64,000 nt of DNA, from NCBI RefSeq assembly GCF_009756665.1, contig NZ_CP037953.1, positions 3,038,001-3,102,000 of the forward strand, in the 5' to 3' direction. Shown here piece by piece: positions 1 to 64,000 of this stretch. The notes beneath the pieces are model-generated. The model searched no databases, had not been told where the DNA came from, and worked only from the letters and a program-made list of their open reading frames with translations. The stretch comes from Permianibacter aggregans. Its GTDB lineage: Bacteria; Pseudomonadota; Gammaproteobacteria; Enterobacterales; Permianibacteraceae. Positions within the stretch are counted from its first letter, which is position 1. Each line of letters opens with the position of its first letter. The translations under genes and the position numbers were made by a program.

Positions 1-201
<201 letters not shown>

Positions 202-214
202 TCGGCGAGCCGTT

Positions 215-232
215 TGTGAGAGATCGCTTACA
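215..232 (+). promoter_or_regulatory. GacA/UvrY-type upstream activating sequence for sRNA 1
   Basis: An 18-bp imperfect palindrome, TGTGAG-N6-CTTACA. It matches the known GacA box TGTAAG-N6-CTTACA at 11 of 12 defined positions. Its centre is about 170 bp before the proposed start of the first GGA-rich RNA, the distance reported for rsm sRNA promoters. A second box with the same single deviation lies before the second RNA. Confidence 0.8.
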
Positions 233-249
233 GTGCTGTGGGCGATCTC
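220..249 (+). terminator. Possible dapB terminator hairpin overlapping the GacA box
   Basis: GAGATCGC (220-227) can pair with GCGATCTC (242-249) across a 14-nt loop, 18 bp after the dapB stop. The following tract is only CCGTTTGT, so intrinsic termination would be weak. The left arm overlaps the GacA box. It could simply be chance pairing with the palindromic box. Confidence 0.35.
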
Positions 250-381
250 CGTTTGTCGCGTTGCGAAAGCAGGTAAGCGGATTGAGAAGTGGTTTTAGTA
301 TTGCCGCATAACTTTATGATTTTAAATGGAAATTCTGGTTTCAATGAGTCAGGCAAACAAGCCCTGCGTTCAGTAGCTTGG

Positions 382-387
382 TTATGA
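382..387 (+). promoter_or_regulatory. Possible -10 element of sRNA 1
   Basis: TTATGA is the best -10-like hexamer at the position predicted by analogy with the second sRNA, giving a start near 394. No good -35 hexamer is visible, which is compatible with an activator-dependent promoter. Confidence 0.35.
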
Positions 388-393
388 GCAAGT

Positions 394-559
394 GAGCCAG
401 GCCGGAAATTTTCCGTACACTGGCGGCTCGTAAACGGAACTTACGACTGGGACCAAAGCTAAGGACAAGCTGAGCAGGGACGGTGCAGGGAGCACAAACG
501 TTTCACAGGACGAAACATAGGCGAAGTAAAAAGGGCAGAGCGAACACTCTGCCCTTTTT
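394..559 (+). ncRNA. CsrA/RsmA-sequestering sRNA 1 (RsmY/RsmZ/CsrB-like)
   Basis: A GGA-rich RNA gene of about 166 nt without a convincing ORF. At least four short stems present GGA in the loop: TCGTAA/TTACGA at 428-446, AGCT/AGCT at 457-471, GTGC/GCAC at 483-495 and GTTTC/GAAAC at 500-516. Such hairpins are the binding sites by which CsrB/RsmY-type RNAs titrate the translational repressor CsrA/RsmA. The gene ends in a strong intrinsic terminator and has a GacA box upstream. The 5' end is estimated, not seen. The exact Rfam family is not decided. Confidence 0.8.
528..559 (+). terminator. Intrinsic terminator of sRNA 1
   Basis: AAAAAGGGCAGAG, a CGAACA loop, then CTCTGCCC and a T run form a perfect 8-bp GC-rich stem followed by U residues, extended by A-T pairs on both sides. 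Confidence 0.9.
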
Positions 560-712
560 CTTTTTCGGCCGAAAAGTGACTATCCCTTCAGCGAAGAAAA
601 AATTGCTCGCCGACCATCCAAATCGAACACGCTTTAATAGCGTCCATTTGCCCGACTCAACGGAATAAGCAAAACTCTGTTCATTGCCGAATGTAGGATT
701 TGCCCGTCGGTT

Positions 713-730
713 TGTGAGATATCTCTTACA
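713..730 (+). promoter_or_regulatory. GacA/UvrY-type upstream activating sequence for sRNA 2
   Basis: TGTGAG-N6-CTTACA, the same 18-bp arrangement as at 215-232 and with the same G-for-A deviation from the GacA consensus. Its centre is about 168 bp before the predicted start of the second sRNA. Confidence 0.8.
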
Positions 731-877
731 AGCGTGTGCGTCAACGTGGTGACTCGCTGTTTCAGATAACCCAAGAAAGCTTGTATCTCACTGATTTAAA
801 AGGAAATACATATATTTCGATTGGATGGCAAACGGAGTTGTTCAGTTTTTGAACGGTGAAATTCGACGGATCTACCC

Positions 878-883
878 GATAAT
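878..883 (+). promoter_or_regulatory. -10 element of sRNA 2
   Basis: GATAAT differs from the sigma-70 -10 consensus by one base and sits 7 bp before the first GGA hairpin. No clear -35 box lies at 16-18 bp, as expected for a promoter driven from the distant GacA box. Confidence 0.55.
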
Positions 884-889
884 GCTCCC

Positions 890-1082
890 CGTGCAGGACG
901 CACACGGAATGGAAAACACCAGGATGGTGGATAGCCAGGATGGCTGCAAGGATGGAACAGGGAACGGCAGGACGCCGGCAAAGGATGAACGATTCACCAG
1001 GATGGTGACCAGGGAAGTGCACAGGACGTGCTTGCCTCAAGGGAACGGGCTTGCAAAAAAGAGCGCATCGGCGCTCTTTTTT
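890..1082 (+). ncRNA. CsrA/RsmA-sequestering sRNA 2 (CsrB/RsmZ-like)
   Basis: An RNA gene of about 193 nt with a dense array of AGGA(T/C)/GGGA motifs. Six perfect short stems display AGGAT or AGGAC: GTGC/GCAC 891-903, CACC/GGTG 917-929, AGCC/GGCT 933-945, CGGC/GCCG 965-977, TCACC/GGTGA 994-1008 and GCAC/GTGC 1019-1031. Further GGA motifs lie between them. This is the hallmark of CsrB/CsrC/RsmZ RNAs, which bind several CsrA/RsmA dimers. The GacA box, a -10 element and a terminator complete the gene. The short ORFs crossing it are products of the repeats. Confidence 0.88.
1055..1082 (+). terminator. Intrinsic terminator of sRNA 2
   Basis: AAAAAAGAGCGC, an ATCG loop, then GCGCTC and six T residues: a perfect stem with a U tract directly after the last GGA element. 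Confidence 0.92.
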
Positions 1083-1122
1083 GTTGGGCGCGTCCCTGCG
1101 CCCAACCCTTCGGGCTGACGCT

Positions 1123-1145
1123 AAAAAGCGCTCCAGGCGCTTTTT
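1123..1145. terminator. Bidirectional terminator between sRNA 2 and the UDG gene
   Basis: AAAAAGCGC, a TCCAG loop and GCGCTTTTT form a symmetric stem with T runs on either strand. It can back up termination of sRNA 2 and end the minus-strand glycosylase transcript, whose stop codon is at 1211. Confidence 0.75.
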
Positions 1146-1210
1146 TGTTTCCGGCGTTTTTCGTCAACTGCATTCAACTTTTGTGCGGCGTATACAGTAA
1201 GCATTTACTT

Positions 1211-1789
1211 TCATTTTTCCCCGATTGCCGCAACCCTCTGTCTCAAATAAGGCAACAGCTCCGCGTCAAACCACGGGTTCTGTTTCAGCCAGCGCTGGTT
1301 GCGTGGGCTTGGGTGCGGAAGTGGCAGCAACTCAGGAAGGTATTCGCGCCAACGGCGTACGGTGTCGGTCACCGAGTCCTTACCGCCGAAATAATGTGCC
1401 TGAGCGTAGCGACCGATAACTAACGTCAATTCGATATTCGGCAGCTTTGCCATCAATGCTTGTCGCCATGCCGGTGCACATTCCGGTCGGGGTGGCAGGT
1501 CGCCCTGACGGCCTGTGCCGGGAAAACAAAAGCCCATCGGCAGGATCGCGAACTGAGTGGCGTCGTAGAAGCGTTGCTCCTCAACATCGAGCCACTGTCG
1601 CAAACGCTCACCGCTGATATCCGCGAACGGCTTGCCGGCATCGTGTGCGCGTCGGCCTGGTGCCTGGCCAACAATCAGTATCCGGGCTTGCCTGCCGGCC
1701 TGCAGAATCGGTTTCGGCGCCAGCGGCAAATGGGCGGCGCAAAGCTGGCAGGCGCGCACCTGCGCCAGCAAGGTTTTCAGTGTTGGCAT
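1211..1789 (-). CDS. Uracil-DNA glycosylase superfamily protein, family-4-like with FeS cysteines
   Basis: A 192-aa protein of the UDG superfamily (COG1573 type). It would excise uracil, or a related damaged base, from DNA to start base-excision repair. The first motif is GQAPG (41-45) and the second LPHPSPRN (157-164), matching the water-activating and minor-groove loops. Cys14, Cys17, Cys88 and Cys104 have the C-x2-C...C-x15-C spacing of the 4Fe-4S site of family 4 enzymes. The gene is divergent from the pectinacetylesterase gene and ends before a bidirectional terminator. Substrate preference is not visible. It is not the classic family-1 Ung. Confidence 0.82.
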   Translation of the reverse strand: MPTLKTLLAQVRACQLCAAHLPLAPKPILQAGRQARILIVGQAPGRRAHDAGKPFADISGERLRQWLDVEEQRFYDATQFAILPMGFCFPGTGRQGDLPPRPECAPAWRQALMAKLPNIELTLVIGRYAQAHYFGGKDSVTDTVRRWREYLPELLPLPHPSPRNQRWLKQNPWFDAELLPYLRQRVAAIGEK

Positions 1790-2020
1790 CGTCTCTACTT
1801 CAGTTCTGCCTGTTCAATGGATGTCGCCGTTATCAGGCCGTTACAACCTTAGACATTTTTGTCCGGGTGTTGCGCAGCAGCGTGAACTGGCCCGTCCGTT
1901 GATCTAGTCTCATCGCAGGTCACACCAGTGGAGAGCGGTGTGGCCGCGACGTCGTAATTCGGTCGGGGTTGCCCGAATCCCGTTTCTGCCGAATCTGCTC
2001 GCCTTGCATCACTTCCGTTT

Positions 2021-2038
2021 CGATGCCGTTCGGCATCG
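2021..2038 (+). promoter_or_regulatory. Perfect 8-bp inverted repeat in the leader of the esterase gene
   Basis: CGATGCCG-TT-CGGCATCG ends 32 bp before the chosen start codon at 2071. It may be an operator or a hairpin in the mRNA leader. A second inverted repeat, CACACC...GGTGTG (1921-1942), lies further upstream with GGA in its loop. Function is not evident. Confidence 0.4.
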
Positions 2039-2070
2039 TTCTCGATGTGTTTTGCCTGGAGGCCCACGCA

Positions 2071-3489
2071 ATGAATGGAATATTCCGTCGATTTTCCCGT
2101 TTCACCCACTACCTGTTACTGCCAGTACTGGCAACGCTGACATTTGCGATGCCAGTGCGCGCCGAGTTAGGTGATTACTCGGCCTGGCAGACGTTTCTGA
2201 ACCTGTTCAATCCACCGAAAGCCGACAACAAAGTCACGCCGGATCAACGACAGGGCGATTACCCGCTGCTGGCCAATCCTGGTGGCTTCAATGCCGGCTT
2301 TTCACCCGGCAATTACTACGCCTGGCAAACCGTGAAGCTGGCGCCGGAAACCGGTGCTGTGTGCGGCAACGGCTCGACCTATAAATTTTTCGTCAACCGG
2401 GTGCCGAATACCCGCAACACGATTATTTATCTGGAAGGTGGCGGTGCCTGTTGGGATTACGCTTCCTGTTCCGGTGCCGCCGGTATTCGCGGCGCGCGCA
2501 ATCCGAATGGTATTCCCGATGACTACATGAGCCTGATGAATCCGGGCGCGTCTCTGGTTTCGCCATTTGTTGTGCGTTTGCATCCGTGGACCCGGACCAA
2601 AACCCAGAACTGGAATATGGTCTATGTGCCGTATTGCACCGGCGATATTTATTCCGGTGACAAGGTGGCGATTTATGAAGACGAGAACGGCCAGAATGCG
2701 CCACTGGTTTGGCATCACAACGGTTTGCGCAATATGCGTGCCGTGCTCAGTTGGTTGAAAGACAATCTGCAGCGCCCAACGCAATTGTTGACCACCGGTT
2801 GCAGTGCCGGTGGCGCCGGTTCGCTAACCAACTATGCCCATATTCGCCGCGACATGGAGCCAACCAAAGGTTTTCTGATCGACGATTCCGGGCCGGTTTT
2901 TGCCGCGCCTGTTGGCGGCAATGATAGCCAGTACCCGAGCATTCGCCTGCAAAATCATATTCGTAGTGCCTGGGGTTTAAGCAACGGTCCGCTGTCGTAC
3001 ATGTTGGCCGAACTCGGACCGTATGGTTTGAATCTGAACAATCTCGGTACGATTTATTCGGCGCTGTCATCGCGTTGGTCGGCAGACCGATTGGGGCATA
3101 CCCATTTCTGGCAGGATCTGAATTATTCCTCGTATTCCTACGAGCGTTTCTATGAGGATATTTTCAACGATCCGGATCAGGCCAGCCGTCAGGCGAAAAT
3201 CAAAGCGCGCTGGGCGGTGGATACCGACCGGCTGAAAACAACACTGAACGGGCTGAATAATTTCGGCGGCTACTTCCCGCAATTCCGCGCCGTCAATGAA
3301 AGCCATTGCACGTCAATCATCGAGTTTGCCAATGCCGATATTCAGGAGCAGGGCCTGGAGCTCGATCACTTCATCAACAATGTGTTGAACGGCAGCGGCA
3401 ATGTTATGGATGCATCGGAAAGCAGTCCACAGCAGGATTACAACAAGCCGTTCAATTTGCTGTATTGGACATTGGATCAATTGCTCTGA
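2071..3489 (+). CDS. Secreted pectinacetylesterase-family hydrolase
   Basis: A 472-aa protein with an N-terminal signal peptide (Arg-rich start, hydrophobic core YLLLPVLATLTFA, then VRA). The body matches the pectinacetylesterase/Notum family (PF03283): an oxyanion segment IYLEGGGACW, the nucleophile motif TTGCSAGG, the acid segment LIDDSG and a late NESHC histidine. It probably deacetylates a carbohydrate or other ester outside the cytoplasm; the true substrate is unknown. ATG 2071 is preferred over the longer frame from 1969 because a TGGAGG ribosome site lies just upstream and the signal peptide then starts at the N-terminus. It is monocistronic, closed by a terminator. Confidence 0.82.
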   Translation: MNGIFRRFSRFTHYLLLPVLATLTFAMPVRAELGDYSAWQTFLNLFNPPKADNKVTPDQRQGDYPLLANPGGFNAGFSPGNYYAWQTVKLAPETGAVCGNGSTYKFFVNRVPNTRNTIIYLEGGGACWDYASCSGAAGIRGARNPNGIPDDYMSLMNPGASLVSPFVVRLHPWTRTKTQNWNMVYVPYCTGDIYSGDKVAIYEDENGQNAPLVWHHNGLRNMRAVLSWLKDNLQRPTQLLTTGCSAGGAGSLTNYAHIRRDMEPTKGFLIDDSGPVFAAPVGGNDSQYPSIRLQNHIRSAWGLSNGPLSYMLAELGPYGLNLNNLGTIYSALSSRWSADRLGHTHFWQDLNYSSYSYERFYEDIFNDPDQASRQAKIKARWAVDTDRLKTTLNGLNNFGGYFPQFRAVNESHCTSIIEFANADIQEQGLELDHFINNVLNGSGNVMDASESSPQQDYNKPFNLLYWTLDQLL

Positions 3490-3510
3490 TGGATGATGAG
3501 CGAAGAAAGA

Positions 3511-3539
3511 AAAAAGAGCGCCAATGTGGCGCTCTTTTT
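3511..3539. terminator. Bidirectional intrinsic terminator
   Basis: AAAAAGAGCGCC, an AATGT loop, then GGCGCTCTTTTT. It is symmetric and lies between the convergent esterase gene and the minus-strand operon ending at 3561, so it can serve both. Confidence 0.88.
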
Positions 3540-3560
3540 ATGAAGCAGTTCTAAAAGCGG

Positions 3561-4205
3561 TTAACCCCCGTCGTCTTCAGACCCGGCTCCCATCGCTTCA
3601 ATCCGCGCCTGCTGCAAGCGCTGACGCAGATATTCATCGCGGCTCAAACCATCGGGAATCGTTGTCATTCCGCGCACTTCATTGACGATATCCATCTCCC
3701 TACGTTTGTACTCGATGAATTTGGGATCGGGGTTGGCAAGCCAAGCCTGCTCGCTGGCGTCGGATATGGCCTGGTATTGATCAATCAGCGCTTTCGCTCG
3801 GTCTTTGTAGTCTTGCTCGTCACCGGCGGTATATTTCAGCATCGCCAACTTCAGGATCAGCGCTTCCATTGGCAGCAATTTGCCTTGTTGTTCGTAGTGC
3901 TCGGTGCCCTGTTTGATGTCATTCATCTGCTTACGTCGTTGTTCGGCATCGAGCTCCTTGGCTTGTTCAAAAAACTCGCGGGTTTGCTGCTGGAACTCGT
4001 TGTAGGCGTAATATTCCTGAACCGACTTGGGGACTTCGCCCGGTGTGATATCCCTAACCAATTCGTCACCGACGCTGACCGGCGCAGGAACAACCGCAGG
4101 CTGGTCCGCTAAATCGGTTTCACTCTGTTCCAGCTTCAGCGTCAACCACCAAACCGCAAAAACCAGCACCAGTAGTAGTGCTGTGATACCGATAAAACGC
4201 TTCAT
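3561..4205 (-). CDS. Membrane-anchored hypothetical protein, helical periplasmic domain
   Basis: I do not recognise this 214-aa protein. It starts MKRF and has one hydrophobic helix (about residues 4-23), then a Pro/Val-rich linker. The rest is a charged Gln/Glu-rich, mainly helical region with possible coiled coil (about 60-200) and an acidic SEDDGG tail. The topology suggests an inner-membrane anchor with the bulk in the periplasm. The overall build recalls lipase-specific foldases and similar accessory proteins, but I see no diagnostic motif, so this is only a comparison. It is the last gene of the operon that includes panBC, 30 bp after the UPF0016 gene. Confidence 0.65.
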   Translation of the reverse strand: MKRFIGITALLLVLVFAVWWLTLKLEQSETDLADQPAVVPAPVSVGDELVRDITPGEVPKSVQEYYAYNEFQQQTREFFEQAKELDAEQRRKQMNDIKQGTEHYEQQGKLLPMEALILKLAMLKYTAGDEQDYKDRAKALIDQYQAISDASEQAWLANPDPKFIEYKRREMDIVNEVRGMTTIPDGLSRDEYLRQRLQQARIEAMGAGSEDDGG

Positions 4206-4235
4206 TCGATGCCCTCCGTTTGCCGGTGGCGTCTT

Positions 4236-4508
4236 TCAGGCGCGCCACAGTGTCCAGATACCAATCACAATAAAACCGATACCCGCAGCATAGTGCAAAT
4301 ATTTTTCGTTGATGTATTGACTGAGCAGTGCGCCGGCCAAAACGCCAATGGCACTGGCGACCACCAGCGCTGCCGAGGCCGCGAAGAAAATCTGCCATTT
4401 GCTGGTGTGCTGATCGGTGGCGAATAGCATTGTCGCCAACTGGGTTTTATCGCCAAGTTCAGCAATCAATACCGTGCCAAAAATAGTTAAAAAGATTTTC
4501 CAATCCAT
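4236..4508 (-). CDS. UPF0016/TMEM165-Gdt1 family membrane protein, single-repeat form
   Basis: A 90-aa integral membrane protein with three predicted helices. The family motif E-x-G-D-K-T is present as ELGDKT near residue 17. Characterised relatives (MneA, Gdt1, TMEM165) transport Mn2+ or Ca2+ and carry two copies of the motif in one chain. This protein has one copy, so a functional unit would need a dimer. The start lies 3 bp after the panC stop, so the two are translated from one mRNA. Manganese export is inferred from the family. Confidence 0.8.
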   Translation of the reverse strand: MDWKIFLTIFGTVLIAELGDKTQLATMLFATDQHTSKWQIFFAASAALVVASAIGVLAGALLSQYINEKYLHYAAGIGFIVIGIWTLWRA

Positions 4509-4511
4509 TTT

Positions 4512-5360
4512 TCAGTTCACCACCTGAATATTGTCGATCAGTCGAGCTTTACCAAGAAAGGCGGCGGCCAGCACGACAAACCGCTGATCTTCGATGGCCG
4601 GCTCCAGCAAATCCTCATGCCGGCGAATGGCAAAATAATCCGGGCGCAAACCGGCTTTGTCGATGGTCAATCTTGCTTGTTGTTCCAGCTTGGCAAAATC
4701 ACGTTCACCGTTGCGCAATTGTTCCGCGCAAGTCGTCAATGCTTGATAGATGACTGGCGCCTGCAAGCGCTCTTCCGGCGTCAGGTAACCATTGCGAGAA
4801 GACAGCGCCAGGCCATCGCTGGCACGTTTCGTTGGCGCGCCAATAATCTCAATCGGCACGAACAAATCGGCCACCATCTGGCGTATGACCATCAGTTGCT
4901 GAAAATCTTTTTCACCAAACACCGCGACATCCGGCTGCACCAGGTTAAACAGCTTGCTAACGATGGTGGCGACGCCGCGGAAATGGCCGGGACGAGAGGC
5001 GCCACAGAGAATTGATGAGAGCCGCGGCACTTCGACAAAGGTCTGTACTTCGGTGCCCTGCGGGTACATGGTTTTGTCATCCGGTAGAAACAGCCCATCG
5101 ACTTTTTTATCCTGCAGGATGATGGTATCGGCATCGAGCGTGCGCGGATATTTCGACCAGTCTTCATTGAGACCGAACTGCATCGGATTCACGTAAATGC
5201 TGGCGATGACCTTGTCGGCATGTTCACGGGCTTGCTCAAACAGCGAGGCATGGCCTTCATGCAAATTGCCCATCGTCGGTACAAAAGCGATGCGTAAACC
5301 CGCCATACGCCATTCACGCACCTGGGCACGCAAATCCGCCAATTGTTCAAACCGTTTCAT
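4512..5360 (-). CDS. panC: Pantothenate synthetase
   Basis: A 282-aa PanC that joins pantoate to beta-alanine with ATP, the last step of vitamin B5 synthesis. Visible motifs are the nucleotidyltransferase signature PTMGNLHEGH near the N-terminus, then GEKDFQQL and SSRNGYL. The frame stays open upstream to 5606, but ATG 5360 gives MKRFEQLADL, which matches the normal PanC start and length. It follows panB by 55 bp. No panD is present in this cluster. Confidence 0.95.
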   Translation of the reverse strand: MKRFEQLADLRAQVREWRMAGLRIAFVPTMGNLHEGHASLFEQAREHADKVIASIYVNPMQFGLNEDWSKYPRTLDADTIILQDKKVDGLFLPDDKTMYPQGTEVQTFVEVPRLSSILCGASRPGHFRGVATIVSKLFNLVQPDVAVFGEKDFQQLMVIRQMVADLFVPIEIIGAPTKRASDGLALSSRNGYLTPEERLQAPVIYQALTTCAEQLRNGERDFAKLEQQARLTIDKAGLRPDYFAIRRHEDLLEPAIEDQRFVVLAAAFLGKARLIDNIQVVN

Positions 5361-5415
5361 GCTGCAGTTCCGACAAGGAAGGGGCCGGCATTGTAGCGTG
5401 AACGCTATCGCCTGT

Positions 5416-6237
5416 TCAGCTGAAGCTGTGTTCGGGGCCGGGGAAGCGCTTTTCACGCACGGCCGCGACGTAGGCAGCCACCGCCGCCTGGATATCGCCT
5501 TGTGCTTCAGCCATGAAATTATGGGAAAACTTCGGCCGCTTGCCGGGTGTGATGCCGAGCATGTCCTGCAGCACCAGTACCTGACCGTCGGTATCGACAC
5601 CGGCACCGATACCGATGACCGGAATGGTCAGTTCGCCGCTGATGATTCTGGCGAGCTCGCTTGGTACGCATTCGAGCACCAGCATACGCGCACCGGAGGC
5701 TTGCAAGGCTTCGGCATCGAAGCGCATTTTCGTTGCCGCTTCCGGTTCACGGCCCTGCACTTTGTAACCACCAAGGGCATCGACCGATTGCGGCGTCAAA
5801 CCCAAATGGGCACAAACCGGAATGCCGCGATCGCTCAAGGCTTTGACGCTTTCGCACAGCCAGGTGCCGCCTTCGACTTTGACCATATGGGCGCCGGCCT
5901 GCATCAATGCTGCCGCGTTCTGTAGCGTTTGCTCAACGGTGGCGTAGGCCATGTAGGGCATATCAGCGATCAAAAGCGCGTGCTGATTGGTGCGCGCGAC
6001 GGCTCGCATATGATGGATCATGTCCTGCATCGTCACCGGTACGGTGCTGTCTAGCCCAAGCATGACATTACCCAGCGAATCGCCGACCAGAACCACATCG
6101 ACGCCGGCCTCATTGACGACGCGTGAAAAGCTGGCGTCGTAAGCGGTAATCACGACGATCTTGTCGCCATTTTTTTTCATTTCCTGCAAACGCGGCAGAG
6201 TGATTTTCGGCTGACTGGAAGTCGAATGCTGGCTCAT
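5416..6237 (-). CDS. panB: 3-methyl-2-oxobutanoate hydroxymethyltransferase
   Basis: A 273-aa PanB that makes ketopantoate from alpha-ketoisovalerate and methylene-tetrahydrofolate. It shows ITAYDASFSRVVNEAG, the metal-binding VLVGDSLGNVMLG, VKVEGG and HLGLTPQ motifs in order. The frame continues upstream to 6321, overlapping the kinase gene, but ATG 6237 gives the usual PanB N-terminus and lies 28 bp after the kinase stop. It belongs to the folK-kinase-panB-panC operon; folK and panB both connect to folate chemistry. Confidence 0.95.
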   Translation of the reverse strand: MSQHSTSSQPKITLPRLQEMKKNGDKIVVITAYDASFSRVVNEAGVDVVLVGDSLGNVMLGLDSTVPVTMQDMIHHMRAVARTNQHALLIADMPYMAYATVEQTLQNAAALMQAGAHMVKVEGGTWLCESVKALSDRGIPVCAHLGLTPQSVDALGGYKVQGREPEAATKMRFDAEALQASGARMLVLECVPSELARIISGELTIPVIGIGAGVDTDGQVLVLQDMLGITPGKRPKFSHNFMAEAQGDIQAAVAAYVAAVREKRFPGPEHSFS

Positions 6238-6265
6238 GGTCAAGTCTCGTTTTAAAGCCCGCGAT

Positions 6266-6910
6266 TCAGGCTTGTGGATTGAAATAATGACGGCCGCTGC
6301 GGGTCGCGTTGATGCGCTCAACCAACTGCTGGAAGTGATTGCTGTTGCCGACCAGATCCAGTTCGGCGGTGTTGACGATCAGCAGCGGTGAGGCGACATA
6401 GAAATGGAAAAACTGAGTGTAGGCATCAACGAGTTTGGTCAGGTATTCCTTACTGATCCCCGCTTCGATGCGACGGTTGCGACGACGGATACGATCCATC
6501 AGCACAGTGGTCGGTGCATGCAGGTAAACGACCAGATCCGGTTGCGGCGTTTGTATCGTCGTTTGCGCATAAACCGTTTCGTACAGCGCCAGCTCGTCGT
6601 CATCAAGATTCAGGCGCGCAAACAGCGCGTCCTTGTCCATCAGGTAATCACTGATCGTCAGCGGCGCGAACATGTCCTGCTGACGCAAGCCTTGCAGCTG
6701 CCGCATGCGTTGAAACAGGAAAAATAATTGCGTCGGCAGCGCCGATTGTTTCGGGTTTTGATAGAAACGTTCGAGAAACGGATTTTCTTCCGGCATTTCC
6801 AGCAGCGTTTGCGCGCTCAGGGTATCCGCCAAACGCATGGCAAGCGAGGTTTTGCCGACGCCAATCGGCCCTTCAACCGCAATGAAACGCAATGCCTTGG
6901 CCGTGTTCAA
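6266..6910 (-). CDS. Deoxynucleoside kinase family protein
   Basis: A 214-aa P-loop kinase. The Walker A is GPIGVGKTS (residues 14-22). A DYLMDKD segment lies near residue 100, and the Arg-rich lid RIRRRNRRIE near 145. This build belongs to the deoxyadenosine/deoxyguanosine kinase family (dNK). It would phosphorylate deoxynucleosides for salvage with ATP; the preferred base cannot be read from sequence. The start overlaps the folK stop by 4 bp (ATGA). A kinase of this family between folK and panB is common in gammaproteobacteria. Confidence 0.88.
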   Translation of the reverse strand: MNTAKALRFIAVEGPIGVGKTSLAMRLADTLSAQTLLEMPEENPFLERFYQNPKQSALPTQLFFLFQRMRQLQGLRQQDMFAPLTISDYLMDKDALFARLNLDDDELALYETVYAQTTIQTPQPDLVVYLHAPTTVLMDRIRRRNRRIEAGISKEYLTKLVDAYTQFFHFYVASPLLIVNTAELDLVGNSNHFQQLVERINATRSGRHYFNPQA

Positions 6911-7389
6911 AATACACTCAATCCTTCACGCGACAATTGCTCGGCCAGATCACGCAGCGCAGTGCCATCTGGCAGCTTCAAATCCGGTGCAATATCCAGC
7001 AGCGGAAATACCACAAATGGGCGTTGGTGCAGGGCGTAATGCGGCACCTGCAAATCCGCCGTGTGGATGACCGCATTATCGTACAGCAATAGATCCAGAT
7101 CCAGCGTACGGCTGGCCCAGCGTTGCTGACGTATCCGGCCCTGTTGATTTTCGATTTGCTGCAGTTGTTGCAGCAATTGACGGGCAGTCAATGTTGTCGC
7201 TATCGCCGCGACGGCATTGCAGTAATCGTTTTGCGCCATGCCGGCCAGCGGTGCCGAGCGATAGAACGGGGACGCATTCAGTAGCGTGCTGTCGGGCATA
7301 TTGGCCAACGCTTGCAGCGCCCGTTGCAGTTGTTGGCGCGGGTCATCGAGATTACTGCCTAGCCCGATATAGGCGGTGATGGCCGTCAT
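6907..7389 (-). CDS. folK: 2-amino-4-hydroxy-6-hydroxymethyldihydropteridine pyrophosphokinase
   Basis: A 160-aa HPPK that transfers pyrophosphate from ATP to hydroxymethyldihydropterin in folate synthesis. Family landmarks are YIGLGSNL at the N-terminus, SPFYRSAPL, and the signature RWASRTLDLDLLLY. The start shares one base with the pcnB stop (TGATG) and the end overlaps the kinase start by 4 bp, so translation is probably coupled. The length is normal. Confidence 0.95.
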   Translation of the reverse strand: MTAITAYIGLGSNLDDPRQQLQRALQALANMPDSTLLNASPFYRSAPLAGMAQNDYCNAVAAIATTLTARQLLQQLQQIENQQGRIRQQRWASRTLDLDLLLYDNAVIHTADLQVPHYALHQRPFVVFPLLDIAPDLKLPDGTALRDLAEQLSREGLSVF

Positions 7390-8732
7390 CAGGTAGACGG
7401 TTTCGGCGCCCGGCGTGCAGTGCGTTTGCGCGGACGGCGGGTGCGCGGGCCATTGCTGTTTTTCGTGCCCTGGGTGGCGCCTTTAATCAATTCGATGCGA
7501 GCGGATTCATCGGCATCCTGGTATTGCTGCCACCAATCCGCCAGCGGTTTCAATTCCGTTTCACTTTCTGCACGCAGACACAACAAATCGAACGCGGCGC
7601 GAAAACGTGGATGACTGGACAGCTTGTCGACACGGGCCGGCGTGCGCGATTCAAAACGATGTTGCAGCGACCACATTTCGCGAATGACCAGAGCGAAACG
7701 ACGGGCAATGGCGATGTAACGGTTTTGTTCGTCGAGCACATCGGTTGCGGCTGCTTGCATCGCCGGCGCCGGATGTTGGCCACGATCCAGTCTTTTTTGC
7801 AGGTTGTGCTGCAACACTGGCCACAACAGCACGGCAAACAGGAACGCGGGATTGACGCCTTTTTCTTCGGCGATGCGTTGATCGGTATTGCGTAGTGCCG
7901 CGTCGAACATGGCCTGCCATTGCGGCGCTTTTTTCAAGGCTTTGCTGGTGGCAGGAAACAACGCGGCGAAAAGCCCGAGTTGATCAAGCTGGTGAAAACA
8001 GGCTTCGCCATAACCGGATAAAAACAGTTTTGCCGATTCATCCCAGAGCCGGGCATTCGATACGTTGTGCAAAAGCCCGGCAAGTTCCGGAATCGGTTCG
8101 CGAGTTTTTTTCTCAATATCGAAATCAAGCTTCGCGGCGAAACGAGCGGCGCGCAGCATTCGCACCGGATCTTCGCGGAAACGTTTTTCCGGGTCGCCGA
8201 TCAAGCGCAGCCGGCGCTTTTTCAAATCATCCAAACCGCCGGTGAAGTCGACGACGGAAAAATCGGCAATGTTGTAATAGAGCGCATTGACGGTGAAATC
8301 GCGACGCTCGGCATCCTGTTCCAATGTGCCGTAAACATTGTCGCGCAACACCATGCCGTGTTCGGTTTGCGGCGAATCGTCATTGGCGCCGCGAAACGTG
8401 GCGACTTCAACGACGTCGGAACCAAACAGCACATGGGCGAGGCGAAAACGGCGACCGATCAAACGGCAATTACGAAAGACTTTTGCGACTTCTTCCGGCC
8501 TGGCGCTGGTGGCGACGTCAAAATCTTTCGGGTGTTCGCCGAGCAGCACATCGCGCACACCGCCACCAACCAGATAGGCCTCGAAACCGGCCTTGTTCAA
8601 GCGATACAACACCTTCAAGGCGTTTTCACTGATTTCCTTGCGGGAAACCGTGTGCTGGTCGCGTGGAATCACGCGTTTTTTCAGCGTCGGCCCGTTGCCG
8701 TTGATGAATTGCCGGATGCGGGAAAAAATCAC
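7389..8732 (-). CDS. pcnB: Poly(A) polymerase I
   Basis: A nucleotidyltransferase of about 447 aa that adds 3' poly(A) tails to RNA and promotes decay. It shows the class II motif LVGGGVRDVLLG followed by KDFDVATSA, then CRLIGRRFRLAHV, the domain shared with the CCA enzyme. A basic RTRRPRKRTARR tail follows, as in E. coli PcnB. The start is unusual: no ATG fits. GTG at 8732 is immediately followed by ATT at 8729, and E. coli pcnB starts at ATT in the same sequence context. No strong ribosome site is visible. It is the first gene of the folK-panBC run, 69 bp after gluQ. Confidence 0.93.
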   Translation of the reverse strand: MIFSRIRQFINGNGPTLKKRVIPRDQHTVSRKEISENALKVLYRLNKAGFEAYLVGGGVRDVLLGEHPKDFDVATSARPEEVAKVFRNCRLIGRRFRLAHVLFGSDVVEVATFRGANDDSPQTEHGMVLRDNVYGTLEQDAERRDFTVNALYYNIADFSVVDFTGGLDDLKKRRLRLIGDPEKRFREDPVRMLRAARFAAKLDFDIEKKTREPIPELAGLLHNVSNARLWDESAKLFLSGYGEACFHQLDQLGLFAALFPATSKALKKAPQWQAMFDAALRNTDQRIAEEKGVNPAFLFAVLLWPVLQHNLQKRLDRGQHPAPAMQAAATDVLDEQNRYIAIARRFALVIREMWSLQHRFESRTPARVDKLSSHPRFRAAFDLLCLRAESETELKPLADWWQQYQDADESARIELIKGATQGTKNSNGPRTRRPRKRTARRAPKPST

Positions 8733-8801
8733 AAAGAATCAAGATCTTAGGGGAAAGCCGAATGATAGCACCGAACGTGGTCAGGCCAATAGCGGCGAAT
8801 T

Positions 8802-9689
8802 TTAATTAGAAGCCAGCTCAAAAACCGGCCCTTTCGGCACTTTGGCAATATCCCAGGTGGTCGTCGCGGCGGTCAGCAACGCTTCCGGGTGCTCGGCCTC
8901 CGGTACCGGTTGGCCCAATACCCGCAGCGCCCGGTGCAGCAATTCCAGGCGCTGTTCGACCGAAATGGCGGGGGCCTGGTTCTGTTTCGATAGCTTGCGG
9001 CCATCAGCCTGTAACACCAGCGGCAGATGGGTGTAGCTCGGTGGCTGGGCGCCAAGCAGCCGGAACAATTGCGCTTGCAAAGGCGAAGCGGTCAGCAAGT
9101 CGGCGCCGCGGACGATTTCGGTAATGCCCTGATCAAGATCGTCAACGACAACTGCCAGCGTGTAGCCATACAGGCCATCGCGACGCTTCAGCACGATGTC
9201 TTCATGTTCAGCGATTTCAACAAGGCCATGTATCCGATCATTGATCGCAAGCGTCTTTGCCGGCGCCCGCAGACGAATCGCTGTGCGTTGTCCGCCCAGA
9301 TGTTTTTCCGCGCAGTGATTGGCGCAGCGACCGGCATTGTCCTGCAGTTCTCGACGCGTACAGGCGCAGTGAAACGCGGCGCCACTTGCCAGCAATTGCG
9401 CCAACACCTGTTCATAGCGCTCGCTACGTTGGCTTTGATAGAGCACCTCGCTATCCCAGCAGAGCGCGAAGGCTTCGAGCTGCTTTCTTATGGTATCGGC
9501 GGCGCCCACCGGTTCTCGTGGCGGATCGATATCCTCGATACGCAGCAACCATTGGCCTCGCTGCGCTTTCGCCGACAGATACGAACCAAGCGCCGCCACC
9601 AACGAGCCGAAATGCAACGGCCCGGAAGGCGAGGGCGCGAACCGGCCAATTACCGGTGCGACGGCAGTGATTGAGACGGGCAAAGTCAT
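8802..9689 (-). CDS. gluQ: Glutamyl-Q tRNA(Asp) synthetase
   Basis: A 295-aa truncated glutamyl-tRNA synthetase-like protein. It attaches glutamate to queuosine in the anticodon of tRNA-Asp and lacks the anticodon-binding domain of GltX. Visible are the HIGH-equivalent PSPSGPLHFGS, LLRIEDIDPPR, a zinc-type cysteine group (CACTRREL...C...HC) and KLSKQN. The frame extends upstream to 9989, but ATG 9689 gives the proper N-terminus. gluQ usually follows dksA directly; here a divergent two-gene lipid module lies between them. Confidence 0.93.
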   Translation of the reverse strand: MTLPVSITAVAPVIGRFAPSPSGPLHFGSLVAALGSYLSAKAQRGQWLLRIEDIDPPREPVGAADTIRKQLEAFALCWDSEVLYQSQRSERYEQVLAQLLASGAAFHCACTRRELQDNAGRCANHCAEKHLGGQRTAIRLRAPAKTLAINDRIHGLVEIAEHEDIVLKRRDGLYGYTLAVVVDDLDQGITEIVRGADLLTASPLQAQLFRLLGAQPPSYTHLPLVLQADGRKLSKQNQAPAISVEQRLELLHRALRVLGQPVPEAEHPEALLTAATTTWDIAKVPKGPVFELASN

Positions 9690-9784
9690 CGACAGCGGGC
9701 GAGCAAACAGAAATTCATGAGTGCCACGATAAACGCTGATATGCTTTCGCGCCAAGCCCGAGCAAATTGATTGTTTTTTCGCCG

Positions 9785-10711
9785 ATGAGTCTGGTCTGGA
9801 CCTGGAATCTGATTTTTGCGGCACTGGCCGTGGCGGCTTACACCGTTTCACGCTGGCTGCTGAAAGCGCTGCCGGATTCCAGCTATGTGGTGCCGCTGCG
9901 TCATATTCGCGCCTGGGCTGGCCTGGTCGCGTTTTTCTCGATTGCGCTGTCGCTCGGGCGCGCAACGACGCTGGTGTTTTTTGCCGCACTCAGTTATCTG
10001 ATCTTAAAAGAACTGATTTCAGTTCTGCCGCTGCGCCATGTTGATCGCCGTCCGATTCTGTGGACTTATTTGGCCATTCCCGTGCAATACGTGTTGGTCG
10101 CGATGGATTGGTTCGCGGCTTTCGTCGTGTTCATTCCGATTCTGCTGTGGCTGACCATCGCTGTGCGCTTGGCCTTGTCGGCGGAAAATCGCGGCTTCAT
10201 TCGCTCGCTGGCCGTCATTCAATGGGCCTCACTGGTGGCGATTTTCGGTTTGAGTCACTTGGGTTATCTGCTGAATTTGCCGGCGCACACTAATGCTGAA
10301 TCCAGTGGTGCCGGCTTGATTCTATTCGTCGTCATGATCGCCGCCACGCAGAATATTCTGGAATCCTTCGGCAGCCGCAAAGGCACTCATTCCGTCAATC
10401 CAAACGTCGCGCCGGAAAAGCAATGGGGCGGTTTGATTGTTAGTTTGATTGGAACGTTATTGGTCGCCGCCTGGCTCGGGCCGCTGCTGACGCCGCTGAA
10501 TTATTGGCAGGCGATGGCTGTGGCCAGTTTGATGACGATAACGAGCTTTTTCGGTGGCTTGCTATTGATCGCCATCGGCCGCGATTTGCAGGCTGAAACG
10601 ATGGTTGCCCAGCGTCCCACCCATATCGATTTTCTCGACTGCGTACACCGCTTGTATTTTTCGGCGCCGATTTTCTTTTATGCGCTTCGCCATTTGAGTG
10701 ACTGGCAATGA
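9785..10711 (+). CDS. Phosphatidate cytidylyltransferase-like membrane protein (CdsA/YnbB type)
   Basis: A multi-spanning membrane protein of 308 aa with about eight predicted helices. The C-terminal region, with LLLIAIGRDLQAE and the final HIDFLDCVHRLYFSAPIFFY segment, resembles the CTP-transferase family (PF01148), which makes CDP-diacylglycerol from phosphatidate. The classical CdsA signature is not clear, so it is closer to the YnbB-type paralogues. ATG 9785 is chosen; a TTG at 9767 in the same frame is an alternative. It overlaps the next acyltransferase gene by 4 bp. As a pair they could convert lysophosphatidate to phosphatidate and then to CDP-diacylglycerol. Confidence 0.72.
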   Translation: MSLVWTWNLIFAALAVAAYTVSRWLLKALPDSSYVVPLRHIRAWAGLVAFFSIALSLGRATTLVFFAALSYLILKELISVLPLRHVDRRPILWTYLAIPVQYVLVAMDWFAAFVVFIPILLWLTIAVRLALSAENRGFIRSLAVIQWASLVAIFGLSHLGYLLNLPAHTNAESSGAGLILFVVMIAATQNILESFGSRKGTHSVNPNVAPEKQWGGLIVSLIGTLLVAAWLGPLLTPLNYWQAMAVASLMTITSFFGGLLLIAIGRDLQAETMVAQRPTHIDFLDCVHRLYFSAPIFFYALRHLSDWQ

Positions 10712-11409
10712 ATCTGCGCCGAACGATGACCCGTTTTCTGACCCGCGCCTTTGTTGCGCTGATCATGAAACCGATTTGCCTGTGGCTGCTCGGCATGAAA
10801 GTGCAGCACCGGCACAAGCTGCCGATCAACGGCCCCGCGATTGTCGCCTGCACCCACAACAGCCATGTCGATACCGCCGCCTTGTTTGCGCTGTTCCCGC
10901 TGCGTAATGCCCCGACACTGCGGCCGGTCGCCGCGATGGATCATTTTTTCAAATCTCCTCTGTGGCGGTTTTTGTCACGCGACGTGTTGAACCTGATCCC
11001 GATTGATCGCAGCGGCAAAACTCCACGCGAAAGATTGTTCGACGAATGCCATGCCGCGCTCGATGCCGGCGATATTCTGCTGATTTTCCCGGAAGGCTCG
11101 CGCGGCGAACCCGAGCAGCGTTCGCCGCTGAAAAAAGGTTTGTACTACCTCGCCAAGGAACGGCCAAACGTGCCGATCATTCCCGTTTGCATGCGCGGCA
11201 CCGGCAAAGTATTGCCAAGAGGCGATAACCTGATCGTGCCGTTCACGCTCGATGTCGTCATTGGCGACCCGATGTACATCACCGACGATTCCGACGAATT
11301 TATTGCGCTGCTCGACAAGGTGTTTGATGCGCTCGATCGTCAATGCGTGACGGCAAGACCAGTCTCTTTTCCGAAGGTGGAGCAGGACGTGCAGGACGAT
11401 ATTTGTTGA
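10708..11409 (+). CDS. 1-acyl-sn-glycerol-3-phosphate acyltransferase family protein
   Basis: A 233-aa PlsC-family acyltransferase. The catalytic H-x4-D is in HNSHVD near residue 51, an IPIDRS block follows, and the substrate-binding motif is FPEGSRG near residue 127. One N-terminal hydrophobic segment suggests membrane attachment. It would acylate lysophosphatidic acid or a related lysophospholipid at the inner membrane. Its ATG overlaps the stop of the preceding cytidylyltransferase-like gene (ATGA), indicating translational coupling. A strong terminator follows. It may be a second PlsC paralogue, not the essential one. Confidence 0.85.
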   Translation: MNLRRTMTRFLTRAFVALIMKPICLWLLGMKVQHRHKLPINGPAIVACTHNSHVDTAALFALFPLRNAPTLRPVAAMDHFFKSPLWRFLSRDVLNLIPIDRSGKTPRERLFDECHAALDAGDILLIFPEGSRGEPEQRSPLKKGLYYLAKERPNVPIIPVCMRGTGKVLPRGDNLIVPFTLDVVIGDPMYITDDSDEFIALLDKVFDALDRQCVTARPVSFPKVEQDVQDDIC

Positions 11410-11434
11410 GCGCATGCCTGTTAGTTTGACCAAT

Positions 11435-11462
11435 AAAAAACGCTCCAACCGGAGCGTTTTTT
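11435..11462. terminator. Bidirectional terminator between the acyltransferase gene and dksA
   Basis: AAAAAACGCTCC, an AACC loop and GGAGCGTTTTTT form a perfect symmetric stem. It lies between two convergent genes and can end both transcripts. Confidence 0.9.
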
Positions 11463-11478
11463 ATTGCTTACGTAAAGC

Positions 11479-12585
11479 TTAGTTACCAAACTGTTTTTCC
11501 TTGATTTCGGCCAAGGTCTTGCAGTCGATGCACAGCGTCGCGGTCGGGCGGGCTTCCAAACGACGGATGCCGATCTCGACGCCGCAGGCTTCGCAGTAAC
11601 CGTATTCTTCAGCTTCCAGTTGCTTGATCGCTTCGCCGATTTTCTTCAACAACTTACGTTCGCGATCGCGGGTGCGCAGCTCCAGCGAGAATTCTTCTTC
11701 CTGGGTGGCGCGATCGAGTTGGTCCGGGAAGTTTGCCGCTTCGTCCTGCATGTGGTGCACGGTGCGGTCGACTTCTTCGCGCAATTGCTGCTGCCAAGTG
11801 CTCAGGATATTGCGGAAATGTTTGACATGATCCGGGTTCATGTAGGCTTCACCCTTTTTCATGTCATATGGGGCGATGCCGAGGCTGGCCAGCGTCGCCG
11901 AAGTCGACGCGTTCAGTTGGGCTTCCGAGAATTCGGCGACCAAGCGCTTCTTGACCGGCTCTTCTCGACGGGCTTTTTTGCTTTCCGCTTTCGACTTGAC
12001 AGTTTTGGCGGTAGGTGTGGCTACGTTCGTCACTTTGCTTACAACTTCTTTAACAGCTTTGGATGAGGATTTCTTGCTGGCCGATTTTTTGGCCGCAGGA
12101 GTGGAATCTTTGCTCGGCGCAATCGCTTTGCTTTCTGGCGCTGCTTCGGTAACGGTAGTCGCTGGCTTGGCTTTTTTCACCTTGCTGGCCGCCTTTTCCG
12201 ACGATTTTTCTGGCGCTTTTTTTGCAGGTGTTTTGCTGGCGGCGGGTTTGACCGCGGCTTTGCTTGCCGGTTTGACGGCTTTCGCTTTTTCCGCTTTCGG
12301 CTTCGTGGCTTTGGCTTTTGTTGCCGCTGCTTTTACCGGTTTGCTTTTCGCTGCTGGCTTTTCCGCTTTGACTTTTTCCGCTTTCGCTTTCGGCGCGGCT
12401 TTTTTCGCGACCGGTTTCGCTTTTTCGGCTTTCACCGCTTTTGGCGCGGCGGCTTTTTTGCTGCTGGCCGACGTTGTTTTTGCCGGTGCGGCCGCTTTGC
12501 TGGCGGCTTTCTTTTTCGGTTCAGCTTTCGGCGCCTTTTGTGCTTTGGGCGCGGCGGCGGCTTTTTTCACGACTTTTTTGGCCAT
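11479..12585 (-). CDS. dksA: DksA with a histone H1-like Lys/Ala-rich N-terminal extension
   Basis: A 368-aa protein, more than twice the 151 aa of E. coli DksA. The last ~147 residues are a complete DksA: the coiled-coil tip DxxDxA (Asp288, Asp291, Ala293) and the four-cysteine zinc finger (Cys331, 334, 352, 355). DksA binds the RNA polymerase secondary channel and with ppGpp resets transcription of rRNA and amino-acid genes. The first ~220 residues are almost only Lys, Ala, Pro, Ser and Thr in KAAAPKA-type repeats, like histone H1 or AlgP/AlgR3 tails, and should be disordered and bind nucleic acid or other polyanions. ATG 12585 is chosen because GGAG lies just upstream. Confidence 0.93.
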   Translation of the reverse strand: MAKKVVKKAAAAPKAQKAPKAEPKKKAASKAAAPAKTTSASSKKAAAPKAVKAEKAKPVAKKAAPKAKAEKVKAEKPAAKSKPVKAAATKAKATKPKAEKAKAVKPASKAAVKPAASKTPAKKAPEKSSEKAASKVKKAKPATTVTEAAPESKAIAPSKDSTPAAKKSASKKSSSKAVKEVVSKVTNVATPTAKTVKSKAESKKARREEPVKKRLVAEFSEAQLNASTSATLASLGIAPYDMKKGEAYMNPDHVKHFRNILSTWQQQLREEVDRTVHHMQDEAANFPDQLDRATQEEEFSLELRTRDRERKLLKKIGEAIKQLEAEEYGYCEACGVEIGIRRLEARPTATLCIDCKTLAEIKEKQFGN

Positions 12586-12714
12586 TTGTTGTCTCCGAAG
12601 TATGCGATCCATGGGATAAGACGCGGGACAGTGCTGTTCCACGATAGCAGACTGGTCAGGAACGCCATCTGCTACGGTACCGATGCCCTGCGGCGGGCCA
12701 GCGCCGAGGGCCGC

Positions 12715-13032
12715 CTATTCCATCAGATAGACGATGCCATTTTCAATGCTTATCGACAAAGATTGTAATGAACGCCCCTGACATGGCCCCCAGGTGCAAT
12801 AACCACTATCGATATTGAACAGTGCGCCGTGGGTCGAGCATTGCAGTTGTGTGCCATCGAGACTCATGAAGCGATTTTCCTGCCATTGCAGTTCGACGCC
12901 GGCATGCGGACAGCGATTGACATAAGCCCAGGCTTTGAGACCGCGACGCACCAGCACCAGGCTGCGATCGCGATATGGGAACGCCCTCGCCTCGCCATCC
13001 GGTATCTCGGTCAACGAACACAATGCCTGCAT
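12715..13032 (-). CDS. Rieske 2Fe-2S ferredoxin-like protein
   Basis: A small soluble protein of 105 aa with both Rieske ligand boxes: CPHAGVEL (C-x-H) and CSTHGALF (C-x2-H). This is the NirD/ferredoxin-subunit type with no membrane anchor and no fused oxygenase. It probably carries electrons or acts as a small redox subunit; the partner is not visible. It ends 130 bp upstream of dksA on the same strand and is divergent from ribA. Confidence 0.88.
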
Positions 13033-13122
13033 CGGAATGATTCTCCCCCATACGCGATGGGACTTGACAGCCTGATGTACAATATCGGCCTGTTTGTAGC
13101 ATGTTTGAATGGTAATCGCTTC

Positions 13123-13710
13123 GTGACCGCTTCGTCTGATCTAATTCGCGCCAAATTGCCGACCCGTTATGGTGAATTTTTCATCAGTGTGCGCGCCGAT
13201 GCGCCGAGTGAGCGCGCTCACGTGGCGTTGTCGATGGGCGATCTGAGCCAAGGCAGCGCGCCGCTGGTGCGTTTGCATTCCGAATGTTTGACCGGTGATG
13301 CGCTGCATTCACTGCGCTGTGATTGCGGTTTTCAGCTGGAGGCGGCGCTGTCGATGATTGCTGGCGAACAGCGCGGCGTGCTGCTTTACTTGCGTCAGGA
13401 AGGCCGGGGTATCGGTCTTGCCAACAAGCTGCGTGCTTATGCGCTGCAGGATCAGGGGCTCGACACCGTCGAGGCCAATGAGCAACTCGGTTTTGGTGCC
13501 GATTTGCGCGAATACCATGAGGCCGTGACGCTGCTGAAACAACTCGGCGTCAGTGAAGTGCGGCTGATGACCAATAACCCGCGTAAGGTGCAGGCATTGA
13601 ACGACGCCGGCATCAAGGTCGTCGAGCGGGTGCCGATGCGGTTTGGTGCCAACCCTCATAACGAGCGTTACCTGGCCGTCAAAACCAACAAGCTCGGTCA
13701 TCTGCTGTAA
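13123..13710 (+). CDS. ribA: GTP cyclohydrolase II
   Basis: A 195-aa RibA that opens GTP to the pyrimidine precursor of riboflavin. Motifs: [20 protein letters not shown] with the zinc cysteines, [10 protein letters not shown], and [11 protein letters not shown] 13123 is chosen because it gives the E. coli-like length and N-terminus ([15 protein letters not shown] aligns with the usual AKLPTPWGDF). The frame is open to 12829, with ATG at 13075 as alternative, but that would overlap the divergent Rieske promoter region. It is a single-domain RibA, not a RibBA fusion. Confidence 0.92.
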
Positions 13711-13758
13711 GCCGCCGTTTTTTCCCGAATCATCGTCAACGCAAAGGATATTCAAGAC

Positions 13759-15054
13759 ATGCTCGATTTCATGCCGGTCGTTTTGTCGAATCAAACTGCA
13801 GAAGCTCACTGGGGCCGCGCGCCGGTGCTGACCTTCCGGGCCGAACAAGCCTGGATTCATACCGGCGATGAGCCGCTGCGCCGGATTCAGCAAGCGGCGC
13901 GCAAGCTGGCAGCCATGCAGCTGCCGGGCGTCTCGCTGGTTGGCGACGGCTGGGACATGGCCTGTCAGTGGGCCTTTGCCCAGGGCTATGCCAGCGCCAA
14001 GAAGCCGGGTGAGCTACGCCTGGCACCGCTGAATGCTGGTGAACAGAAAGAGCTCAATGACCGCATCAAGGTCACCCGCTTTGTCCGTGACTTGGTCAAC
14101 GAAACCCCGGAAAACCTGCCGCCGGTCGAGCTTTGCCAGCGCGTGATCGAGTTTCTCGAGCAGCTGGCGCCAGGCCGGATCAAGAGCCGGATCATCGAAG
14201 GCGAAGCATTGCGCGAGCAGGGATGGGTCGGCACTTACCAGGTCGGTCGCGGTTCTGACCGACCACCGGCGATGTTGCAGCTGGAATTCTGCCCGCCAGG
14301 TCAGGAACAGGCGCCGATTGCGGCGGCGCTGGTCGGCAAGGGCATTACCTTTGATTCCGGCGGCTACAGCATGAAAGCCTCGGAATCGATGCTGACGATG
14401 AAAATCGACATGGGCGGTGCGGCCACGGTCGCTGGCGCCCTGGCGCTGGCCATTCTGCACGGTTTGGATAAGCGCGTGGCGCTGATTCTCTGCTGCGCCG
14501 AGAACCTCGTTTCCGGCCATGCCTACAAGCTTGGCGACATCCTGCATTACAAGAACGGCACCTCGGTCGAAATCGTCAACACCGACGCTGAAGGCCGGCT
14601 GGTATTGGCTGACGGCCTGCTTTATGCCGGTGAGCTGGGCGCCCCGCTGGTATTTGATGCCGCGACGCTGACCGGTGCCGCTGTTACCGCACTCGGCACC
14701 GATTACAACGCCGTGTTCGCGCTCGACAAGGGCTTGAGCCAGCGCTATTTGCAGTACGCTGCTGAGCAAGGTGAGCTGCACTGGCCGTTGCCATTGGAGA
14801 AATTTCACCAGAACAACTGCCCGTCACCCTATGCCGACACCGCCAACAGCAAGCCGGTCAAGGGCGGTGGTCCCGGTGGCGCCAGCAACGCCGCCGGCTT
14901 TCTGTCGCGTTTTGTGCCCAATGGCGGAATGGGCTGGGTGCATGTCGATTTGGCTGCCGCCGCGCACAGTAATGACAACGCGTTGTGGAGTGCTGGTGGC
15001 ACCGCTGTGGGCGTGTTGACGATGGCACATGCACTGATTGTCGAAACGAAATAA
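13759..15054 (+). CDS. pepB: Peptidase B, M17 leucyl aminopeptidase family
   Basis: A 431-aa cytoplasmic metalloaminopeptidase. The M17 signature NTDAEGRLVLADGL is intact, and the metal/catalytic region GKGITFDSGGYSMK with ENLVSGHAYK is of the PepB type, not PepA. It releases N-terminal residues from peptides during turnover and probably acts as a hexamer with two divalent metal ions. The length matches E. coli PepB (427 aa). It lies 48 bp after ribA and is closed by a terminator. Confidence 0.9.
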   Translation: MLDFMPVVLSNQTAEAHWGRAPVLTFRAEQAWIHTGDEPLRRIQQAARKLAAMQLPGVSLVGDGWDMACQWAFAQGYASAKKPGELRLAPLNAGEQKELNDRIKVTRFVRDLVNETPENLPPVELCQRVIEFLEQLAPGRIKSRIIEGEALREQGWVGTYQVGRGSDRPPAMLQLEFCPPGQEQAPIAAALVGKGITFDSGGYSMKASESMLTMKIDMGGAATVAGALALAILHGLDKRVALILCCAENLVSGHAYKLGDILHYKNGTSVEIVNTDAEGRLVLADGLLYAGELGAPLVFDAATLTGAAVTALGTDYNAVFALDKGLSQRYLQYAAEQGELHWPLPLEKFHQNNCPSPYADTANSKPVKGGGPGGASNAAGFLSRFVPNGGMGWVHVDLAAAAHSNDNALWSAGGTAVGVLTMAHALIVETK

Positions 15055-15079
15055 CGGCAAACGCCTTGTGAACAAAAAA

Positions 15080-15105
15080 GAAAACGCGCCAAACGGCGCG
15101 TTTTC
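15080..15105 (+). terminator. Terminator after pepB
   Basis: AAAACGCGCC, an AAAC loop and GGCGCGTTTT form a 10-bp stem ending in T residues, 25 bp after the pepB stop. Confidence 0.8.
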
Positions 15106-15220
15106 GCTATTTATCAGTGGTTTAGACTTGCTCGCTCGTTAAGGCGGTTGTTACAGTATCCGCCATTTTCCGGCTGGGGCGCAGTTCTTGCGTGTGCCTC
15201 AGTTTTTCCGGCAGCCGTGA

Positions 15221-16303
<1,083 letters not shown>

Positions 16304-16315
16304 GTTTGTTTTCAG

Positions 16316-16344
16316 ACCGGCGCGTGATGAACGCGCCGGTTTTT
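16316..16344 (+). terminator. Terminator/attenuator between mreB and mreC
   Basis: ACCGGCGCGT, a GATGA loop and ACGCGCCGGT followed by TTTT make a perfect 10-bp GC-rich stem 12 bp after the mreB stop. Read-through past it would set mreCD expression below that of mreB. Confidence 0.85.
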
Positions 16345-16375
16345 CATTTGCGATAGCTTCGCTTGAGGTGTAGCC

Positions 16376-17254
16376 ATTAAAGCGCTGTTTTCCACTGGCC
16401 CGGCACAAGGCATCCGGCTGCTGATTGCAGCGGTGCTGGCCACTGCGCTGATGATTGCCGACCACAAGGGGCAGCACGTTTCTTTCGTTCGTCAGGCCAT
16501 CGGCACCGCGCTGTCGCCAGTGGTTTATCTGGCGCAAGCGCCGAACGCGTTTTTCAATTGGTTTTCCGATGTCATCACCGAGCGCGAAACGCTGATGCGC
16601 GAAAACAAATCGCTGAAAGACGAATTATTCCTGCAACAAACCCAAGTGCAAAAACTGGTGGCGCTGGAGGCGGAAAACGCCCGTCTGCGCAACCTGCTCG
16701 GTGCTGCCCGCAAAACCCGTGGCAAACGTTTGGTCGCCGAAATCATCAATGTCGATTTTGCCTCGGCCGCCCAGCAGGTGATGATCAACCGCGGCACTGA
16801 AGATGGCGCGTTCATCGGCCAGGCTGTGCTCGATGCTTACGGTGTGCTCGGTCAGGTTGTCGATGTCTCGCAATACACCTCGCGCGTGCTGCTGCTGACC
16901 GATGCCCGTCACGCGATTCCGGTGCGCATCGAACGCACCGGCTTCAATGCCATCGTCGAAGGCGCCGGCGCGCTGAACCGGTTGAAGCTGCGCTATGTGC
17001 CGGACAACGCCGATGTCCGCGAAGGGGATTTGCTGGTCAGTTCCGGACTCGGTCAGCGTTTTCCTGACGGCTACCCGGTCGGCCAAATCGACACGATTCG
17101 GCGCAACACTGGCGAATCGTATGCCGACATCACGGTGTTGACTGCAGCCCGCATGGAACACAGCGGCGAGGTGATGCTGCTGTGGCCGGCCGAGCCTTGG
17201 CAGCCGGGTGAATACGGCAAGGACAGCGCTGAGCAAACGGAGGCGAAACCATGA
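16376..17254 (+). CDS. mreC: Rod shape-determining protein MreC, apparent ATT start
   Basis: A bitopic protein of about 292 aa. It links MreB to PBP2/RodA through its periplasmic domain. The order is a short cytoplasmic N-terminus, one transmembrane helix (residues about 14-26), a coiled coil with repeated Glu/Leu (about 60-105), then the beta-rich MreC domain. No ATG or GTG lies before the helix: the first GTG (16433) would remove it. Translation from ATT 16376 gives KALFSTGPAQGIRLL, which aligns with the normal MreC N-terminus, and GAGGTG lies 5 bp upstream. The frame is closed by TGA at 16364. The end overlaps mreD by 4 bp. Confidence 0.93.
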   Translation: MKALFSTGPAQGIRLLIAAVLATALMIADHKGQHVSFVRQAIGTALSPVVYLAQAPNAFFNWFSDVITERETLMRENKSLKDELFLQQTQVQKLVALEAENARLRNLLGAARKTRGKRLVAEIINVDFASAAQQVMINRGTEDGAFIGQAVLDAYGVLGQVVDVSQYTSRVLLLTDARHAIPVRIERTGFNAIVEGAGALNRLKLRYVPDNADVREGDLLVSSGLGQRFPDGYPVGQIDTIRRNTGESYADITVLTAARMEHSGEVMLLWPAEPWQPGEYGKDSAEQTEAKP

Positions 17255-17736
17255 GCCAGGCCCGTCACGGCACCGTCTGGGTGGTGATCAGTTTTTTGCT
17301 GGCGTTTATCGTTTCGATGCTGCCGCTGCCGGCAACGTTGAACTTGTTGCGGCCGGTGTTTGTGCTGCTGGTGTTGATTTACTGGGTGATCGCGCTGCCG
17401 CATCGCTACGGTATTGTCACGGCGTTTCTGGTCGGCCTCGCGCTTGATGTCATGACTGGCAAGATGCTCGGCATGAATGCCTTGCTGATGTCGCTGATTG
17501 CCTATTTCTCGGCCCGCTATTACAGCCGCATTCGGATGTTTACTCGGCCGATGCAGGCGTTTTATGTGCTGCTGATGACCGGTCTCGCGTTACTCGGGCA
17601 AATCTGGATCGAAAACGCCGTGCATCCGGTGGCGATCCGCAGTTCCTACTGGCTGCCGGCCTTAAGTTCCGGCGCTGCCTGGTTTTTCGTGTTTCCGTTA
17701 CTGCGCGCCTATCGGCGCCGGCTGCATATCAGTTGA
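17251..17736 (+). CDS. mreD: Rod shape-determining protein MreD
   Basis: A 161-aa integral membrane protein with five or six hydrophobic helices and few charged residues. It has the family's FLVGLALDVMTGKMLG-type segment in the middle (about residues 64-79). It is part of the rod complex with MreC, RodA and PBP2. Its ATG overlaps the mreC stop (ATGA), so translation is coupled. Confidence 0.93.
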   Translation: MSQARHGTVWVVISFLLAFIVSMLPLPATLNLLRPVFVLLVLIYWVIALPHRYGIVTAFLVGLALDVMTGKMLGMNALLMSLIAYFSARYYSRIRMFTRPMQAFYVLLMTGLALLGQIWIENAVHPVAIRSSYWLPALSSGAAWFFVFPLLRAYRRRLHIS

Positions 17737-17740
17737 GCCA

Positions 17741-18313
17741 ATGACAGCCATTTACCTTGCTTCCGCTTCACCGCGTCGGGCGCAACTGCTCGAACAAATC
17801 GGCATTGACTATCAAGTGTTGCCGGTCGATATCGACGAAACCCCACAACTGAACGAATCACCGGAACATTATGTGTGCCGGCTGGCCGAAGAAAAGGCGA
17901 GCGCGGCCTGGAACGATACCCGGCGCACTGAACCCTGGCCGGTGCTGGCTGCCGATACCTCGGTCGTGCTCGGCTCAATCATTCTCGGCAAGCCGGCCAA
18001 TCGCGATGAAGGCATCACCATGTGGCGGCAGTTGAGTGGTCGCAGTCATCAGGTGCTTACCGCCGTTTGTTTGTGCGTCGGTCTGAAGAAGCGTTCGGCC
18101 TTGAGTGTCTCCGAGGTGCATTTCCGTCATCTGAGCGATGAGGAAATTCATGCCTACTGGCAGCGTGACGAAGGTTACGACAAGGCCGGCGGTTATGGCA
18201 TTCAGGGCACAGCGGCGCGCTACATCGACCGCATTGACGGCAGCTATAGTGGTGTCATGGGTTTGCCGCTGCATGTGGTTGATCAGTTGTTACAGGAGTG
18301 GGACGCGACGTGA
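17741..18313 (+). CDS. maf: Maf-family nucleoside triphosphate pyrophosphatase (YhdE type)
   Basis: A 190-aa protein with the Maf signature LASASPRRAQLL at the N-terminus, LAADTSVVLG, and a KAGGYGIQG motif. Maf/YhdE enzymes hydrolyse dTTP, UTP and modified pyrimidine nucleotides to the monophosphate, a house-cleaning role. It follows mreD by 4 bp and overlaps the rng start. Its place between mreD and rng is conserved in enterobacteria. Confidence 0.93.
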   Translation: MTAIYLASASPRRAQLLEQIGIDYQVLPVDIDETPQLNESPEHYVCRLAEEKASAAWNDTRRTEPWPVLAADTSVVLGSIILGKPANRDEGITMWRQLSGRSHQVLTAVCLCVGLKKRSALSVSEVHFRHLSDEEIHAYWQRDEGYDKAGGYGIQGTAARYIDRIDGSYSGVMGLPLHVVDQLLQEWDAT

Positions 18314-19809
18314 GCGTGATTTTGCCGACCATCAATCAGGAGTTGCTGATCAATGTCACTCCGCAGGAGACCCGCGTAGCGGTAGTCGAAAGCGGCGTGT
18401 TGCAGCAGATCCATATCGAAAGGGCCTGCGCCCGCGGTCTGGTTGGCAATATCTATCGTGGCAAGGTGAGGCGGGTGCTGCCCGGTATGCAGGCAGCGTT
18501 TGTCGACATCGGTTTGGAGCGCGCCGCATTTCTGCACGTTTCCGATATGCAAACGCCGAAACTGCTCAGCGAAGAAACCGGCGAACAAAAACCCATTGAA
18601 CCGACACCGGATATCCGCACCCGTTTGCATGAAGGCCAGAGCGTCATTGTGCAGGTGCTGAAAGACCCAATCGGTAGTAAAGGCGCAAGACTGACGACCG
18701 AACTGGCATTGCCTTCGCGTTATCTGGTGTTGTTGCCTTATACCCAGCATGTCGGTGTCAGCCAGCGCATTGAAGATGAAGGCGAACGCGAACGCTTGAA
18801 AGCGGTGTTGGCGCCGCTGGCCGAACAACACCAGCTCGGCTTTATCGTGCGTACCGCCGGTGAAGGCGCCAGCGAAGAGGCGCTCTGTCACGATGTCGAT
18901 TACCTGCTGCGGCTGTGGCAACAGATTCAGCGCCAGATGAATGCCGCCGGCCCGGAAACCGTGGTCTATCAGGATTTGAGTTTGCCGGTGCGCACCCTGC
19001 GCGATTTGTGGGCGCAAAATGTTGAGCGGGTGCGGGTTGACTCCCGCGAGGCTTGTCAGGCGATGCGCGAATTTGCCGCCGCGTTCATGCCTGGTTTGAG
19101 TGAGCGCATTGAGCTTTATGCCGGCGAACATCCGCTGTTCGACATGTACGGTGTCGAAGATGAAATTCAGCGCGCGCTGGAAAAGAAAGTGCTACTGAAA
19201 TCCGGCGGTTATCTGATCATCGATCAAACCGAGGCGATGACCACGATCGACGTCAATACCGGTGCTTTTGTCGGCCACAAGAATCTCGAAGAAACGATTT
19301 TTCGCACCAACCTGGAAGCGGCCAGTGCGCTGGCCCGGCAACTGCGCTTGCGCAATCTGGGCGGCATCATCATCATCGACTTTATCGATATGAATGATGA
19401 GGAACACAAACGCCAGGTATTGCGGGCACTGGAAAAAGCGTTGGAGCGCGACCACGCGAAAACCTCGATTTCGGAAGTCTCGGCGCTCGGTTTGGTGCAG
19501 ATGACCCGCAAGCGCACCCGTGAAAGTCTGGAGCATGTGTTGTGCGAGCCTTGCCCGCATTGTCATGGCCGCGCCAACGTCAAAACTGCGCTGACCGTGT
19601 GCTTCGAGATTTTCCGGGAAATCATTCGCGCCGCTCGTGCCTATGACGCCCAGGGCATCATGGTGCTGGCGTCAACGGCGGTGATCAACGCGTTGCAGGA
19701 TGGCGAAGCCAACAGCATCGCCGAACTGGAATTATTTATCGGCCGACCGATCAAGCTGCAGGCCGAACCGCTGTATGCCCAAGAGCAGTTTGATGTGGTG
19801 TTGATTTGA
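18310..19809 (+). CDS. rng: Ribonuclease G
   Basis: A 499-aa member of the RNase E/G family: N-terminal S1 region (GNIYRGKVRRVLPGMQAAF), then the catalytic DNase I-like subdomain ending in VQMTRKRTRESLEHVLCEPC with the zinc-link CPHCH. It matures 16S rRNA 5' ends and degrades mRNAs. There is no long disordered tail, so it is RNase G and not RNase E. GTG 18310 is chosen because it overlaps the maf stop (GTGA) and gives the usual N-terminus; GTG 18298 is also in frame. Confidence 0.95.
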   Translation: MSVILPTINQELLINVTPQETRVAVVESGVLQQIHIERACARGLVGNIYRGKVRRVLPGMQAAFVDIGLERAAFLHVSDMQTPKLLSEETGEQKPIEPTPDIRTRLHEGQSVIVQVLKDPIGSKGARLTTELALPSRYLVLLPYTQHVGVSQRIEDEGERERLKAVLAPLAEQHQLGFIVRTAGEGASEEALCHDVDYLLRLWQQIQRQMNAAGPETVVYQDLSLPVRTLRDLWAQNVERVRVDSREACQAMREFAAAFMPGLSERIELYAGEHPLFDMYGVEDEIQRALEKKVLLKSGGYLIIDQTEAMTTIDVNTGAFVGHKNLEETIFRTNLEAASALARQLRLRNLGGIIIIDFIDMNDEEHKRQVLRALEKALERDHAKTSISEVSALGLVQMTRKRTRESLEHVLCEPCPHCHGRANVKTALTVCFEIFREIIRAARAYDAQGIMVLASTAVINALQDGEANSIAELELFIGRPIKLQAEPLYAQEQFDVVLI

Positions 19810-19855
19810 TGGGCGCAGGTGGACCGATATCGGCGCGCACGATGTGTGAATCCAG

Positions 19856-22800
19856 ATGATTCGCGCCGGTCTGAAATGGTTCTGGTATACGCTGGCGGCG
19901 CTGATCATCGGCATCGCGGTACTGGTCAGTCTCGGCCGTTTGCTGATGCCGACACTGGACACGATGGCGCCGCGCTTCGAACGTTATCTGGAAAAGAAAA
20001 CCGGTGCCGAAGTCAGCATTAGCGAAGTGAAAGGCGCCTGGCGCGGCTTTGGCCCGGAAGTCACGGTCGAAGGTATCGATTTTCGTTCGCCGGTCAGCAA
20101 TGAGTTGCTGCTGCAGATTGGCCGGCTGCATATCAGTCTCGATATTCCTCGTTCGATTCTCGCCGGCGATCCGGTATTGCGCGGCTTCGAGCTGGATAAA
20201 CTCGATGTCGCGGTTGCACTTGATCAACAGGGCCAGCTGATTCTTCCGGGCATTGCGATGCAAACCGGCGATGATCCGGTTTCTGCGCTGTACATCATTC
20301 GTTCGCTGCTCAGGCACCAGCAGGTGGCGATCAGCAACGCCCTGATTCGCTATCAGCGCGCTGACGGCAATGTCTTTGATTTGCGCCTGCCAACGCTGGC
20401 CGTGCGCAATCGTCCCGGCTTTCATCAATTGCTTGGTGATTTGCAGTTGCACGAAGGCGGCAGCGGCAAGCTGGTTCTGGAGTTGAGCGATTTTCCGCTC
20501 GGCGACAACGACACGATGTCCCTGTATCTGGAAAGCGATCAGCTGCAACTGGAGCGACTACCGATTCCAGCGTCGATGATCGGTGTCGATATTGAGCAGG
20601 GCAAATTGCAACTGAGGCTGTGGTCGAACTGGCGCGATGGCAGTTGGAAAGATGCCCAGGCGGATCTGAACATCAGTGCGCTGCAACTGCGCAATGAGCA
20701 GGGCGCGCACAAACAGATTCAGGAATTCTCCGGCGCCATCAATGTTCAGCGGGTCGATGACGATTTATGGCGGCTACGCAGCCAGGATTTGAAACTGATC
20801 AGTGGCGATCAGGATTGGCCGCCGTTGTGGTTGCAGGGTGAAATCCATCGACGTGACGAAGGTCAATTGCATTGGCAGTTGGATTTCGGTGAAATCGATC
20901 TGGCGCGCTTGCTGGCCGAAGTGCAGTTCTCCAGCAAGCTGACCGGTGAATGGCGCGAGCAGTTGAACGCGCTGGCGCTGGCTACGCATGTGCCGATCGT
21001 GCAGCTTGATTTACTCAGTCAGGATGAGCAGTTACTTGATTGGGCGATGGCGGCCGAGTTCGCCGAGTTGCAATACCAAAGCGAAACGCTACCGGTGATC
21101 AGCGGCGTTTCCGGCCGCCTGTTATTGTCTGACAATGAAGGCGCGTTGCGCCTGAAGGGACGGAACGGCCAACTCGATTTCCATGACGTGTTTCGAGGAC
21201 CGTTGGCGTTCGATACGCTCGATATTGCCGGTCGTTGGCAGCAGCAGGATGACGATTGGCTGATCAGTGTGCCGCATCTGCAATTTCGTCATGGCGATGC
21301 CGATATCGATGCGCGGGCGCAAGTGCTGCTGCTCGATCAGCAAGAACCGGAACTGGCCTTGTATGCCGAGTTGCGTCACGGCAACGGCGCCAACAAAAGC
21401 ACCTATTTTCCGATTGCGGTCATGCGACCGAATCTGGTTGAGTATCTCGACCAAGCCATCGCTGATGCCAAGGTTGAAAAAGCCATTGCCGTGATTCGAG
21501 GCCCGCTACGCGGCATGCCGTATCGCGAGCACGAAGGCATATTTCAGATTGATGCCGATGTACGCGATGCCAAGTTTGAATTTGATCCCGACTGGCCGGA
21601 AGTCGAGCAGTTGCAAGCGCGTTTGCAGTTTATTGGCGATCAGATGCAAATCGATATTACCAGCGCCAAACTGGCCAGTTGGCAAGTCGACAGCGGCAAG
21701 GTGGTGTTGCCGCATATGACTGGCGCGTCAACGCCGTTGCAGGTCGAGGCCAGTGGCCATGGTGATGCCGGCGCCGGTATCAACATTCTTGAACAATCCG
21801 ATGTCGCATCGATTGGCAAAACGCTGAAGGCATTGTTCACGATGCAAGGCGATGTTGGCGTTGATTTGCAGTTGGCGATTCCGATGGCGAAAGGTCAGCA
21901 GACCAGCGTCGATGGCAAAGTCAGCTTGCAGCAGAACCGCATCGTGTTGAATGCGTTGGCCTTACCGCTGCGGGAAACCGAAGGCGAAGTGCATTTCAAC
22001 GAACACGGATTGAGTGGCGGAAAAGTTTCTGCTGAGTTGCTCGGCGGCGCCTTGCTGGCCAATATCCATCACGAGCAACAAGCGGCTCGAATTCAATTTG
22101 AGGCGGAAGTCGAGCATGCCGATATCGCACGCTGGCAGCCTTATCCATTGCAACGCCAGGTCAGCGGTCGGATGAAGCTCGATGGCAATCTGCGTTTGCC
22201 GGATGCCGCGAGCCAACCACTGGTGCTGGAATTGCAATCCGATTTGCAAGGTATCACGCTCGATTTGCCGGCACCATTTGCCAAGACCGCGGAACAACCG
22301 CGAGCAACCAAAGCCCATGTCGTGCTGGCAGAATCAAGCCGCAGCTTCAGCGCTTCAATGGCTGAGCTACTGCGGATCGAAGGCGAACAAAAAAGCGATG
22401 ACGAGTGGCGCACCGAGTTGCTGCTTGGCGATGCGCAATTCACCGGCCACCATCAGGGTTTCAGCATTCGCGGTGATTTGGAACGTGTGGAGCTGGCGCA
22501 GTGGCTGCCGATTATCGAACAGGCCGTTGCCCATCGGGAATTGAATGTCGGTGAATCGCTGTATGCCTCCGATCAGCCATCGACCATCAATTGGACACCG
22601 AGGCTGGCGCTGGATATCGAACAACTCGATGCATTCGGTTACCCGTTGCCGCAGGTGCAACTCGGTGGCCATGGTCAGCAGCAAGGCTATCAACTGGTTG
22701 TCAATAGCGAAGCGTTGACCGGTCAACTGCGCTGGCAACAGGATTTACCGTTGCAGATTGATTTGCGCGATTTCAATCTGAAAACCGGCAATGGTGAAAC

Positions 22801-23716
22801 CGAAGCGGCCACCACCGAAAACAACGAGCAACCGCCGCGCTGGCCGGAAATGGATTTTCGTTGCGCCCAGTGCAGCTGGAATGATCTGTTGCTGGGTGAT
22901 GTCAGCGCGACACTGCGTCATCGCGATCAGGCAGACAAACTGCAGTTCAATATCGAGTTGCCAAAACGCCTGACGGTAAAGGCCGAAGGTGAATGGGCGC
23001 CGGAACCAAACCAAACCCGGATCAAAGGCACGATGCAAACGCCGGATATCGCGGCCTTGGCAGAAACCTGGAAATTCGCTCGAACGATTACCGAATCGGG
23101 TGCCACGATGCAGTTTGAGCTGCACTGGCCCGGTCAGTTGACCGATATCAGTGGCCGGCGTATGGTCGGTAGTATGAGTGTTGACGTCAGTGAAGGCGTC
23201 ATCGCCAATGCCTCGGATTCCGGTGCCCGGGTGTTCAGTCTGTTGTCCTTGCAATCGCTGTTGCGTCGCTTGTCGCTGGATTTCAGCGATTTGTTTCAAA
23301 AGGGTTTTCACTTTGACCAAATGAGCGGCACGTTCACGATTGCCGATGGCAAAGCGAAAACCACCGATGCGCGTATTGATGGCGTCTCCGCTGATGTCGC
23401 GATTCAAGGTGAAACCGATTTTGTCAACAAGACGCTGAATCAAACAATGCAAGTGCAACCGGAGCTGTCCAGCAGTTTGCCGGTGTTGGCCGGCTGGGTG
23501 ATCAGCCCGCAGACTGGCGTGCTGGTCTGGTTGATGAACAAGATTTTTATTGAGCCGGCTGTTGATGTCGTCACCGGTCTGGAATACACGGTGACCGGTT
23601 CCTGGGAAGATCCGCAAGTGATCGAGCAAAAACGTACCCAGAAAGAAATCGAACTGCCGAAAGAGGATTTGCTTCAGTTGCAAGATGCCGAAACGGAAGG
23701 AGAGCCGAAGCAATGA
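19856..23716 (+). CDS. yhdP: YhdP family AsmA-like envelope protein
   Basis: A 1286-aa protein with one N-terminal transmembrane helix (about residues 8-30) and a very long periplasmic region. It starts with the DUF3971 segment (MAPRFERYLEKKTGAEVSIS) and ends with the AsmA-like part. YhdP, TamB and YdbH form the bridge-like group thought to carry phospholipids from the inner to the outer membrane. The length agrees with E. coli YhdP. The order rng-yhdP-nitrilase-tldD is the same as in E. coli and its relatives. The end overlaps the amidase start by 4 bp. Confidence 0.93.
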   Translation: MIRAGLKWFWYTLAALIIGIAVLVSLGRLLMPTLDTMAPRFERYLEKKTGAEVSISEVKGAWRGFGPEVTVEGIDFRSPVSNELLLQIGRLHISLDIPRSILAGDPVLRGFELDKLDVAVALDQQGQLILPGIAMQTGDDPVSALYIIRSLLRHQQVAISNALIRYQRADGNVFDLRLPTLAVRNRPGFHQLLGDLQLHEGGSGKLVLELSDFPLGDNDTMSLYLESDQLQLERLPIPASMIGVDIEQGKLQLRLWSNWRDGSWKDAQADLNISALQLRNEQGAHKQIQEFSGAINVQRVDDDLWRLRSQDLKLISGDQDWPPLWLQGEIHRRDEGQLHWQLDFGEIDLARLLAEVQFSSKLTGEWREQLNALALATHVPIVQLDLLSQDEQLLDWAMAAEFAELQYQSETLPVISGVSGRLLLSDNEGALRLKGRNGQLDFHDVFRGPLAFDTLDIAGRWQQQDDDWLISVPHLQFRHGDADIDARAQVLLLDQQEPELALYAELRHGNGANKSTYFPIAVMRPNLVEYLDQAIADAKVEKAIAVIRGPLRGMPYREHEGIFQIDADVRDAKFEFDPDWPEVEQLQARLQFIGDQMQIDITSAKLASWQVDSGKVVLPHMTGASTPLQVEASGHGDAGAGINILEQSDVASIGKTLKALFTMQGDVGVDLQLAIPMAKGQQTSVDGKVSLQQNRIVLNALALPLRETEGEVHFNEHGLSGGKVSAELLGGALLANIHHEQQAARIQFEAEVEHADIARWQPYPLQRQVSGRMKLDGNLRLPDAASQPLVLELQSDLQGITLDLPAPFAKTAEQPRATKAHVVLAESSRSFSASMAELLRIEGEQKSDDEWRTELLLGDAQFTGHHQGFSIRGDLERVELAQWLPIIEQAVAHRELNVGESLYASDQPSTINWTPRLALDIEQLDAFGYPLPQVQLGGHGQQQGYQLVVNSEALTGQLRWQQDLPLQIDLRDFNLKTGNGETEAATTENNEQPPRWPEMDFRCAQCSWNDLLLGDVSATLRHRDQADKLQFNIELPKRLTVKAEGEWAPEPNQTRIKGTMQTPDIAALAETWKFARTITESGATMQFELHWPGQLTDISGRRMVGSMSVDVSEGVIANASDSGARVFSLLSLQSLLRRLSLDFSDLFQKGFHFDQMSGTFTIADGKAKTTDARIDGVSADVAIQGETDFVNKTLNQTMQVQPELSSSLPVLAGWVISPQTGVLVWLMNKIFIEPAVDVVTGLEYTVTGSWEDPQVIEQKRTQKEIELPKEDLLQLQDAETEGEPKQ

Positions 23717-24528
23717 AAGTGGCGGCTGTGCAAATGGTGTCCAGCAGCGAGCTGGAACACAATCTTGAGCGCGCTGAAGCGCTGATCAAGCAAGCGGCGG
23801 CGGCAGGTGCCGAATTGATCGTATTGCCGGAAAATTTTTATTTGATGGGCAAATACGAGCAGCAAAAATGTGAGCTTGCTGAATCTTACGATCCGAATGC
23901 CCGGATTCAGCGCTTGTTGGCAACAATGGCGGCGAAACATAAGTGCTGGATAGTGGCCGGCACGTTACCGATTCGCGCCGATGACCGACATGTGCTGGCG
24001 CGCGCGGTGTTGTACGACCCGCAAGGTCTGCCGGCAGCGTTTTATGACAAACGCCATCTGTTCGATGTGCATTTACCCGCTGATCAGGAAAGCTATCTGG
24101 AGTCGGCGTCGATCAAACCTGGCGATCGTCTGGTGACGCACAGCTTGAATCCGCAGTGGTGCATCGGTTTCAGCATTTGTTATGACTTGCGCTTTCCCGA
24201 GCATTACCGTTCGCTGACCGCTGCTGGCGCCAATATCCTGGTCGTTCCGTCAGCGTTCACCAAACAAACCGGTGCGGCACATTGGCATACCTTGCTGCGC
24301 GCCCGGGCCATCGAAAACCAGTGTTTCGTCATTGCCCCGAATCAAGGTGGTACCCACGATAATGGTCGCAAAACCTTTGGCCATTCGATCATCTATGATC
24401 CATGGGGTGAAACGCTGGCTGAACACGAGAACGGGGAAGGGCTGGCGATAGCGACTCTGGATTGGGATAAATGGCAGGATTTGCGCCAACGATTTCCGGT
24501 GCTGAGTCATCGCCGTCAACTGGGCTAA
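23713..24528 (+). CDS. Nitrilase-superfamily amidase, probable deaminated-glutathione amidase
   Basis: A 271-aa carbon-nitrogen hydrolase with the complete catalytic triad: Glu40 in VLPEN, Lys113 in YDKRHLFDV and Cys156 in [10 protein letters not shown]. The YDKRHLFDV block is typical of Nit1/NitII enzymes that hydrolyse deaminated glutathione, a side product of transaminases. Substrate assignment is by family. Its ATG overlaps the yhdP stop. Confidence 0.88.
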
Positions 24529-24550
24529 ACCGCCACTGGAACAGGGGTTA

Positions 24551-25996
24551 ATGATGAACCGCTCATGGCAGATTGCCGAACAACAGATTTTGACGCCATC
24601 GGCGCTCGATACCGGCGCGTTGGCACGCGTCATGGACAGCGTGCTCGGTCATGCCGTCGATGCCGCCGAATTGTATTTTCAGGCCAACGTTCACGAAGCC
24701 TGGTCGCTTGAAGATGGTCAGGTCAAAGACGCCAGTTTCAGTGTTGACCGCGGCGTTGGTGTGCGCGCCATGGCCGGTGAGAAAACCGGCTTTGCCTACT
24801 CCGCCGATCTGGAAATGAATGCGTTGTTGCAGGCTGCAGGTGCGGCGCGCTCAATTGCCAGATTGGGGCAATCGCATAGCGCCAATATGCTGACCCAGCG
24901 ACAACCGAAAGCACTGTATCCGGCGATCAATCCGATCAACTCGCTGAGCGAGTCGCAGAAAATCGATTATCTGCGTCGGGTCGATGCGTTCGCCCGCTCA
25001 CTGGACCCGCGTGTTGTCGAAGTGCAGGCTTCGTTCTCGGCGGTGTCCGATACGATTATCGTCGCGCATAGCGACGGCACCTTGGCTTCCGATGTGCGGC
25101 CGCTGGTGCGCTTCAATATTTCCGTCATCGTCGAGCAAAGTGGTGAGCGGCAAAGCGGTTATGCCGGCGGTGGTGGTCGTTACGATTTCAGCCAATTGCT
25201 CAACGAGGATTTCCCGCTTCAATGTGCGCGCGAAGCAGTGCGTCAGGCGCTGGTCAATCTGGAAGCGATCGACGCACCGGCCGGTGTAATGCCGGTAGTG
25301 CTTGGACCGGGGTGGCCCGGTGTGCTGTTGCATGAAGCCGTCGGTCATGGCCTCGAAGGCGATTTCAATCGCAAAGGTTCGAGTGCATTCTCCGGGCGCA
25401 TCGGTCAGCAAGTGGCGTCACCACTTTGCACCGTTGTCGATGACGGCACCTTGTTCGGCCGTCGTGGTTCTTTGAGCATCGATGATGAAGGCACGCCAAC
25501 GCAGTGCACGACCTTGATTGAGAATGGCATTCTGCGTGGTTACATGCAGGACAAACAAAATGCCAAGCTGATGGGCGTTGACGCCACCGGCAATGGTCGG
25601 CGTGAAAGTTACGCGCATTTACCGATGCCGCGGATGACCAATACCTACATGCTGGCCGGACCGCACGATCCGGAAGAAATCATTCGCTCAGTGAAAAAAG
25701 GCTTATATGCCCCGCATTTCGGCGGCGGCCAGGTCGATATCACGTCGGGCAAATTTGTGTTCTCGGCCAGTGAAGCGTATTTGATTGAAGACGGCAAAAT
25801 TACCCGACCGGTTAAAGGCGCGACACTGATTGGTAATGGTCCGGAAGTGATGACCAAGATCAGCATGGTCGGCAATGATCTGAAGCTGGATGATGGTATC
25901 GGTGTTTGCGGCAAGGCCGGACAAAGCGTGCCGGTTGGTGTCGGTCAGCCGACCTTGAAAATCGATCAGCTGACGGTTGGCGGAACTCAAGTCTAA
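24551..25996 (+). CDS. tldD: Metalloprotease TldD
   Basis: A 481-aa protein with the zinc motif [11 protein letters not shown] near residue 260 and the C-terminal [17 protein letters not shown] block. TldD and TldE (PmbA) form a heterodimeric protease that matures microcin B17, degrades CcdA and cleaves unfolded peptides inside its cavity. The partner gene pmbA lies only 2.8 kb downstream on the same strand, with darP and a receptor gene inserted between on the other strand. Confidence 0.95.
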
Positions 25997-26013
25997 AGCA
26001 CAGATCAGCACGC

Positions 26014-26541
26014 TCAGGCGCTGAGTTGTTCTCGCAAGTAGCGAAACAATTCTCGTGCGGAGGCCGGCGGCTTGTTCAGCTCGGCCTCCTTGCGGGCGCT
26101 GCGTTCCAGTTGCCGCAATTTCTGCCGGTCGGCTTGCGGGAAGGCTTCGAGAAACGCGTTGATGGCGGTATCGCCCTCTTGCAGAATCCGGTCGCGCCAT
26201 TGTTCTACTTGATGATGTTGTTGTGCCGCCAAGGTTGCACCGTGGCGCAACAGCTTCAGTTCCTGCTCAATCGGTTCGATGTCGACGTCGCGCATGACAC
26301 GGCCAATGAATTGCAGTTGTCTACGCTTGGCGACATTGCTGGTGATTTTCTGATAAGCGTCAATGGCGGCAATCAATTGCTCCGGCAAGTCGAGTTTTTC
26401 CCGCGCTTTTTCCGATAGCTCTGCCAACTCCTTGCCGAGTGCCTGGCGTTCGTGCATTTCCCGTTTGACGGCGGATTTGCTGACTTCTTCCTCACCGTCG
26501 AAATAATCGCCGATATCGTCAAAGGGATCGTGTCCGGACAT
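26014..26541 (-). CDS. darP: Ribosome biogenesis factor DarP (YjgA, DUF615)
   Basis: A 175-aa highly charged, helical protein. The family core is seen in SKSAVKREMHERQALGKELAE and ELNKPPASARELFRYLREQL. In E. coli it associates with pre-50S particles and helps assembly. It is normally divergent from pmbA. Here the TonB-dependent receptor gene separates them, its stop codon being one base before the darP ATG, so darP is probably expressed from the receptor transcript. Confidence 0.92.
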   Translation of the reverse strand: MSGHDPFDDIGDYFDGEEEVSKSAVKREMHERQALGKELAELSEKAREKLDLPEQLIAAIDAYQKITSNVAKRRQLQFIGRVMRDVDIEPIEQELKLLRHGATLAAQQHHQVEQWRDRILQEGDTAINAFLEAFPQADRQKLRQLERSARKEAELNKPPASARELFRYLREQLSA

Positions 26542-26542
26542 G

Positions 26543-28648
26543 TTAAAAACTCAAGGTTGCCTGCATCCAGGCAATATTGTAATCGTTTTGGCGATTATTA
26601 TCGTCAAAGTAATAATTGCGGTCCTGGCGTGAGTCCAGTGTCAGACTGAGGTCCAGCCGTGTTGACGATGCCAACTGGAACGATTTGGCCAGACGACTGC
26701 GCAGCAAACGAAAATCCTGGTTCCAGAAATTGTCCATTTCATGCCAGGCCAACGACCATTCCCAACCGGTCGGGTGTTGATAGGCCAGCAGCGCCTGCGA
26801 GGTGTGCTCGGCGCTGGATCGCTCGTAACGCGGAATCGTCGCTTTGTCGAAATCAAGCAGACTGTAACCGGCGAACAATAACCAGCGCTTGCTGAGGCGC
26901 CACTGCAATTGAAACTCGGCGCCGCGCTGACGCAGCTCGCCATCATTGCTGATATCGAAATTATAGAGATTGGTGCCACCAATCATCAGATCGCGCAGTT
27001 CGTCATCAAACAGCTTTACATCAATCGTCAATTGTTGATTGAGAAAGCGGCCATTCCAGCCGATTTCCCGCGACCAGATTTCTTCGACGCCGAGATTGCC
27101 TGGTGCCATCGCGCTGATGTAGAAGAAGGCAAACGGATCGCTGCCATTGACCGGTGTATCCAAATCGGCAATGCGGTAGCGGTAGTGCGACTGATCTTCG
27201 AACAAATCCGGTGTGCGCACGGCGCGAGCAACAATGAAGCGCAGCGTATGCTGCGCGGCCAGTTGCCAGTTCAGCGCCAGCCGCGGTGAAAACTCGCCGC
27301 CGACCAAATCGTCATACTCGTACATGCCACCGAGATTGCTGATCAGGTTTTCTGACAGACGCCATTCCAGATTGGCAAACGCGCGGTACAAGGAATTGTG
27401 CAATTCGCCGCCGAAATAGGTTTCCGAACGCACTTGATCGCGGCGCGCCGAAATGCCGCCCACAATGCGCATCGCGTCACTGAACACAAAGGTTTCCTGC
27501 CATTCGATATCGAAGCGGCTTTCGCGCAGGTGCTGATTGGCCGTGCCGCAGCTCGGTACCAGACCATTGTTGGCAAAACGGGCAAATACCGCCGGTAGCA
27601 ACGCGGCGACCTCGATGCTTGGCGGTACCGGTGGCGGCAAACCCTCGCCGATGGCGTCAATCAGCGCATTGGTGTAATCGCGGTCAGTGCGATACAAAAG
27701 CCCCAGCTCATCGCTCAGGAAAATTTGTGGAATGCAGGTGCGCCAGTCTTCGCGGCTGTTGTGGTAATTGATATAGGCCTGCAGTTTGCTTTGATGGCGG
27801 GCATCGTGGTCAATAAACCAGTTGCCTTGCAGGAAGCCGTATTCGGTATTCGCCTCGTGATACGGCGCCGGTTCAAAATCATCGAGCAGCGAAATTTGAT
27901 CTGTGCCCCGGCTATAACCCATTTGCAGACTGACGCGTTCGCGTTCAGAAATGGTGCGCTGCCAGTCGGCATTGAAGAATGAACGTTGATAACTGTCGTA
28001 GCGTTTGTTGCCATCGCGATCGAGATCGAAACCATCATCGCCACGATGACCAAGGCTGAGTCGGAAACTGCCGTCGGCGACGGTGTCGGCGTGACGCAGC
28101 AGCGCATGGCGAATGCCGTTCTCACCAACGGTGGTGCTGATGGTATTGCCGATGACATCAACCGGATGCACGGTGATGATATTGATCACGCCGAAAAAGG
28201 CGTTGGCACCGTACAGCGCCGTGTTCGGTCCGCGCACGATTTCAATGCGCTGAATATCATCGAGCGCCAGCGGAATGTTGTGCCATTCGATGCGTGCCAG
28301 TGCCGGTTCGAAAATGGCGCGGCCATCGATCAGCACCTGCATCCGTCGGGAAATATCCTCGACCAGGCCGTGATAGCTGAGCACCGGATTGGTGCCGTTC
28401 TCGTAGCCGATATGCATGCCGGGCACCAGCCGCAACAACTCCGGCAGCGTACGGGCACCACTCAAACGAATCAGCTCACGATCCAGCACCGTGACACTGG
28501 CCGGCACTTCATCGGCAGGCTGTTTCAGCCGGGTAGCCGTCAACACCACCGGCATATCGCTGAACAGCGCATCGTCAACAGCGAGTGGCTCAACGGCTTT
28601 TGCCACGGAGCTGGCGAGCACCAGCGACAGTATTATTGGTCTTTTCAT
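26543..28648 (-). CDS. TonB-dependent outer-membrane receptor
   Basis: A 701-aa receptor. The signal peptide (MKRPIILSLVLASSVAKA) is followed almost at once by a plug domain: PVVLTATRLKQPADEVPASV, IEIVRGPNTALYGANAFFGV. A beta-barrel rich in aromatic turns follows, ending in Phe as outer-membrane porins do. It takes up a ligand with energy from TonB-ExbBD; no linked gene shows which ligand. Colicin I-, BtuB- or siderophore-type receptors are all possible. The frame is open upstream to 28972, but ATG 28648 with its signal peptide is clear. It is placed between darP and pmbA. Confidence 0.9.
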   Translation of the reverse strand: MKRPIILSLVLASSVAKAVEPLAVDDALFSDMPVVLTATRLKQPADEVPASVTVLDRELIRLSGARTLPELLRLVPGMHIGYENGTNPVLSYHGLVEDISRRMQVLIDGRAIFEPALARIEWHNIPLALDDIQRIEIVRGPNTALYGANAFFGVINIITVHPVDVIGNTISTTVGENGIRHALLRHADTVADGSFRLSLGHRGDDGFDLDRDGNKRYDSYQRSFFNADWQRTISERERVSLQMGYSRGTDQISLLDDFEPAPYHEANTEYGFLQGNWFIDHDARHQSKLQAYINYHNSREDWRTCIPQIFLSDELGLLYRTDRDYTNALIDAIGEGLPPPVPPSIEVAALLPAVFARFANNGLVPSCGTANQHLRESRFDIEWQETFVFSDAMRIVGGISARRDQVRSETYFGGELHNSLYRAFANLEWRLSENLISNLGGMYEYDDLVGGEFSPRLALNWQLAAQHTLRFIVARAVRTPDLFEDQSHYRYRIADLDTPVNGSDPFAFFYISAMAPGNLGVEEIWSREIGWNGRFLNQQLTIDVKLFDDELRDLMIGGTNLYNFDISNDGELRQRGAEFQLQWRLSKRWLLFAGYSLLDFDKATIPRYERSSAEHTSQALLAYQHPTGWEWSLAWHEMDNFWNQDFRLLRSRLAKSFQLASSTRLDLSLTLDSRQDRNYYFDDNNRQNDYNIAWMQATLSF

Positions 28649-28769
28649 AACGAAACCGGTCTCCCCAGTTTGGCCTATAGTGAAACAAGGCATAGAGGCC
28701 GTCAAATCAGTCGCTCGTGCTATCCTTGCCGCCTGCCAATTTTCCCCAACCGCCAACAGGAGTGAGCCG

Positions 28770-30161
28770 GTGTCTGCCAGCCCTGCCATCGATAACCCGA
28801 CCATTGACGCCCTGGATGCCGACCAGGAAATCCGCCGTTTGCGCAGCATGGTTGAAGCGATGCTGGTCGAAGCCAAGCGGCTGGGCGCCAGCGCGGCTGA
28901 AGTCGGTGTCAGCCGCGATATCGGACTGCAACTGGCTGTCCGTGAAGGCGATGTCGAAACGCTGGAATTCAACCGCGATGGCGGGTTTGGTATTTCGGTT
29001 TATTTTGGCCAGCGCAAAGGCCACGCCAGCTGCACCGACACCCGCATGGACGCTTTACGTGCGGCCGTTAAAGCGGCTTGCGAAATCGCCCGGCATACGG
29101 CCGAAGATCCCTACGCCGGTTTGCCGGAAGCCGAGATGCTGGCGACCGAGTTTCCCGATCTGGATTTGGATCACGCGATCAACATTACCGCTGATCAGGC
29201 GATTGATATCGCGCTGCGCTGCGAACAAGCCGGTTTGCACGCCGAGAGCAGTGTCAAGAAAACCGATGCGGTGCATTTTTCCAGTCATCGCGGCGTGCGT
29301 GTTTACGGCAATTCGATCGGTTTTTGCCAAGGCGTTGCCAGTTCGCGTCACAGCATCAGCGCGACGATGATCGCCGAAGATGAGCGTGGCATGCAGCGCG
29401 ACTGGTGGTACACGGTTGCGCGCGATCCGAGCGAACTCAACTCGCCGGAATCGGTCGGCAAAACCGCCGCTGAACGCGCCGCCAAACGGCTTGGCGCACG
29501 GCCGATGAAAACGGGCTCGATGCCGGTGTTGATGGTGCCGGAAGTGGCGCGCGGTTTTATCGGTCATTTGTTGTCGGCGGCGCGCGGCGGCAATCTCTAC
29601 CGCAAATCCTCATTCTTGTGTGACAAGCTCGGCACCGAGGTGATGCCGAATTGGCTTTCCTTGCGCGAGCGGCCATTCTGGAAAAAAGGTTTGGCCAGTG
29701 CCGCGTTCGACAACGAAGGCGTACGCACCCGCGAGCACGACATCGTCGCTGACGGCAAACTGGAGAGCTATGTGCTCAGCACTTATTCGGCCCGGCGGCT
29801 GAAACTGCAAAGCACCGGCAACGCCGGCGGCGTGCACAATCTGCAGGTCGACTCCGCACAGGAAACCTTGAGCTTTGCGCAATTGCTGAGCGAGATGGGT
29901 GAGGGCGTTGTCATCACTTCAGTCATGGGCCAGGGCATCAATCTGGTCAATGGCGATTACTCACGCGGAGCCTCCGGCTTCTACGTGAAAAACGGCGAGA
30001 TTCAACACGCCGTTGAGGAGATCACCATCGCCGGCAGCTTGCCGAAATTGTTCAAGCACATTCGCGTACTCGGCAACGATATCGAACGGCAATCCTCCAT
30101 TCGAACCGGTTCACTGCTGATCGACGGGTTTACCGTTGCCGGTCAGCACCATCAAGACTGA
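28770..30161 (+). CDS. pmbA: Metalloprotease PmbA (TldE)
   Basis: A 463-aa partner of TldD. It lacks the HExxxH motif, as TldE proteins do, and carries the family sequences GVRVYGNSIGF and VITSVMGQGINLVNGDYSRG. The open frame begins at 28416 inside the antisense receptor gene. GTG 28770 is chosen because AGGAG lies 7 bp before it and the resulting length fits the family. Together with TldD it forms the peptide-degrading heterodimer. Confidence 0.94.
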   Translation: MSASPAIDNPTIDALDADQEIRRLRSMVEAMLVEAKRLGASAAEVGVSRDIGLQLAVREGDVETLEFNRDGGFGISVYFGQRKGHASCTDTRMDALRAAVKAACEIARHTAEDPYAGLPEAEMLATEFPDLDLDHAINITADQAIDIALRCEQAGLHAESSVKKTDAVHFSSHRGVRVYGNSIGFCQGVASSRHSISATMIAEDERGMQRDWWYTVARDPSELNSPESVGKTAAERAAKRLGARPMKTGSMPVLMVPEVARGFIGHLLSAARGGNLYRKSSFLCDKLGTEVMPNWLSLRERPFWKKGLASAAFDNEGVRTREHDIVADGKLESYVLSTYSARRLKLQSTGNAGGVHNLQVDSAQETLSFAQLLSEMGEGVVITSVMGQGINLVNGDYSRGASGFYVKNGEIQHAVEEITIAGSLPKLFKHIRVLGNDIERQSSIRTGSLLIDGFTVAGQHHQD

Positions 30162-30173
30162 GTTTTCTGTTTT

Positions 30174-30743
30174 ATGTCCGTATTCATTCCGTTGTCCTAC
30201 GACCATTTTGCGCCGGCCGAGGCGCAAGCAAAAGTATTGCTCGGCCCAGAACAAATCAACGCCATCGTGCGCCGACTGGCGCTGGAACTGGAGCGCGACT
30301 ATCAGGACAAGCATCCGGTATTGCTGACGGTGATGTCCGGTGCATTGGTGTTTGCCGGTCAACTGATGACCCACTTGCGCTTTCCGCTGCAGCTCGACTA
30401 TTGCCACGTCACGCGCTATCGCGGCGCGGCCCGTGCCGACGAATTGCAGTGGCTGGTGTCGCCGCGCTTAGCGCTGAAAGATCGGCATGTATTGGTGCTC
30501 GATGACATTCTCGATGAAGGCCATACGCTGTTGCACATCGAGCGCTTTGTGCAGGCGCAGGGCGCGCGTTCCTGCGCCAGTGTCGTGTTCTGTGACAAGC
30601 GCCATGATCGCAAAGCGGAAAAAGATATGCGCGCGGCGTACACCGGCGTCGACATTCCCGATCGGTTCGTGTTTGGTTTTGGTCTGGATTATCTGGAGTA
30701 CGGTCGTAATTGTCCGGCACTGATGATCGTGGAGTCGCTGTGA
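30174..30743 (+). CDS. hpt: Hypoxanthine-guanine phosphoribosyltransferase family protein
   Basis: A 189-aa PRTase with the PRPP-binding signature VLVLDDILDEGHTL (around residues 104-117) and a DKRHDRKAEKD segment in place of the usual Lys-containing base loop. The final FGFGLDYLEYGRN region is as in bacterial Hpt. It salvages hypoxanthine or guanine to IMP/GMP. It starts 12 bp after pmbA and overlaps the next purine-related gene by 4 bp, so a small purine-salvage unit is likely. Confidence 0.88.
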   Translation: MSVFIPLSYDHFAPAEAQAKVLLGPEQINAIVRRLALELERDYQDKHPVLLTVMSGALVFAGQLMTHLRFPLQLDYCHVTRYRGAARADELQWLVSPRLALKDRHVLVLDDILDEGHTLLHIERFVQAQGARSCASVVFCDKRHDRKAEKDMRAAYTGVDIPDRFVFGFGLDYLEYGRNCPALMIVESL

Positions 30744-31450
30744 AGCTTTGTTTTCTGTTGGCGATGCAAAGCGAAGCCGAGCCCTTGCTGCAGGCGCTGA
30801 GCGCTACACCAAAAACCGCTGCATGGCCAAACTGGTTGCCGTTTCGCTTATTTCACAGCGCGTTTGCCGAGCACGATATTCATCTGATCATTTCCGGCGA
30901 AGACAAGCGCTTCAATGTTGACAATATCGGTCTCGAAGCGGCCAGTCTGATGACTTATCTGGCGTTGGAAAATCTGCAACCGGATTTATTGATCAGTGCC
31001 GGCACTTGCGGTGGCTTTGCCACTAAAGGCGCGCAGATCGGCACGGTATATCTAGCGGATACGTTTTTGTTTCACGATCGCCATGTGCCGTTGCCTGGCT
31101 TTGCCGACAGCAGCATTAGCCATACCAATACCTATGATGTCTCGACGTTGGCAGAGGCATTGTCTTTGCCAATCACCTCCGTTTCTTCCGGTAGTTCACT
31201 GCTGAAGCAGGACAGCGATTTGGCCGTGATGGCGCGCTTCGATGTCGGTGCCAAGGAGATGGAGGCGGCGGCGATTGCCTGGGTTTGCCAGCTTGCCTCG
31301 CAGCCAATGCTGGCGCTGAAAAGCGTCACCAATCTGCTCGATGAGCAAGGTTCTTCAGAGCAGCAATTCGTTCGGCATTTCTCGTTGGCCGTGCAACGGT
31401 TGACGCATGAAGCGCTGCGCTTGCTTGAGGTATTGCCGAAACGGAATTAA
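30740..31450 (+). CDS. 5'-methylthioadenosine nucleosidase, plant-type
   Basis: A 236-aa nucleoside phosphorylase-fold protein. The purine-binding and catalytic segments are SAGTCGGFATKGAQIG, LFHDRHVPLP and the KEMEAAAIAW block that holds the ribose-binding Met-Glu. The arrangement follows plant MTA nucleosidases more closely than E. coli Pfs/MtnN. It would cleave 5'-methylthioadenosine to adenine and methylthioribose. GTG 30740 overlaps the hpt stop (GTGA). Activity on S-adenosylhomocysteine is uncertain because plant-type enzymes often reject it. Confidence 0.78.
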   Translation: MKLCFLLAMQSEAEPLLQALSATPKTAAWPNWLPFRLFHSAFAEHDIHLIISGEDKRFNVDNIGLEAASLMTYLALENLQPDLLISAGTCGGFATKGAQIGTVYLADTFLFHDRHVPLPGFADSSISHTNTYDVSTLAEALSLPITSVSSGSSLLKQDSDLAVMARFDVGAKEMEAAAIAWVCQLASQPMLALKSVTNLLDEQGSSEQQFVRHFSLAVQRLTHEALRLLEVLPKRN

Positions 31451-31457
31451 CGGATGC

Positions 31458-32813
31458 TTACAGCAAAATCAGCGTCGTCAAACCCAGGAAGGTCATCAAG
31501 CCAACAATATCGGTAACGGTGGTCAGCAGCATATTGCCGGCTAGCGCCGGGTCGAGATTGAAATGACGCAGCAGCAAGGGAATGCCGACGCCGGCCAAAT
31601 TGGCGGCGATCATCGTCGCCAATAACGCGCCGGAAATGACGCCGCCGAGCAGCCAGGATTTCCATAAGCCGATCACCACCAAGAGTAGTGCGGCCATGAT
31701 CAAACCATTGATCATGCCGATGGCGATTTCTTTGCCAATCAGCCAGCGGTAGTTGCTCTTTTCGATATGACCGAGTGCGATACCGCGTATCGTCAGCGTT
31801 ACCGCCTGATTGCCAGCGGCACCGCCCATGCTCGGCACGACGAGCAGCAGTACGGCGACAGTGGCCAGTTGCTCCAGTGTGCCCTCAAAGGCGTTATTGA
31901 CCAGCGCCGCGACTAACGCGGTGACCATGTTGATACCGAGCCAAATCGTGCGACGTCGAGCGGATTGCAAGACCGGGCCAAAGGTTTCTTCGTGCTCATC
32001 CAAACCGCCCATACTTTTCAATGAGCTGTCGGCTTCTTCGCGGATAACGTCAACGACGTCATCGATGGTGATCCGGCCGATCAACACGCCTTCTTCATCA
32101 ATAACCGGGGCAGAAACCAAGTCGCGGCGTTCGAACAACTGCGCGACTTCGGTGTCTTTCATGTCGACCGGAATGCGCAGCACATCAAATTCGATCAAAT
32201 CTTCAATCAGCTCTTCTGGCTGACTGGTGACCAAGGTCGACAGTGCGACGGTACCAACGAATTGATCATCGCGATCGACAACGAACAAGGTGTCGGTGGC
32301 TTCCGGCAATTCGCCACGCAAACGCAGATAACGCAACACGACATCGACGGTGACGTCCGGACGCACGGTGACCGTGTCGGTGTTCATCAAACCGCCGGCG
32401 GTGTCTTCCGGATAGGCGAGGGCCTTCAGTACCCGCGCCCGGTTCTGCTCGTCCATCGAGCGCAGCACTTCGCGGTACAGATCGTCCGGCAAATCGGCCA
32501 GCAAATCGGCGACGTCGTCGGTGTCGAGTGAACGGGTGGCGGCGGCCAGTTCCTGCGGCGCCATGCGGCCGAGGAACACAGCGCGGATGTCGTCATCCAG
32601 ATGTTGCAGGATGTCGCCTTCGCGACTGGAATCGATCAGCTTCCAGACCAGTTCACGGGTGCGCGGTGGCACCGAGGACATCAGGTGGGCCACATCAGCT
32701 GCCGGTAATTCGGTCAACAAGCGGCGCGCATGGACAAACATTCCGCGCGCCAACGCCGATTGTAATCGGGTCAGTGGGCTCGGAACGATGTCAGGGGCGG
32801 CGGCTTCGACCAT
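31458..32813 (-). CDS. mgtE: Magnesium transporter MgtE
   Basis: A 451-aa Mg2+ channel. Residues about 1-130 form the helical N domain, about 135-260 a CBS pair that senses Mg2+, and about 285-451 five transmembrane helices with a conserved PSMGGAAGNQAVTLTIRG stretch. In many gammaproteobacteria mgtE follows the HPr gene of the rpoN cluster; here it follows the EIIA gene directly, 126 bp away, with no reading frame for HPr in the gap. The gap has only a weak hairpin (about 32896-32913) and no recognisable M-box. Confidence 0.95.
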   Translation of the reverse strand: MVEAAAPDIVPSPLTRLQSALARGMFVHARRLLTELPAADVAHLMSSVPPRTRELVWKLIDSSREGDILQHLDDDIRAVFLGRMAPQELAAATRSLDTDDVADLLADLPDDLYREVLRSMDEQNRARVLKALAYPEDTAGGLMNTDTVTVRPDVTVDVVLRYLRLRGELPEATDTLFVVDRDDQFVGTVALSTLVTSQPEELIEDLIEFDVLRIPVDMKDTEVAQLFERRDLVSAPVIDEEGVLIGRITIDDVVDVIREEADSSLKSMGGLDEHEETFGPVLQSARRRTIWLGINMVTALVAALVNNAFEGTLEQLATVAVLLLVVPSMGGAAGNQAVTLTIRGIALGHIEKSNYRWLIGKEIAIGMINGLIMAALLLVVIGLWKSWLLGGVISGALLATMIAANLAGVGIPLLLRHFNLDPALAGNMLLTTVTDIVGLMTFLGLTTLILL

Positions 32814-32939
32814 GAAAACTCCAGAAGGGAAACGGCGGCTGCGGGATTACGCCTGGCGGCGCACACAAAGCGTGCATAGGGTACCGTAGTTAAACGGCAA
32901 AAAACACTTTGCCCTTTATCCCTGCGCAACGTTTGTTGA

Positions 32940-33341
32940 TCAGTCTGGCATCGGCATCGAATATTCGCGAATAGCGTTCTTGCCGGCATGCAATACCCGC
33001 TGACTCTGTGCCGCCAGATCGTGATTCGGTTCTGCCAGCACGGCGTTGAACATTGCATGATTGAGTCCGGCAACAACCATGATCAAGGTTTCGCGTGCGG
33101 CCTCTGACAGCGCGACTGCCAAGGCTTCGCCAACGGTATCGCAGAGCACCAGTACGCCGGCGCCTTGATCAAGTTCGCGAATTTTCAGACTTAAGTGATG
33201 GCTCAGTACCGAGGCGCCCATTTCCTGATGAATGGCCATGGCCCGTAATGGCAACACGCTATCGACGTCCGGCGATTGCTGGGCATCAACCAGTTGATGG
33301 GCGAAATCATCATGGGTCAGCAGTAAGACACCGATATGCAT
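32940..33341 (-). CDS. PTS system EIIA component, mannose family (EIIA-Man)
   Basis: A 133-aa single-domain EIIA protein. The phosphorylatable His10 is in LLLTHDDFA at the expected position. The fold is that of PF03610. In related bacteria this gene sits between rapZ and an HPr (Npr) gene and acts in the regulatory nitrogen PTS, not in sugar uptake. Here the neighbouring HPr gene is missing, and ptsN is missing upstream of rapZ. Its phosphate donor must be encoded elsewhere or has been lost. Confidence 0.88.
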   Translation of the reverse strand: MHIGVLLLTHDDFAHQLVDAQQSPDVDSVLPLRAMAIHQEMGASVLSHHLSLKIRELDQGAGVLVLCDTVGEALAVALSEAARETLIMVVAGLNHAMFNAVLAEPNHDLAAQSQRVLHAGKNAIREYSMPMPD

Positions 33342-33387
33342 GGCTTAACCTCGAAGACAAAGCAACGCTGGGGCGAGGCGTTGGTGT

Positions 33388-34236
33388 TCAACTGCGCAGA
33401 TCACGATGGCGCACCTGCGTTTGCGGATGGGTTTGCCGGAAGTAAGCCGCCAGTTGCTCGGCAACATAAACCGAACGATGCTGGCCGCCGGTGCAACCGA
33501 TGGCAATGGTCAAATAAGAGCGATTGTCCTGTTCGAAACGCGGCAACCAGGTTTCCAGGAATACCCGAACTTGCCAGATAAATTCCGAGGCGCGATCCTG
33601 GTTTTGGAAGAACGCTTGAATCGCCTCATCTTTGCCGGAGAACGGACGCAACTGCAGATCCCAGTATGGATTGGGCAGGCAGCGGGCGTCGAACACGTAA
33701 TCGGCATCGACCGGCACGCCGTTCTTGTAGCCAAACGATTCGAACAGAATATCGACACTGTTTTTCCGATGCGACAACACCCGTTGCTGAATCAATTCGC
33801 GTAACGCGTTGCTGCTCATGTTGGTGGTGTCGATCAACAAGTCGGCACGCATCGCAATCGAACTCAAGCGCTCGCGCTCGCGGTCAATGGCTTCATTCAG
33901 CGACATGCCTTCGTCGGTCAGTGGATGGCGGCGACGGGTTTCGCTGTAACGTTTCAGCAGCGTGTTTTCATCGGCATCGATAAACACGATATGCGGCTGA
34001 CGGAACTCAGCTTTCAGCTGATCGAAAATCTGGTCGAACTGGGCCAGTTCTTCAGCGGCGTTGCGGGCATCAATGGCAACGGCGATATCGGCGTGATTGT
34101 GATGCACCTTTTCCAGCAAAGCCGGTAGCAGGCTGACGGGCAAGTTGTCAACACAGAAGTAACCGTGATCTTCCATGGCATTCAGGGCAACCGATTTGCC
34201 GGAACCGGACCGTCCGCTGACCAGCACTAGAGACAT
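33388..34236 (-). CDS. rapZ: RNase adapter protein RapZ
   Basis: A 282-aa P-loop protein: Walker A GRSGSGKSVAL near the N-terminus, FIDADENTLLKRYSETRR in the middle, and the C-terminal RNA-binding domain with AIGCTGGQHRSVYVAEQLA. In E. coli RapZ presents the sRNA GlmZ to RNase E and so controls GlmS and amino-sugar supply. ATG 34236 is preferred to GTG 34242. A terminator separates it from hpf, so rapZ has its own promoter in 34237-34403. Confidence 0.94.
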   Translation of the reverse strand: MSLVLVSGRSGSGKSVALNAMEDHGYFCVDNLPVSLLPALLEKVHHNHADIAVAIDARNAAEELAQFDQIFDQLKAEFRQPHIVFIDADENTLLKRYSETRRRHPLTDEGMSLNEAIDRERERLSSIAMRADLLIDTTNMSSNALRELIQQRVLSHRKNSVDILFESFGYKNGVPVDADYVFDARCLPNPYWDLQLRPFSGKDEAIQAFFQNQDRASEFIWQVRVFLETWLPRFEQDNRSYLTIAIGCTGGQHRSVYVAEQLAAYFRQTHPQTQVRHRDLRS

Positions 34237-34364
34237 AAACACTTCGAAAAAAACAGGCAGGTAGGCGAGAGCCTAGCACAAGATTATGACGCCATGCAGC
34301 GCTGGCCAGAGCAAATAAGTTGGAAATGACGAGTGACAAATGACCTACTGCGGCGCTGAGGATC

Positions 34365-34389
34365 AAAAAAGGCGCCATCGGCGCCTTTT
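34365..34389 (-). terminator. Terminator after hpf
   Basis: Read on the minus strand: GGCGCC, a GAT loop and GGCGCC followed by TTTTTT. It lies 15 bp after the hpf stop and ends the kdsD-to-hpf transcript before rapZ. Confidence 0.85.
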
Positions 34390-34403
34390 CGGTTTGGCAC
34401 GGA

Positions 34404-34691
34404 TCAGTGACCGCGCATCATTTCCTTGTGTTTGATCACTTGCCGATCGAGCTTGTCGATCAGCAGGTCAATCGCCGTATACATATTGGCGTCTTCACAA
34501 TCGGCATAAATTTCACCGCCGCTCAGGTTGATCTTGGCTTCCGCTTTCTGCCTCAATTTTTCCACGGTCAGCACAACGTGGACATTGGTGATGTTGTCGA
34601 AGTGGCGGGTCAGCTTTTGAAATTTTTCGTTGACGAAGCTGCGAATGGCGTCGGTAATTTCCACATGATGGCCGGTTAGATTGATTTGCAT
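34404..34691 (-). CDS. hpf: Ribosome hibernation promoting factor
   Basis: A 95-aa short HPF. The frame starts MQINLTGHHVEITDAIRSFV and continues with INLSGGEIYADCEDANMYTAIDLLIDKLDRQ, the family's nucleic-acid-binding face. It binds the 30S A/P sites and promotes 100S dimers in stationary phase. ATG 34691 is chosen over an upstream start because AGGAAG precedes it. It follows rpoN by 111 bp, as in enterobacteria. Confidence 0.94.
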   Translation of the reverse strand: MQINLTGHHVEITDAIRSFVNEKFQKLTRHFDNITNVHVVLTVEKLRQKAEAKINLSGGEIYADCEDANMYTAIDLLIDKLDRQVIKHKEMMRGH

Positions 34692-34802
34692 AGGGTGCTT
34701 CCTCTTGTTTGCCATGCCGTTATTGGACTGGTATCCAAAGAAATCCGGTGGTCCTGTGAAATCTATTGGGGGCCGAATTCGGTGAATTCAAGTCAGCAAC
34801 GG

Positions 34803-36296
34803 CTAAACCAAAGCTTTACGCTCACTCGATGGTGGAATCGACATGGCTTCTCGATACTTCGCCACAGTGCGGCGGGCGACGACAATGCCTTCTTTTGCCA
34901 ACATCTTTGCCAATTGACTATCACTTAAAGGTTTAGCGCTTTCCTCCGATTCGATCAACTTTTTGATGCGTGCCCGGATGGCGGTGCTTGAGGCTTCGCC
35001 ACCGGATGTGGTGCCGACATGGCTGGAGAAGAAGTACTTGAGTTCGAAAATGCCGCGCGGGGTGTGCATGTACTTCTGCGTGGTGACGCGCGAAATCGTC
35101 GACTCATGCATTTCCAGCATGCTGGCGATATCGGCCAGGACCATCGGCTTCATACCGACTTCGCCCTGTTCAAAAAAATCGACCTGCTGTTCAACAATGG
35201 CGGTCGCCACCCGTAGCAGGGTTTCGTTACGGCTGCGCAGACTTTTGATAAACCATTTCGCTTCCTGCAAATGATTGCGCAAGAAGGTATTGTCAGCGGC
35301 GGTACGGGTGCGCTGAATCAGCGAGGCATAACTGGTGTTGATGCGCAGGCGTGGGGCGATTTCCGGATTCAGTTCCACCTGCCAGCGGTCCTTGATTTTG
35401 CGGACGATGACATCGGGCGTGATGTACTCGGCATTATTGTCGCCGATGGTGCTGCCTGGTCGTGGATTCAGGCCTTGAATGACGGCCAGCGCCGCTTTCA
35501 GTTCGTCCTCGTTGATGCGGGCCCGGCGCATCAGGGTCTTGGTATCACGGCTGCCGAGCAAGTCGAGGTATTGGTCGACGATGATATAAGCATGGTGGCC
35601 GGCAGCATCACCGTTCTTCAGTTGCTTCAACTGAATCAGCAAGCATTCACGCAAATCGCGGGCACAAATGCCGGGCGGATCGAATTGCTGCAAACGATGC
35701 AACACCGCCAGTACTTCATCGGTTTCGATATCGTCGTCACGCAGACTGTCGACAATGTCTTCCAGCGTGCAGCTCAGGTAACCGTTTTCATCGATGGCAT
35801 CGATGATGGTAATGGCGATGACCCGATCGGTATCAGAAAACGGCGTCAGGTTGACTTGCCAGAGCAGGTGATCCTGCAGCGATTCGGTGGTCTGTCCCTG
35901 ATGTTCAAAACCGTCGTCATCTTCGCGTCCGGCGCCACTGCCACTGCCACTGCCGCTGATCGGCGTCAGATCCCAGTCTTCCCATTTGGCATCGACCGGG
36001 ATGTCATCGCTCAAGGTATGGGTTTCCAGCGATTCACTGGTGTCGGCAACGTGCTCGTCGCCGTGACCATCTGTGTCTTCTGTGCGCTCTTCCTTGTTGG
36101 CGCGTTGCTCGCGTGGATCCGGGCGGGCCTCTTCTTCGAACTCCTCGGTCATTTCCAGCATCGGATTCGATTCCAGCGCCTGCTGGATTTCCGTCTGCAA
36201 TTCCAGGCTGGACAACTGCAATAACTTGATCGCCTGCTGCAGTTGCGGCGTCATCGTTAATGATTGGCTGATACGCAGTTGTAATGAGGGTTTCAT
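34803..36296 (-). CDS. rpoN: RNA polymerase sigma-54 factor
   Basis: A 497-aa RpoN. Region I (glutamine-rich, LQLRISQSLTMTPQLQQAI) is followed by an acidic region II that is unusually full of Glu/Asp/Gly/Ser (about residues 55-130, including a SGSGSGSG stretch). The core-binding and HTH domains follow, and the RpoN box ARRTVAKYRE lies near the C-terminus. It recognises -24/-12 promoters and needs AAA+ activators. It lies 77 bp after lptB in the conserved lpt-rpoN-hpf order. Confidence 0.96.
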   Translation of the reverse strand: MKPSLQLRISQSLTMTPQLQQAIKLLQLSSLELQTEIQQALESNPMLEMTEEFEEEARPDPREQRANKEERTEDTDGHGDEHVADTSESLETHTLSDDIPVDAKWEDWDLTPISGSGSGSGAGREDDDGFEHQGQTTESLQDHLLWQVNLTPFSDTDRVIAITIIDAIDENGYLSCTLEDIVDSLRDDDIETDEVLAVLHRLQQFDPPGICARDLRECLLIQLKQLKNGDAAGHHAYIIVDQYLDLLGSRDTKTLMRRARINEDELKAALAVIQGLNPRPGSTIGDNNAEYITPDVIVRKIKDRWQVELNPEIAPRLRINTSYASLIQRTRTAADNTFLRNHLQEAKWFIKSLRSRNETLLRVATAIVEQQVDFFEQGEVGMKPMVLADIASMLEMHESTISRVTTQKYMHTPRGIFELKYFFSSHVGTTSGGEASSTAIRARIKKLIESEESAKPLSDSQLAKMLAKEGIVVARRTVAKYREAMSIPPSSERKALV

Positions 36297-36373
36297 GATT
36301 TCCTTTTTGGCCCGCTTCCTTGTTTGTCGCGGCCTTGTCTTAACTATAACTCATCGTGCCGAGACTGCCCGAA

Positions 36374-37102
36374 TCAAAGCGTGAAATGTTCACCAAGATA
36401 GACTTGTCGCACCTGTTGGTTAGCGAGAATCGCATCGGGCGCCCCTTCAGCAATCAAGCGGCCTTCGCTGACAATGTACGCTCGTTCACAGACGGTCAGA
36501 GTTTCACGGACATTATGATCGGTAATCAAGACACCAAGGCCACGATCGCGCAAATGCTGGATGATGCGTTTGATCTCGAGCACAGAAATCGGATCGACGC
36601 CGGCAAAAGGTTCATCGAGCAAAATAAACCGCGGCTCGGCCGCCAGCGCCCGGGCAATTTCCACCCGGCGCCGCTCACCACCGGACAGCGACATGCCCAT
36701 GCTGTGACGCAAATGGCCAATGTGGAATTCTTCCAGCAGCGCTTCCAGCTTTTGCTCGCGCTCGGCATCGGACAGTTGATCGTTCAATTGCAGAATGCCC
36801 ATGATGTTGTCGGCGACCGACAATTTCCGGAACACCGATGCTTCCTGTGGCAAATAGCCAATGCCTTTGCGCGCACGCACATGCATCGGCTCGCCGGACA
36901 AGTCCTCGGCATCGATGTGAATGGTGCCAGCGTCGGCATTGACCAGGCCGACAATCATATAAAACGAGGTAGTTTTACCGGCGCCGTTCGGGCCAAGCAG
37001 ACCGACGATTTCGCCCTGGCGGACATCCATCGAGACATCGCTGACAACGGTGCGTTTCTTGTAAGCCTTGGCCAGATGGCGGGCACTTAACTGACTACTC
37101 AT
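36374..37102 (-). CDS. lptB: LPS export ABC transporter ATP-binding protein LptB
   Basis: A 242-aa cytoplasmic ATPase. Walker [12 protein letters not shown]-loop [11 protein letters not shown] signature LSGGERRR, Walker [13 protein letters not shown] and the switch His in TDHNVRET are all present. LptB2FG extracts LPS from the inner membrane and pushes it along the LptCAD bridge. The start overlaps the lptA stop by 4 bp. lptF and lptG are not in the window, as usual. Confidence 0.96.
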
Positions 37103-37803
37103 TCGTTCTGGCCTTTTTGCGCTTCCGGCATCAACTGGATTTCCATTTGTTCGCCGTCGCGTTTCGGTGCATTGGTGGTTTTGTTGATGCCATCGTATTC
37201 GATAACGCTGTGACTCAGCGTGCTGTTACCGCGTTGCAACTGGGCATTGCCCTGCAGCACCAGGAACTGTTTCTGGCCTTCATAGGACAGTGAATTGGCG
37301 CGACCACGCACCGGCAATTCCTCGCCTTTGGTTTGACTGAAAACGGCCGGCGCACCGCGTGCTTTCAAATCACTGAGCTGACCGTTGACTTCGGTCAGTT
37401 GCATCGCTTCGGCTTTCAGCGTCAGCAGCCGGTTGACGTTTGGCTCCAGTTGTTCGACCTGGGCATCGCCGACCAGCGCGATGGTGCCGCTGGCGGTGAC
37501 GTAAGTAACGTCATTGGCGAGCGCAATCGACACGGTGCCGGTCAGCGGATCTGTGTGTTCGACCCGAACCGGATTGCCGGTGAAATGGGCACTGGCCAAT
37601 TCGCCTTTGTCATTCTGCGTGGTGCTCATCGCCTCGGCGCTGATCCGGACATTGTCCTGGGTCAGCACAGCGCTGCCCTGATAATGCTGTTTGCCGCTCA
37701 GGCCATCGATTTTCATGCTGTCGGATTTCAGCCGGGTGGTCGCCGGTTCAGCGGCAACGGCCGGCAAGGTCAGCAGACAAACACTAAGGAGTCGGACGAA
37801 CAT
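37099..37803 (-). CDS. lptA: LPS transport periplasmic protein LptA
   Basis: A 234-aa periplasmic protein with a signal peptide ([20 protein letters not shown]) and the OstA/LptA domain: [29 protein letters not shown], and the later [16 protein letters not shown] repeat. It forms the beta-jellyroll bridge between LptC and LptD. ATG 37803 has a GGGGGA ribosome site. It overlaps lptC by 20 bp and lptB by 4 bp. Confidence 0.93.
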
Positions 37804-38365
37804 ATTCCCCCTGCACATTGGCCAGAATTTCCAGTTGTTCGGTGGACAAGTCAGCGCGCAGACCGGTTCCGGTCACTTGCCCGCTCGGGCTGACAAATTT
37901 CACGTCGCTGTTGCTCTCGGCTTTTTTCGCCGTGGCGTTCAGCATCAACTCGTCGGTCAGCATCTTGATCGGTTCGTAGTCGGCGCTGGCTTCCCGTTGC
38001 AACACGACAGCACCTTGCAGATGCATGTCACCGGTTTGATGTTGTGCCAGTGCCTGCGTCGCCGTCATCTGCCAGGGCGGACCTTTCGGCCGATTGATTT
38101 GCACGATCGGTGTGCGAATTTCCGATGCAGAGCGCTCCGGAAAATGATCCAGCCGGGGCGAGCGCAGTGTGTAACTCAATTTGCCTTCGGCATCGAAGAC
38201 TTTCGACTCGACCCCTTCCATGAAATACGCGCCTTCGGCACTGCTCATTGCCGCGCGCAGTTCTTCCGGTTGTTGCAGCTCGCGGTTTTCCCGGCTGATC
38301 AGAATCAGCGTGACGACCAGTGCCGCCAGCGGGATCAGTCCGAGCAACCATTTCTTCAGATTCAT
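37784..38365 (-). CDS. lptC: LPS export ABC transporter periplasmic protein LptC
   Basis: A 193-aa bitopic protein: one N-terminal transmembrane helix (residues about 6-23) and a periplasmic jellyroll with EGAYFMEGVESKVFDAEGK and HLQGAVVLQRE segments. It connects LptB2FG with LptA. It overlaps kdsC by 4 bp and lptA by 20 bp, so the whole group is translationally coupled. Confidence 0.92.
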   Translation of the reverse strand: MNLKKWLLGLIPLAALVVTLILISRENRELQQPEELRAAMSSAEGAYFMEGVESKVFDAEGKLSYTLRSPRLDHFPERSASEIRTPIVQINRPKGPPWQMTATQALAQHQTGDMHLQGAVVLQREASADYEPIKMLTDELMLNATAKKAESNSDVKFVSPSGQVTGTGLRADLSTEQLEILANVQGEYVRPTP

Positions 38366-38907
38366 GCCCGGCCCGGCTCCGCGTCGTACTGGGCCAAAAG
38401 CGCGTCGACATGGCCTTGGGCATGCAGAATCAGATCGGCCAGCTCACGGACACAGCCGCGACCGCCTTCGGCGACGGTAACAAAATGGGCCCGCTCCCGC
38501 ATCCAGGGGTGGCCATCGCTTGGTGCCACGGCCAGGCCGACCCGCATGAACAGCGGCAGATCCGGCAGGTCGTCGCCAATATGGGCGACCTGCATCGGCG
38601 TCAGATTCAGTTGCTGCAGCAATTGATTGAAGGCGCCGCGCTTGTCGGTGTTGCCCTGAAAGACTTGACTGATACCGAGTTCGCGAGCCCGGGTTTCGAC
38701 CAGCTTCGATTGCCGGCCGGTGATCAGCGCCACCTCGACGCCGAATTTCTGTAGGGCCTTGATGCCAAAACCGTCCTTGATATTGAAGGCTTTCAGTTCT
38801 TCGCCGTTGTTACCGAGGATGACCGAGCCATCGGTCAGCACGCCGTCGACATCGCAAATCAGCAGCCGGATGGCGCGGGCCCGTTGCAGCAGTTGCTGGT
38901 CCATCAT
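38362..38907 (-). CDS. kdsC: 3-deoxy-D-manno-octulosonate 8-phosphate phosphatase
   Basis: A 181-aa HAD phosphatase of the tetrameric C0 type without a cap domain. The nucleophile motif is CDVDGVLTDG, motif II is ITGR and motif III is HIGDDLPDLP. It removes phosphate from KDO-8-P to give KDO for the LPS inner core. It lies 6 bp after kdsD and overlaps lptC. Confidence 0.95.
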   Translation of the reverse strand: MMDQQLLQRARAIRLLICDVDGVLTDGSVILGNNGEELKAFNIKDGFGIKALQKFGVEVALITGRQSKLVETRARELGISQVFQGNTDKRGAFNQLLQQLNLTPMQVAHIGDDLPDLPLFMRVGLAVAPSDGHPWMRERAHFVTVAEGGRGCVRELADLILHAQGHVDALLAQYDAEPGRA

Positions 38908-38913
38908 GCTTCC

Positions 38914-39897
38914 TTACACCACGCCGGCTTTCAGCAGGTCGTGCATGTTCAGTGCGCCGACGACGCGGTTTTCGTCATCGACGACAACCAGTTGGCCAAT
39001 CGCATATTGCTCCATCGTGCGCATCGCTTCGGCCGCCAGCAGTTTGGCGCGCGTGGTCTTGCCGCCTTTGGTCATTACCTCGCTGATTTTGGTGCCGGCC
39101 AGATCGACATTCTTTTCCAGCGTCCGGCGCAAATCGCCGTCGGTGAAAATGCCAAGCAGGTGATCGCTTTCGTCGACAATCGTGGTCATGCCGAGCCGTT
39201 TGCGCGACATCTCCAGCAGCGCCGTTTTCAGCGAGTCATCGGGGCGCACTTTCGGCACCGCCTCGCCGCCATGCATGATTTGCTCGACATGCAACAGCAG
39301 CCGGCGACCGAGCGCACCGGCCGGGTGCGACAAGGCGAAGTCTTCAGCGGTAAAACCGCGTGCTTCCAATAGCGCCACCGCCAGGGCATCACCCATGGCC
39401 AAAGCGGCCGTGGTCGAAGCGGTCGGCGCCAGGCCAAGCGGGCAGGCTTCTTTCTCTACACCAACATAAACATGGACATCGGCGGCCTGGGCCAGTGTTG
39501 AGCCGGGTCGACCGGTCAAGGCAACGAGCGGCACACCGCGGCGCTTGATCACTGGCAACAGCATCAGGATTTCATCGGTTTCGCCGGAGTTGGAAAAGGC
39601 CAGTACGACGTCCTGTTCGGTAATCATACCGAGGTCACCGTGGCTCGCTTCACCGGGGTGGACAAAGAACGCCGGGGTGCCGGTCGAGGCCAGCGTCGCC
39701 GCGACCTTGCCGCCGATATGACCAGATTTACCCATACCGAGCACGACAATACGGCCCTGACAGGCCAGCATTTTTTCACAAGCGGCGTTGAAACTGCCGT
39801 CGAGCCGGCTTTTTACATGCTCCAGCGCCTTGATCTCGATATCGAGCACGGCTTTGCCGAGTTCGGCGAAATGATGGGGTTTGGAGGTTTCAGACAT
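38914..39897 (-). CDS. kdsD: Arabinose-5-phosphate isomerase
   Basis: A 327-aa KdsD: SIS domain first (VLGMGKSGHIGGKVAATLAS, FSNSGETDEIL, GLAPTASTTAALAMGDALAV), then two CBS repeats (about residues 200-327). It converts ribulose-5-P to arabinose-5-P, the first committed sugar for KDO. ATG 39897 is chosen over a start seven codons upstream because it gives the normal N-terminus. It is the first gene of the minus-strand LPS operon, divergent from mla. Confidence 0.95.
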   Translation of the reverse strand: MSETSKPHHFAELGKAVLDIEIKALEHVKSRLDGSFNAACEKMLACQGRIVVLGMGKSGHIGGKVAATLASTGTPAFFVHPGEASHGDLGMITEQDVVLAFSNSGETDEILMLLPVIKRRGVPLVALTGRPGSTLAQAADVHVYVGVEKEACPLGLAPTASTTAALAMGDALAVALLEARGFTAEDFALSHPAGALGRRLLLHVEQIMHGGEAVPKVRPDDSLKTALLEMSRKRLGMTTIVDESDHLLGIFTDGDLRRTLEKNVDLAGTKISEVMTKGGKTTRAKLLAAEAMRTMEQYAIGQLVVVDDENRVVGALNMHDLLKAGVV

Positions 39898-40155
39898 GAA
39901 CAAGGCCGGGGTATGCAAAACAAGGGCCCGATTATATACCGGCCATCCCGGAATGACCTCATGCAGAATTGTACGAGCGTTTTTCTGAGACAGCTCCGGT
40001 ACTCAAGTTCAGTTTCAATTCATTTTCACCCTACACACTAGCGTCATTCTCATCGTCACGATGATTTACAAAGGCATTCGCTCGTGTTTCGGTCAACTTC
40101 GGTAGAATACGCGCCCTTGGTCGGACGAGATCCGACTCCGAGCCACCAGAACGCA

Positions 40156-40974
40156 ATGGATATGGACAATAACGACGAATACCTGGTCGAGATTGAGGAC
40201 CTGCATTTCAAGCGCGGCCGTCGGGCGATTTTCGACGGCGTCAACGTGCGCATTCCGCGCGGCAAAGTGACCGCGATCATGGGTCCATCTGGCACCGGCA
40301 AAACCACCTTGCTGCGCCTGATTGGCGGCCAACTTCGCCCGCATAAAGGTCGCATCAAATTCGATGGTCAGGATGTCGCCAAACTTGATCGCCAGGAGCT
40401 GTTCGAGCTGCGCAAAAAAATGGGCATGCTGTTCCAGAGCGGGGCACTGTTCACCGATTTGAGTGTGTTCGAAAACGTCGCATTTCCGGTTCGTGAACAT
40501 TTCCATTTGCCGGAGCCGGTACTGCGTACACTGGTACTGATGAAGCTGGAAGCTGTTGGTTTGCGCGGGGCCCGTGACTTGATGCCATCGGAATTGTCCG
40601 GCGGCATGAACCGCCGCGTGGCACTGGCCCGCGCGATTGCACTTGACCCGATGATGATCATGTACGACGAACCGTTCGCCGGCCAGGATCCGATTTCAAT
40701 GGGGGTCGTCGTGCAGCTGATTCGTCTGCTCAATGATGCACTCGGCCTGACCTCGGTTATTGTTTCGCATGATGTCACCGAGGTCTGCAGCATCGCCGAC
40801 TACGTTTACATCATCGCCGACAGCAAAATCATGGCGCACGGCAAACCAGACGATTTGCAGAAAAGTGACAACGATCAGGTCAGTCAATTCATGCAGGGCA
40901 AGCCGGATGGCCCAGTGCCGTTCCATTATCCGGCTCAGGACTATAAGGAAGATTTGATGGGGGCGCTGTCATGA
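40156..40974 (+). CDS. mlaF: Phospholipid ABC transporter ATP-binding protein MlaF
   Basis: A 272-aa ATPase: Walker [11 protein letters not shown]-loop MLFQSGALF, signature [14 protein letters not shown], Walker [14 protein letters not shown] and switch SHDVTE. MlaFEDB works with MlaC to move phospholipids between the membranes and keep outer-membrane asymmetry. ATG 40156 is chosen; the frame stays open to 40084. It heads the mlaFEDCB-ibaG run and overlaps mlaE by 4 bp. Confidence 0.95.
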
Positions 40975-41756
40975 TCAATTTTCTGCGCCGGGTCGGAGCC
41001 TATTCGCTCGACGGTGTCGCGACATTCGGCCGCGCCGGGTTTGTGTTAAGCCGTTCGATGTATGGCCGCTTTTCGTTCAGTGGCGGTTTTCGTTTGCTGC
41101 TCAAGCAACTGTATAACGTTGGCGTTCAGAGCCTGGCGATCATCGTCGTTTCCGGTTTGTTCATCGGCATGGTGCTCGGCCTGCAGGGTTACACCATTCT
41201 GGTGAAATATGGCGCTGAAGCCAGTCTTGGGCCGATGGTGGCCTTGAGTCTGGTCCGTGAACTGGGACCGGTGGTGGCGGCGTTATTGTTTGCCGGCCGG
41301 GCTGGCTCGGCGCTGACCGCCGAAATTGGTTTGATGAAAGCGACCGAGCAGTTGTCGAGCATGGAAATGATGGCCGTCGATCCGCTGCGTCGGGTCATCG
41401 CACCACGCTTGTGGGCTGGCTTTATCGCGCTGCCATTGCTGACCGCGATTTTCAACGTTGTCGGTGTATTTGGTGGCCATATCGTTGCCGTCGATTGGCT
41501 TGGTTCCGATGCCGGCGCGTTCTGGTCAACGATGCAATCGAGCGTCGAGTTTCGCGGCGATATTTTGAACGGCGCAGCGAAAAGCGTCGTGTTTGCGCTG
41601 GTCGTTACCTGGATCAGCGTGTTTCGCGGTTACGACTGCGTGCCGACCTCGGAAGGCATCAGCAAGGCGACGACGCAGACCGTCGTACACGCCTCACTGG
41701 CCATCCTCGGCCTCGATTTTGTATTAACGGCTTTAATGTTTGGAGATGTGAACTGA
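40971..41756 (+). CDS. mlaE: Phospholipid ABC transporter permease MlaE
   Basis: A 261-aa inner-membrane permease with five or six helices. The family region [17 protein letters not shown] and the following [27 protein letters not shown] hold the conserved Glu/Arg loop. Two copies bind MlaF and carry the MlaD hexamer. The stop shares one base with the mlaD ATG (TGATG). Confidence 0.95.
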
Positions 41757-42214
41757 TGGATACGCGCCGCGTAGAAATTCTGGTCGGGGCTTTTGTCATG
41801 CTGGGCATCGCCGCGCTGATTGTGCTGGCGCTGAAAGTCAGCAGCATCAATCAGCTCAATGGCGACAACACCTATGAGCTCAATGCCCGTTTCGCCAATA
41901 TCGGTGGTCTGAAAGTGCGTTCGCCGGTGCGTATGGGCGGTGTGCTCGTAGGCCGGGTGTCTAAAATCGGCCTCGATGAGCACTACATGCCAATCGTGAC
42001 GATGGCGATCGATAGCCGTTACAAAGAGCTGCCAATCGATACCTCAGCCAAGATCAACACCGCGGGTTTGCTTGGCGAGCAATACATCGGTTTGTCGCCA
42101 GGTGGTGAACTCGATCTGTTGCAGCCTGGCGACATGATCACCGAAACGCAATCGGCGCTGGTGCTCGAAGATTTGATCAGCAAATACCTGTTTTCCGACA
42201 AGCCGGCGCAGTAA
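41756..42214 (+). CDS. mlaD: Outer-membrane lipid asymmetry MCE protein MlaD
   Basis: A 152-aa bitopic MCE protein: one transmembrane helix (about residues 8-28), then a single MCE domain with YELNARFANIGGLKVRSPV and GLLGEQYIGLSPGG. It forms a hexamer ring on MlaE with a central pore for lipid. The same frame is open from 41411 inside mlaE, but ATG 41756 is the natural start. The length equals other short MlaD proteins. Confidence 0.95.
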   Translation: MDTRRVEILVGAFVMLGIAALIVLALKVSSINQLNGDNTYELNARFANIGGLKVRSPVRMGGVLVGRVSKIGLDEHYMPIVTMAIDSRYKELPIDTSAKINTAGLLGEQYIGLSPGGELDLLQPGDMITETQSALVLEDLISKYLFSDKPAQ

Positions 42215-42241
42215 ACCGGCCCTGAGTGAAGGAGTTTTATC

Positions 42242-42847
42242 ATGACCCTGTTGCACAAGTGCCTGGCCGCCGTGCTGTTGGCCGTCAGCGTTGCCAGTGT
42301 TGCCGCGGAAGCACCTAAGCAAGTGATCGCCAAGGCCACCGACCAGATGATCAGCCGCCTGGAAGCGGAAAAAGCGCAGATCAAGGACAATCCGGCCAAA
42401 GTCGAAGGCATCGTCCGTGCCGTGGTGTTGCCGGAGGTGGATACCGCCTCGGTGGCCCGCCGTGTGCTTGGTGCCCATGCCCGCACCGCCAGCCCGACCC
42501 AACTTGATCAGTTCACCAAGGAATTCCAGGAATACCTGGTCCGTTTTTACTCGCGCGCGTTTGCCAGCTATGACGGCGACAAAATCGAATTTGTCGGTGA
42601 GCCGGAGAAAGATGCCCGCGGCAATGCCATCGTGAAAACCGAAATCGTGCGTCCGAACGGCCAGCGCATCCCGGTGTGGTACCGCCTGTCGCCTGAGGGC
42701 GAGAGCTGGAAAATGTACGACGTGATTGTCGAAGGCATTAGCCTGGTGCAGAGCAAGAAAGAGGAATTCGGTCCATTGATCAACAACAAGGGGCTGGACG
42801 GCCTGATCAGTGAACTGGCCCAGGTCAACGCCGGAGCCGCCAAGTGA
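42242..42847 (+). CDS. mlaC: Periplasmic phospholipid-binding protein MlaC
   Basis: A 201-aa periplasmic shuttle with a signal peptide (residues about 1-22, ending VAA) and the Tol-Tol-Ttg2 domain: the VLPEVDTASVARRVLG, FTKEFQEYLVRFYSRAF and WKMYDVIVEGISLV segments. It carries phospholipids between MlaA-OmpC and MlaFEDB. It lies 27 bp after mlaD and overlaps mlaB by 4 bp. Confidence 0.94.
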   Translation: MTLLHKCLAAVLLAVSVASVAAEAPKQVIAKATDQMISRLEAEKAQIKDNPAKVEGIVRAVVLPEVDTASVARRVLGAHARTASPTQLDQFTKEFQEYLVRFYSRAFASYDGDKIEFVGEPEKDARGNAIVKTEIVRPNGQRIPVWYRLSPEGESWKMYDVIVEGISLVQSKKEEFGPLINNKGLDGLISELAQVNAGAAK

Positions 42848-43134
42848 CGCTGACGCCGGAGGAAGATGGTCTGCTGAAGCTCGATGGTGAGCTCGGATTT
42901 GCCACCGTCGAGGCGATCTGGGAAGCGCTGCTGGAGCAGGAGCAAAAGCAGGTCAAGCTTGACTTGAGCAAGGTGCATCGCATCGACAGCGCCGGCGTCG
43001 CTACGCTGGTGGCGTTCATGGCCCATGCCAAGGAGCAGGGAATTGAGGTTAAAATGACCGGCGCGTCCTCGCAGTTGTTGTCGATGGCGCGGGTTAGCGG
43101 CGTCGATACCATGTTGCCGCTGAGCTGGAAATAA
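42844..43134 (+). CDS. mlaB: STAS-domain protein MlaB
   Basis: A 96-aa cytoplasmic STAS protein with the central LSKVHRIDSAGVATLVAFMA segment; the Ser sits where anti-sigma-factor antagonists carry it. MlaB binds MlaF and is needed for its stability and ATPase activity. It starts at GTG, overlapping the mlaC stop. Confidence 0.9.
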   Translation: MTLTPEEDGLLKLDGELGFATVEAIWEALLEQEQKQVKLDLSKVHRIDSAGVATLVAFMAHAKEQGIEVKMTGASSQLLSMARVSGVDTMLPLSWK

Positions 43135-43155
43135 CCGATTCAAGCAGAGGTAATC

Positions 43156-43395
43156 ATGGCCATCAGTGTAGAAGCCTTGCAGCAGCGAGTGCAGCAGGCA
43201 TTCCCCGGCGATTCCGTCAACGCGACCGGCGATGGCTATCATTTTCAGCTGACCGTGGTCAGCGAGCGGTTTGACGGCCTGCGTACCGTCCAGCGTCAAC
43301 AAAAAGTCTATGCCATCGTCAACGACTGGATCGCCAACGGCGAGCTGCACGCACTGACGATGAAAACCCTGACCCCTTCCGAAGCCGCTTCCTGA
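43156..43395 (+). CDS. ibaG: BolA family protein IbaG
   Basis: A 79-aa BolA-like protein ending in the ELHALTMKTLTPSE block typical of IbaG/YrbA, with the QRQQKVYAIVNDWI helix. BolA proteins pair with monothiol glutaredoxins and take part in iron-sulfur trafficking and acid response. It sits between mlaB and murA as in E. coli. Confidence 0.93.
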   Translation: MAISVEALQQRVQQAFPGDSVNATGDGYHFQLTVVSERFDGLRTVQRQQKVYAIVNDWIANGELHALTMKTLTPSEAAS

Positions 43396-43406
43396 AGCGG
43401 CGTTTT
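43384..43406 (+). terminator. Terminator overlapping the ibaG stop codon
   Basis: GCCGCTTC, a CT turn and GAAGCGGC followed by GTTTTATT. The left arm lies in the last ibaG codons and the TGA is inside the hairpin. It would separate mla-ibaG from murA at least partly. Confidence 0.65.
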
Positions 43407-43436
43407 ATTCATCACCCAATATTCGCTGCGCGCTGA

Positions 43437-44732
<1,296 letters not shown>

Positions 44733-44744
44733 GCTGGCAGCAAG

Positions 44745-44774
44745 GTGCGCGACAACGGAAGTTTCGTCGCGCAC
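44745..44774. terminator. Hairpin between murA and the convergent kinase gene
   Basis: GTGCGCGAC (44745-44753) pairs perfectly with GTCGCGCAC (44766-44774) around a 12-nt loop that itself can pair AAC with GTT, exposing GGAA. No T run follows on either strand. It may stop both convergent transcripts weakly or protect 3' ends. Confidence 0.45.
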
Positions 44775-44863
44775 AGCACGTTGCCTTCGCAACGCTGATG
44801 ATCAATCAGCATTCAATAATCTGTGATACCAATATTGGCCACTACCGTCAACGATTAACGGTT

Positions 44864-47800
44864 TCAATGCAGGCTTTTGGTCGCCACGGGGGATTTTAGT
44901 GGGAAGCAGACAAAAAAACGTACACCTTGACCCGGCTCTGACTCAAAGCCGATGCGTCCGCCCATGCTCTCGGTCAACTCTTTCGAGATAGCAAGTCCGA
45001 GACCCGTACCGCCTTTTCGACGCGAATCGGAGCTGTCTGCCTGCGAGAATTTTTGAAAAATACGTGAGTGAAAATCCTCGGCGATACCTGGGCCACTATC
45101 GCGGACGCTGATGCAGATTTCCTTGCCTTGCAGATGACTGTCGATCTCGATATCGGCGCCGCTCGGTGAGAACTTGGCAGCGTTCGACAACAGATTGCCG
45201 AGTATCTGCAGGAAGCGGCTTTCATCGACTTCAATCTCTGCAGACTTCGGTTGGGCGCCGATGACAAAGTTCACGCCGTAACTCGACTCCAGACCACGGT
45301 GTTGTTGTATCGCTTTCTCCAGCAGCGATGCCACCGACAGCAGTTGCCAGTCGAACACCATTTTACCGGCCGCCATCTTGTCCATGTCGAGCAAGTCATT
45401 GATCAAGCGCGTCAGGCGCTGACTGTTGCTTTTGGCAATGCGCACCATTTGCGAGGCTTTGTCATCGAGCGGGCCGAGTGCGCCGGAGCCGATCAGACTC
45501 AAGGCGCCGATGATTGAGGTCAGTGGCGTGCGCAATTCATGGTTAACGGTCGAGAGAAATTCGGTCTTCATTTTTTCAATGCGCTTGCGCTCGTTGATAT
45601 CACGAATCATGCCGATGAACACCGGCTTGCCGCCGCGGGTGATCTGGGAAACCGAAAGCTCGACCGGAAACACCTCGCCATTACGGTGGCGGGCGTGCAC
45701 TTCCCGGACTCGACCAATGATTCTCCGTTCACCGGTTTTGAGGTAACGCGCAATATGCCCATCATGTTCGGAATGATATGGCTCCGGCATCAGCACATTG
45801 ACGTTCTGACCAATCATTTCCTCACTGCGATAGCCAAACAGCTTTTCCGCGGAATGATTGAACGAACTGACAATGCCCGAAGCATCGATGGTGATGATGC
45901 CGTCGAGTACATTATTGATGATGGCCTGGGTGTGTTCATGCTGTTCGTGCGCCTGTTGTTCGGCAATTTTTCGCCCGGTGATGTCGCGTACGGTCATCTG
46001 CCATGCCGTTTGTTCACCAAGACGAAACGCCGACAATTGCACTTCGGCCGGAAACAGGCTGCCGTCCCCGCGCTTGAACCACCAGTCAAAACGTGCCTGT
46101 TGATCACGCGTTGCCAATTCAAAGGCTTGTCGCATTTGCTGACGGGCATCACGGCCGTCGGGCTGAATGTCCGGTGACAGCGAATCGATGGTGGTCGGCA
46201 TTTGCGCCAACTCGTCATAACGAAACATGGTTAACGTGCACGGATTGCAATCGAGAATCTGATTGTTGGTGCACAGTAGAATGGCATCGTTGGCGCGCTC
46301 GAACAGAGTACGAAACTTCGCTTCGTTTTCCTCCAGTGCCTGTTGCGCCAGACAGTAATCGGTAACATCGATGACGACGCCATTCCACAATCCCGCGCCG
46401 TCTTCGACCGGGGTCGGTGTCGAGGCAATGCGGAAATAGCGAATCTCACCATTGATGACAAAGCGACCTTGCCAGCGAAAATCGGTCATGTTGTCGCGTG
46501 CGTAATCATTCGCGGCGATCAGCGAAGGCAAATCGTCCGGGTGGGCGGGCTTGAACGCATTGATGGCATTTTCAAACACGGCTTTTTCGGTTACGCCAAG
46601 CATCTGGCAGAAGCGTTGGCTGACGTAGGTAAACTCAATTCGTCCATCTTTCCTGAGTAAAACACTGTAGGTGCCAATCGGAATGCGCGCCGTCAACTCA
46701 TCGTATTGCGCTTTGCTTTCGAGTAGCGCACGCTGGGCATTCAATTGTTCGGTGATGTCCTGGGCGATGCCAAGATAACCGATGATGCGTTGTTGTTCAT
46801 CGCGCATCGCGGTAACCACCAGTGATACCTGCACCGATTCGCCATTCTTGCGCAGGTAGGTCCATTGCCGCTTTTCGGCACCGCGCCGTTCTGCCATTTC
46901 GACAAATACCCGAAAACCATCGACCGGTTTGTCGAGTTCCTGGCTCAAGTGTTCGCCACGGGTGCGCACTTCGTTGGCGTCATGGAAAATTGCCGGTGTC
47001 GCGACGCCAACCAGTTCACTGGCGCGGTAGCCAAGCAAACGCTCAGCACCGCGATTGAACACGGTGATCAAACCGTCCGGATCGGTGGCGATAATCGACA
47101 CTTCCGATGCGGCAGACAGTACGTTGCGTAGCAACGCTGTTGTGCGCTCCAGTTCACTCTGGGTTTGTTTGCGTTCGGTGACGTCCTGAAAGGTGCCGTA
47201 GAGTCGCTCGGGCTTGTCGTCTTTCATGACTACTTCGCCGACCGCACGCACCCAGATTTGTCGACCGCGGGCGGTAACCATCGGCAACTCAAGATCCCAA
47301 CCCCGGCCTGTGGTCATCGCCTGCTTGACGGCCTGTTCGATTTTGCTGCGCGCTTCCGGCGCATAAAATGCGATGGCCTGATCGAGTTTTGGTTCGAATG
47401 ATTCGTCGACTTCATGAATGCGTTTGGTTTGCCGGGTCCATTCCAGTTTCATCGTGTTCAGATCGAGCTCCCAACCACCAACATTGGCGACATGGCCGGT
47501 GCGCTCGAGTATCGATTCGTTGTGCCAGCGTTCTTCACGCACCAACTCGACTTGGACCAGATCGGCCATTGAGCCAACGAACAATTGCTCATCATATTCC
47601 CAGAAGCGCGGCTCGTTGATGTGTTCAACACAAATGACACCGACGGTTTCGCCGTTGTGAATGATGGCGGCATCGAGCAGGGCAAAAATATTCAGTGGCG
47701 TAAAATAGATATCGGTGAACTCAGCCGTGCGGGCGTCGCTGCGCGCTTCATGTGCGGCGATATAGCGTTCGTTCAACAGTGCCCGCTGGTATCGTGGTGT

Positions 47801-48643
47801 CAGAGCCATGTCCAGTTCCAGTCCGCGGGTATAGTGTTCCTTGCTGCGTTCGTACATCACTTCGCAGTTCAATCGTTGCTTGTCCTTGCTGAAAAACCAG
47901 ATGCTGACCCGTTCGACGTTCAGCACATCGGCAATCACTGAAACGATGCGCTGCATGACCTGTTCGCGGCTGCGCCGGATGCTGGTCAGTTCCCGGTGCA
48001 TCGCTACCAGCACGCTGTTATGGTGACGCAGGCGCTGGTGAATCTGCTTTTTGACGCTGATGTCTCTATGCAGTGCAAAAAAATGGCTGAGCGAGCCATT
48101 ATCGTCGAACAAGGGCTTGCATTCGATGGCGTGCCAGTGGCGCTGTTTGTCCTTGTTGTACAGCAACACTTCGACGGTGTAACCGCGTTGGGCCAGTAAG
48201 CCCTGTTGCATGGTTTTCAGCGTATCCGGGTCGGTTTCCGGGCCCTGCAACAAACCGATGACCGTTTGATCCATGAGTTCCCGGCGTTGAAAACCGCTGG
48301 CTGATTCGAACGCGCTGTTCACCCAGACAATATGACCGTGGGCATCGGTCAGCAACATCGGTTGTTCGCTGCGTTGGGTAATTTGCGCCAGCAGGGCATC
48401 GGAGATAGTCAAGCTTTGCAAATGCCTTTCCTGGCTTTGCGCCGACGTTTTTACCGGACTCAGCGCCAACAGTGCCACGCAGCCAGCGGCCAGCACGCAA
48501 AGCACCAGAAACGTCACCGTGCGCAGGCCGGCACTGGCCGCCATCTGTTCCTGCTGACCGAACAGCAAAACCAGTGCGATGGCGAGCAACAGGATCAGCA
48601 GCGCCAGCAACCAGCGTTTGCCAAATCCGGAAGGCGGTTTCAT
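44864..48643 (-). CDS. Membrane multi-PAS sensor histidine kinase
   Basis: A 1259-aa kinase. Two N-terminal helices (about 10-29 and 42-62) leave almost no periplasmic part. Then come a PAS domain (about 83-200), a GAF domain (about 225-370), five more PAS/PAC units (about 385-1020), HisKA with His1035 in NHELRTPLTS, and HATPase with NLLSNAAKF, RDSGPGIAED and GTGLGLAI. With short-loop helices and this many PAS units it probably senses internal redox, light or small molecules. No receiver is fused, so it needs a separate one. The response-regulator gene lies 34 bp upstream. The signal is unknown. Confidence 0.9.
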   Translation of the reverse strand: MKPPSGFGKRWLLALLILLLAIALVLLFGQQEQMAASAGLRTVTFLVLCVLAAGCVALLALSPVKTSAQSQERHLQSLTISDALLAQITQRSEQPMLLTDAHGHIVWVNSAFESASGFQRRELMDQTVIGLLQGPETDPDTLKTMQQGLLAQRGYTVEVLLYNKDKQRHWHAIECKPLFDDNGSLSHFFALHRDISVKKQIHQRLRHHNSVLVAMHRELTSIRRSREQVMQRIVSVIADVLNVERVSIWFFSKDKQRLNCEVMYERSKEHYTRGLELDMALTPRYQRALLNERYIAAHEARSDARTAEFTDIYFTPLNIFALLDAAIIHNGETVGVICVEHINEPRFWEYDEQLFVGSMADLVQVELVREERWHNESILERTGHVANVGGWELDLNTMKLEWTRQTKRIHEVDESFEPKLDQAIAFYAPEARSKIEQAVKQAMTTGRGWDLELPMVTARGRQIWVRAVGEVVMKDDKPERLYGTFQDVTERKQTQSELERTTALLRNVLSAASEVSIIATDPDGLITVFNRGAERLLGYRASELVGVATPAIFHDANEVRTRGEHLSQELDKPVDGFRVFVEMAERRGAEKRQWTYLRKNGESVQVSLVVTAMRDEQQRIIGYLGIAQDITEQLNAQRALLESKAQYDELTARIPIGTYSVLLRKDGRIEFTYVSQRFCQMLGVTEKAVFENAINAFKPAHPDDLPSLIAANDYARDNMTDFRWQGRFVINGEIRYFRIASTPTPVEDGAGLWNGVVIDVTDYCLAQQALEENEAKFRTLFERANDAILLCTNNQILDCNPCTLTMFRYDELAQMPTTIDSLSPDIQPDGRDARQQMRQAFELATRDQQARFDWWFKRGDGSLFPAEVQLSAFRLGEQTAWQMTVRDITGRKIAEQQAHEQHEHTQAIINNVLDGIITIDASGIVSSFNHSAEKLFGYRSEEMIGQNVNVLMPEPYHSEHDGHIARYLKTGERRIIGRVREVHARHRNGEVFPVELSVSQITRGGKPVFIGMIRDINERKRIEKMKTEFLSTVNHELRTPLTSIIGALSLIGSGALGPLDDKASQMVRIAKSNSQRLTRLINDLLDMDKMAAGKMVFDWQLLSVASLLEKAIQQHRGLESSYGVNFVIGAQPKSAEIEVDESRFLQILGNLLSNAAKFSPSGADIEIDSHLQGKEICISVRDSGPGIAEDFHSRIFQKFSQADSSDSRRKGGTGLGLAISKELTESMGGRIGFESEPGQGVRFFVCFPLKSPVATKSLH

Positions 48644-48677
48644 CGTGACAGCCTCGGCGGAAAGCGTTGTGCCGCGA

Positions 48678-49067
48678 TCATGGCAATCGCTGCCAAATCT
48701 GCTGCAGCTGCGCGGCCAGTGTCATCGGATCAAACGGTTTGATCACGACATCGCCAGCGCCAAGTGTCTTGTATTCATCGATTTCCTTTTGCTGCACTTT
48801 CGCGGTCATGAACACGACGCGCAACGATTGGTTCGGGAATTGTCGCTGCAATTTTTGCAGGGTTGTCGGGCCATCCATCAATGGCATCATGACATCGAGC
48901 AGCACCAGATCTGGCCGGCATTCTGGGAATTTTTCCAAGGCTTCGATGCCGGAAGCACAACTGACGACCTGCAAGCCTCCGACGTTTTGCAGTGCTACCT
49001 TGGCAACGGCTCGAATCGAGGCGTCGTCATCGACATGCAGAATGGTGTTCAATGGTGTAGCCGGCAT
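48678..49067 (-). CDS. Single-domain response regulator (CheY-like)
   Basis: A 129-aa receiver only: acidic pair HVDDDAS, phosphoacceptor Asp58 in LVLLDVMMP, Thr in VVFMTAK and the Lys in IKPFDP. There is no output domain, so it passes phosphate on or acts by binding. ATG 49067 with AGGAG upstream is preferred to TTG 49076. It lies between two large kinase genes and can be the shared partner of both. Confidence 0.9.
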   Translation of the reverse strand: MPATPLNTILHVDDDASIRAVAKVALQNVGGLQVVSCASGIEALEKFPECRPDLVLLDVMMPLMDGPTTLQKLQRQFPNQSLRVVFMTAKVQQKEIDEYKTLGAGDVVIKPFDPMTLAAQLQQIWQRLP

Positions 49068-49148
49068 GCTCTTCAACTCCTGTTTCCACTTCAGTCATCA
49101 ACAACGCGGGCAACTACCTGACTGGTGCCGTCTTTCTTTGCGGCTCAG

Positions 49149-51962
49149 TTAACTGTAGTGCAACTCGGCGCTGACGAGCGGCAGGCTGAACCAGAACCGG
49201 CAGCCGTTGCCTGGCATCGAGTCAAAGCCCACTTCGCCGTGCATCGCCTCGACCAGCTCCTTGCAGATAGCCAGACCCAAACCGGTACCGGGTTGGGTGC
49301 GCGTGCTGGAACCATCGAGCAGACCAAACTTTTGAAACAGACGGTCATGCAAATGAACGGGAATACCGGGACCGTTGTCGCTCACGGTAACCTGGGCGTG
49401 GCGATGATCCTGGCTGATCTCGATACGCACCTCGCTGCCTGGCGGAGAAAACTTGATCGCGTTGGACAGGTAATTGGTCAACACTTGCTGCAAGCGCCGG
49501 CTTTCAGCGAGCACCACACAGCGCTGGGCATGGTCGCGAGCCGATTCGCTGAATTGCATGCGAATGCGGTATTGGTGCGCATAGGCCTGCAGGCTTTCCA
49601 GTACGCTGTCGATTTCCCTGTCCAGTTGCAGCGGCTTCAGTTTCAATTCCAGCTTGCCGGCGCCCAGTTTTTCCATGTCGAGCAGATCATTAACCAGCGC
49701 CATCAATCGTTTGCTGTTTTGTTCTGCGATACGAAGCATGTCCGCCATCTCATCCGACAGATCACCTAAGACGCCACCATTGATCAACCCCAGCGCACCG
49801 ACAATCGAGGTCAGCGGCGTGCGCAATTCATGGCTGACCGTGGCGATGAATTGGTCCTTGATTTGCTCGGTGCGTTTTTGTTCGGTGATGTCCTGAATCA
49901 GCGAAACAAAGTGCACCGGCCGCTCCAGACTGTCGCGCACCAGCGAGACGCTGAGCAGACCCCAGATGATCTCGCCACTTTTGTGAAAGTAGCGCTTCTC
50001 CATCTGATAGTGATTGAGCTTGCCATTCAGCAGCGCTTGCACGTATTGCAAGTCGGCCTGCAGATCTTCCGGATGGGTGACGGTTTGAAAATCGGTGCGC
50101 AGCAATTCCTCTCGCGGATAGCCAAGCAGCTTGCACAAATGATTATTGACCTCCAGCCATTTACCCTGCAAGGACACCAGTGCCATGCCAATCGGCGCCA
50201 TGTCGAACGCACCCGAAAAGCGTTGCTGACTTTGTTTCCACTGTTCTTCGGCCAGAATTCGATCAGTCAAGTCGACGGCTATACCGACAAAGCCTGAAAC
50301 CACGTTTTCAGCGGTTTCCAGCGCACTGATTGACAGCCGCACTTGATGCGGTTGTCGCTGTTTGTCGTACCAGGTCCATTGCCGCGTATCGGTGTGACCG
50401 AGTCGGGCATCGGCGACCAGTAGATCGAAGTGGTTGATGGTTTGCCGATGTGGCAGCGCCAACTGTTGACGTCGTTGCTCCAGTTCCTGGGTATCGAAAA
50501 ACTGTTCCGGCGCGATCTGTCCGATCACTTCGCTGGCACGATAACCAAGCAATTTTTCGGCGCCAGGATTAAACAGATTGATCTGACCGCGGGCATTGGT
50601 GGTGAAAATGGCGACATCAGTCGACGCATCGACAACCGTTTGCAAATACTGTCTGGCACGGCGAATTTCCTGTTCGATCAGTTTGCGGCCGCTGATGTCC
50701 TGCAAGGTGCCGGCGACCAGCTTTTGCTGATCGGTCGAACGGGTGTAAACGCGGCCACGGCCATGCACCCAGACCCAATAACCCAGCGCATGCCGCATCC
50801 GGTATTCCAAATCCAGCGCCGGAATGTCGCCTTGCAAATGGCTTTCCAGTTGCCGCTGAATATTTGGCAAGTCCTCCGGATGCACCAGCGATTCCCAGGC
50901 TTCGGAACTGAATGGCGCCAGGGCTTCGATGCTGGTGCCCAGCAGCGTGGCAAAGTGTTCGTTGATGTACACCTGCTGTTCGCCAACGGTCCATTCCCAG
51001 ATGCCGGTGCGGGTGCCTTCGACAATCATTTGCAAACGCCGGCGCTCCCCATCCTGAATGTGCTGATCGCGTTTGACTCGGCTGATATCGGTCAACTGCC
51101 CGAATAGCGTGACACCTCCATCGGGTGTGCGGTCCGGCTCGGCATTGATGGCAAGCCAGCGTTCGGTCTGATCCGCCGTCGCAGGCCAGTGCAGTTCGGC
51201 ATGCAATGGTGTTTGCTCATCAGCACTGATGTTCAGTTGTTGCAGGAATCCGTTGCGGTCGGCTTCTGAGAAATCTCGCAATAAGCGCGAGAAGTTCTCG
51301 GTCAGATCTTCTTGTTTCAGATCGAGCAAACGGTCAACTTCTGGCGCGATAAAGGTGAAACGCCAGCACTGATTGCTATCACGTAGCAACTGGAAATAAG
51401 TGGCTGGCGTGTCGGTCGGCGCCTGTTGTTTTTGCGCCAATTTCAGTTCCAGTTGGTGTTTTCGTTGTTGCAGCCGTTGCACGACCAGCGCGGCAAGGGT
51501 ACTCAGCAATTGCCGTTGTTCGCTGTTCAGTTGCCGCGGCACCCGGTCAATCAAACAGAGCGTACCGATGCGATGCTGATTGTCGGTAATCAGCGGCGCG
51601 CCGGCATAAAAGCGAATATGAGGCGCGCCTTGCACCAATGGACTGCCGCGAAAACGCGGGTCTTGCAAGGTGTCGCGAACTTCAAAAATCCCGTCTTGCA
51701 AAATCGCGTGGGCACAAAACGCCAACTCTCTCGACGTTTCGCACACGTCCAGTCCTTGCCGGCTTTTAAACCACTGTCGTTCATGATCGACCAGTGACAC
51801 CAGACAAATCGGAACCTGAAAGATCGTGGCTGCTTGCGCTGTGATCTGATCGAAAACGGCTTCTTCGCTGCTGTCCAGTACATGCAGTTGCTGCAGCGTC
51901 AGCAGCCTTTCGTTTTCGTCATCGGGCAATGGCGCCGACTGGTAGTCAGACTTGTCGTTCAT
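49149..51962 (-). CDS. Cytoplasmic GAF/multi-PAS sensor histidine kinase
   Basis: A 937-aa soluble kinase with no membrane helix. A GAF domain (about 20-165; FQVPICLVSLVDHERQW, FCAHAILQDG) is followed by about four PAS/PAC domains (185-690). HisKA has His711 in SHELRTPLTS, and HATPase shows NYLSNAIKFS, SDNGPGIP and GTGLGLAI. Its kinase core closely resembles that of the neighbouring 1259-aa kinase (both have RTPLTSI-GAL and LLDM-K), suggesting gene duplication. The ATG overlaps the stop of the Hpt-REC-REC gene by 4 bp. Confidence 0.9.
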   Translation of the reverse strand: MNDKSDYQSAPLPDDENERLLTLQQLHVLDSSEEAVFDQITAQAATIFQVPICLVSLVDHERQWFKSRQGLDVCETSRELAFCAHAILQDGIFEVRDTLQDPRFRGSPLVQGAPHIRFYAGAPLITDNQHRIGTLCLIDRVPRQLNSEQRQLLSTLAALVVQRLQQRKHQLELKLAQKQQAPTDTPATYFQLLRDSNQCWRFTFIAPEVDRLLDLKQEDLTENFSRLLRDFSEADRNGFLQQLNISADEQTPLHAELHWPATADQTERWLAINAEPDRTPDGGVTLFGQLTDISRVKRDQHIQDGERRRLQMIVEGTRTGIWEWTVGEQQVYINEHFATLLGTSIEALAPFSSEAWESLVHPEDLPNIQRQLESHLQGDIPALDLEYRMRHALGYWVWVHGRGRVYTRSTDQQKLVAGTLQDISGRKLIEQEIRRARQYLQTVVDASTDVAIFTTNARGQINLFNPGAEKLLGYRASEVIGQIAPEQFFDTQELEQRRQQLALPHRQTINHFDLLVADARLGHTDTRQWTWYDKQRQPHQVRLSISALETAENVVSGFVGIAVDLTDRILAEEQWKQSQQRFSGAFDMAPIGMALVSLQGKWLEVNNHLCKLLGYPREELLRTDFQTVTHPEDLQADLQYVQALLNGKLNHYQMEKRYFHKSGEIIWGLLSVSLVRDSLERPVHFVSLIQDITEQKRTEQIKDQFIATVSHELRTPLTSIVGALGLINGGVLGDLSDEMADMLRIAEQNSKRLMALVNDLLDMEKLGAGKLELKLKPLQLDREIDSVLESLQAYAHQYRIRMQFSESARDHAQRCVVLAESRRLQQVLTNYLSNAIKFSPPGSEVRIEISQDHRHAQVTVSDNGPGIPVHLHDRLFQKFGLLDGSSTRTQPGTGLGLAICKELVEAMHGEVGFDSMPGNGCRFWFSLPLVSAELHYS

Positions 51963-53149
51963 AAAGGTTTTGACACCGAATCCGGGTTGAACGCCAGATG
52001 AATCAAGCGGCGATTACGCCGTGCCCGCCATGCTCGAGCGCGCACCGCACTGACCAGGTAACTGCCGCGCACAGGCTTGATCAGAAAATCATCGCCACCT
52101 AGCGCCAGCGCTACCGCGTGTTTGCTCGGATCGGATTCGGCAGACAAAAACAGAATCGGCATCCACGCTAAACGTTCATCTTCACGCAATACCGCAGCCA
52201 GTTCCGGTCCAGTCGCCTCCGGCATATAGACATCAAGCAACAAAACGTCCGGATGAAATTCGCGTACGGCTTTCAAGGTGTCTAGCGCTTGATGCACCAC
52301 TTTCACTTTGAAGCCAGCTTCGCTCAACGCCAATGCATAGGCTTTGCTGGCCAGCGCATCGTCGTCGACCAGCAGCACCCGGTATGGATCGTCGTCGTTG
52401 CGACCGACCAGTTCATCGAGGGTATTGAGCAAATGGCGCTGATCATAAGGTTTGGTGAAGTAGCGGCTGGCGCCGGCGCGAAATGCCGCCAGACGTGAAC
52501 GCAGATCGTCGTGCACCGAAATGAAAATAACCACCGGACTGAAGCGTGGATCGGCTTTCAGTTCGGCGATGATATTGGCACCTTGCAAACGACCGGAAGT
52601 GAATTCCATGTCCATCAAGATGGCATGCGGTAAGCGCTGCTTCTGACAGGCTTCGAGAAAAACTTCGAGCTTGCTGAACACTTTGACGCCATAGCCTTCG
52701 CTTTCCAGCTTGGCGCGCAGGCCCTGGGTTTGCGTATTATCGTCATCGACCAGATACACCAAAGGCGGTTCTGGCCCGGTATGTGCCGGCGTGCTGTGAC
52801 GATCGAAGGCATGGCTTGGCAGCTTGCTTAGCGTCAGTTGTTCCAGCCGGGTAATTTGGCGACCAATCTGACTCCAGGTTTCCTCGTCGATGGTCAGTTG
52901 TTCGTTCAACTGAATCAGTTCCTGATGCAGGTTCGATGCGGCGGTGCTCAGCGACGGCTGGCCGAGTGTGCCGGCACTGCCGATCAATTTGTGCAGCAGT
53001 GACACCAGCATATTGGTGGAGTTGGCATGCCAGCGCCGCCAATCAATCAGTTCGTAAGCAGCGCGAATGGCGCGCAGACGCACCGGCACTTCTTCGAGAA
53101 AAGCCTTTTGCAGTTCGGCCAGGGATTCGTTGTTGTCATGGTCCTGCAT
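51959..53149 (-). CDS. Hpt-REC-REC phosphorelay protein
   Basis: A 396-aa protein: an Hpt-like domain (about 8-110, His53 in LLHKLIGSAG), a first receiver (about 128-250, Asp180 in ILMDMEF) and a second receiver (about 256-375, Asp306 in LLLDVYMPE). The Hpt motif is normally H-x2-K-G; here Ile56 stands at the Lys position. It has no DNA-binding or enzymatic output, so it is a phosphate hub. ATG 53149 is chosen with AGAGGAAA upstream; the frame is open to 53239. It sits between a c-di-GMP enzyme gene (28 bp upstream) and a kinase gene (4-bp overlap). Confidence 0.87.
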   Translation of the reverse strand: MQDHDNNESLAELQKAFLEEVPVRLRAIRAAYELIDWRRWHANSTNMLVSLLHKLIGSAGTLGQPSLSTAASNLHQELIQLNEQLTIDEETWSQIGRQITRLEQLTLSKLPSHAFDRHSTPAHTGPEPPLVYLVDDDNTQTQGLRAKLESEGYGVKVFSKLEVFLEACQKQRLPHAILMDMEFTSGRLQGANIIAELKADPRFSPVVIFISVHDDLRSRLAAFRAGASRYFTKPYDQRHLLNTLDELVGRNDDDPYRVLLVDDDALASKAYALALSEAGFKVKVVHQALDTLKAVREFHPDVLLLDVYMPEATGPELAAVLREDERLAWMPILFLSAESDPSKHAVALALGGDDFLIKPVRGSYLVSAVRARAWRARRNRRLIHLAFNPDSVSKPL

Positions 53150-53177
53150 GGTGTGCTGATTTCCTCTCAATAACGAC

Positions 53178-55736
53178 TCAAGGGTTTGCTGATGCCAGCC
53201 ACTGCTCGACAAAATCGGCAGCGGGAATCGGCCGGCCAAAACGATAGCCCTGCATCAAAAAGCAGTGACGCTGACGCAGAAAATCGGCCTGCTCGTCGTT
53301 TTCCACGCCTTCGGCGATCACGGTCAAATGCAGATGCTGGGCAATGGCCAGAATGGTTTCGACGATAGCGGCATCGCTCGGATCATTCGGTGCATCCTGA
53401 ACGAAAGATTTATCAATTTTCAGTTCGCGCAGCGGCAGCCGTTTCAGGTAACTCAAACTGGAATAGCCGGTACCAAAATCATCGATAGAAAAATGCACGC
53501 CGAGATCGGCAAGCTCCGCCATTTTTTCCCGGGTGCTTTGCGGGTCGTCGATCAACAGGCCTTCGGTCAGCTCCAGCGTCAGGTGCAGGGCATCGGCGGC
53601 GCTGTCCTGCAAAGCGCGTTTGACCGAGTCGACAAAGTCAGCCTGGCGGAATTGGCGCGGGCTGACATTGACGGCAAAGCGCAGTGGTTTACCGGCGGCT
53701 TCGCACTGACGCATGACGCTCAGCGTTTGCTGCAGCACCCATTCGCCAATCGGCACAATCAACCCGCTTTGTTCGGCGACTGGGATGAATTGAATCGGCG
53801 ACACCAGTCCACGCTGTGGGTGCTGCCAGCGCAGCAGCGCTTCGGCGCCGCGGATAGTGCCCTGATGATCCACTTGCGGCTGCAGATAAACCTGGAATTG
53901 TTGTTGCTCCAGGCCGTAGCGCAAGTCTTGCTCCAACTCGAAACGTTCGCTGACGCGGGTGTGCATTTCGCGTTCGAACACGACGATGGTGTCGCGGCCT
54001 TTTTCCTTGGCGCCGAACACAGCGGTGTCGGCTTCTCGCAGCAAATCTTCCGGTGACTCCATGCCTTTCGGCAGTATCGTCAGACCAATGCTGGCTGATT
54101 GTTGAATGTGCTTGCCGCGCAGCTCGACCGGTTCACTCAGGCGGGTTCGCAATTTTTCCGCGACCTGCAAGGCATGGGCGGTGGCAGCGTCGGCGTCCTC
54201 GCCGATCTGCGCCAGCAGCACGGCGAACTCGTCGCCGCCGAGCCGGGCCAGGGTGTCTTCCTCGCGCAGCATTTCCTGCAGGCGTTCGGCTAGTGCACGC
54301 AAATAGGCATCACCAAGACTATGGCCGTGGGTGTCGTTGATACGCTTGAATTCGTCGAGGTCGATCAGCATTAGCGCGCCGAATTGCTGATTGCGCCGAC
54401 AAACGGCGATTTGCATGCTGAGCCGGTCATACAGCAGTGCCCTGTTCGGCAGCTGAGTGACTTTGTCGTGATAGGCGGCTTCATGCAGCGCCTGTTCAGC
54501 GGCTTTGCGCTCGCGCAGGCTTTGGTAAATGGCGAGAAAACCGGGAGCCTGCAAACTGTGATCGGTGATTCGACAGAGCAGCATCTGCGCCGGGAATTCG
54601 CCGCCACCCCGATCGATGGCGGTGATTTCATTTTCGGCCCGACCGCGCCGCTGCATGTCTTGCCAGAGTTCGACCAGCGCCTCGCTTTGCGCATGCTCGC
54701 CGTGCAGCACTTCCCAAGTGGCGCCAAGCAGTTCTTTCTGTGTGTAGCCAAACAACTGCAGCAAGCTGGCATTGACGTATTCGATGCGCTGTTCGGCATT
54801 GAACAAAACAAAACCGATTGGACTGTGTTCGATGGCCTGTTCCAGTTTTTGCAGCTGAACATTTCGCCATTCACGTTGCAGCGCCATCGCCGCCAGTTGT
54901 GTGATGGTAGTCAGCATGCGCTGGTGAAAACGACTCGGCGATGCTGGCTCACGGGCATACAACGCGAAGGTGCCAAGCACGCGCTGATTGACGTCGAGAA
55001 TCGGCGTGGACCAGCAAGCTTTGAGGCCGTTGCTCAAGGCCAGCGGCGCGTAATCACGCCATAACGGGTCGCTGGCAATGTCATGGCAAATCACCTGCTC
55101 GCGCCGCCAGGCAGCGGTGCCACAGGCACCCGCGCGTGGGCCGATTTCAGAACCGTTGATGGCTTGCACATAGCCTGGCGGCAAACTGGGGGCAGCGGCG
55201 TGCAGCACGTGTCGCTGATCATCATCAAGCAGCAGAATCGAGGCCAGCAAATCGACCGTCAGTCGCTCAATTTCTTCGCTGAGCAATTGCAGAATGTGTT
55301 GCGTTGAGGCGCCGCTGGACAGTAGCGCGATGATCAGCGATTGCATCTGAGCGAACGCCTGTTCCTCGCGGAACGCGGTCAGGTCGCAGATGCGTAAGCG
55401 CAGGCCGTCGTATTGGCCGGCGTCATTGTTCAGGCGTTCGGCCTGGCAATGCAGATGACGCCAGTCGCCAGGGGCCAGACGCAGTGGCCAGTCGATGCTG
55501 AAGTCGCGTTGACGTGACACCAATTGTTCGGTGCGGGTCAGTGTGTCGGCGCGCAGCCCGGCCTGGGTCAGCAACAGGCTCAAGGAATCGGTAGCACCCT
55601 GGCGGCCATGCAGCCCCAACCACTGCAGCACGCGGTGGTCCGGCGCATGTAAATGGCCTTGGTGGTCAAGCCGTAACTGGATGCCGTCCACACCGGTGGT
55701 CAACGACTCGGCCACATTGTGTTTGTTGGATTCCAT
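53178..55736 (-). CDS. GAF-PAS-GGDEF-EAL cyclic-di-GMP turnover protein
   Basis: An 852-aa soluble protein: N-terminal PAS-like region (about 15-110), GAF (about 150-290), PAS (about 300-420), GGDEF (about 430-590) and EAL (about 605-850). The cyclase motif GGDEF is intact, with an inhibitory-site RxxD (REED) five residues before it. The EAL side has GAEALLRW, ELTE, DDFGTGYSSL, LKIDKSF and IAEGVEN, so both activities may be present. It makes or removes c-di-GMP, the biofilm/motility messenger. ATG 55736 is the likely start, although its ribosome site is poor. It is the first gene of the five-gene signalling operon. Confidence 0.9.
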   Translation of the reverse strand: MESNKHNVAESLTTGVDGIQLRLDHQGHLHAPDHRVLQWLGLHGRQGATDSLSLLLTQAGLRADTLTRTEQLVSRQRDFSIDWPLRLAPGDWRHLHCQAERLNNDAGQYDGLRLRICDLTAFREEQAFAQMQSLIIALLSSGASTQHILQLLSEEIERLTVDLLASILLLDDDQRHVLHAAAPSLPPGYVQAINGSEIGPRAGACGTAAWRREQVICHDIASDPLWRDYAPLALSNGLKACWSTPILDVNQRVLGTFALYAREPASPSRFHQRMLTTITQLAAMALQREWRNVQLQKLEQAIEHSPIGFVLFNAEQRIEYVNASLLQLFGYTQKELLGATWEVLHGEHAQSEALVELWQDMQRRGRAENEITAIDRGGGEFPAQMLLCRITDHSLQAPGFLAIYQSLRERKAAEQALHEAAYHDKVTQLPNRALLYDRLSMQIAVCRRNQQFGALMLIDLDEFKRINDTHGHSLGDAYLRALAERLQEMLREEDTLARLGGDEFAVLLAQIGEDADAATAHALQVAEKLRTRLSEPVELRGKHIQQSASIGLTILPKGMESPEDLLREADTAVFGAKEKGRDTIVVFEREMHTRVSERFELEQDLRYGLEQQQFQVYLQPQVDHQGTIRGAEALLRWQHPQRGLVSPIQFIPVAEQSGLIVPIGEWVLQQTLSVMRQCEAAGKPLRFAVNVSPRQFRQADFVDSVKRALQDSAADALHLTLELTEGLLIDDPQSTREKMAELADLGVHFSIDDFGTGYSSLSYLKRLPLRELKIDKSFVQDAPNDPSDAAIVETILAIAQHLHLTVIAEGVENDEQADFLRQRHCFLMQGYRFGRPIPAADFVEQWLASANP

Positions 55737-55960
55737 CGAGGTAGCATGCTTCCTGACGTATGTGTTCCCTGCCGACAGCACGGGGCTCGGCCTTGGTCTC
55801 AGTGTAGTTCAGCCGTGCTGATCGCGCCGGTGGCGCGGCAGGACGTGGAAACGTTCAGTGGTGCCGCCATTGCGACGAGTGTTGACCGCTAGGCCGGCAA
55901 ATGCTTTTACAATGCCAAGCGGTACGTATCATTCAATTAGTCTTGGGATTAGCGGTTGTC

Positions 55961-57055
55961 ATGAACCTCAAATGCTGGCTGGAAAACCATAAACGCCTGT
56001 TCTGGGTGTTGAACACCTGTGGCTGGGCTGGTTTTGGTATCACCTCGTATTTGAGCGGCCGTTATTGGGGCGAGGAGTGGGGCTATCCCTGTTACCGCTT
56101 CGCCGGCGCCGCGTTCGGCTTTCTGATCAGCATCGGCTTGCGCCACTTTTACCGACGCATCTGGGGCGCGCCGGTGTGGTGGCGCATCATTCTGGTGGCG
56201 TTGGCTTCCTATGTTTGTGCGGCATTGCTGGCGGTGCTGACCAACTACGTGCTCTGGGAAGTATACGAAACTTACCAGCCGACCGAATTCATGAAATATT
56301 TCAAAGGCATCACCACGCTTTTTTATATTTTCATTTGTTGGAGTGGTTTGTATTTCGGCGTCAAATTCTACGAAGGTATGCAGCAGGCCATTCAAGGCGC
56401 GCTGCGTGCCAATGCGCTGGCCCATCAGGCCCAACTGAAAATGCTGCGCTATCAATTGAACCCGCATTTTCTGTTCAACACCTTGAACGCCATCTCGACT
56501 TTGATTCTGGAAAAAAATCATCAGGTCGCCAACGACATGGTCAGTCGCCTGTCGGATTTTCTGCGTTATTCGCTCGACAATGACCCAATGCAAAAAGTGA
56601 CACTGGCCCAGGAAATTCATGCGCTGAAACTCTACCTCGGTATCGAGAAGGTGCGCTTTGAGGAGCGCCTGAGTCTGGAGTTCGACATCGACGAAACCGC
56701 CGAATCCGCGATGATCCCGAGCTTGCTGTTACAACCGTTGGTCGAGAACGCCATCAAGTACGCCATTGCCCGTTCCGAGCACGGCGGTAAAATTGCCATT
56801 CGCGCCCGGGTGTTCGCCCGTGAATTATTATTGGAAGTGGCCGATGACGGCCCCGGTGTCGACGATATCGACGCGATGCTATCCGGTCGACATCACAACG
56901 GCTGCGGCGTTGGTGTGCGCAATACCCGCGAACGCTTACGCGAACTGTACGGCGAGGATCACGGTTTTCAAATCGACAACCTGAAGCCGAGTGGTTTGCA
57001 AATCAGTATTCGTTTGCCGTATCAGACTGAAGACAATGTGGCGCGACAAACTTGA
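55961..57055 (+). CDS. LytS-type sensor histidine kinase
   Basis: A 364-aa kinase of the His_kinase (PF06580) family. Three or four membrane helices fill residues about 13-136. The phosphorylated His169 is in RYQLNPHFLFNTLN, and the ATPase part has LLLQPLVENAIKYA and DDGPGVDD. AlgZ/LytS-like kinases work with LytTR regulators, and such a regulator gene follows directly. ATG 55961 is chosen over 55901 because it starts just before the first helix. It is divergent from the GGDEF-EAL operon, sharing a 224-bp promoter region. Confidence 0.9.
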   Translation: MNLKCWLENHKRLFWVLNTCGWAGFGITSYLSGRYWGEEWGYPCYRFAGAAFGFLISIGLRHFYRRIWGAPVWWRIILVALASYVCAALLAVLTNYVLWEVYETYQPTEFMKYFKGITTLFYIFICWSGLYFGVKFYEGMQQAIQGALRANALAHQAQLKMLRYQLNPHFLFNTLNAISTLILEKNHQVANDMVSRLSDFLRYSLDNDPMQKVTLAQEIHALKLYLGIEKVRFEERLSLEFDIDETAESAMIPSLLLQPLVENAIKYAIARSEHGGKIAIRARVFARELLLEVADDGPGVDDIDAMLSGRHHNGCGVGVRNTRERLRELYGEDHGFQIDNLKPSGLQISIRLPYQTEDNVARQT

Positions 57056-57078
57056 GTGGGCGCCAGAAGGTAATGGAC

Positions 57079-57879
57079 ATGAGCATACGCGCCATCATCG
57101 TCGACGATGAATCCCTGGCCCGCCGAGGCTTGGCAATGCGGCTGGCCCGCTTTGAAGATGTTGCCGTCGTTGCGCAATGCCAGAATGGCCGCGAAGCCTT
57201 GCATGCGATTGCCGAACAGCAGCCGGACCTGGTGTTTCTCGATATCCAGATGCCCGGCCTGAGCGGTTTCGATGTCGTACGCGCACTGCCCACCGATCAA
57301 TTGCCGCTGATTGTTTTTGTCACGGCCTTCAATGAATACGCACTTGATGCCTTTGATATACACGCCATTGATTATGTGTTGAAACCGGCCGACGAACAGC
57401 GGCTGGAAAAAACTATCGAGCGGGTGCGTGCCCATCGGGCCCAACAAACGGCATTGGCCGACAAACAGCGGCTGATGCATTTCATTTCCGATATCACCGG
57501 TGAACAGTATCAGTCGGTTGATCAGGTATTGGAGCGGGCCGAAGCCGGGCAGCAATACCCAAGCCGCATCAGCGTCAAAGACCGGCAGGAAACCACGCTG
57601 GTCGATGTGCGGGATATCAGTTGGGTCGATGCCGCCGGTGATTACATGTGCCTGCATGTCGGTGAGCAAGTGCACATCATGCGCTGCACGATGAAAGAGT
57701 TGGAATCCTTGCTCGACCCGAACCTGTTCCAGCGCATCCACCGTTCCACGATCATCAATCTCGACCAAGTCGAGAAAATCATCAACCACACCAACGGCGA
57801 ATATTTTCTGGCCATGAAAAACGGCGCGCGATTAAAGATGAGTCGTGGCTACAAAGATAAAATCAAACATTTCGCCTGA
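57079..57879 (+). CDS. LytTR-family response regulator
   Basis: A 266-aa regulator: receiver (1-120) with IIVDDE and Asp55 in LVFLDIQMPG, then a LytTR DNA-binding domain (about 165-265) with WVDAAGDYMCLHV and FQRIHRSTIINLDQVEKI. This is the AlgR/LytR type, which binds direct-repeat sites. ATG 57079 is preferred because AAGG is 9 bp upstream; ATG 57073 is in the same frame. Its targets are unknown; the neighbouring operons are candidates. Confidence 0.9.
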   Translation: MSIRAIIVDDESLARRGLAMRLARFEDVAVVAQCQNGREALHAIAEQQPDLVFLDIQMPGLSGFDVVRALPTDQLPLIVFVTAFNEYALDAFDIHAIDYVLKPADEQRLEKTIERVRAHRAQQTALADKQRLMHFISDITGEQYQSVDQVLERAEAGQQYPSRISVKDRQETTLVDVRDISWVDAAGDYMCLHVGEQVHIMRCTMKELESLLDPNLFQRIHRSTIINLDQVEKIINHTNGEYFLAMKNGARLKMSRGYKDKIKHFA

Positions 57880-57894
57880 ACATAAAAAATAAGA

Positions 57895-58033
57895 TAGGTC
57901 CGAGTTCATTCGGGCACCAAGGAAGTCGATTGGCTTTTCATGCAGTCCTTCGGATGATCAATGTGCGAATAAATGCGCACCTACCTCTCGGTGCTTGAGT
58001 TGTAGGTTCGGATTCATCGGAACACTTCCAAAT
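57895..58033. repeat. Palindrome-rich tandem repeat, copy 1
   Basis: About 139 bp starting TAGGTCCGAGTTCATTCGGG and ending near AACACTTCCAAAT. It is about 75-80% alike by eye to copy 2. It contains an imperfect TCCGA...TCGGG palindrome, the palindrome GTGCGAATAAATGCGCAC, and a GTTCGGATTCATCGGAAC palindrome. Short GC-rich palindromes with GTAGGT/ACCTAC borders are typical of extragenic repeats of the REP class. Confidence 0.75.
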
Positions 58034-58065
58034 AGTAATGACAGACTATTGCATTGTTACCTAAG

Positions 58066-58205
58066 TAGGTCCGAATTCACTCGGACACCACGAAAGTCGC
58101 TTGGCCTTCTTCGTGCAATTCTTTGGAACGTTATTGTGCGAATAAATTCGCACCTACCTTTCGGCTTTGAGGTGTAGGTTCGGATTTATCCTAACACCTC
58201 CGAAT
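58066..58205. repeat. Palindrome-rich tandem repeat, copy 2
   Basis: About 140 bp, same order of elements as copy 1: TCCGAATTCACTCGGA, GTGCGAATAAATTCGCAC, then GTTCGGATTTATCCTAAC with an imperfect second arm. A 32-bp unrelated spacer separates it from copy 1. It lies after the stop of the LytTR gene and could also help end its transcript. Confidence 0.75.
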
Positions 58206-58494
58206 CATCCACACCGAGCCATGCATTTCTTAGCCTAAAGCGAACTAAGTAGTTCTCCTTATATCGTTTCCCTGCATTTCGCGGGAACTCGTTTTCAATG
58301 CGCAATATCGATGCCACAACACAGTTCGTTACAAGTTCAATCTCGCCGAAAACTTTTGAAAAACTTTTCACCCGCATCCAAACCATTGGCCGCAGCCTTG
58401 CGTCAATTAAACGCGTAGCCCTACCTATTATCTTGCCCGCGCCTCAAGCTGTGCGACATCCACGCTTTAGCTAACCATTGAACAGGACGCTGCA
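58206..58494 (+). other. Intergenic region upstream of the RND operon
   Basis: Together with the two repeats this is the longest gene-free stretch after the sRNA locus (57880-58494). I see no convincing gene: the 66-codon frame on the minus strand at 58186-58386 starts inside the repeat and has no ribosome site. It must hold the promoter of the efflux operon, but no regulator box is recognisable. AGGA lies 7 bp before the permease ATG. Confidence 0.5.
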
Positions 58495-61400
58495 ATGAAA
58501 CTGACCTCGACGGCATTGAATAATCCAGCTGGCCTCGCTGTCATCGTCGCGTTGCTGGCGGTGTTTGGCTTGTACGCGATAGTACGACTGCCGGTACAAC
58601 TGTTTCCGAATATCGAACGGCCGGTGATTGCGGTGCAAACGGCTTGGCGTGCAGCATCGCCACGCGAAATCGAATCGGAAATCATCGAACCGCAGGAAGA
58701 TATTCTGCAAGGCTTGCCCGGTTTGGAGTCGATGTCGGCCAATGCCAATCAGGGTTTCGCCTGGATCAATCTGGAATTCGCGCTGGATACCGACATGCAG
58801 CAGACGCTGATCGAAGTGATCAGCCGAATGACGCGTTTACCGCCGCTACCGCGCGATGCGACACCGCCGCAAATCATGCTCGGTGGTTGGGGCGGTGGCG
58901 GTGAGGCGCTAACCTATTTCTTCCTGCAAACTTTACCCGGCAGCACACAATCACTGAACGACAACGTCGATTTTGTCACCGATGTCATTCGTCCGCGCAT
59001 CGAAGCCATTCCTGGTGTTGCCAGCGTCACGGTTGAAAGTGGCGCCGAGCGTGAGGAACTGCAAATCCGTTTTGACGCCAACAAGCTGGCCGACTACCAA
59101 CTGACTCTACCGGATGTCGTCGGGCGGGTCAGCGGCAGCAATGATATCTCTGGTGGTTTTCTCGATGTGGGTCGGCGCCAGTACACGCTGCGTTTCACCG
59201 GCAAATATGAGCCGGAAGAAATGCGCGATCTGATTCTGGAATGGCGCAACGGCGTTGCCGTGCGCTTAGGCGATGTCGCCACTGTCGATATCCGCCCGGC
59301 CGATCGGGCCAACCTCGCCGTGCAAAACGGCAATCCGGCGTTTTCGATTCGCGTCAACCGGCAAAGCGGCGCCAATGTGCTTGATACCTTGAATAGCGTC
59401 AAGGCCGAAGTGGACAAGATCAACACCGATCTGCTGGCCGAAAAAGAACTGCGCATGGTGCAGTCATTTGATGCCTCGGTGTTTATTTATCGCGCGATCA
59501 ATCTGGTCACCAGCAACCTGGTTTTCGGTGTCGCTTTATCGGTAGGCATTCTCTGGGTATTTGTCCGGCGGATGCGGGCAACGTTGATGATTGCGCTGGC
59601 GATCCCGACCAGTTTGCTGGCGACGTTCATCATGCTGCAAATCACCGGTCGTTCGCTGAACGTCATTTCGCTGGCCGGTCTGGCGTTTGCTGTGGGCATG
59701 GTGCTCGATGCGGCCATTGTCGTCATGGAAAACATTATTCGTTTGCGTGATGAAGGCGTGCCCGGTGAGCAGGCGGCAGACAAGGGCGCTACGCAAGTCT
59801 GGGGCGCATTACTGGCATCGACGACCACCACGGTCGCGATTTTCCTGCCGGTATTTTTCCTTAAAGATATAGAAGGCCAGTTGTTTGGTGATTTGGCGTT
59901 GACCATCGCGATAGCGGTCAGTATGTCGTTGCTGGTCGCCGTAACCGTGTTGCCGGTGATGGCACGCATCGGCTTGAAAGGCGTGCAAGTGCCGGACCGG
60001 TTTGGCAAGCAATGGGACCGCATCACGGCATTTGTCATGAATCTGACCAGCACCGGTAAAAAGCGAGCCATCGTATTCGCGACCCTGATGATTGTACCGG
60101 TGACGATCACGTGGCTGGCGATGCCCAAGCTCGATTATCTGCCGCCGGTAAAGCGCGATGCCGTCGACGCCTTCTTCCAGTTTCCTCCAGGCGTCAATAT
60201 CGACACCGTTGAAGAGGAGGTCGTCAAACCGATCATCGCGCGATTACAACCTTATATGGACGGCGAAAAGCAACCGGCGTTGAAAAACTACTACATCATT
60301 ATCGGTGGTTGGGGCGGTACCATCGGTGTGCGCGCGCTCGATCAATCGCGGGTCGACGAACTGCTGAACGTCGTGCGTAATGAGGTGCTGGTCGACTTGC
60401 CCGATACCCGTGCGTTTGCCAATCAAGGCAATCTGTTCGGTGGTTTTGGCGGTGGCCGCAGCGTCAACCTGCATCTGCAGTCGCGCGATACGCAAGCACT
60501 GTTGGCCGCAGCGCGGCATGGCATGGACAGGATTCAGCAAGTCATCGACGGCGCGATGGTGCAGCCACAGCCGGGTTTGGAATTGGCGGAGCCGGAATTA
60601 CGGTTGTCACCGAATGATCGCCTGATCAATGAACAAGGCTGGAGCCGGCGCGATCTCGGCACCATTGTGCGTGCGTTGGGTGATGGCGTTTACGTTGGTG
60701 AATACTTTGACGGTGCTCAGCGTCAGGACATGATTCTCCGCAGCGATAAGGGTTTCGATCCGGATTCGCTAGGTGATGTGCCGCTGTACACCCCAGCCGG
60801 AAATGTGTTGCCGCTGCGCGCGCTTGTTGATATCGAACGCACCGTAGGCCCGACACGTTTGCAACGCATCGATCGCAATCGCACCATCAGTCTGTTCGTC
60901 AACCCACCGGAAGGTTGGTCACTGGAAGAAACCATTGACGCCATAAAAACCCAAGTCGAGCCGGAATTGCGCGCGATGTTACCGGCTGACGGCAATATTC
61001 TTTACGGTGGCAGTGCCGATCAGTTGAGCAAAGCGATCAGCACGATGGGCCAGAATTTCCTGATGGCACTGCTGGTGTTGTTCTTGTTGCTCAGCGCTTT
61101 GTTTCGATCAGTCAAGGACAGCACGTTGGTGTTACTCAGTTTGCCGCTGGCGACCGTTGGCGGTGTGCTCGCGATGCGTCTGTTGAATCTGGTGACGTTC
61201 CAGCCGCTCGATCTGCTGACGATGATCGGTTTCATTATTTTGCTTGGGCTGGTGATCAACAATGCCATTTTGCTGGTGCATCAAACCCGCAGCGCTGAAC
61301 GTGAAGGGCTAAGTCGTCACCATGCGGTTGAACAGGCTTTGCGCACACGCCTGCGGCCAATTTTCATGAGCACGCTAACGAGCTTGTTCGGCATGTTGCC

Positions 61401-61596
61401 CTTGGTGCTGATGCCTGGAGCTGGCAGTGTTATCTATCGCGGATTGGCGACCGTTATCGTCGGCGGTCTGACGGTCAGCACGGTATTCACGATCATTTTG
61501 CTGCCGTGTCTGCTGCGCCTCGGTGAAACCCGTCTGTCGGTATTGCAAGGCGAACGTGCCAAACGCGAACCGGCCAAACTCGAATCGGTTGCCTGA
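58495..61596 (+). CDS. RND efflux transporter permease
   Basis: A 1033-aa inner-membrane pump of the AcrB/MdtB class, with helices in two sets of six and two large periplasmic loops. TM4 reads GMVLDAAIVVMEN: one Asp is followed by Ala where drug pumps such as AcrB have Asp-Asp. That is the D-A...E-N pattern more usual in heavy-metal RND pumps, yet the rest is not CusA-like. The substrate is unknown. The permease comes before its adaptor gene, the opposite of the common order, with 11 bp between. No outer-membrane factor is linked. Confidence 0.9.
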   Translation: MKLTSTALNNPAGLAVIVALLAVFGLYAIVRLPVQLFPNIERPVIAVQTAWRAASPREIESEIIEPQEDILQGLPGLESMSANANQGFAWINLEFALDTDMQQTLIEVISRMTRLPPLPRDATPPQIMLGGWGGGGEALTYFFLQTLPGSTQSLNDNVDFVTDVIRPRIEAIPGVASVTVESGAEREELQIRFDANKLADYQLTLPDVVGRVSGSNDISGGFLDVGRRQYTLRFTGKYEPEEMRDLILEWRNGVAVRLGDVATVDIRPADRANLAVQNGNPAFSIRVNRQSGANVLDTLNSVKAEVDKINTDLLAEKELRMVQSFDASVFIYRAINLVTSNLVFGVALSVGILWVFVRRMRATLMIALAIPTSLLATFIMLQITGRSLNVISLAGLAFAVGMVLDAAIVVMENIIRLRDEGVPGEQAADKGATQVWGALLASTTTTVAIFLPVFFLKDIEGQLFGDLALTIAIAVSMSLLVAVTVLPVMARIGLKGVQVPDRFGKQWDRITAFVMNLTSTGKKRAIVFATLMIVPVTITWLAMPKLDYLPPVKRDAVDAFFQFPPGVNIDTVEEEVVKPIIARLQPYMDGEKQPALKNYYIIIGGWGGTIGVRALDQSRVDELLNVVRNEVLVDLPDTRAFANQGNLFGGFGGGRSVNLHLQSRDTQALLAAARHGMDRIQQVIDGAMVQPQPGLELAEPELRLSPNDRLINEQGWSRRDLGTIVRALGDGVYVGEYFDGAQRQDMILRSDKGFDPDSLGDVPLYTPAGNVLPLRALVDIERTVGPTRLQRIDRNRTISLFVNPPEGWSLEETIDAIKTQVEPELRAMLPADGNILYGGSADQLSKAISTMGQNFLMALLVLFLLLSALFRSVKDSTLVLLSLPLATVGGVLAMRLLNLVTFQPLDLLTMIGFIILLGLVINNAILLVHQTRSAEREGLSRHHAVEQALRTRLRPIFMSTLTSLFGMLPLVLMPGAGSVIYRGLATVIVGGLTVSTVFTIILLPCLLRLGETRLSVLQGERAKREPAKLESVA

Positions 61597-61607
61597 AGGA
61601 ACTCGTT

Positions 61608-62696
61608 ATGAACATGCAAAAATCTCTTCGTCATATGGCGCTGGCAACCGCGCTTTTCAGTGTGCCGCTTACGTCGCTGCACGCTGCCGAAGCGCCGCCA
61701 CCAACATTGGTGACGGTGGCGACCGTCGAAGCGCGTGAAGTGGCACCGGTGATCTGGGTGCCAGCTAACGTCATTTCCCGTCAGGATTCTCAGATCGCCA
61801 GCGAGCGCGCCGGGCAGATTGTCTGGGTTGCCGAAATCGGCAGTCGGGTCAAACGCGGTGAACCGCTGGCGCGTATCGACGACGAAGCACTGAAACTGGA
61901 ATTGGCCGAGCAACAGGCGGTGCTGTCCCGGTTGCAGGCATCTGAAACGTACTTCGAAAAGCAGTTGCAGCGGCTGCAAACCTTGATTGCCAATAACAGC
62001 ATTTCACGTAACGAAATCGATGCAACGGAGCGTGATCTGGCCGTGACTCAAGCTAATATCGAACAACAGAAAGTGCTGATTGCGCGCAGCGAGCTGGCGA
62101 TCAAAAAAGCCCGAATTACCGCACCGTTCGACGGCGTCGTCGCCCAGCGGCGGGTGCAACGGGGCGAATACGTGCAGGCCGGCCAACCGGTTGCGCAACT
62201 GGTCGATTTGATTGGACTCGATGTGCAAGCACAGGCGCCCATCAGCGTCGCCAGTTTTTTGGCCGAGGCGAAAACACTCAGTGTTGAATTCAATGGCGAC
62301 ATCATCGAACTACCGCTGCGTACCTGGACGCCAACGGCCAATCTCAGCTCACGCGCGTTTGAATTGCGCCTCGATGCCCGCAACCTGAAGGCAACGCCGG
62401 GCATGGCCGTTAAAGTCGCGGTGCCGCGCGCCAGCGCCGAGCAAACGCTGGTGATTCCGCGCGATGCCTTAGTCATTCGCGAACAGGCAACGTATGTGAT
62501 GAAAGTGAACGGCGAAGGCGTTGCCGAGCGCACTGTGGTCACCACCGGTGCCGGCACTGATGACAAAATTGCTGTTTCGGCGGCGCTCAATATTGGTGAC
62601 CAGGTGATCGTTCGCGGCGCCGAAACCACCCAGCATGGCCAGAAGGTGCGCGTCGCCGAAACCAAAAGCGGTGGCTTGGCGCTCGGTCAGCGCTAA
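61608..62696 (+). CDS. RND efflux periplasmic adaptor (membrane fusion protein)
   Basis: A 362-aa adaptor with a signal peptide (ending LHAAEA). The first lipoyl half is SERAGQIVWVAEIGSRVKRG, followed by a coiled-coil hairpin (about residues 85-150), then the second lipoyl half KARITAPFDGVVAQRRVQRG, a beta-barrel and a membrane-proximal domain. It joins the permease to a TolC-type channel. No lipobox Cys is seen, so it is probably not a lipoprotein. AAGGA precedes the ATG. Confidence 0.9.
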   Translation: MNMQKSLRHMALATALFSVPLTSLHAAEAPPPTLVTVATVEAREVAPVIWVPANVISRQDSQIASERAGQIVWVAEIGSRVKRGEPLARIDDEALKLELAEQQAVLSRLQASETYFEKQLQRLQTLIANNSISRNEIDATERDLAVTQANIEQQKVLIARSELAIKKARITAPFDGVVAQRRVQRGEYVQAGQPVAQLVDLIGLDVQAQAPISVASFLAEAKTLSVEFNGDIIELPLRTWTPTANLSSRAFELRLDARNLKATPGMAVKVAVPRASAEQTLVIPRDALVIREQATYVMKVNGEGVAERTVVTTGAGTDDKIAVSAALNIGDQVIVRGAETTQHGQKVRVAETKSGGLALGQR

Positions 62697-62715
62697 TCGG
62701 TCAGCAAACGTTATT

Positions 62716-62763
62716 CGGGATCAGCACGTATAACCGGAAAATTATCTGGCGTGCTGATTCCCG
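62716..62763. promoter_or_regulatory. Long inverted repeat ending at the photolyase start codon
   Basis: CGGGATCAGCACG (62716-62728) pairs with CGTGCTGATTCCCG (62750-62763) with a single bulge. The right arm stops exactly before the ATG. It may be a terminator for the efflux operon (no T run seen) or an operator or hairpin controlling the photolyase gene. Confidence 0.5.
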
Positions 62764-64000
62764 ATGCCTCATTTCCACACATTGCGCCTGATCCTGGGTG
62801 ACCAGCTCAATGCTCGACACTCTTGGCTTCGCCAGCGCGATGAAAAAGTGTTGTACCTGCTAGCTGAACTACCGCAGGAGCTCAACTACGTCAAACACCA
62901 TGGTCAGAAAATCGCTGCATTTTTCCTGGCTATGCAAGGTTTTGCCGAAGCGCTGGCAAAGGCCGGGCATCAGGTTTTGCATCTGACGCTGGACGACTCG
63001 TGCAGGTATTCCGATCTTCCTGCGTTGTTGCAGGCGCTATGCAAACAGCACGCGATTGAAACATTCGAATATCAGCGGCCCGACGAATATCGCTTGCTGC
63101 AGCAACTGCGACACCTGAAGCTTGGGAAGTCAATCGCCGTCCATGAGGTCGATAGCGAGCACTTTCTGTTGCCATTTGAGGAAATCAATAAAGAATTTGA
63201 AGCGGGCAAGCATCGAACGATGGAACATTTCTATCGGATGATGCGTCAGCGCTTTCGCGTTCTGATGGATGATGACAAACCGGCCGGTGGACGCTGGAAC
63301 TTTGATCAGGAGAATCGTTCGGCTCTCGACGAAGATGGGCGTCAACAAATCCCGAAACCGCTCGTCTTCGACAACGACGCCAGCGCCGTTATCGACAGGC
63401 TAAAAAAGCACAAGGTCAATTACTTCGGCTCGTTGGAAGACCGTTTGCTGTGGCCGGTCAGCCGGCAGCAATCACTAAAGCTGTTGAAGCATTTCTGTCA
63501 GCAGGCGTTGCCCTGGTTTGGTCGTTACCAGGATGCCATGAGCGACCAGCATATTCACGCCTGGAGCTTGTTCCACTCTCGTCTGTCGTTTGCGTTGAAC
63601 AGCAAGATGCTGTCAGTCAACGAAGTCATTGACGCCGCGCTCAGTGCCCATCAACAAAGCCCGAAGCGGATCACGCTGCCGCAGATCGAGGGCTTTGTTC
63701 GCCAGATCATTGGCTGGCGTGAATACATGCGCGGCGTTTACTGGGCCAATATGCCGGATTATCGGCAGAAGAATCGATTGCAGGCGAAACGATCGCTGCC
63801 AGGCTATTTCTGGACTGCCGACACGAAAATGAATTGCCTGAAGCAGGCGATTGGGCAATCGCTCGATTACGCTTATGCCCATCACATTCAGCGTCTGATG
63901 ATCACCGGCAATTTCTGTCTGTTAACCGGCATCAAGCCTGATGAAGTCGATGACTGGTATCTTGGCATTTATATCGACGCCATCGAATGGGTTGAGCTGC
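62764..64000 (+). CDS. FeS bacterial cryptochrome/photolyase (PhrB-type), partial
   Basis: 412 codons run to the window end without a stop. The start LRLILGDQLNARHSWL and the later GGRWNFDQENR, GWREYMRGVYWANMP, AHHIQRLMITGNFCLL and DDWYLGIYIDAIEWVE blocks are those of the 'deoxyribodipyrimidine photolyase-related' family (PF04244). Its characterised member, Agrobacterium PhrB, repairs (6-4) photoproducts with FAD, a lumazine antenna and a 4Fe-4S cluster. The first cluster cysteine appears in KMNCLKQ; the other three would lie beyond the window. No ribosome site is clear because an inverted repeat precedes the ATG. Confidence 0.9.
   Translation, partial: MPHFHTLRLILGDQLNARHSWLRQRDEKVLYLLAELPQELNYVKHHGQKIAAFFLAMQGFAEALAKAGHQVLHLTLDDSCRYSDLPALLQALCKQHAIETFEYQRPDEYRLLQQLRHLKLGKSIAVHEVDSEHFLLPFEEINKEFEAGKHRTMEHFYRMMRQRFRVLMDDDKPAGGRWNFDQENRSALDEDGRQQIPKPLVFDNDASAVIDRLKKHKVNYFGSLEDRLLWPVSRQQSLKLLKHFCQQALPWFGRYQDAMSDQHIHAWSLFHSRLSFALNSKMLSVNEVIDAALSAHQQSPKRITLPQIEGFVRQIIGWREYMRGVYWANMPDYRQKNRLQAKRSLPGYFWTADTKMNCLKQAIGQSLDYAYAHHIQRLMITGNFCLLTGIKPDEVDDWYLGIYIDAIEWVEL

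Follow-up and report, generated by a model that had tools for sequence, protein, structure and literature searches.

What is encoded between the end of dapB and the next protein gene in this genome, and is it part of the Csr/Rsm regulatory system? In the window, i.e. the whole stretch of 64,000 nucleotides that was analysed, the order from the start is the dapB end, box 1, RNA1, box 2, RNA2 and a glycosylase gene on the opposite strand. Boxes, hairpins, terminators, conservation, the homology of RNA1 and the genes of the circuit were all computed. We give a probability of about 90% to the reading that RNA1 (~428-563) and RNA2 (~889-1083) are two separately transcribed sRNAs which sequester CsrA and are activated by BarA-UvrY. 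The features concerned are the following.

1-201, + strand: dapB 3' end (whole gene G000:C1:3037380-3038201; open reading frame; TIGR00036 275.1 bits, cut-off 122)
215-232, + strand: UvrY/GacA box 1, TGTGAGAGATCGCTTACA; 17 of 18 letters equal the E. coli csrB repeat in the excerpted text of PMC4682653
309-321, + strand: IHF-like site between box 1 and the RNA1 promoter (relaxed pattern; weak alone)
416-421, + strand: candidate -10 of RNA1, TACACT (read by eye; absent from the promoter scan output)
428-563, + strand: RNA1, putative dapB-linked Csr-type sRNA of ~136 nt (start inferred; model R1 match 426-560)
428-446, + strand: RNA1 GGA hairpin 1 (pattern scan; energy fold)
457-471, + strand: RNA1 GGA hairpin 2 (pattern scan; not in the minimum-energy fold)
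483-495, + strand: RNA1 GGA hairpin 3 with the GCAGGGAGCA motif, common to dapB-linked RNAs of family f8
500-516, + strand: RNA1 GGA hairpin 4 (pattern scan; energy fold)
528-563, + strand: RNA1 intrinsic terminator (hairpin 528-559 plus T-run; terminator scan and folding)
713-730, + strand: UvrY/GacA box 2, TGTGAGATATCTCTTACA; 17 of 18 letters equal the E. coli csrB repeat
784-796, + strand: IHF-like site between box 2 and the RNA2 promoter (relaxed pattern)
878-883, + strand: candidate -10 of RNA2, GATAAT (promoter-like stretch 856-883 in the promoter scan)
889-1083, + strand: RNA2, putative second Csr-type sRNA of ~195 nt (start inferred; 15 GGA in 889-1084)
891-903, 917-929, 932-946, 965-977, 994-1008 and 1015-1033, + strand: six RNA2 GGA hairpins (pattern scan)
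1055-1084, + strand: RNA2 intrinsic terminator (hairpin 1055-1082 by folding)

dapB ends at 201 and box 1 begins 13 bases beyond it; the two RNAs lie on the same strand, ~325 bp apart. The gene after RNA2 lies on the other strand with its 3' end at 1211; Pfam places it in the uracil-DNA glycosylase superfamily (89.8 bits, cut-off 24.3), and a search with this gene returned 80 loci from many phyla. A stretch with a second terminator-like hairpin, a dispersed repeat, follows the RNA2 terminator at 1080-1146 and recurs at three further places in the genome and once in G002, a genome of the same family (76-78% identity). Further along, 2071-3486 on the + strand codes for a protein of the pectinacetylesterase family (Pfam PF03283, 72.8 bits, cut-off 26.6).

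The two boxes fit the pattern TGTNAGN6CTTACA with zero mismatches; no other place in the 4.27 Mb genome does, and the reversed pattern, used as a control, found no match there. Allowing up to one mismatch within the window gave four strand matches, all at the two boxes, against 0.24 expected. Counted from the putative -10 positions, the boxes would lie at about -204 (RNA1) and -168 (RNA2). In E. coli the csrB repeat TGTGAGAGATCTCTTACA is centred at -183/-182, a putative IHF site lies between repeat and promoter, and the CsrB level is down about tenfold without IHF, as stated in the excerpts of PMC4682653. The relaxed IHF pattern, with up to one mismatch, matched in all six promoters compared (RNA1 and RNA2 of the window and of the sister species G001, from the same genus, as well as A and B of G002), 72-106 nt after the box start; this is suggestive only, because the pattern is loose and other matches lie nearby. 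The promoter and terminator totals from the scan were near chance (for terminators, 5 against 3.9 expected), and the simple terminator scan missed the terminator of RNA2.

The preliminary description had claimed at least four GGA stems in the first gene and six in the second, each gene with a GacA-type box and an intrinsic terminator. All of this was recovered: the pattern scan gave four stems in RNA1 and six to seven in RNA2 (the seventh, at 1036-1049, is weak), beside the exact boxes and the two terminators listed above. The interval then proposed, 394-1082, needs correction, since it leaves out box 1 and opens ahead of the probable start of RNA1 (~428).

The GGA richness of RNA2 is above chance. 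In a count over 2552 windows of 200 nt, moved by 50 nt on both strands (mean 1.9, sd 1.5), the one at 851 ranked first with 16 GGA. A span-limited energy fold placed seven GGA of RNA2 in hairpin loops, and without that limit two of the GGA hairpins paired with each other. At 889-1084 the fold was matched by 2 of 200 shuffles, and at the wider limits 870-1082 it was only slightly above shuffles (11 of 200 as good). RNA1 is beyond chance by its box, its fold and its conservation, and its GGA count is not decisive: 17 windows outside both RNAs have as many as its seven GGA or more. Energy folding of RNA1 keeps three of the four pattern hairpins and replaces that at 457-471, where an A-U pair of the window is G-C in the sister species, by another pairing. 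The span-limited fold has three GGA inside hairpin loops, and the RNA1 fold was better than 200 of 200 shuffles.

Covariance models place both units near CsrB. The search proposed in the preliminary description had a divided outcome: nothing in the window reached an Rfam gathering cut-off, and CsrB (RF00018) matched both units below its cut-off of 71, RNA2 with 39.3 bits and RNA1 with 24.1 bits. Under permissive settings this model covered both over their full length (E 4e-9 and 1.6e-4), and elsewhere in the genome it matched nothing at E <=0.1, with 28 of 69 first-look candidates scored. PrrB_RsmZ (RF00166) gave no match in the window at its gathering cut-off of 44; the RNA1 counterpart of the sister species scored 30.5 bits with it, below that cut-off. 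Other Rfam matches of the permissive scan, at E 0.049 or worse and mostly on terminator hairpins, were discarded. The genome furthermore encodes the circuit: one match to CsrA, a single BarA over the cut-off among 68 matches (931.7 bits, cut-off 890) and a UvrY-family regulator (333.9 bits, NCBIfam cut-off 280), which lies directly upstream of uvrC with pgsA behind. GGA loop hairpins, a UvrY/GacA repeat upstream and CsrA, BarA and UvrY encoded in the same genome are the marks of the Csr/Rsm class, and all are present here. Together with the CsrB matches and the conservation in the sister species they argue, from sequence, for the earlier claim of two sRNA genes of the CsrA/RsmA-sponge type.

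A second line of evidence for RNA1 came from another family, f8, which may be Kangiellaceae. A dapB match was present in 38 of its 40 genomes; loci from 30 were analysed and the 8 others left out. In its main genus, g9, a GCAGGGAGCA-type motif (up to one mismatch) followed by a terminator stood behind dapB at 18 of 19 loci; the nineteenth (L231) is cut by a contig end, so that all 18 testable loci were positive. The motif begins 286 nt after the end of the dapB match in RNA1 vs 294-330 nt at these 18 loci, and 17 of the 18 carry a loose box pattern. In G306 (g101, L238) two such units stand in tandem behind dapB with a box-like repeat before each. No such RNA was found behind dapB at the f8 loci of g89 (7 of 7) and g100 (2 of 2). 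In eight g9 sequences the named stems keep 98.5% of their pairs, against 35-53% for slid versions of the stems, and in four pairs both bases have changed; we take this covariation as modest evidence, because the structure was derived from the same eight related sequences.

From these eight dapB-linked RNAs, without the window genome, we built a covariance model, R1. It found all of ten other g9 loci (105-141 bits), the two L238 units with 72.8 and 28.1 bits, RNA1 of the window with 41.1 bits and its G001 counterpart with 37.2 bits. In its own genome RNA1 was the top match (E 1.4e-8; the next at 0.01, with 60 of 204 candidates scored). R1 did not find the RNA gene at L248 2330-2740 (G214, g74), where dapB is followed by a box, 13 GGA within 150 nt and a terminator; this gene has therefore diverged or arose separately. 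Weak R1 matches at E <=0.1 occurred in 36 of 59 genomes, several of them antisense to terminators. R1 matches overlap CsrB matches in G014, G035, G012 and G019, which ties the dapB-linked group to CsrB. We assign RNA1 to this f8 group of dapB-linked Csr sRNAs, defined here and corresponding to no public family: an independent model recognizes it, and it occupies the same place after dapB. RNA2, with an R1 score of 19.2 bits, was not assigned to it.

These results bear on the best surviving of the rival explanations, in which only RNA2 would be a real CsrA sponge and RNA1 would be no more than a 3' untranslated region of dapB that has a terminator and, by chance, a few GGA hairpins. The low GGA count of RNA1, its weak CsrB score and the interval from dapB, in which the terminator scan detected no terminator, would fit such an explanation. 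It has to face, however, an exact box in front of RNA1, GGA loops that are kept in the sister species and the rank of RNA1 as the best genome match of a model made from f8 RNAs, and we hold it to be quite improbable.

Two sponge genes being our preferred reading, the age and the meaning of the dapB linkage can be considered. Among 30 genomes of 26 families, a survey in which the dapB match itself was weak in G013, G014 and G017, the linkage was seen only in the own genome, G001 and G009. As R1 finds RNA1 best and the g9 loci have their RNA behind dapB in 18 of 18 cases, the linkage is probably older than the genus, judging by sequence; the same-family genome G002, without an RNA at dapB, limits this reading. 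Downstream of dapB, the first terminator detected belongs to the sRNA at 15 of the 18 g9 loci, in the own genome and in G001; L228, L232 and L233 have an earlier one. Since the detector finds few terminators generally, we treat a dapB mRNA running into the sponge as a possibility. That the linkage is functional, with RNA1 arising from two sources, its UvrY promoter and the 3' end of the dapB mRNA, appears unlikely to us. In that case CsrA titration would be fed by diaminopimelate/lysine pathway expression, and the position of RNA1 behind dapB would be maintained by selection in both families. Our incomplete literature search returned no description of the RNA1-type position behind dapB in two families, of an sRNA downstream of dapB or of CsrB in Kangiella. 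Other RNAs do occur near dapB: in G019, L201 2307-2384 in the dapB region matches DapZ (RF02551, 72.1 bits, cut-off 56).

The sister species G001 informs on both RNAs. A DNA search of 59 genomes, own included, had matches in nine; that in G001 took in 114 bp of RNA1 as well as the terminator of RNA2, those elsewhere were short pieces (terminators, box) or a dispersed repeat. The order in G001 is dapB, the RNA1 counterpart, a converging PotF-like gene (below the NCBIfam cut-off), an exact box, the RNA2 counterpart and panC, so both RNAs are conserved there and adjacency is not. A synteny check of the dapB region, likewise suggested beforehand, found both RNAs between dapB and panC in G001, but not side by side. 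The RNA1 box of G001 has one mismatch. Identity to the window is 103 of 133 aligned positions for RNA1 and 142 of 174 for RNA2; the GGA loops are kept, and substitutions in stems are changed-but-paired. RNA2 of G001 has 8 GGA vs 15 in the window. The other exact UvrY box of G001 (L134, G001:C1:423605-423622) lies ~100 bp upstream of an open reading frame that by eye resembles one for an outer-membrane protein, and not an sRNA; it may be a direct UvrY target.

This arrangement also bears on whether one long UvrY-driven transcript might run from box 1 through both units, making them a single sRNA gene with an internal terminator. The common strand and the short distance between the units are compatible with it, but each unit has its own box and its own terminator, and in G001 both are still present with a converging gene between them; we regard it as slightly less probable still than RNA1 being a mere 3' untranslated region. 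That the stretch encodes a short protein, in the open frame 825-1118 (97 aa), can be practically dismissed, as the alignment of RNA2 with its G001 counterpart has, among others, gaps of length 17 and 2, which are not multiples of three and hence not codon-like.

In G002 two exact boxes occur elsewhere, each followed by 18 GGA (50-450 nt on) and a terminator, with 8 and 11 GGA on the opposite strand. The CsrB model found no match in this genome at E <=0.1, and no such RNA was found behind its dapB (L190). R1 matched the two box-preceded stretches weakly (18.0 and 22.3 bits) and scored better behind the first of them, at L133 2429-2556 (24.3 bits, E 5.5e-5). In the region L133 2241-2560 the GCAGGGAGCA motif and a terminator are present, preceded at ~190 nt by a box-like repeat that has three mismatches. 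Because of this RNA1-like unit, G002 probably also has a tandem pair, predicted to have the RNA1-like unit second and to lie away from dapB.

The two RNAs of the window give a poor alignment with each other (score -7.5), and from their sequences they are not the product of a recent duplication. The alignment nevertheless beat all 200 plain shuffles (mean -25.7, sd 5.4), so a distant common origin is conceivable and the two are perhaps distant relatives.

The preliminary description regarded side-by-side copies as unusual. Our data did not confirm this view. Tandem rsmX pairs are published for P. brassicacearum, P. fluorescens F113, P. stutzeri and P. syringae (PMC7911923). A CsrB search in 40 genomes of the order had a match at E <=0.1 in 27, and besides the own genome and G001, 9 of 38 (G003, G011, G012, G013, G014, G016, G021, G028, G035) had clustered matches, defined as at least two matches on one strand that do not overlap and lie within 2 kb of each other; G037, with two overlapping matches, and overlapping pieces of G003 near 595,000 were left out of this count. 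G011 has five matches in a row. With the published rsmX tandems and these clusters, the side-by-side layout is ordinary; both this kind of sRNA and its tandem layout are already known.

Transcription and its start points, binding of UvrY, IHF and CsrA, and the physiological effect are what we infer from these data. BarA would phosphorylate UvrY, which would bind the 18-bp repeat lying ~204 bp before the start of RNA1 and ~168 bp before that of RNA2; bending by IHF probably brings UvrY and RNA polymerase together, as in the case of E. coli csrB. The RNAs, each predicted to end at its own terminator, would bind CsrA dimers with up to four (RNA1) and six to seven (RNA2) GGA hairpins, and this capture would free the mRNA targets of CsrA. 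RNA1 probably stems from a Csr sRNA already behind dapB in the ancestor common with f8, and next to it RNA2 would act as a further sponge of greater length. The pair probably forms the output arm of the BarA-UvrY-CsrA circuit in a lineage where the curated Rfam cut-offs are silent in this window, and a Csr sRNA is kept behind dapB in a second family too. Split in G001, in tandem in the window, off dapB in G002 and at dapB in G306, these loci offer a series for the question of why Csr sponges occur in several unequal copies.

Compared with known systems, the pair resembles CsrB and CsrC of E. coli (RF00018) in its many GGA hairpins and intrinsic terminators. As at E. coli csrB, a near-identical 18-bp UvrY repeat (17 of 18) lies far upstream with an IHF-like site between, and RNA1 carries the GCAGGGAGCA segment of the CsrB consensus. 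Unlike CsrB and CsrC, the window RNAs stay below the Rfam gathering score, measure ~136 and ~195 nt vs a model of 356 positions, and adjoin each other and dapB. PrrB/RsmZ (RF00166) are likewise GGA hairpin sRNAs of the Gac/Rsm system; in Pseudomonas they are single unlinked loci. Closer in layout are rsmX-1 and rsmX-2 of Pseudomonas, two GGA sRNAs side by side with GacA boxes, of which rsmX-2 is expressed in a GacA-dependent manner; they are 75-85% identical and ~110 nt long (excerpts of PMC7911923), whereas RNA1 and RNA2 are of unequal length, have different numbers of hairpins and give a poor alignment. In having several unequal Csr sRNAs per genome, the organism resembles Pseudoalteromonas fuliginea, whose Pf1-Pf3 have 25, 21 and 9 GGA and partly complement each other but, as far as the excerpts of PMC11882849 indicate, apparently lie at separate intergenic places and not, like the window pair, in one tandem.
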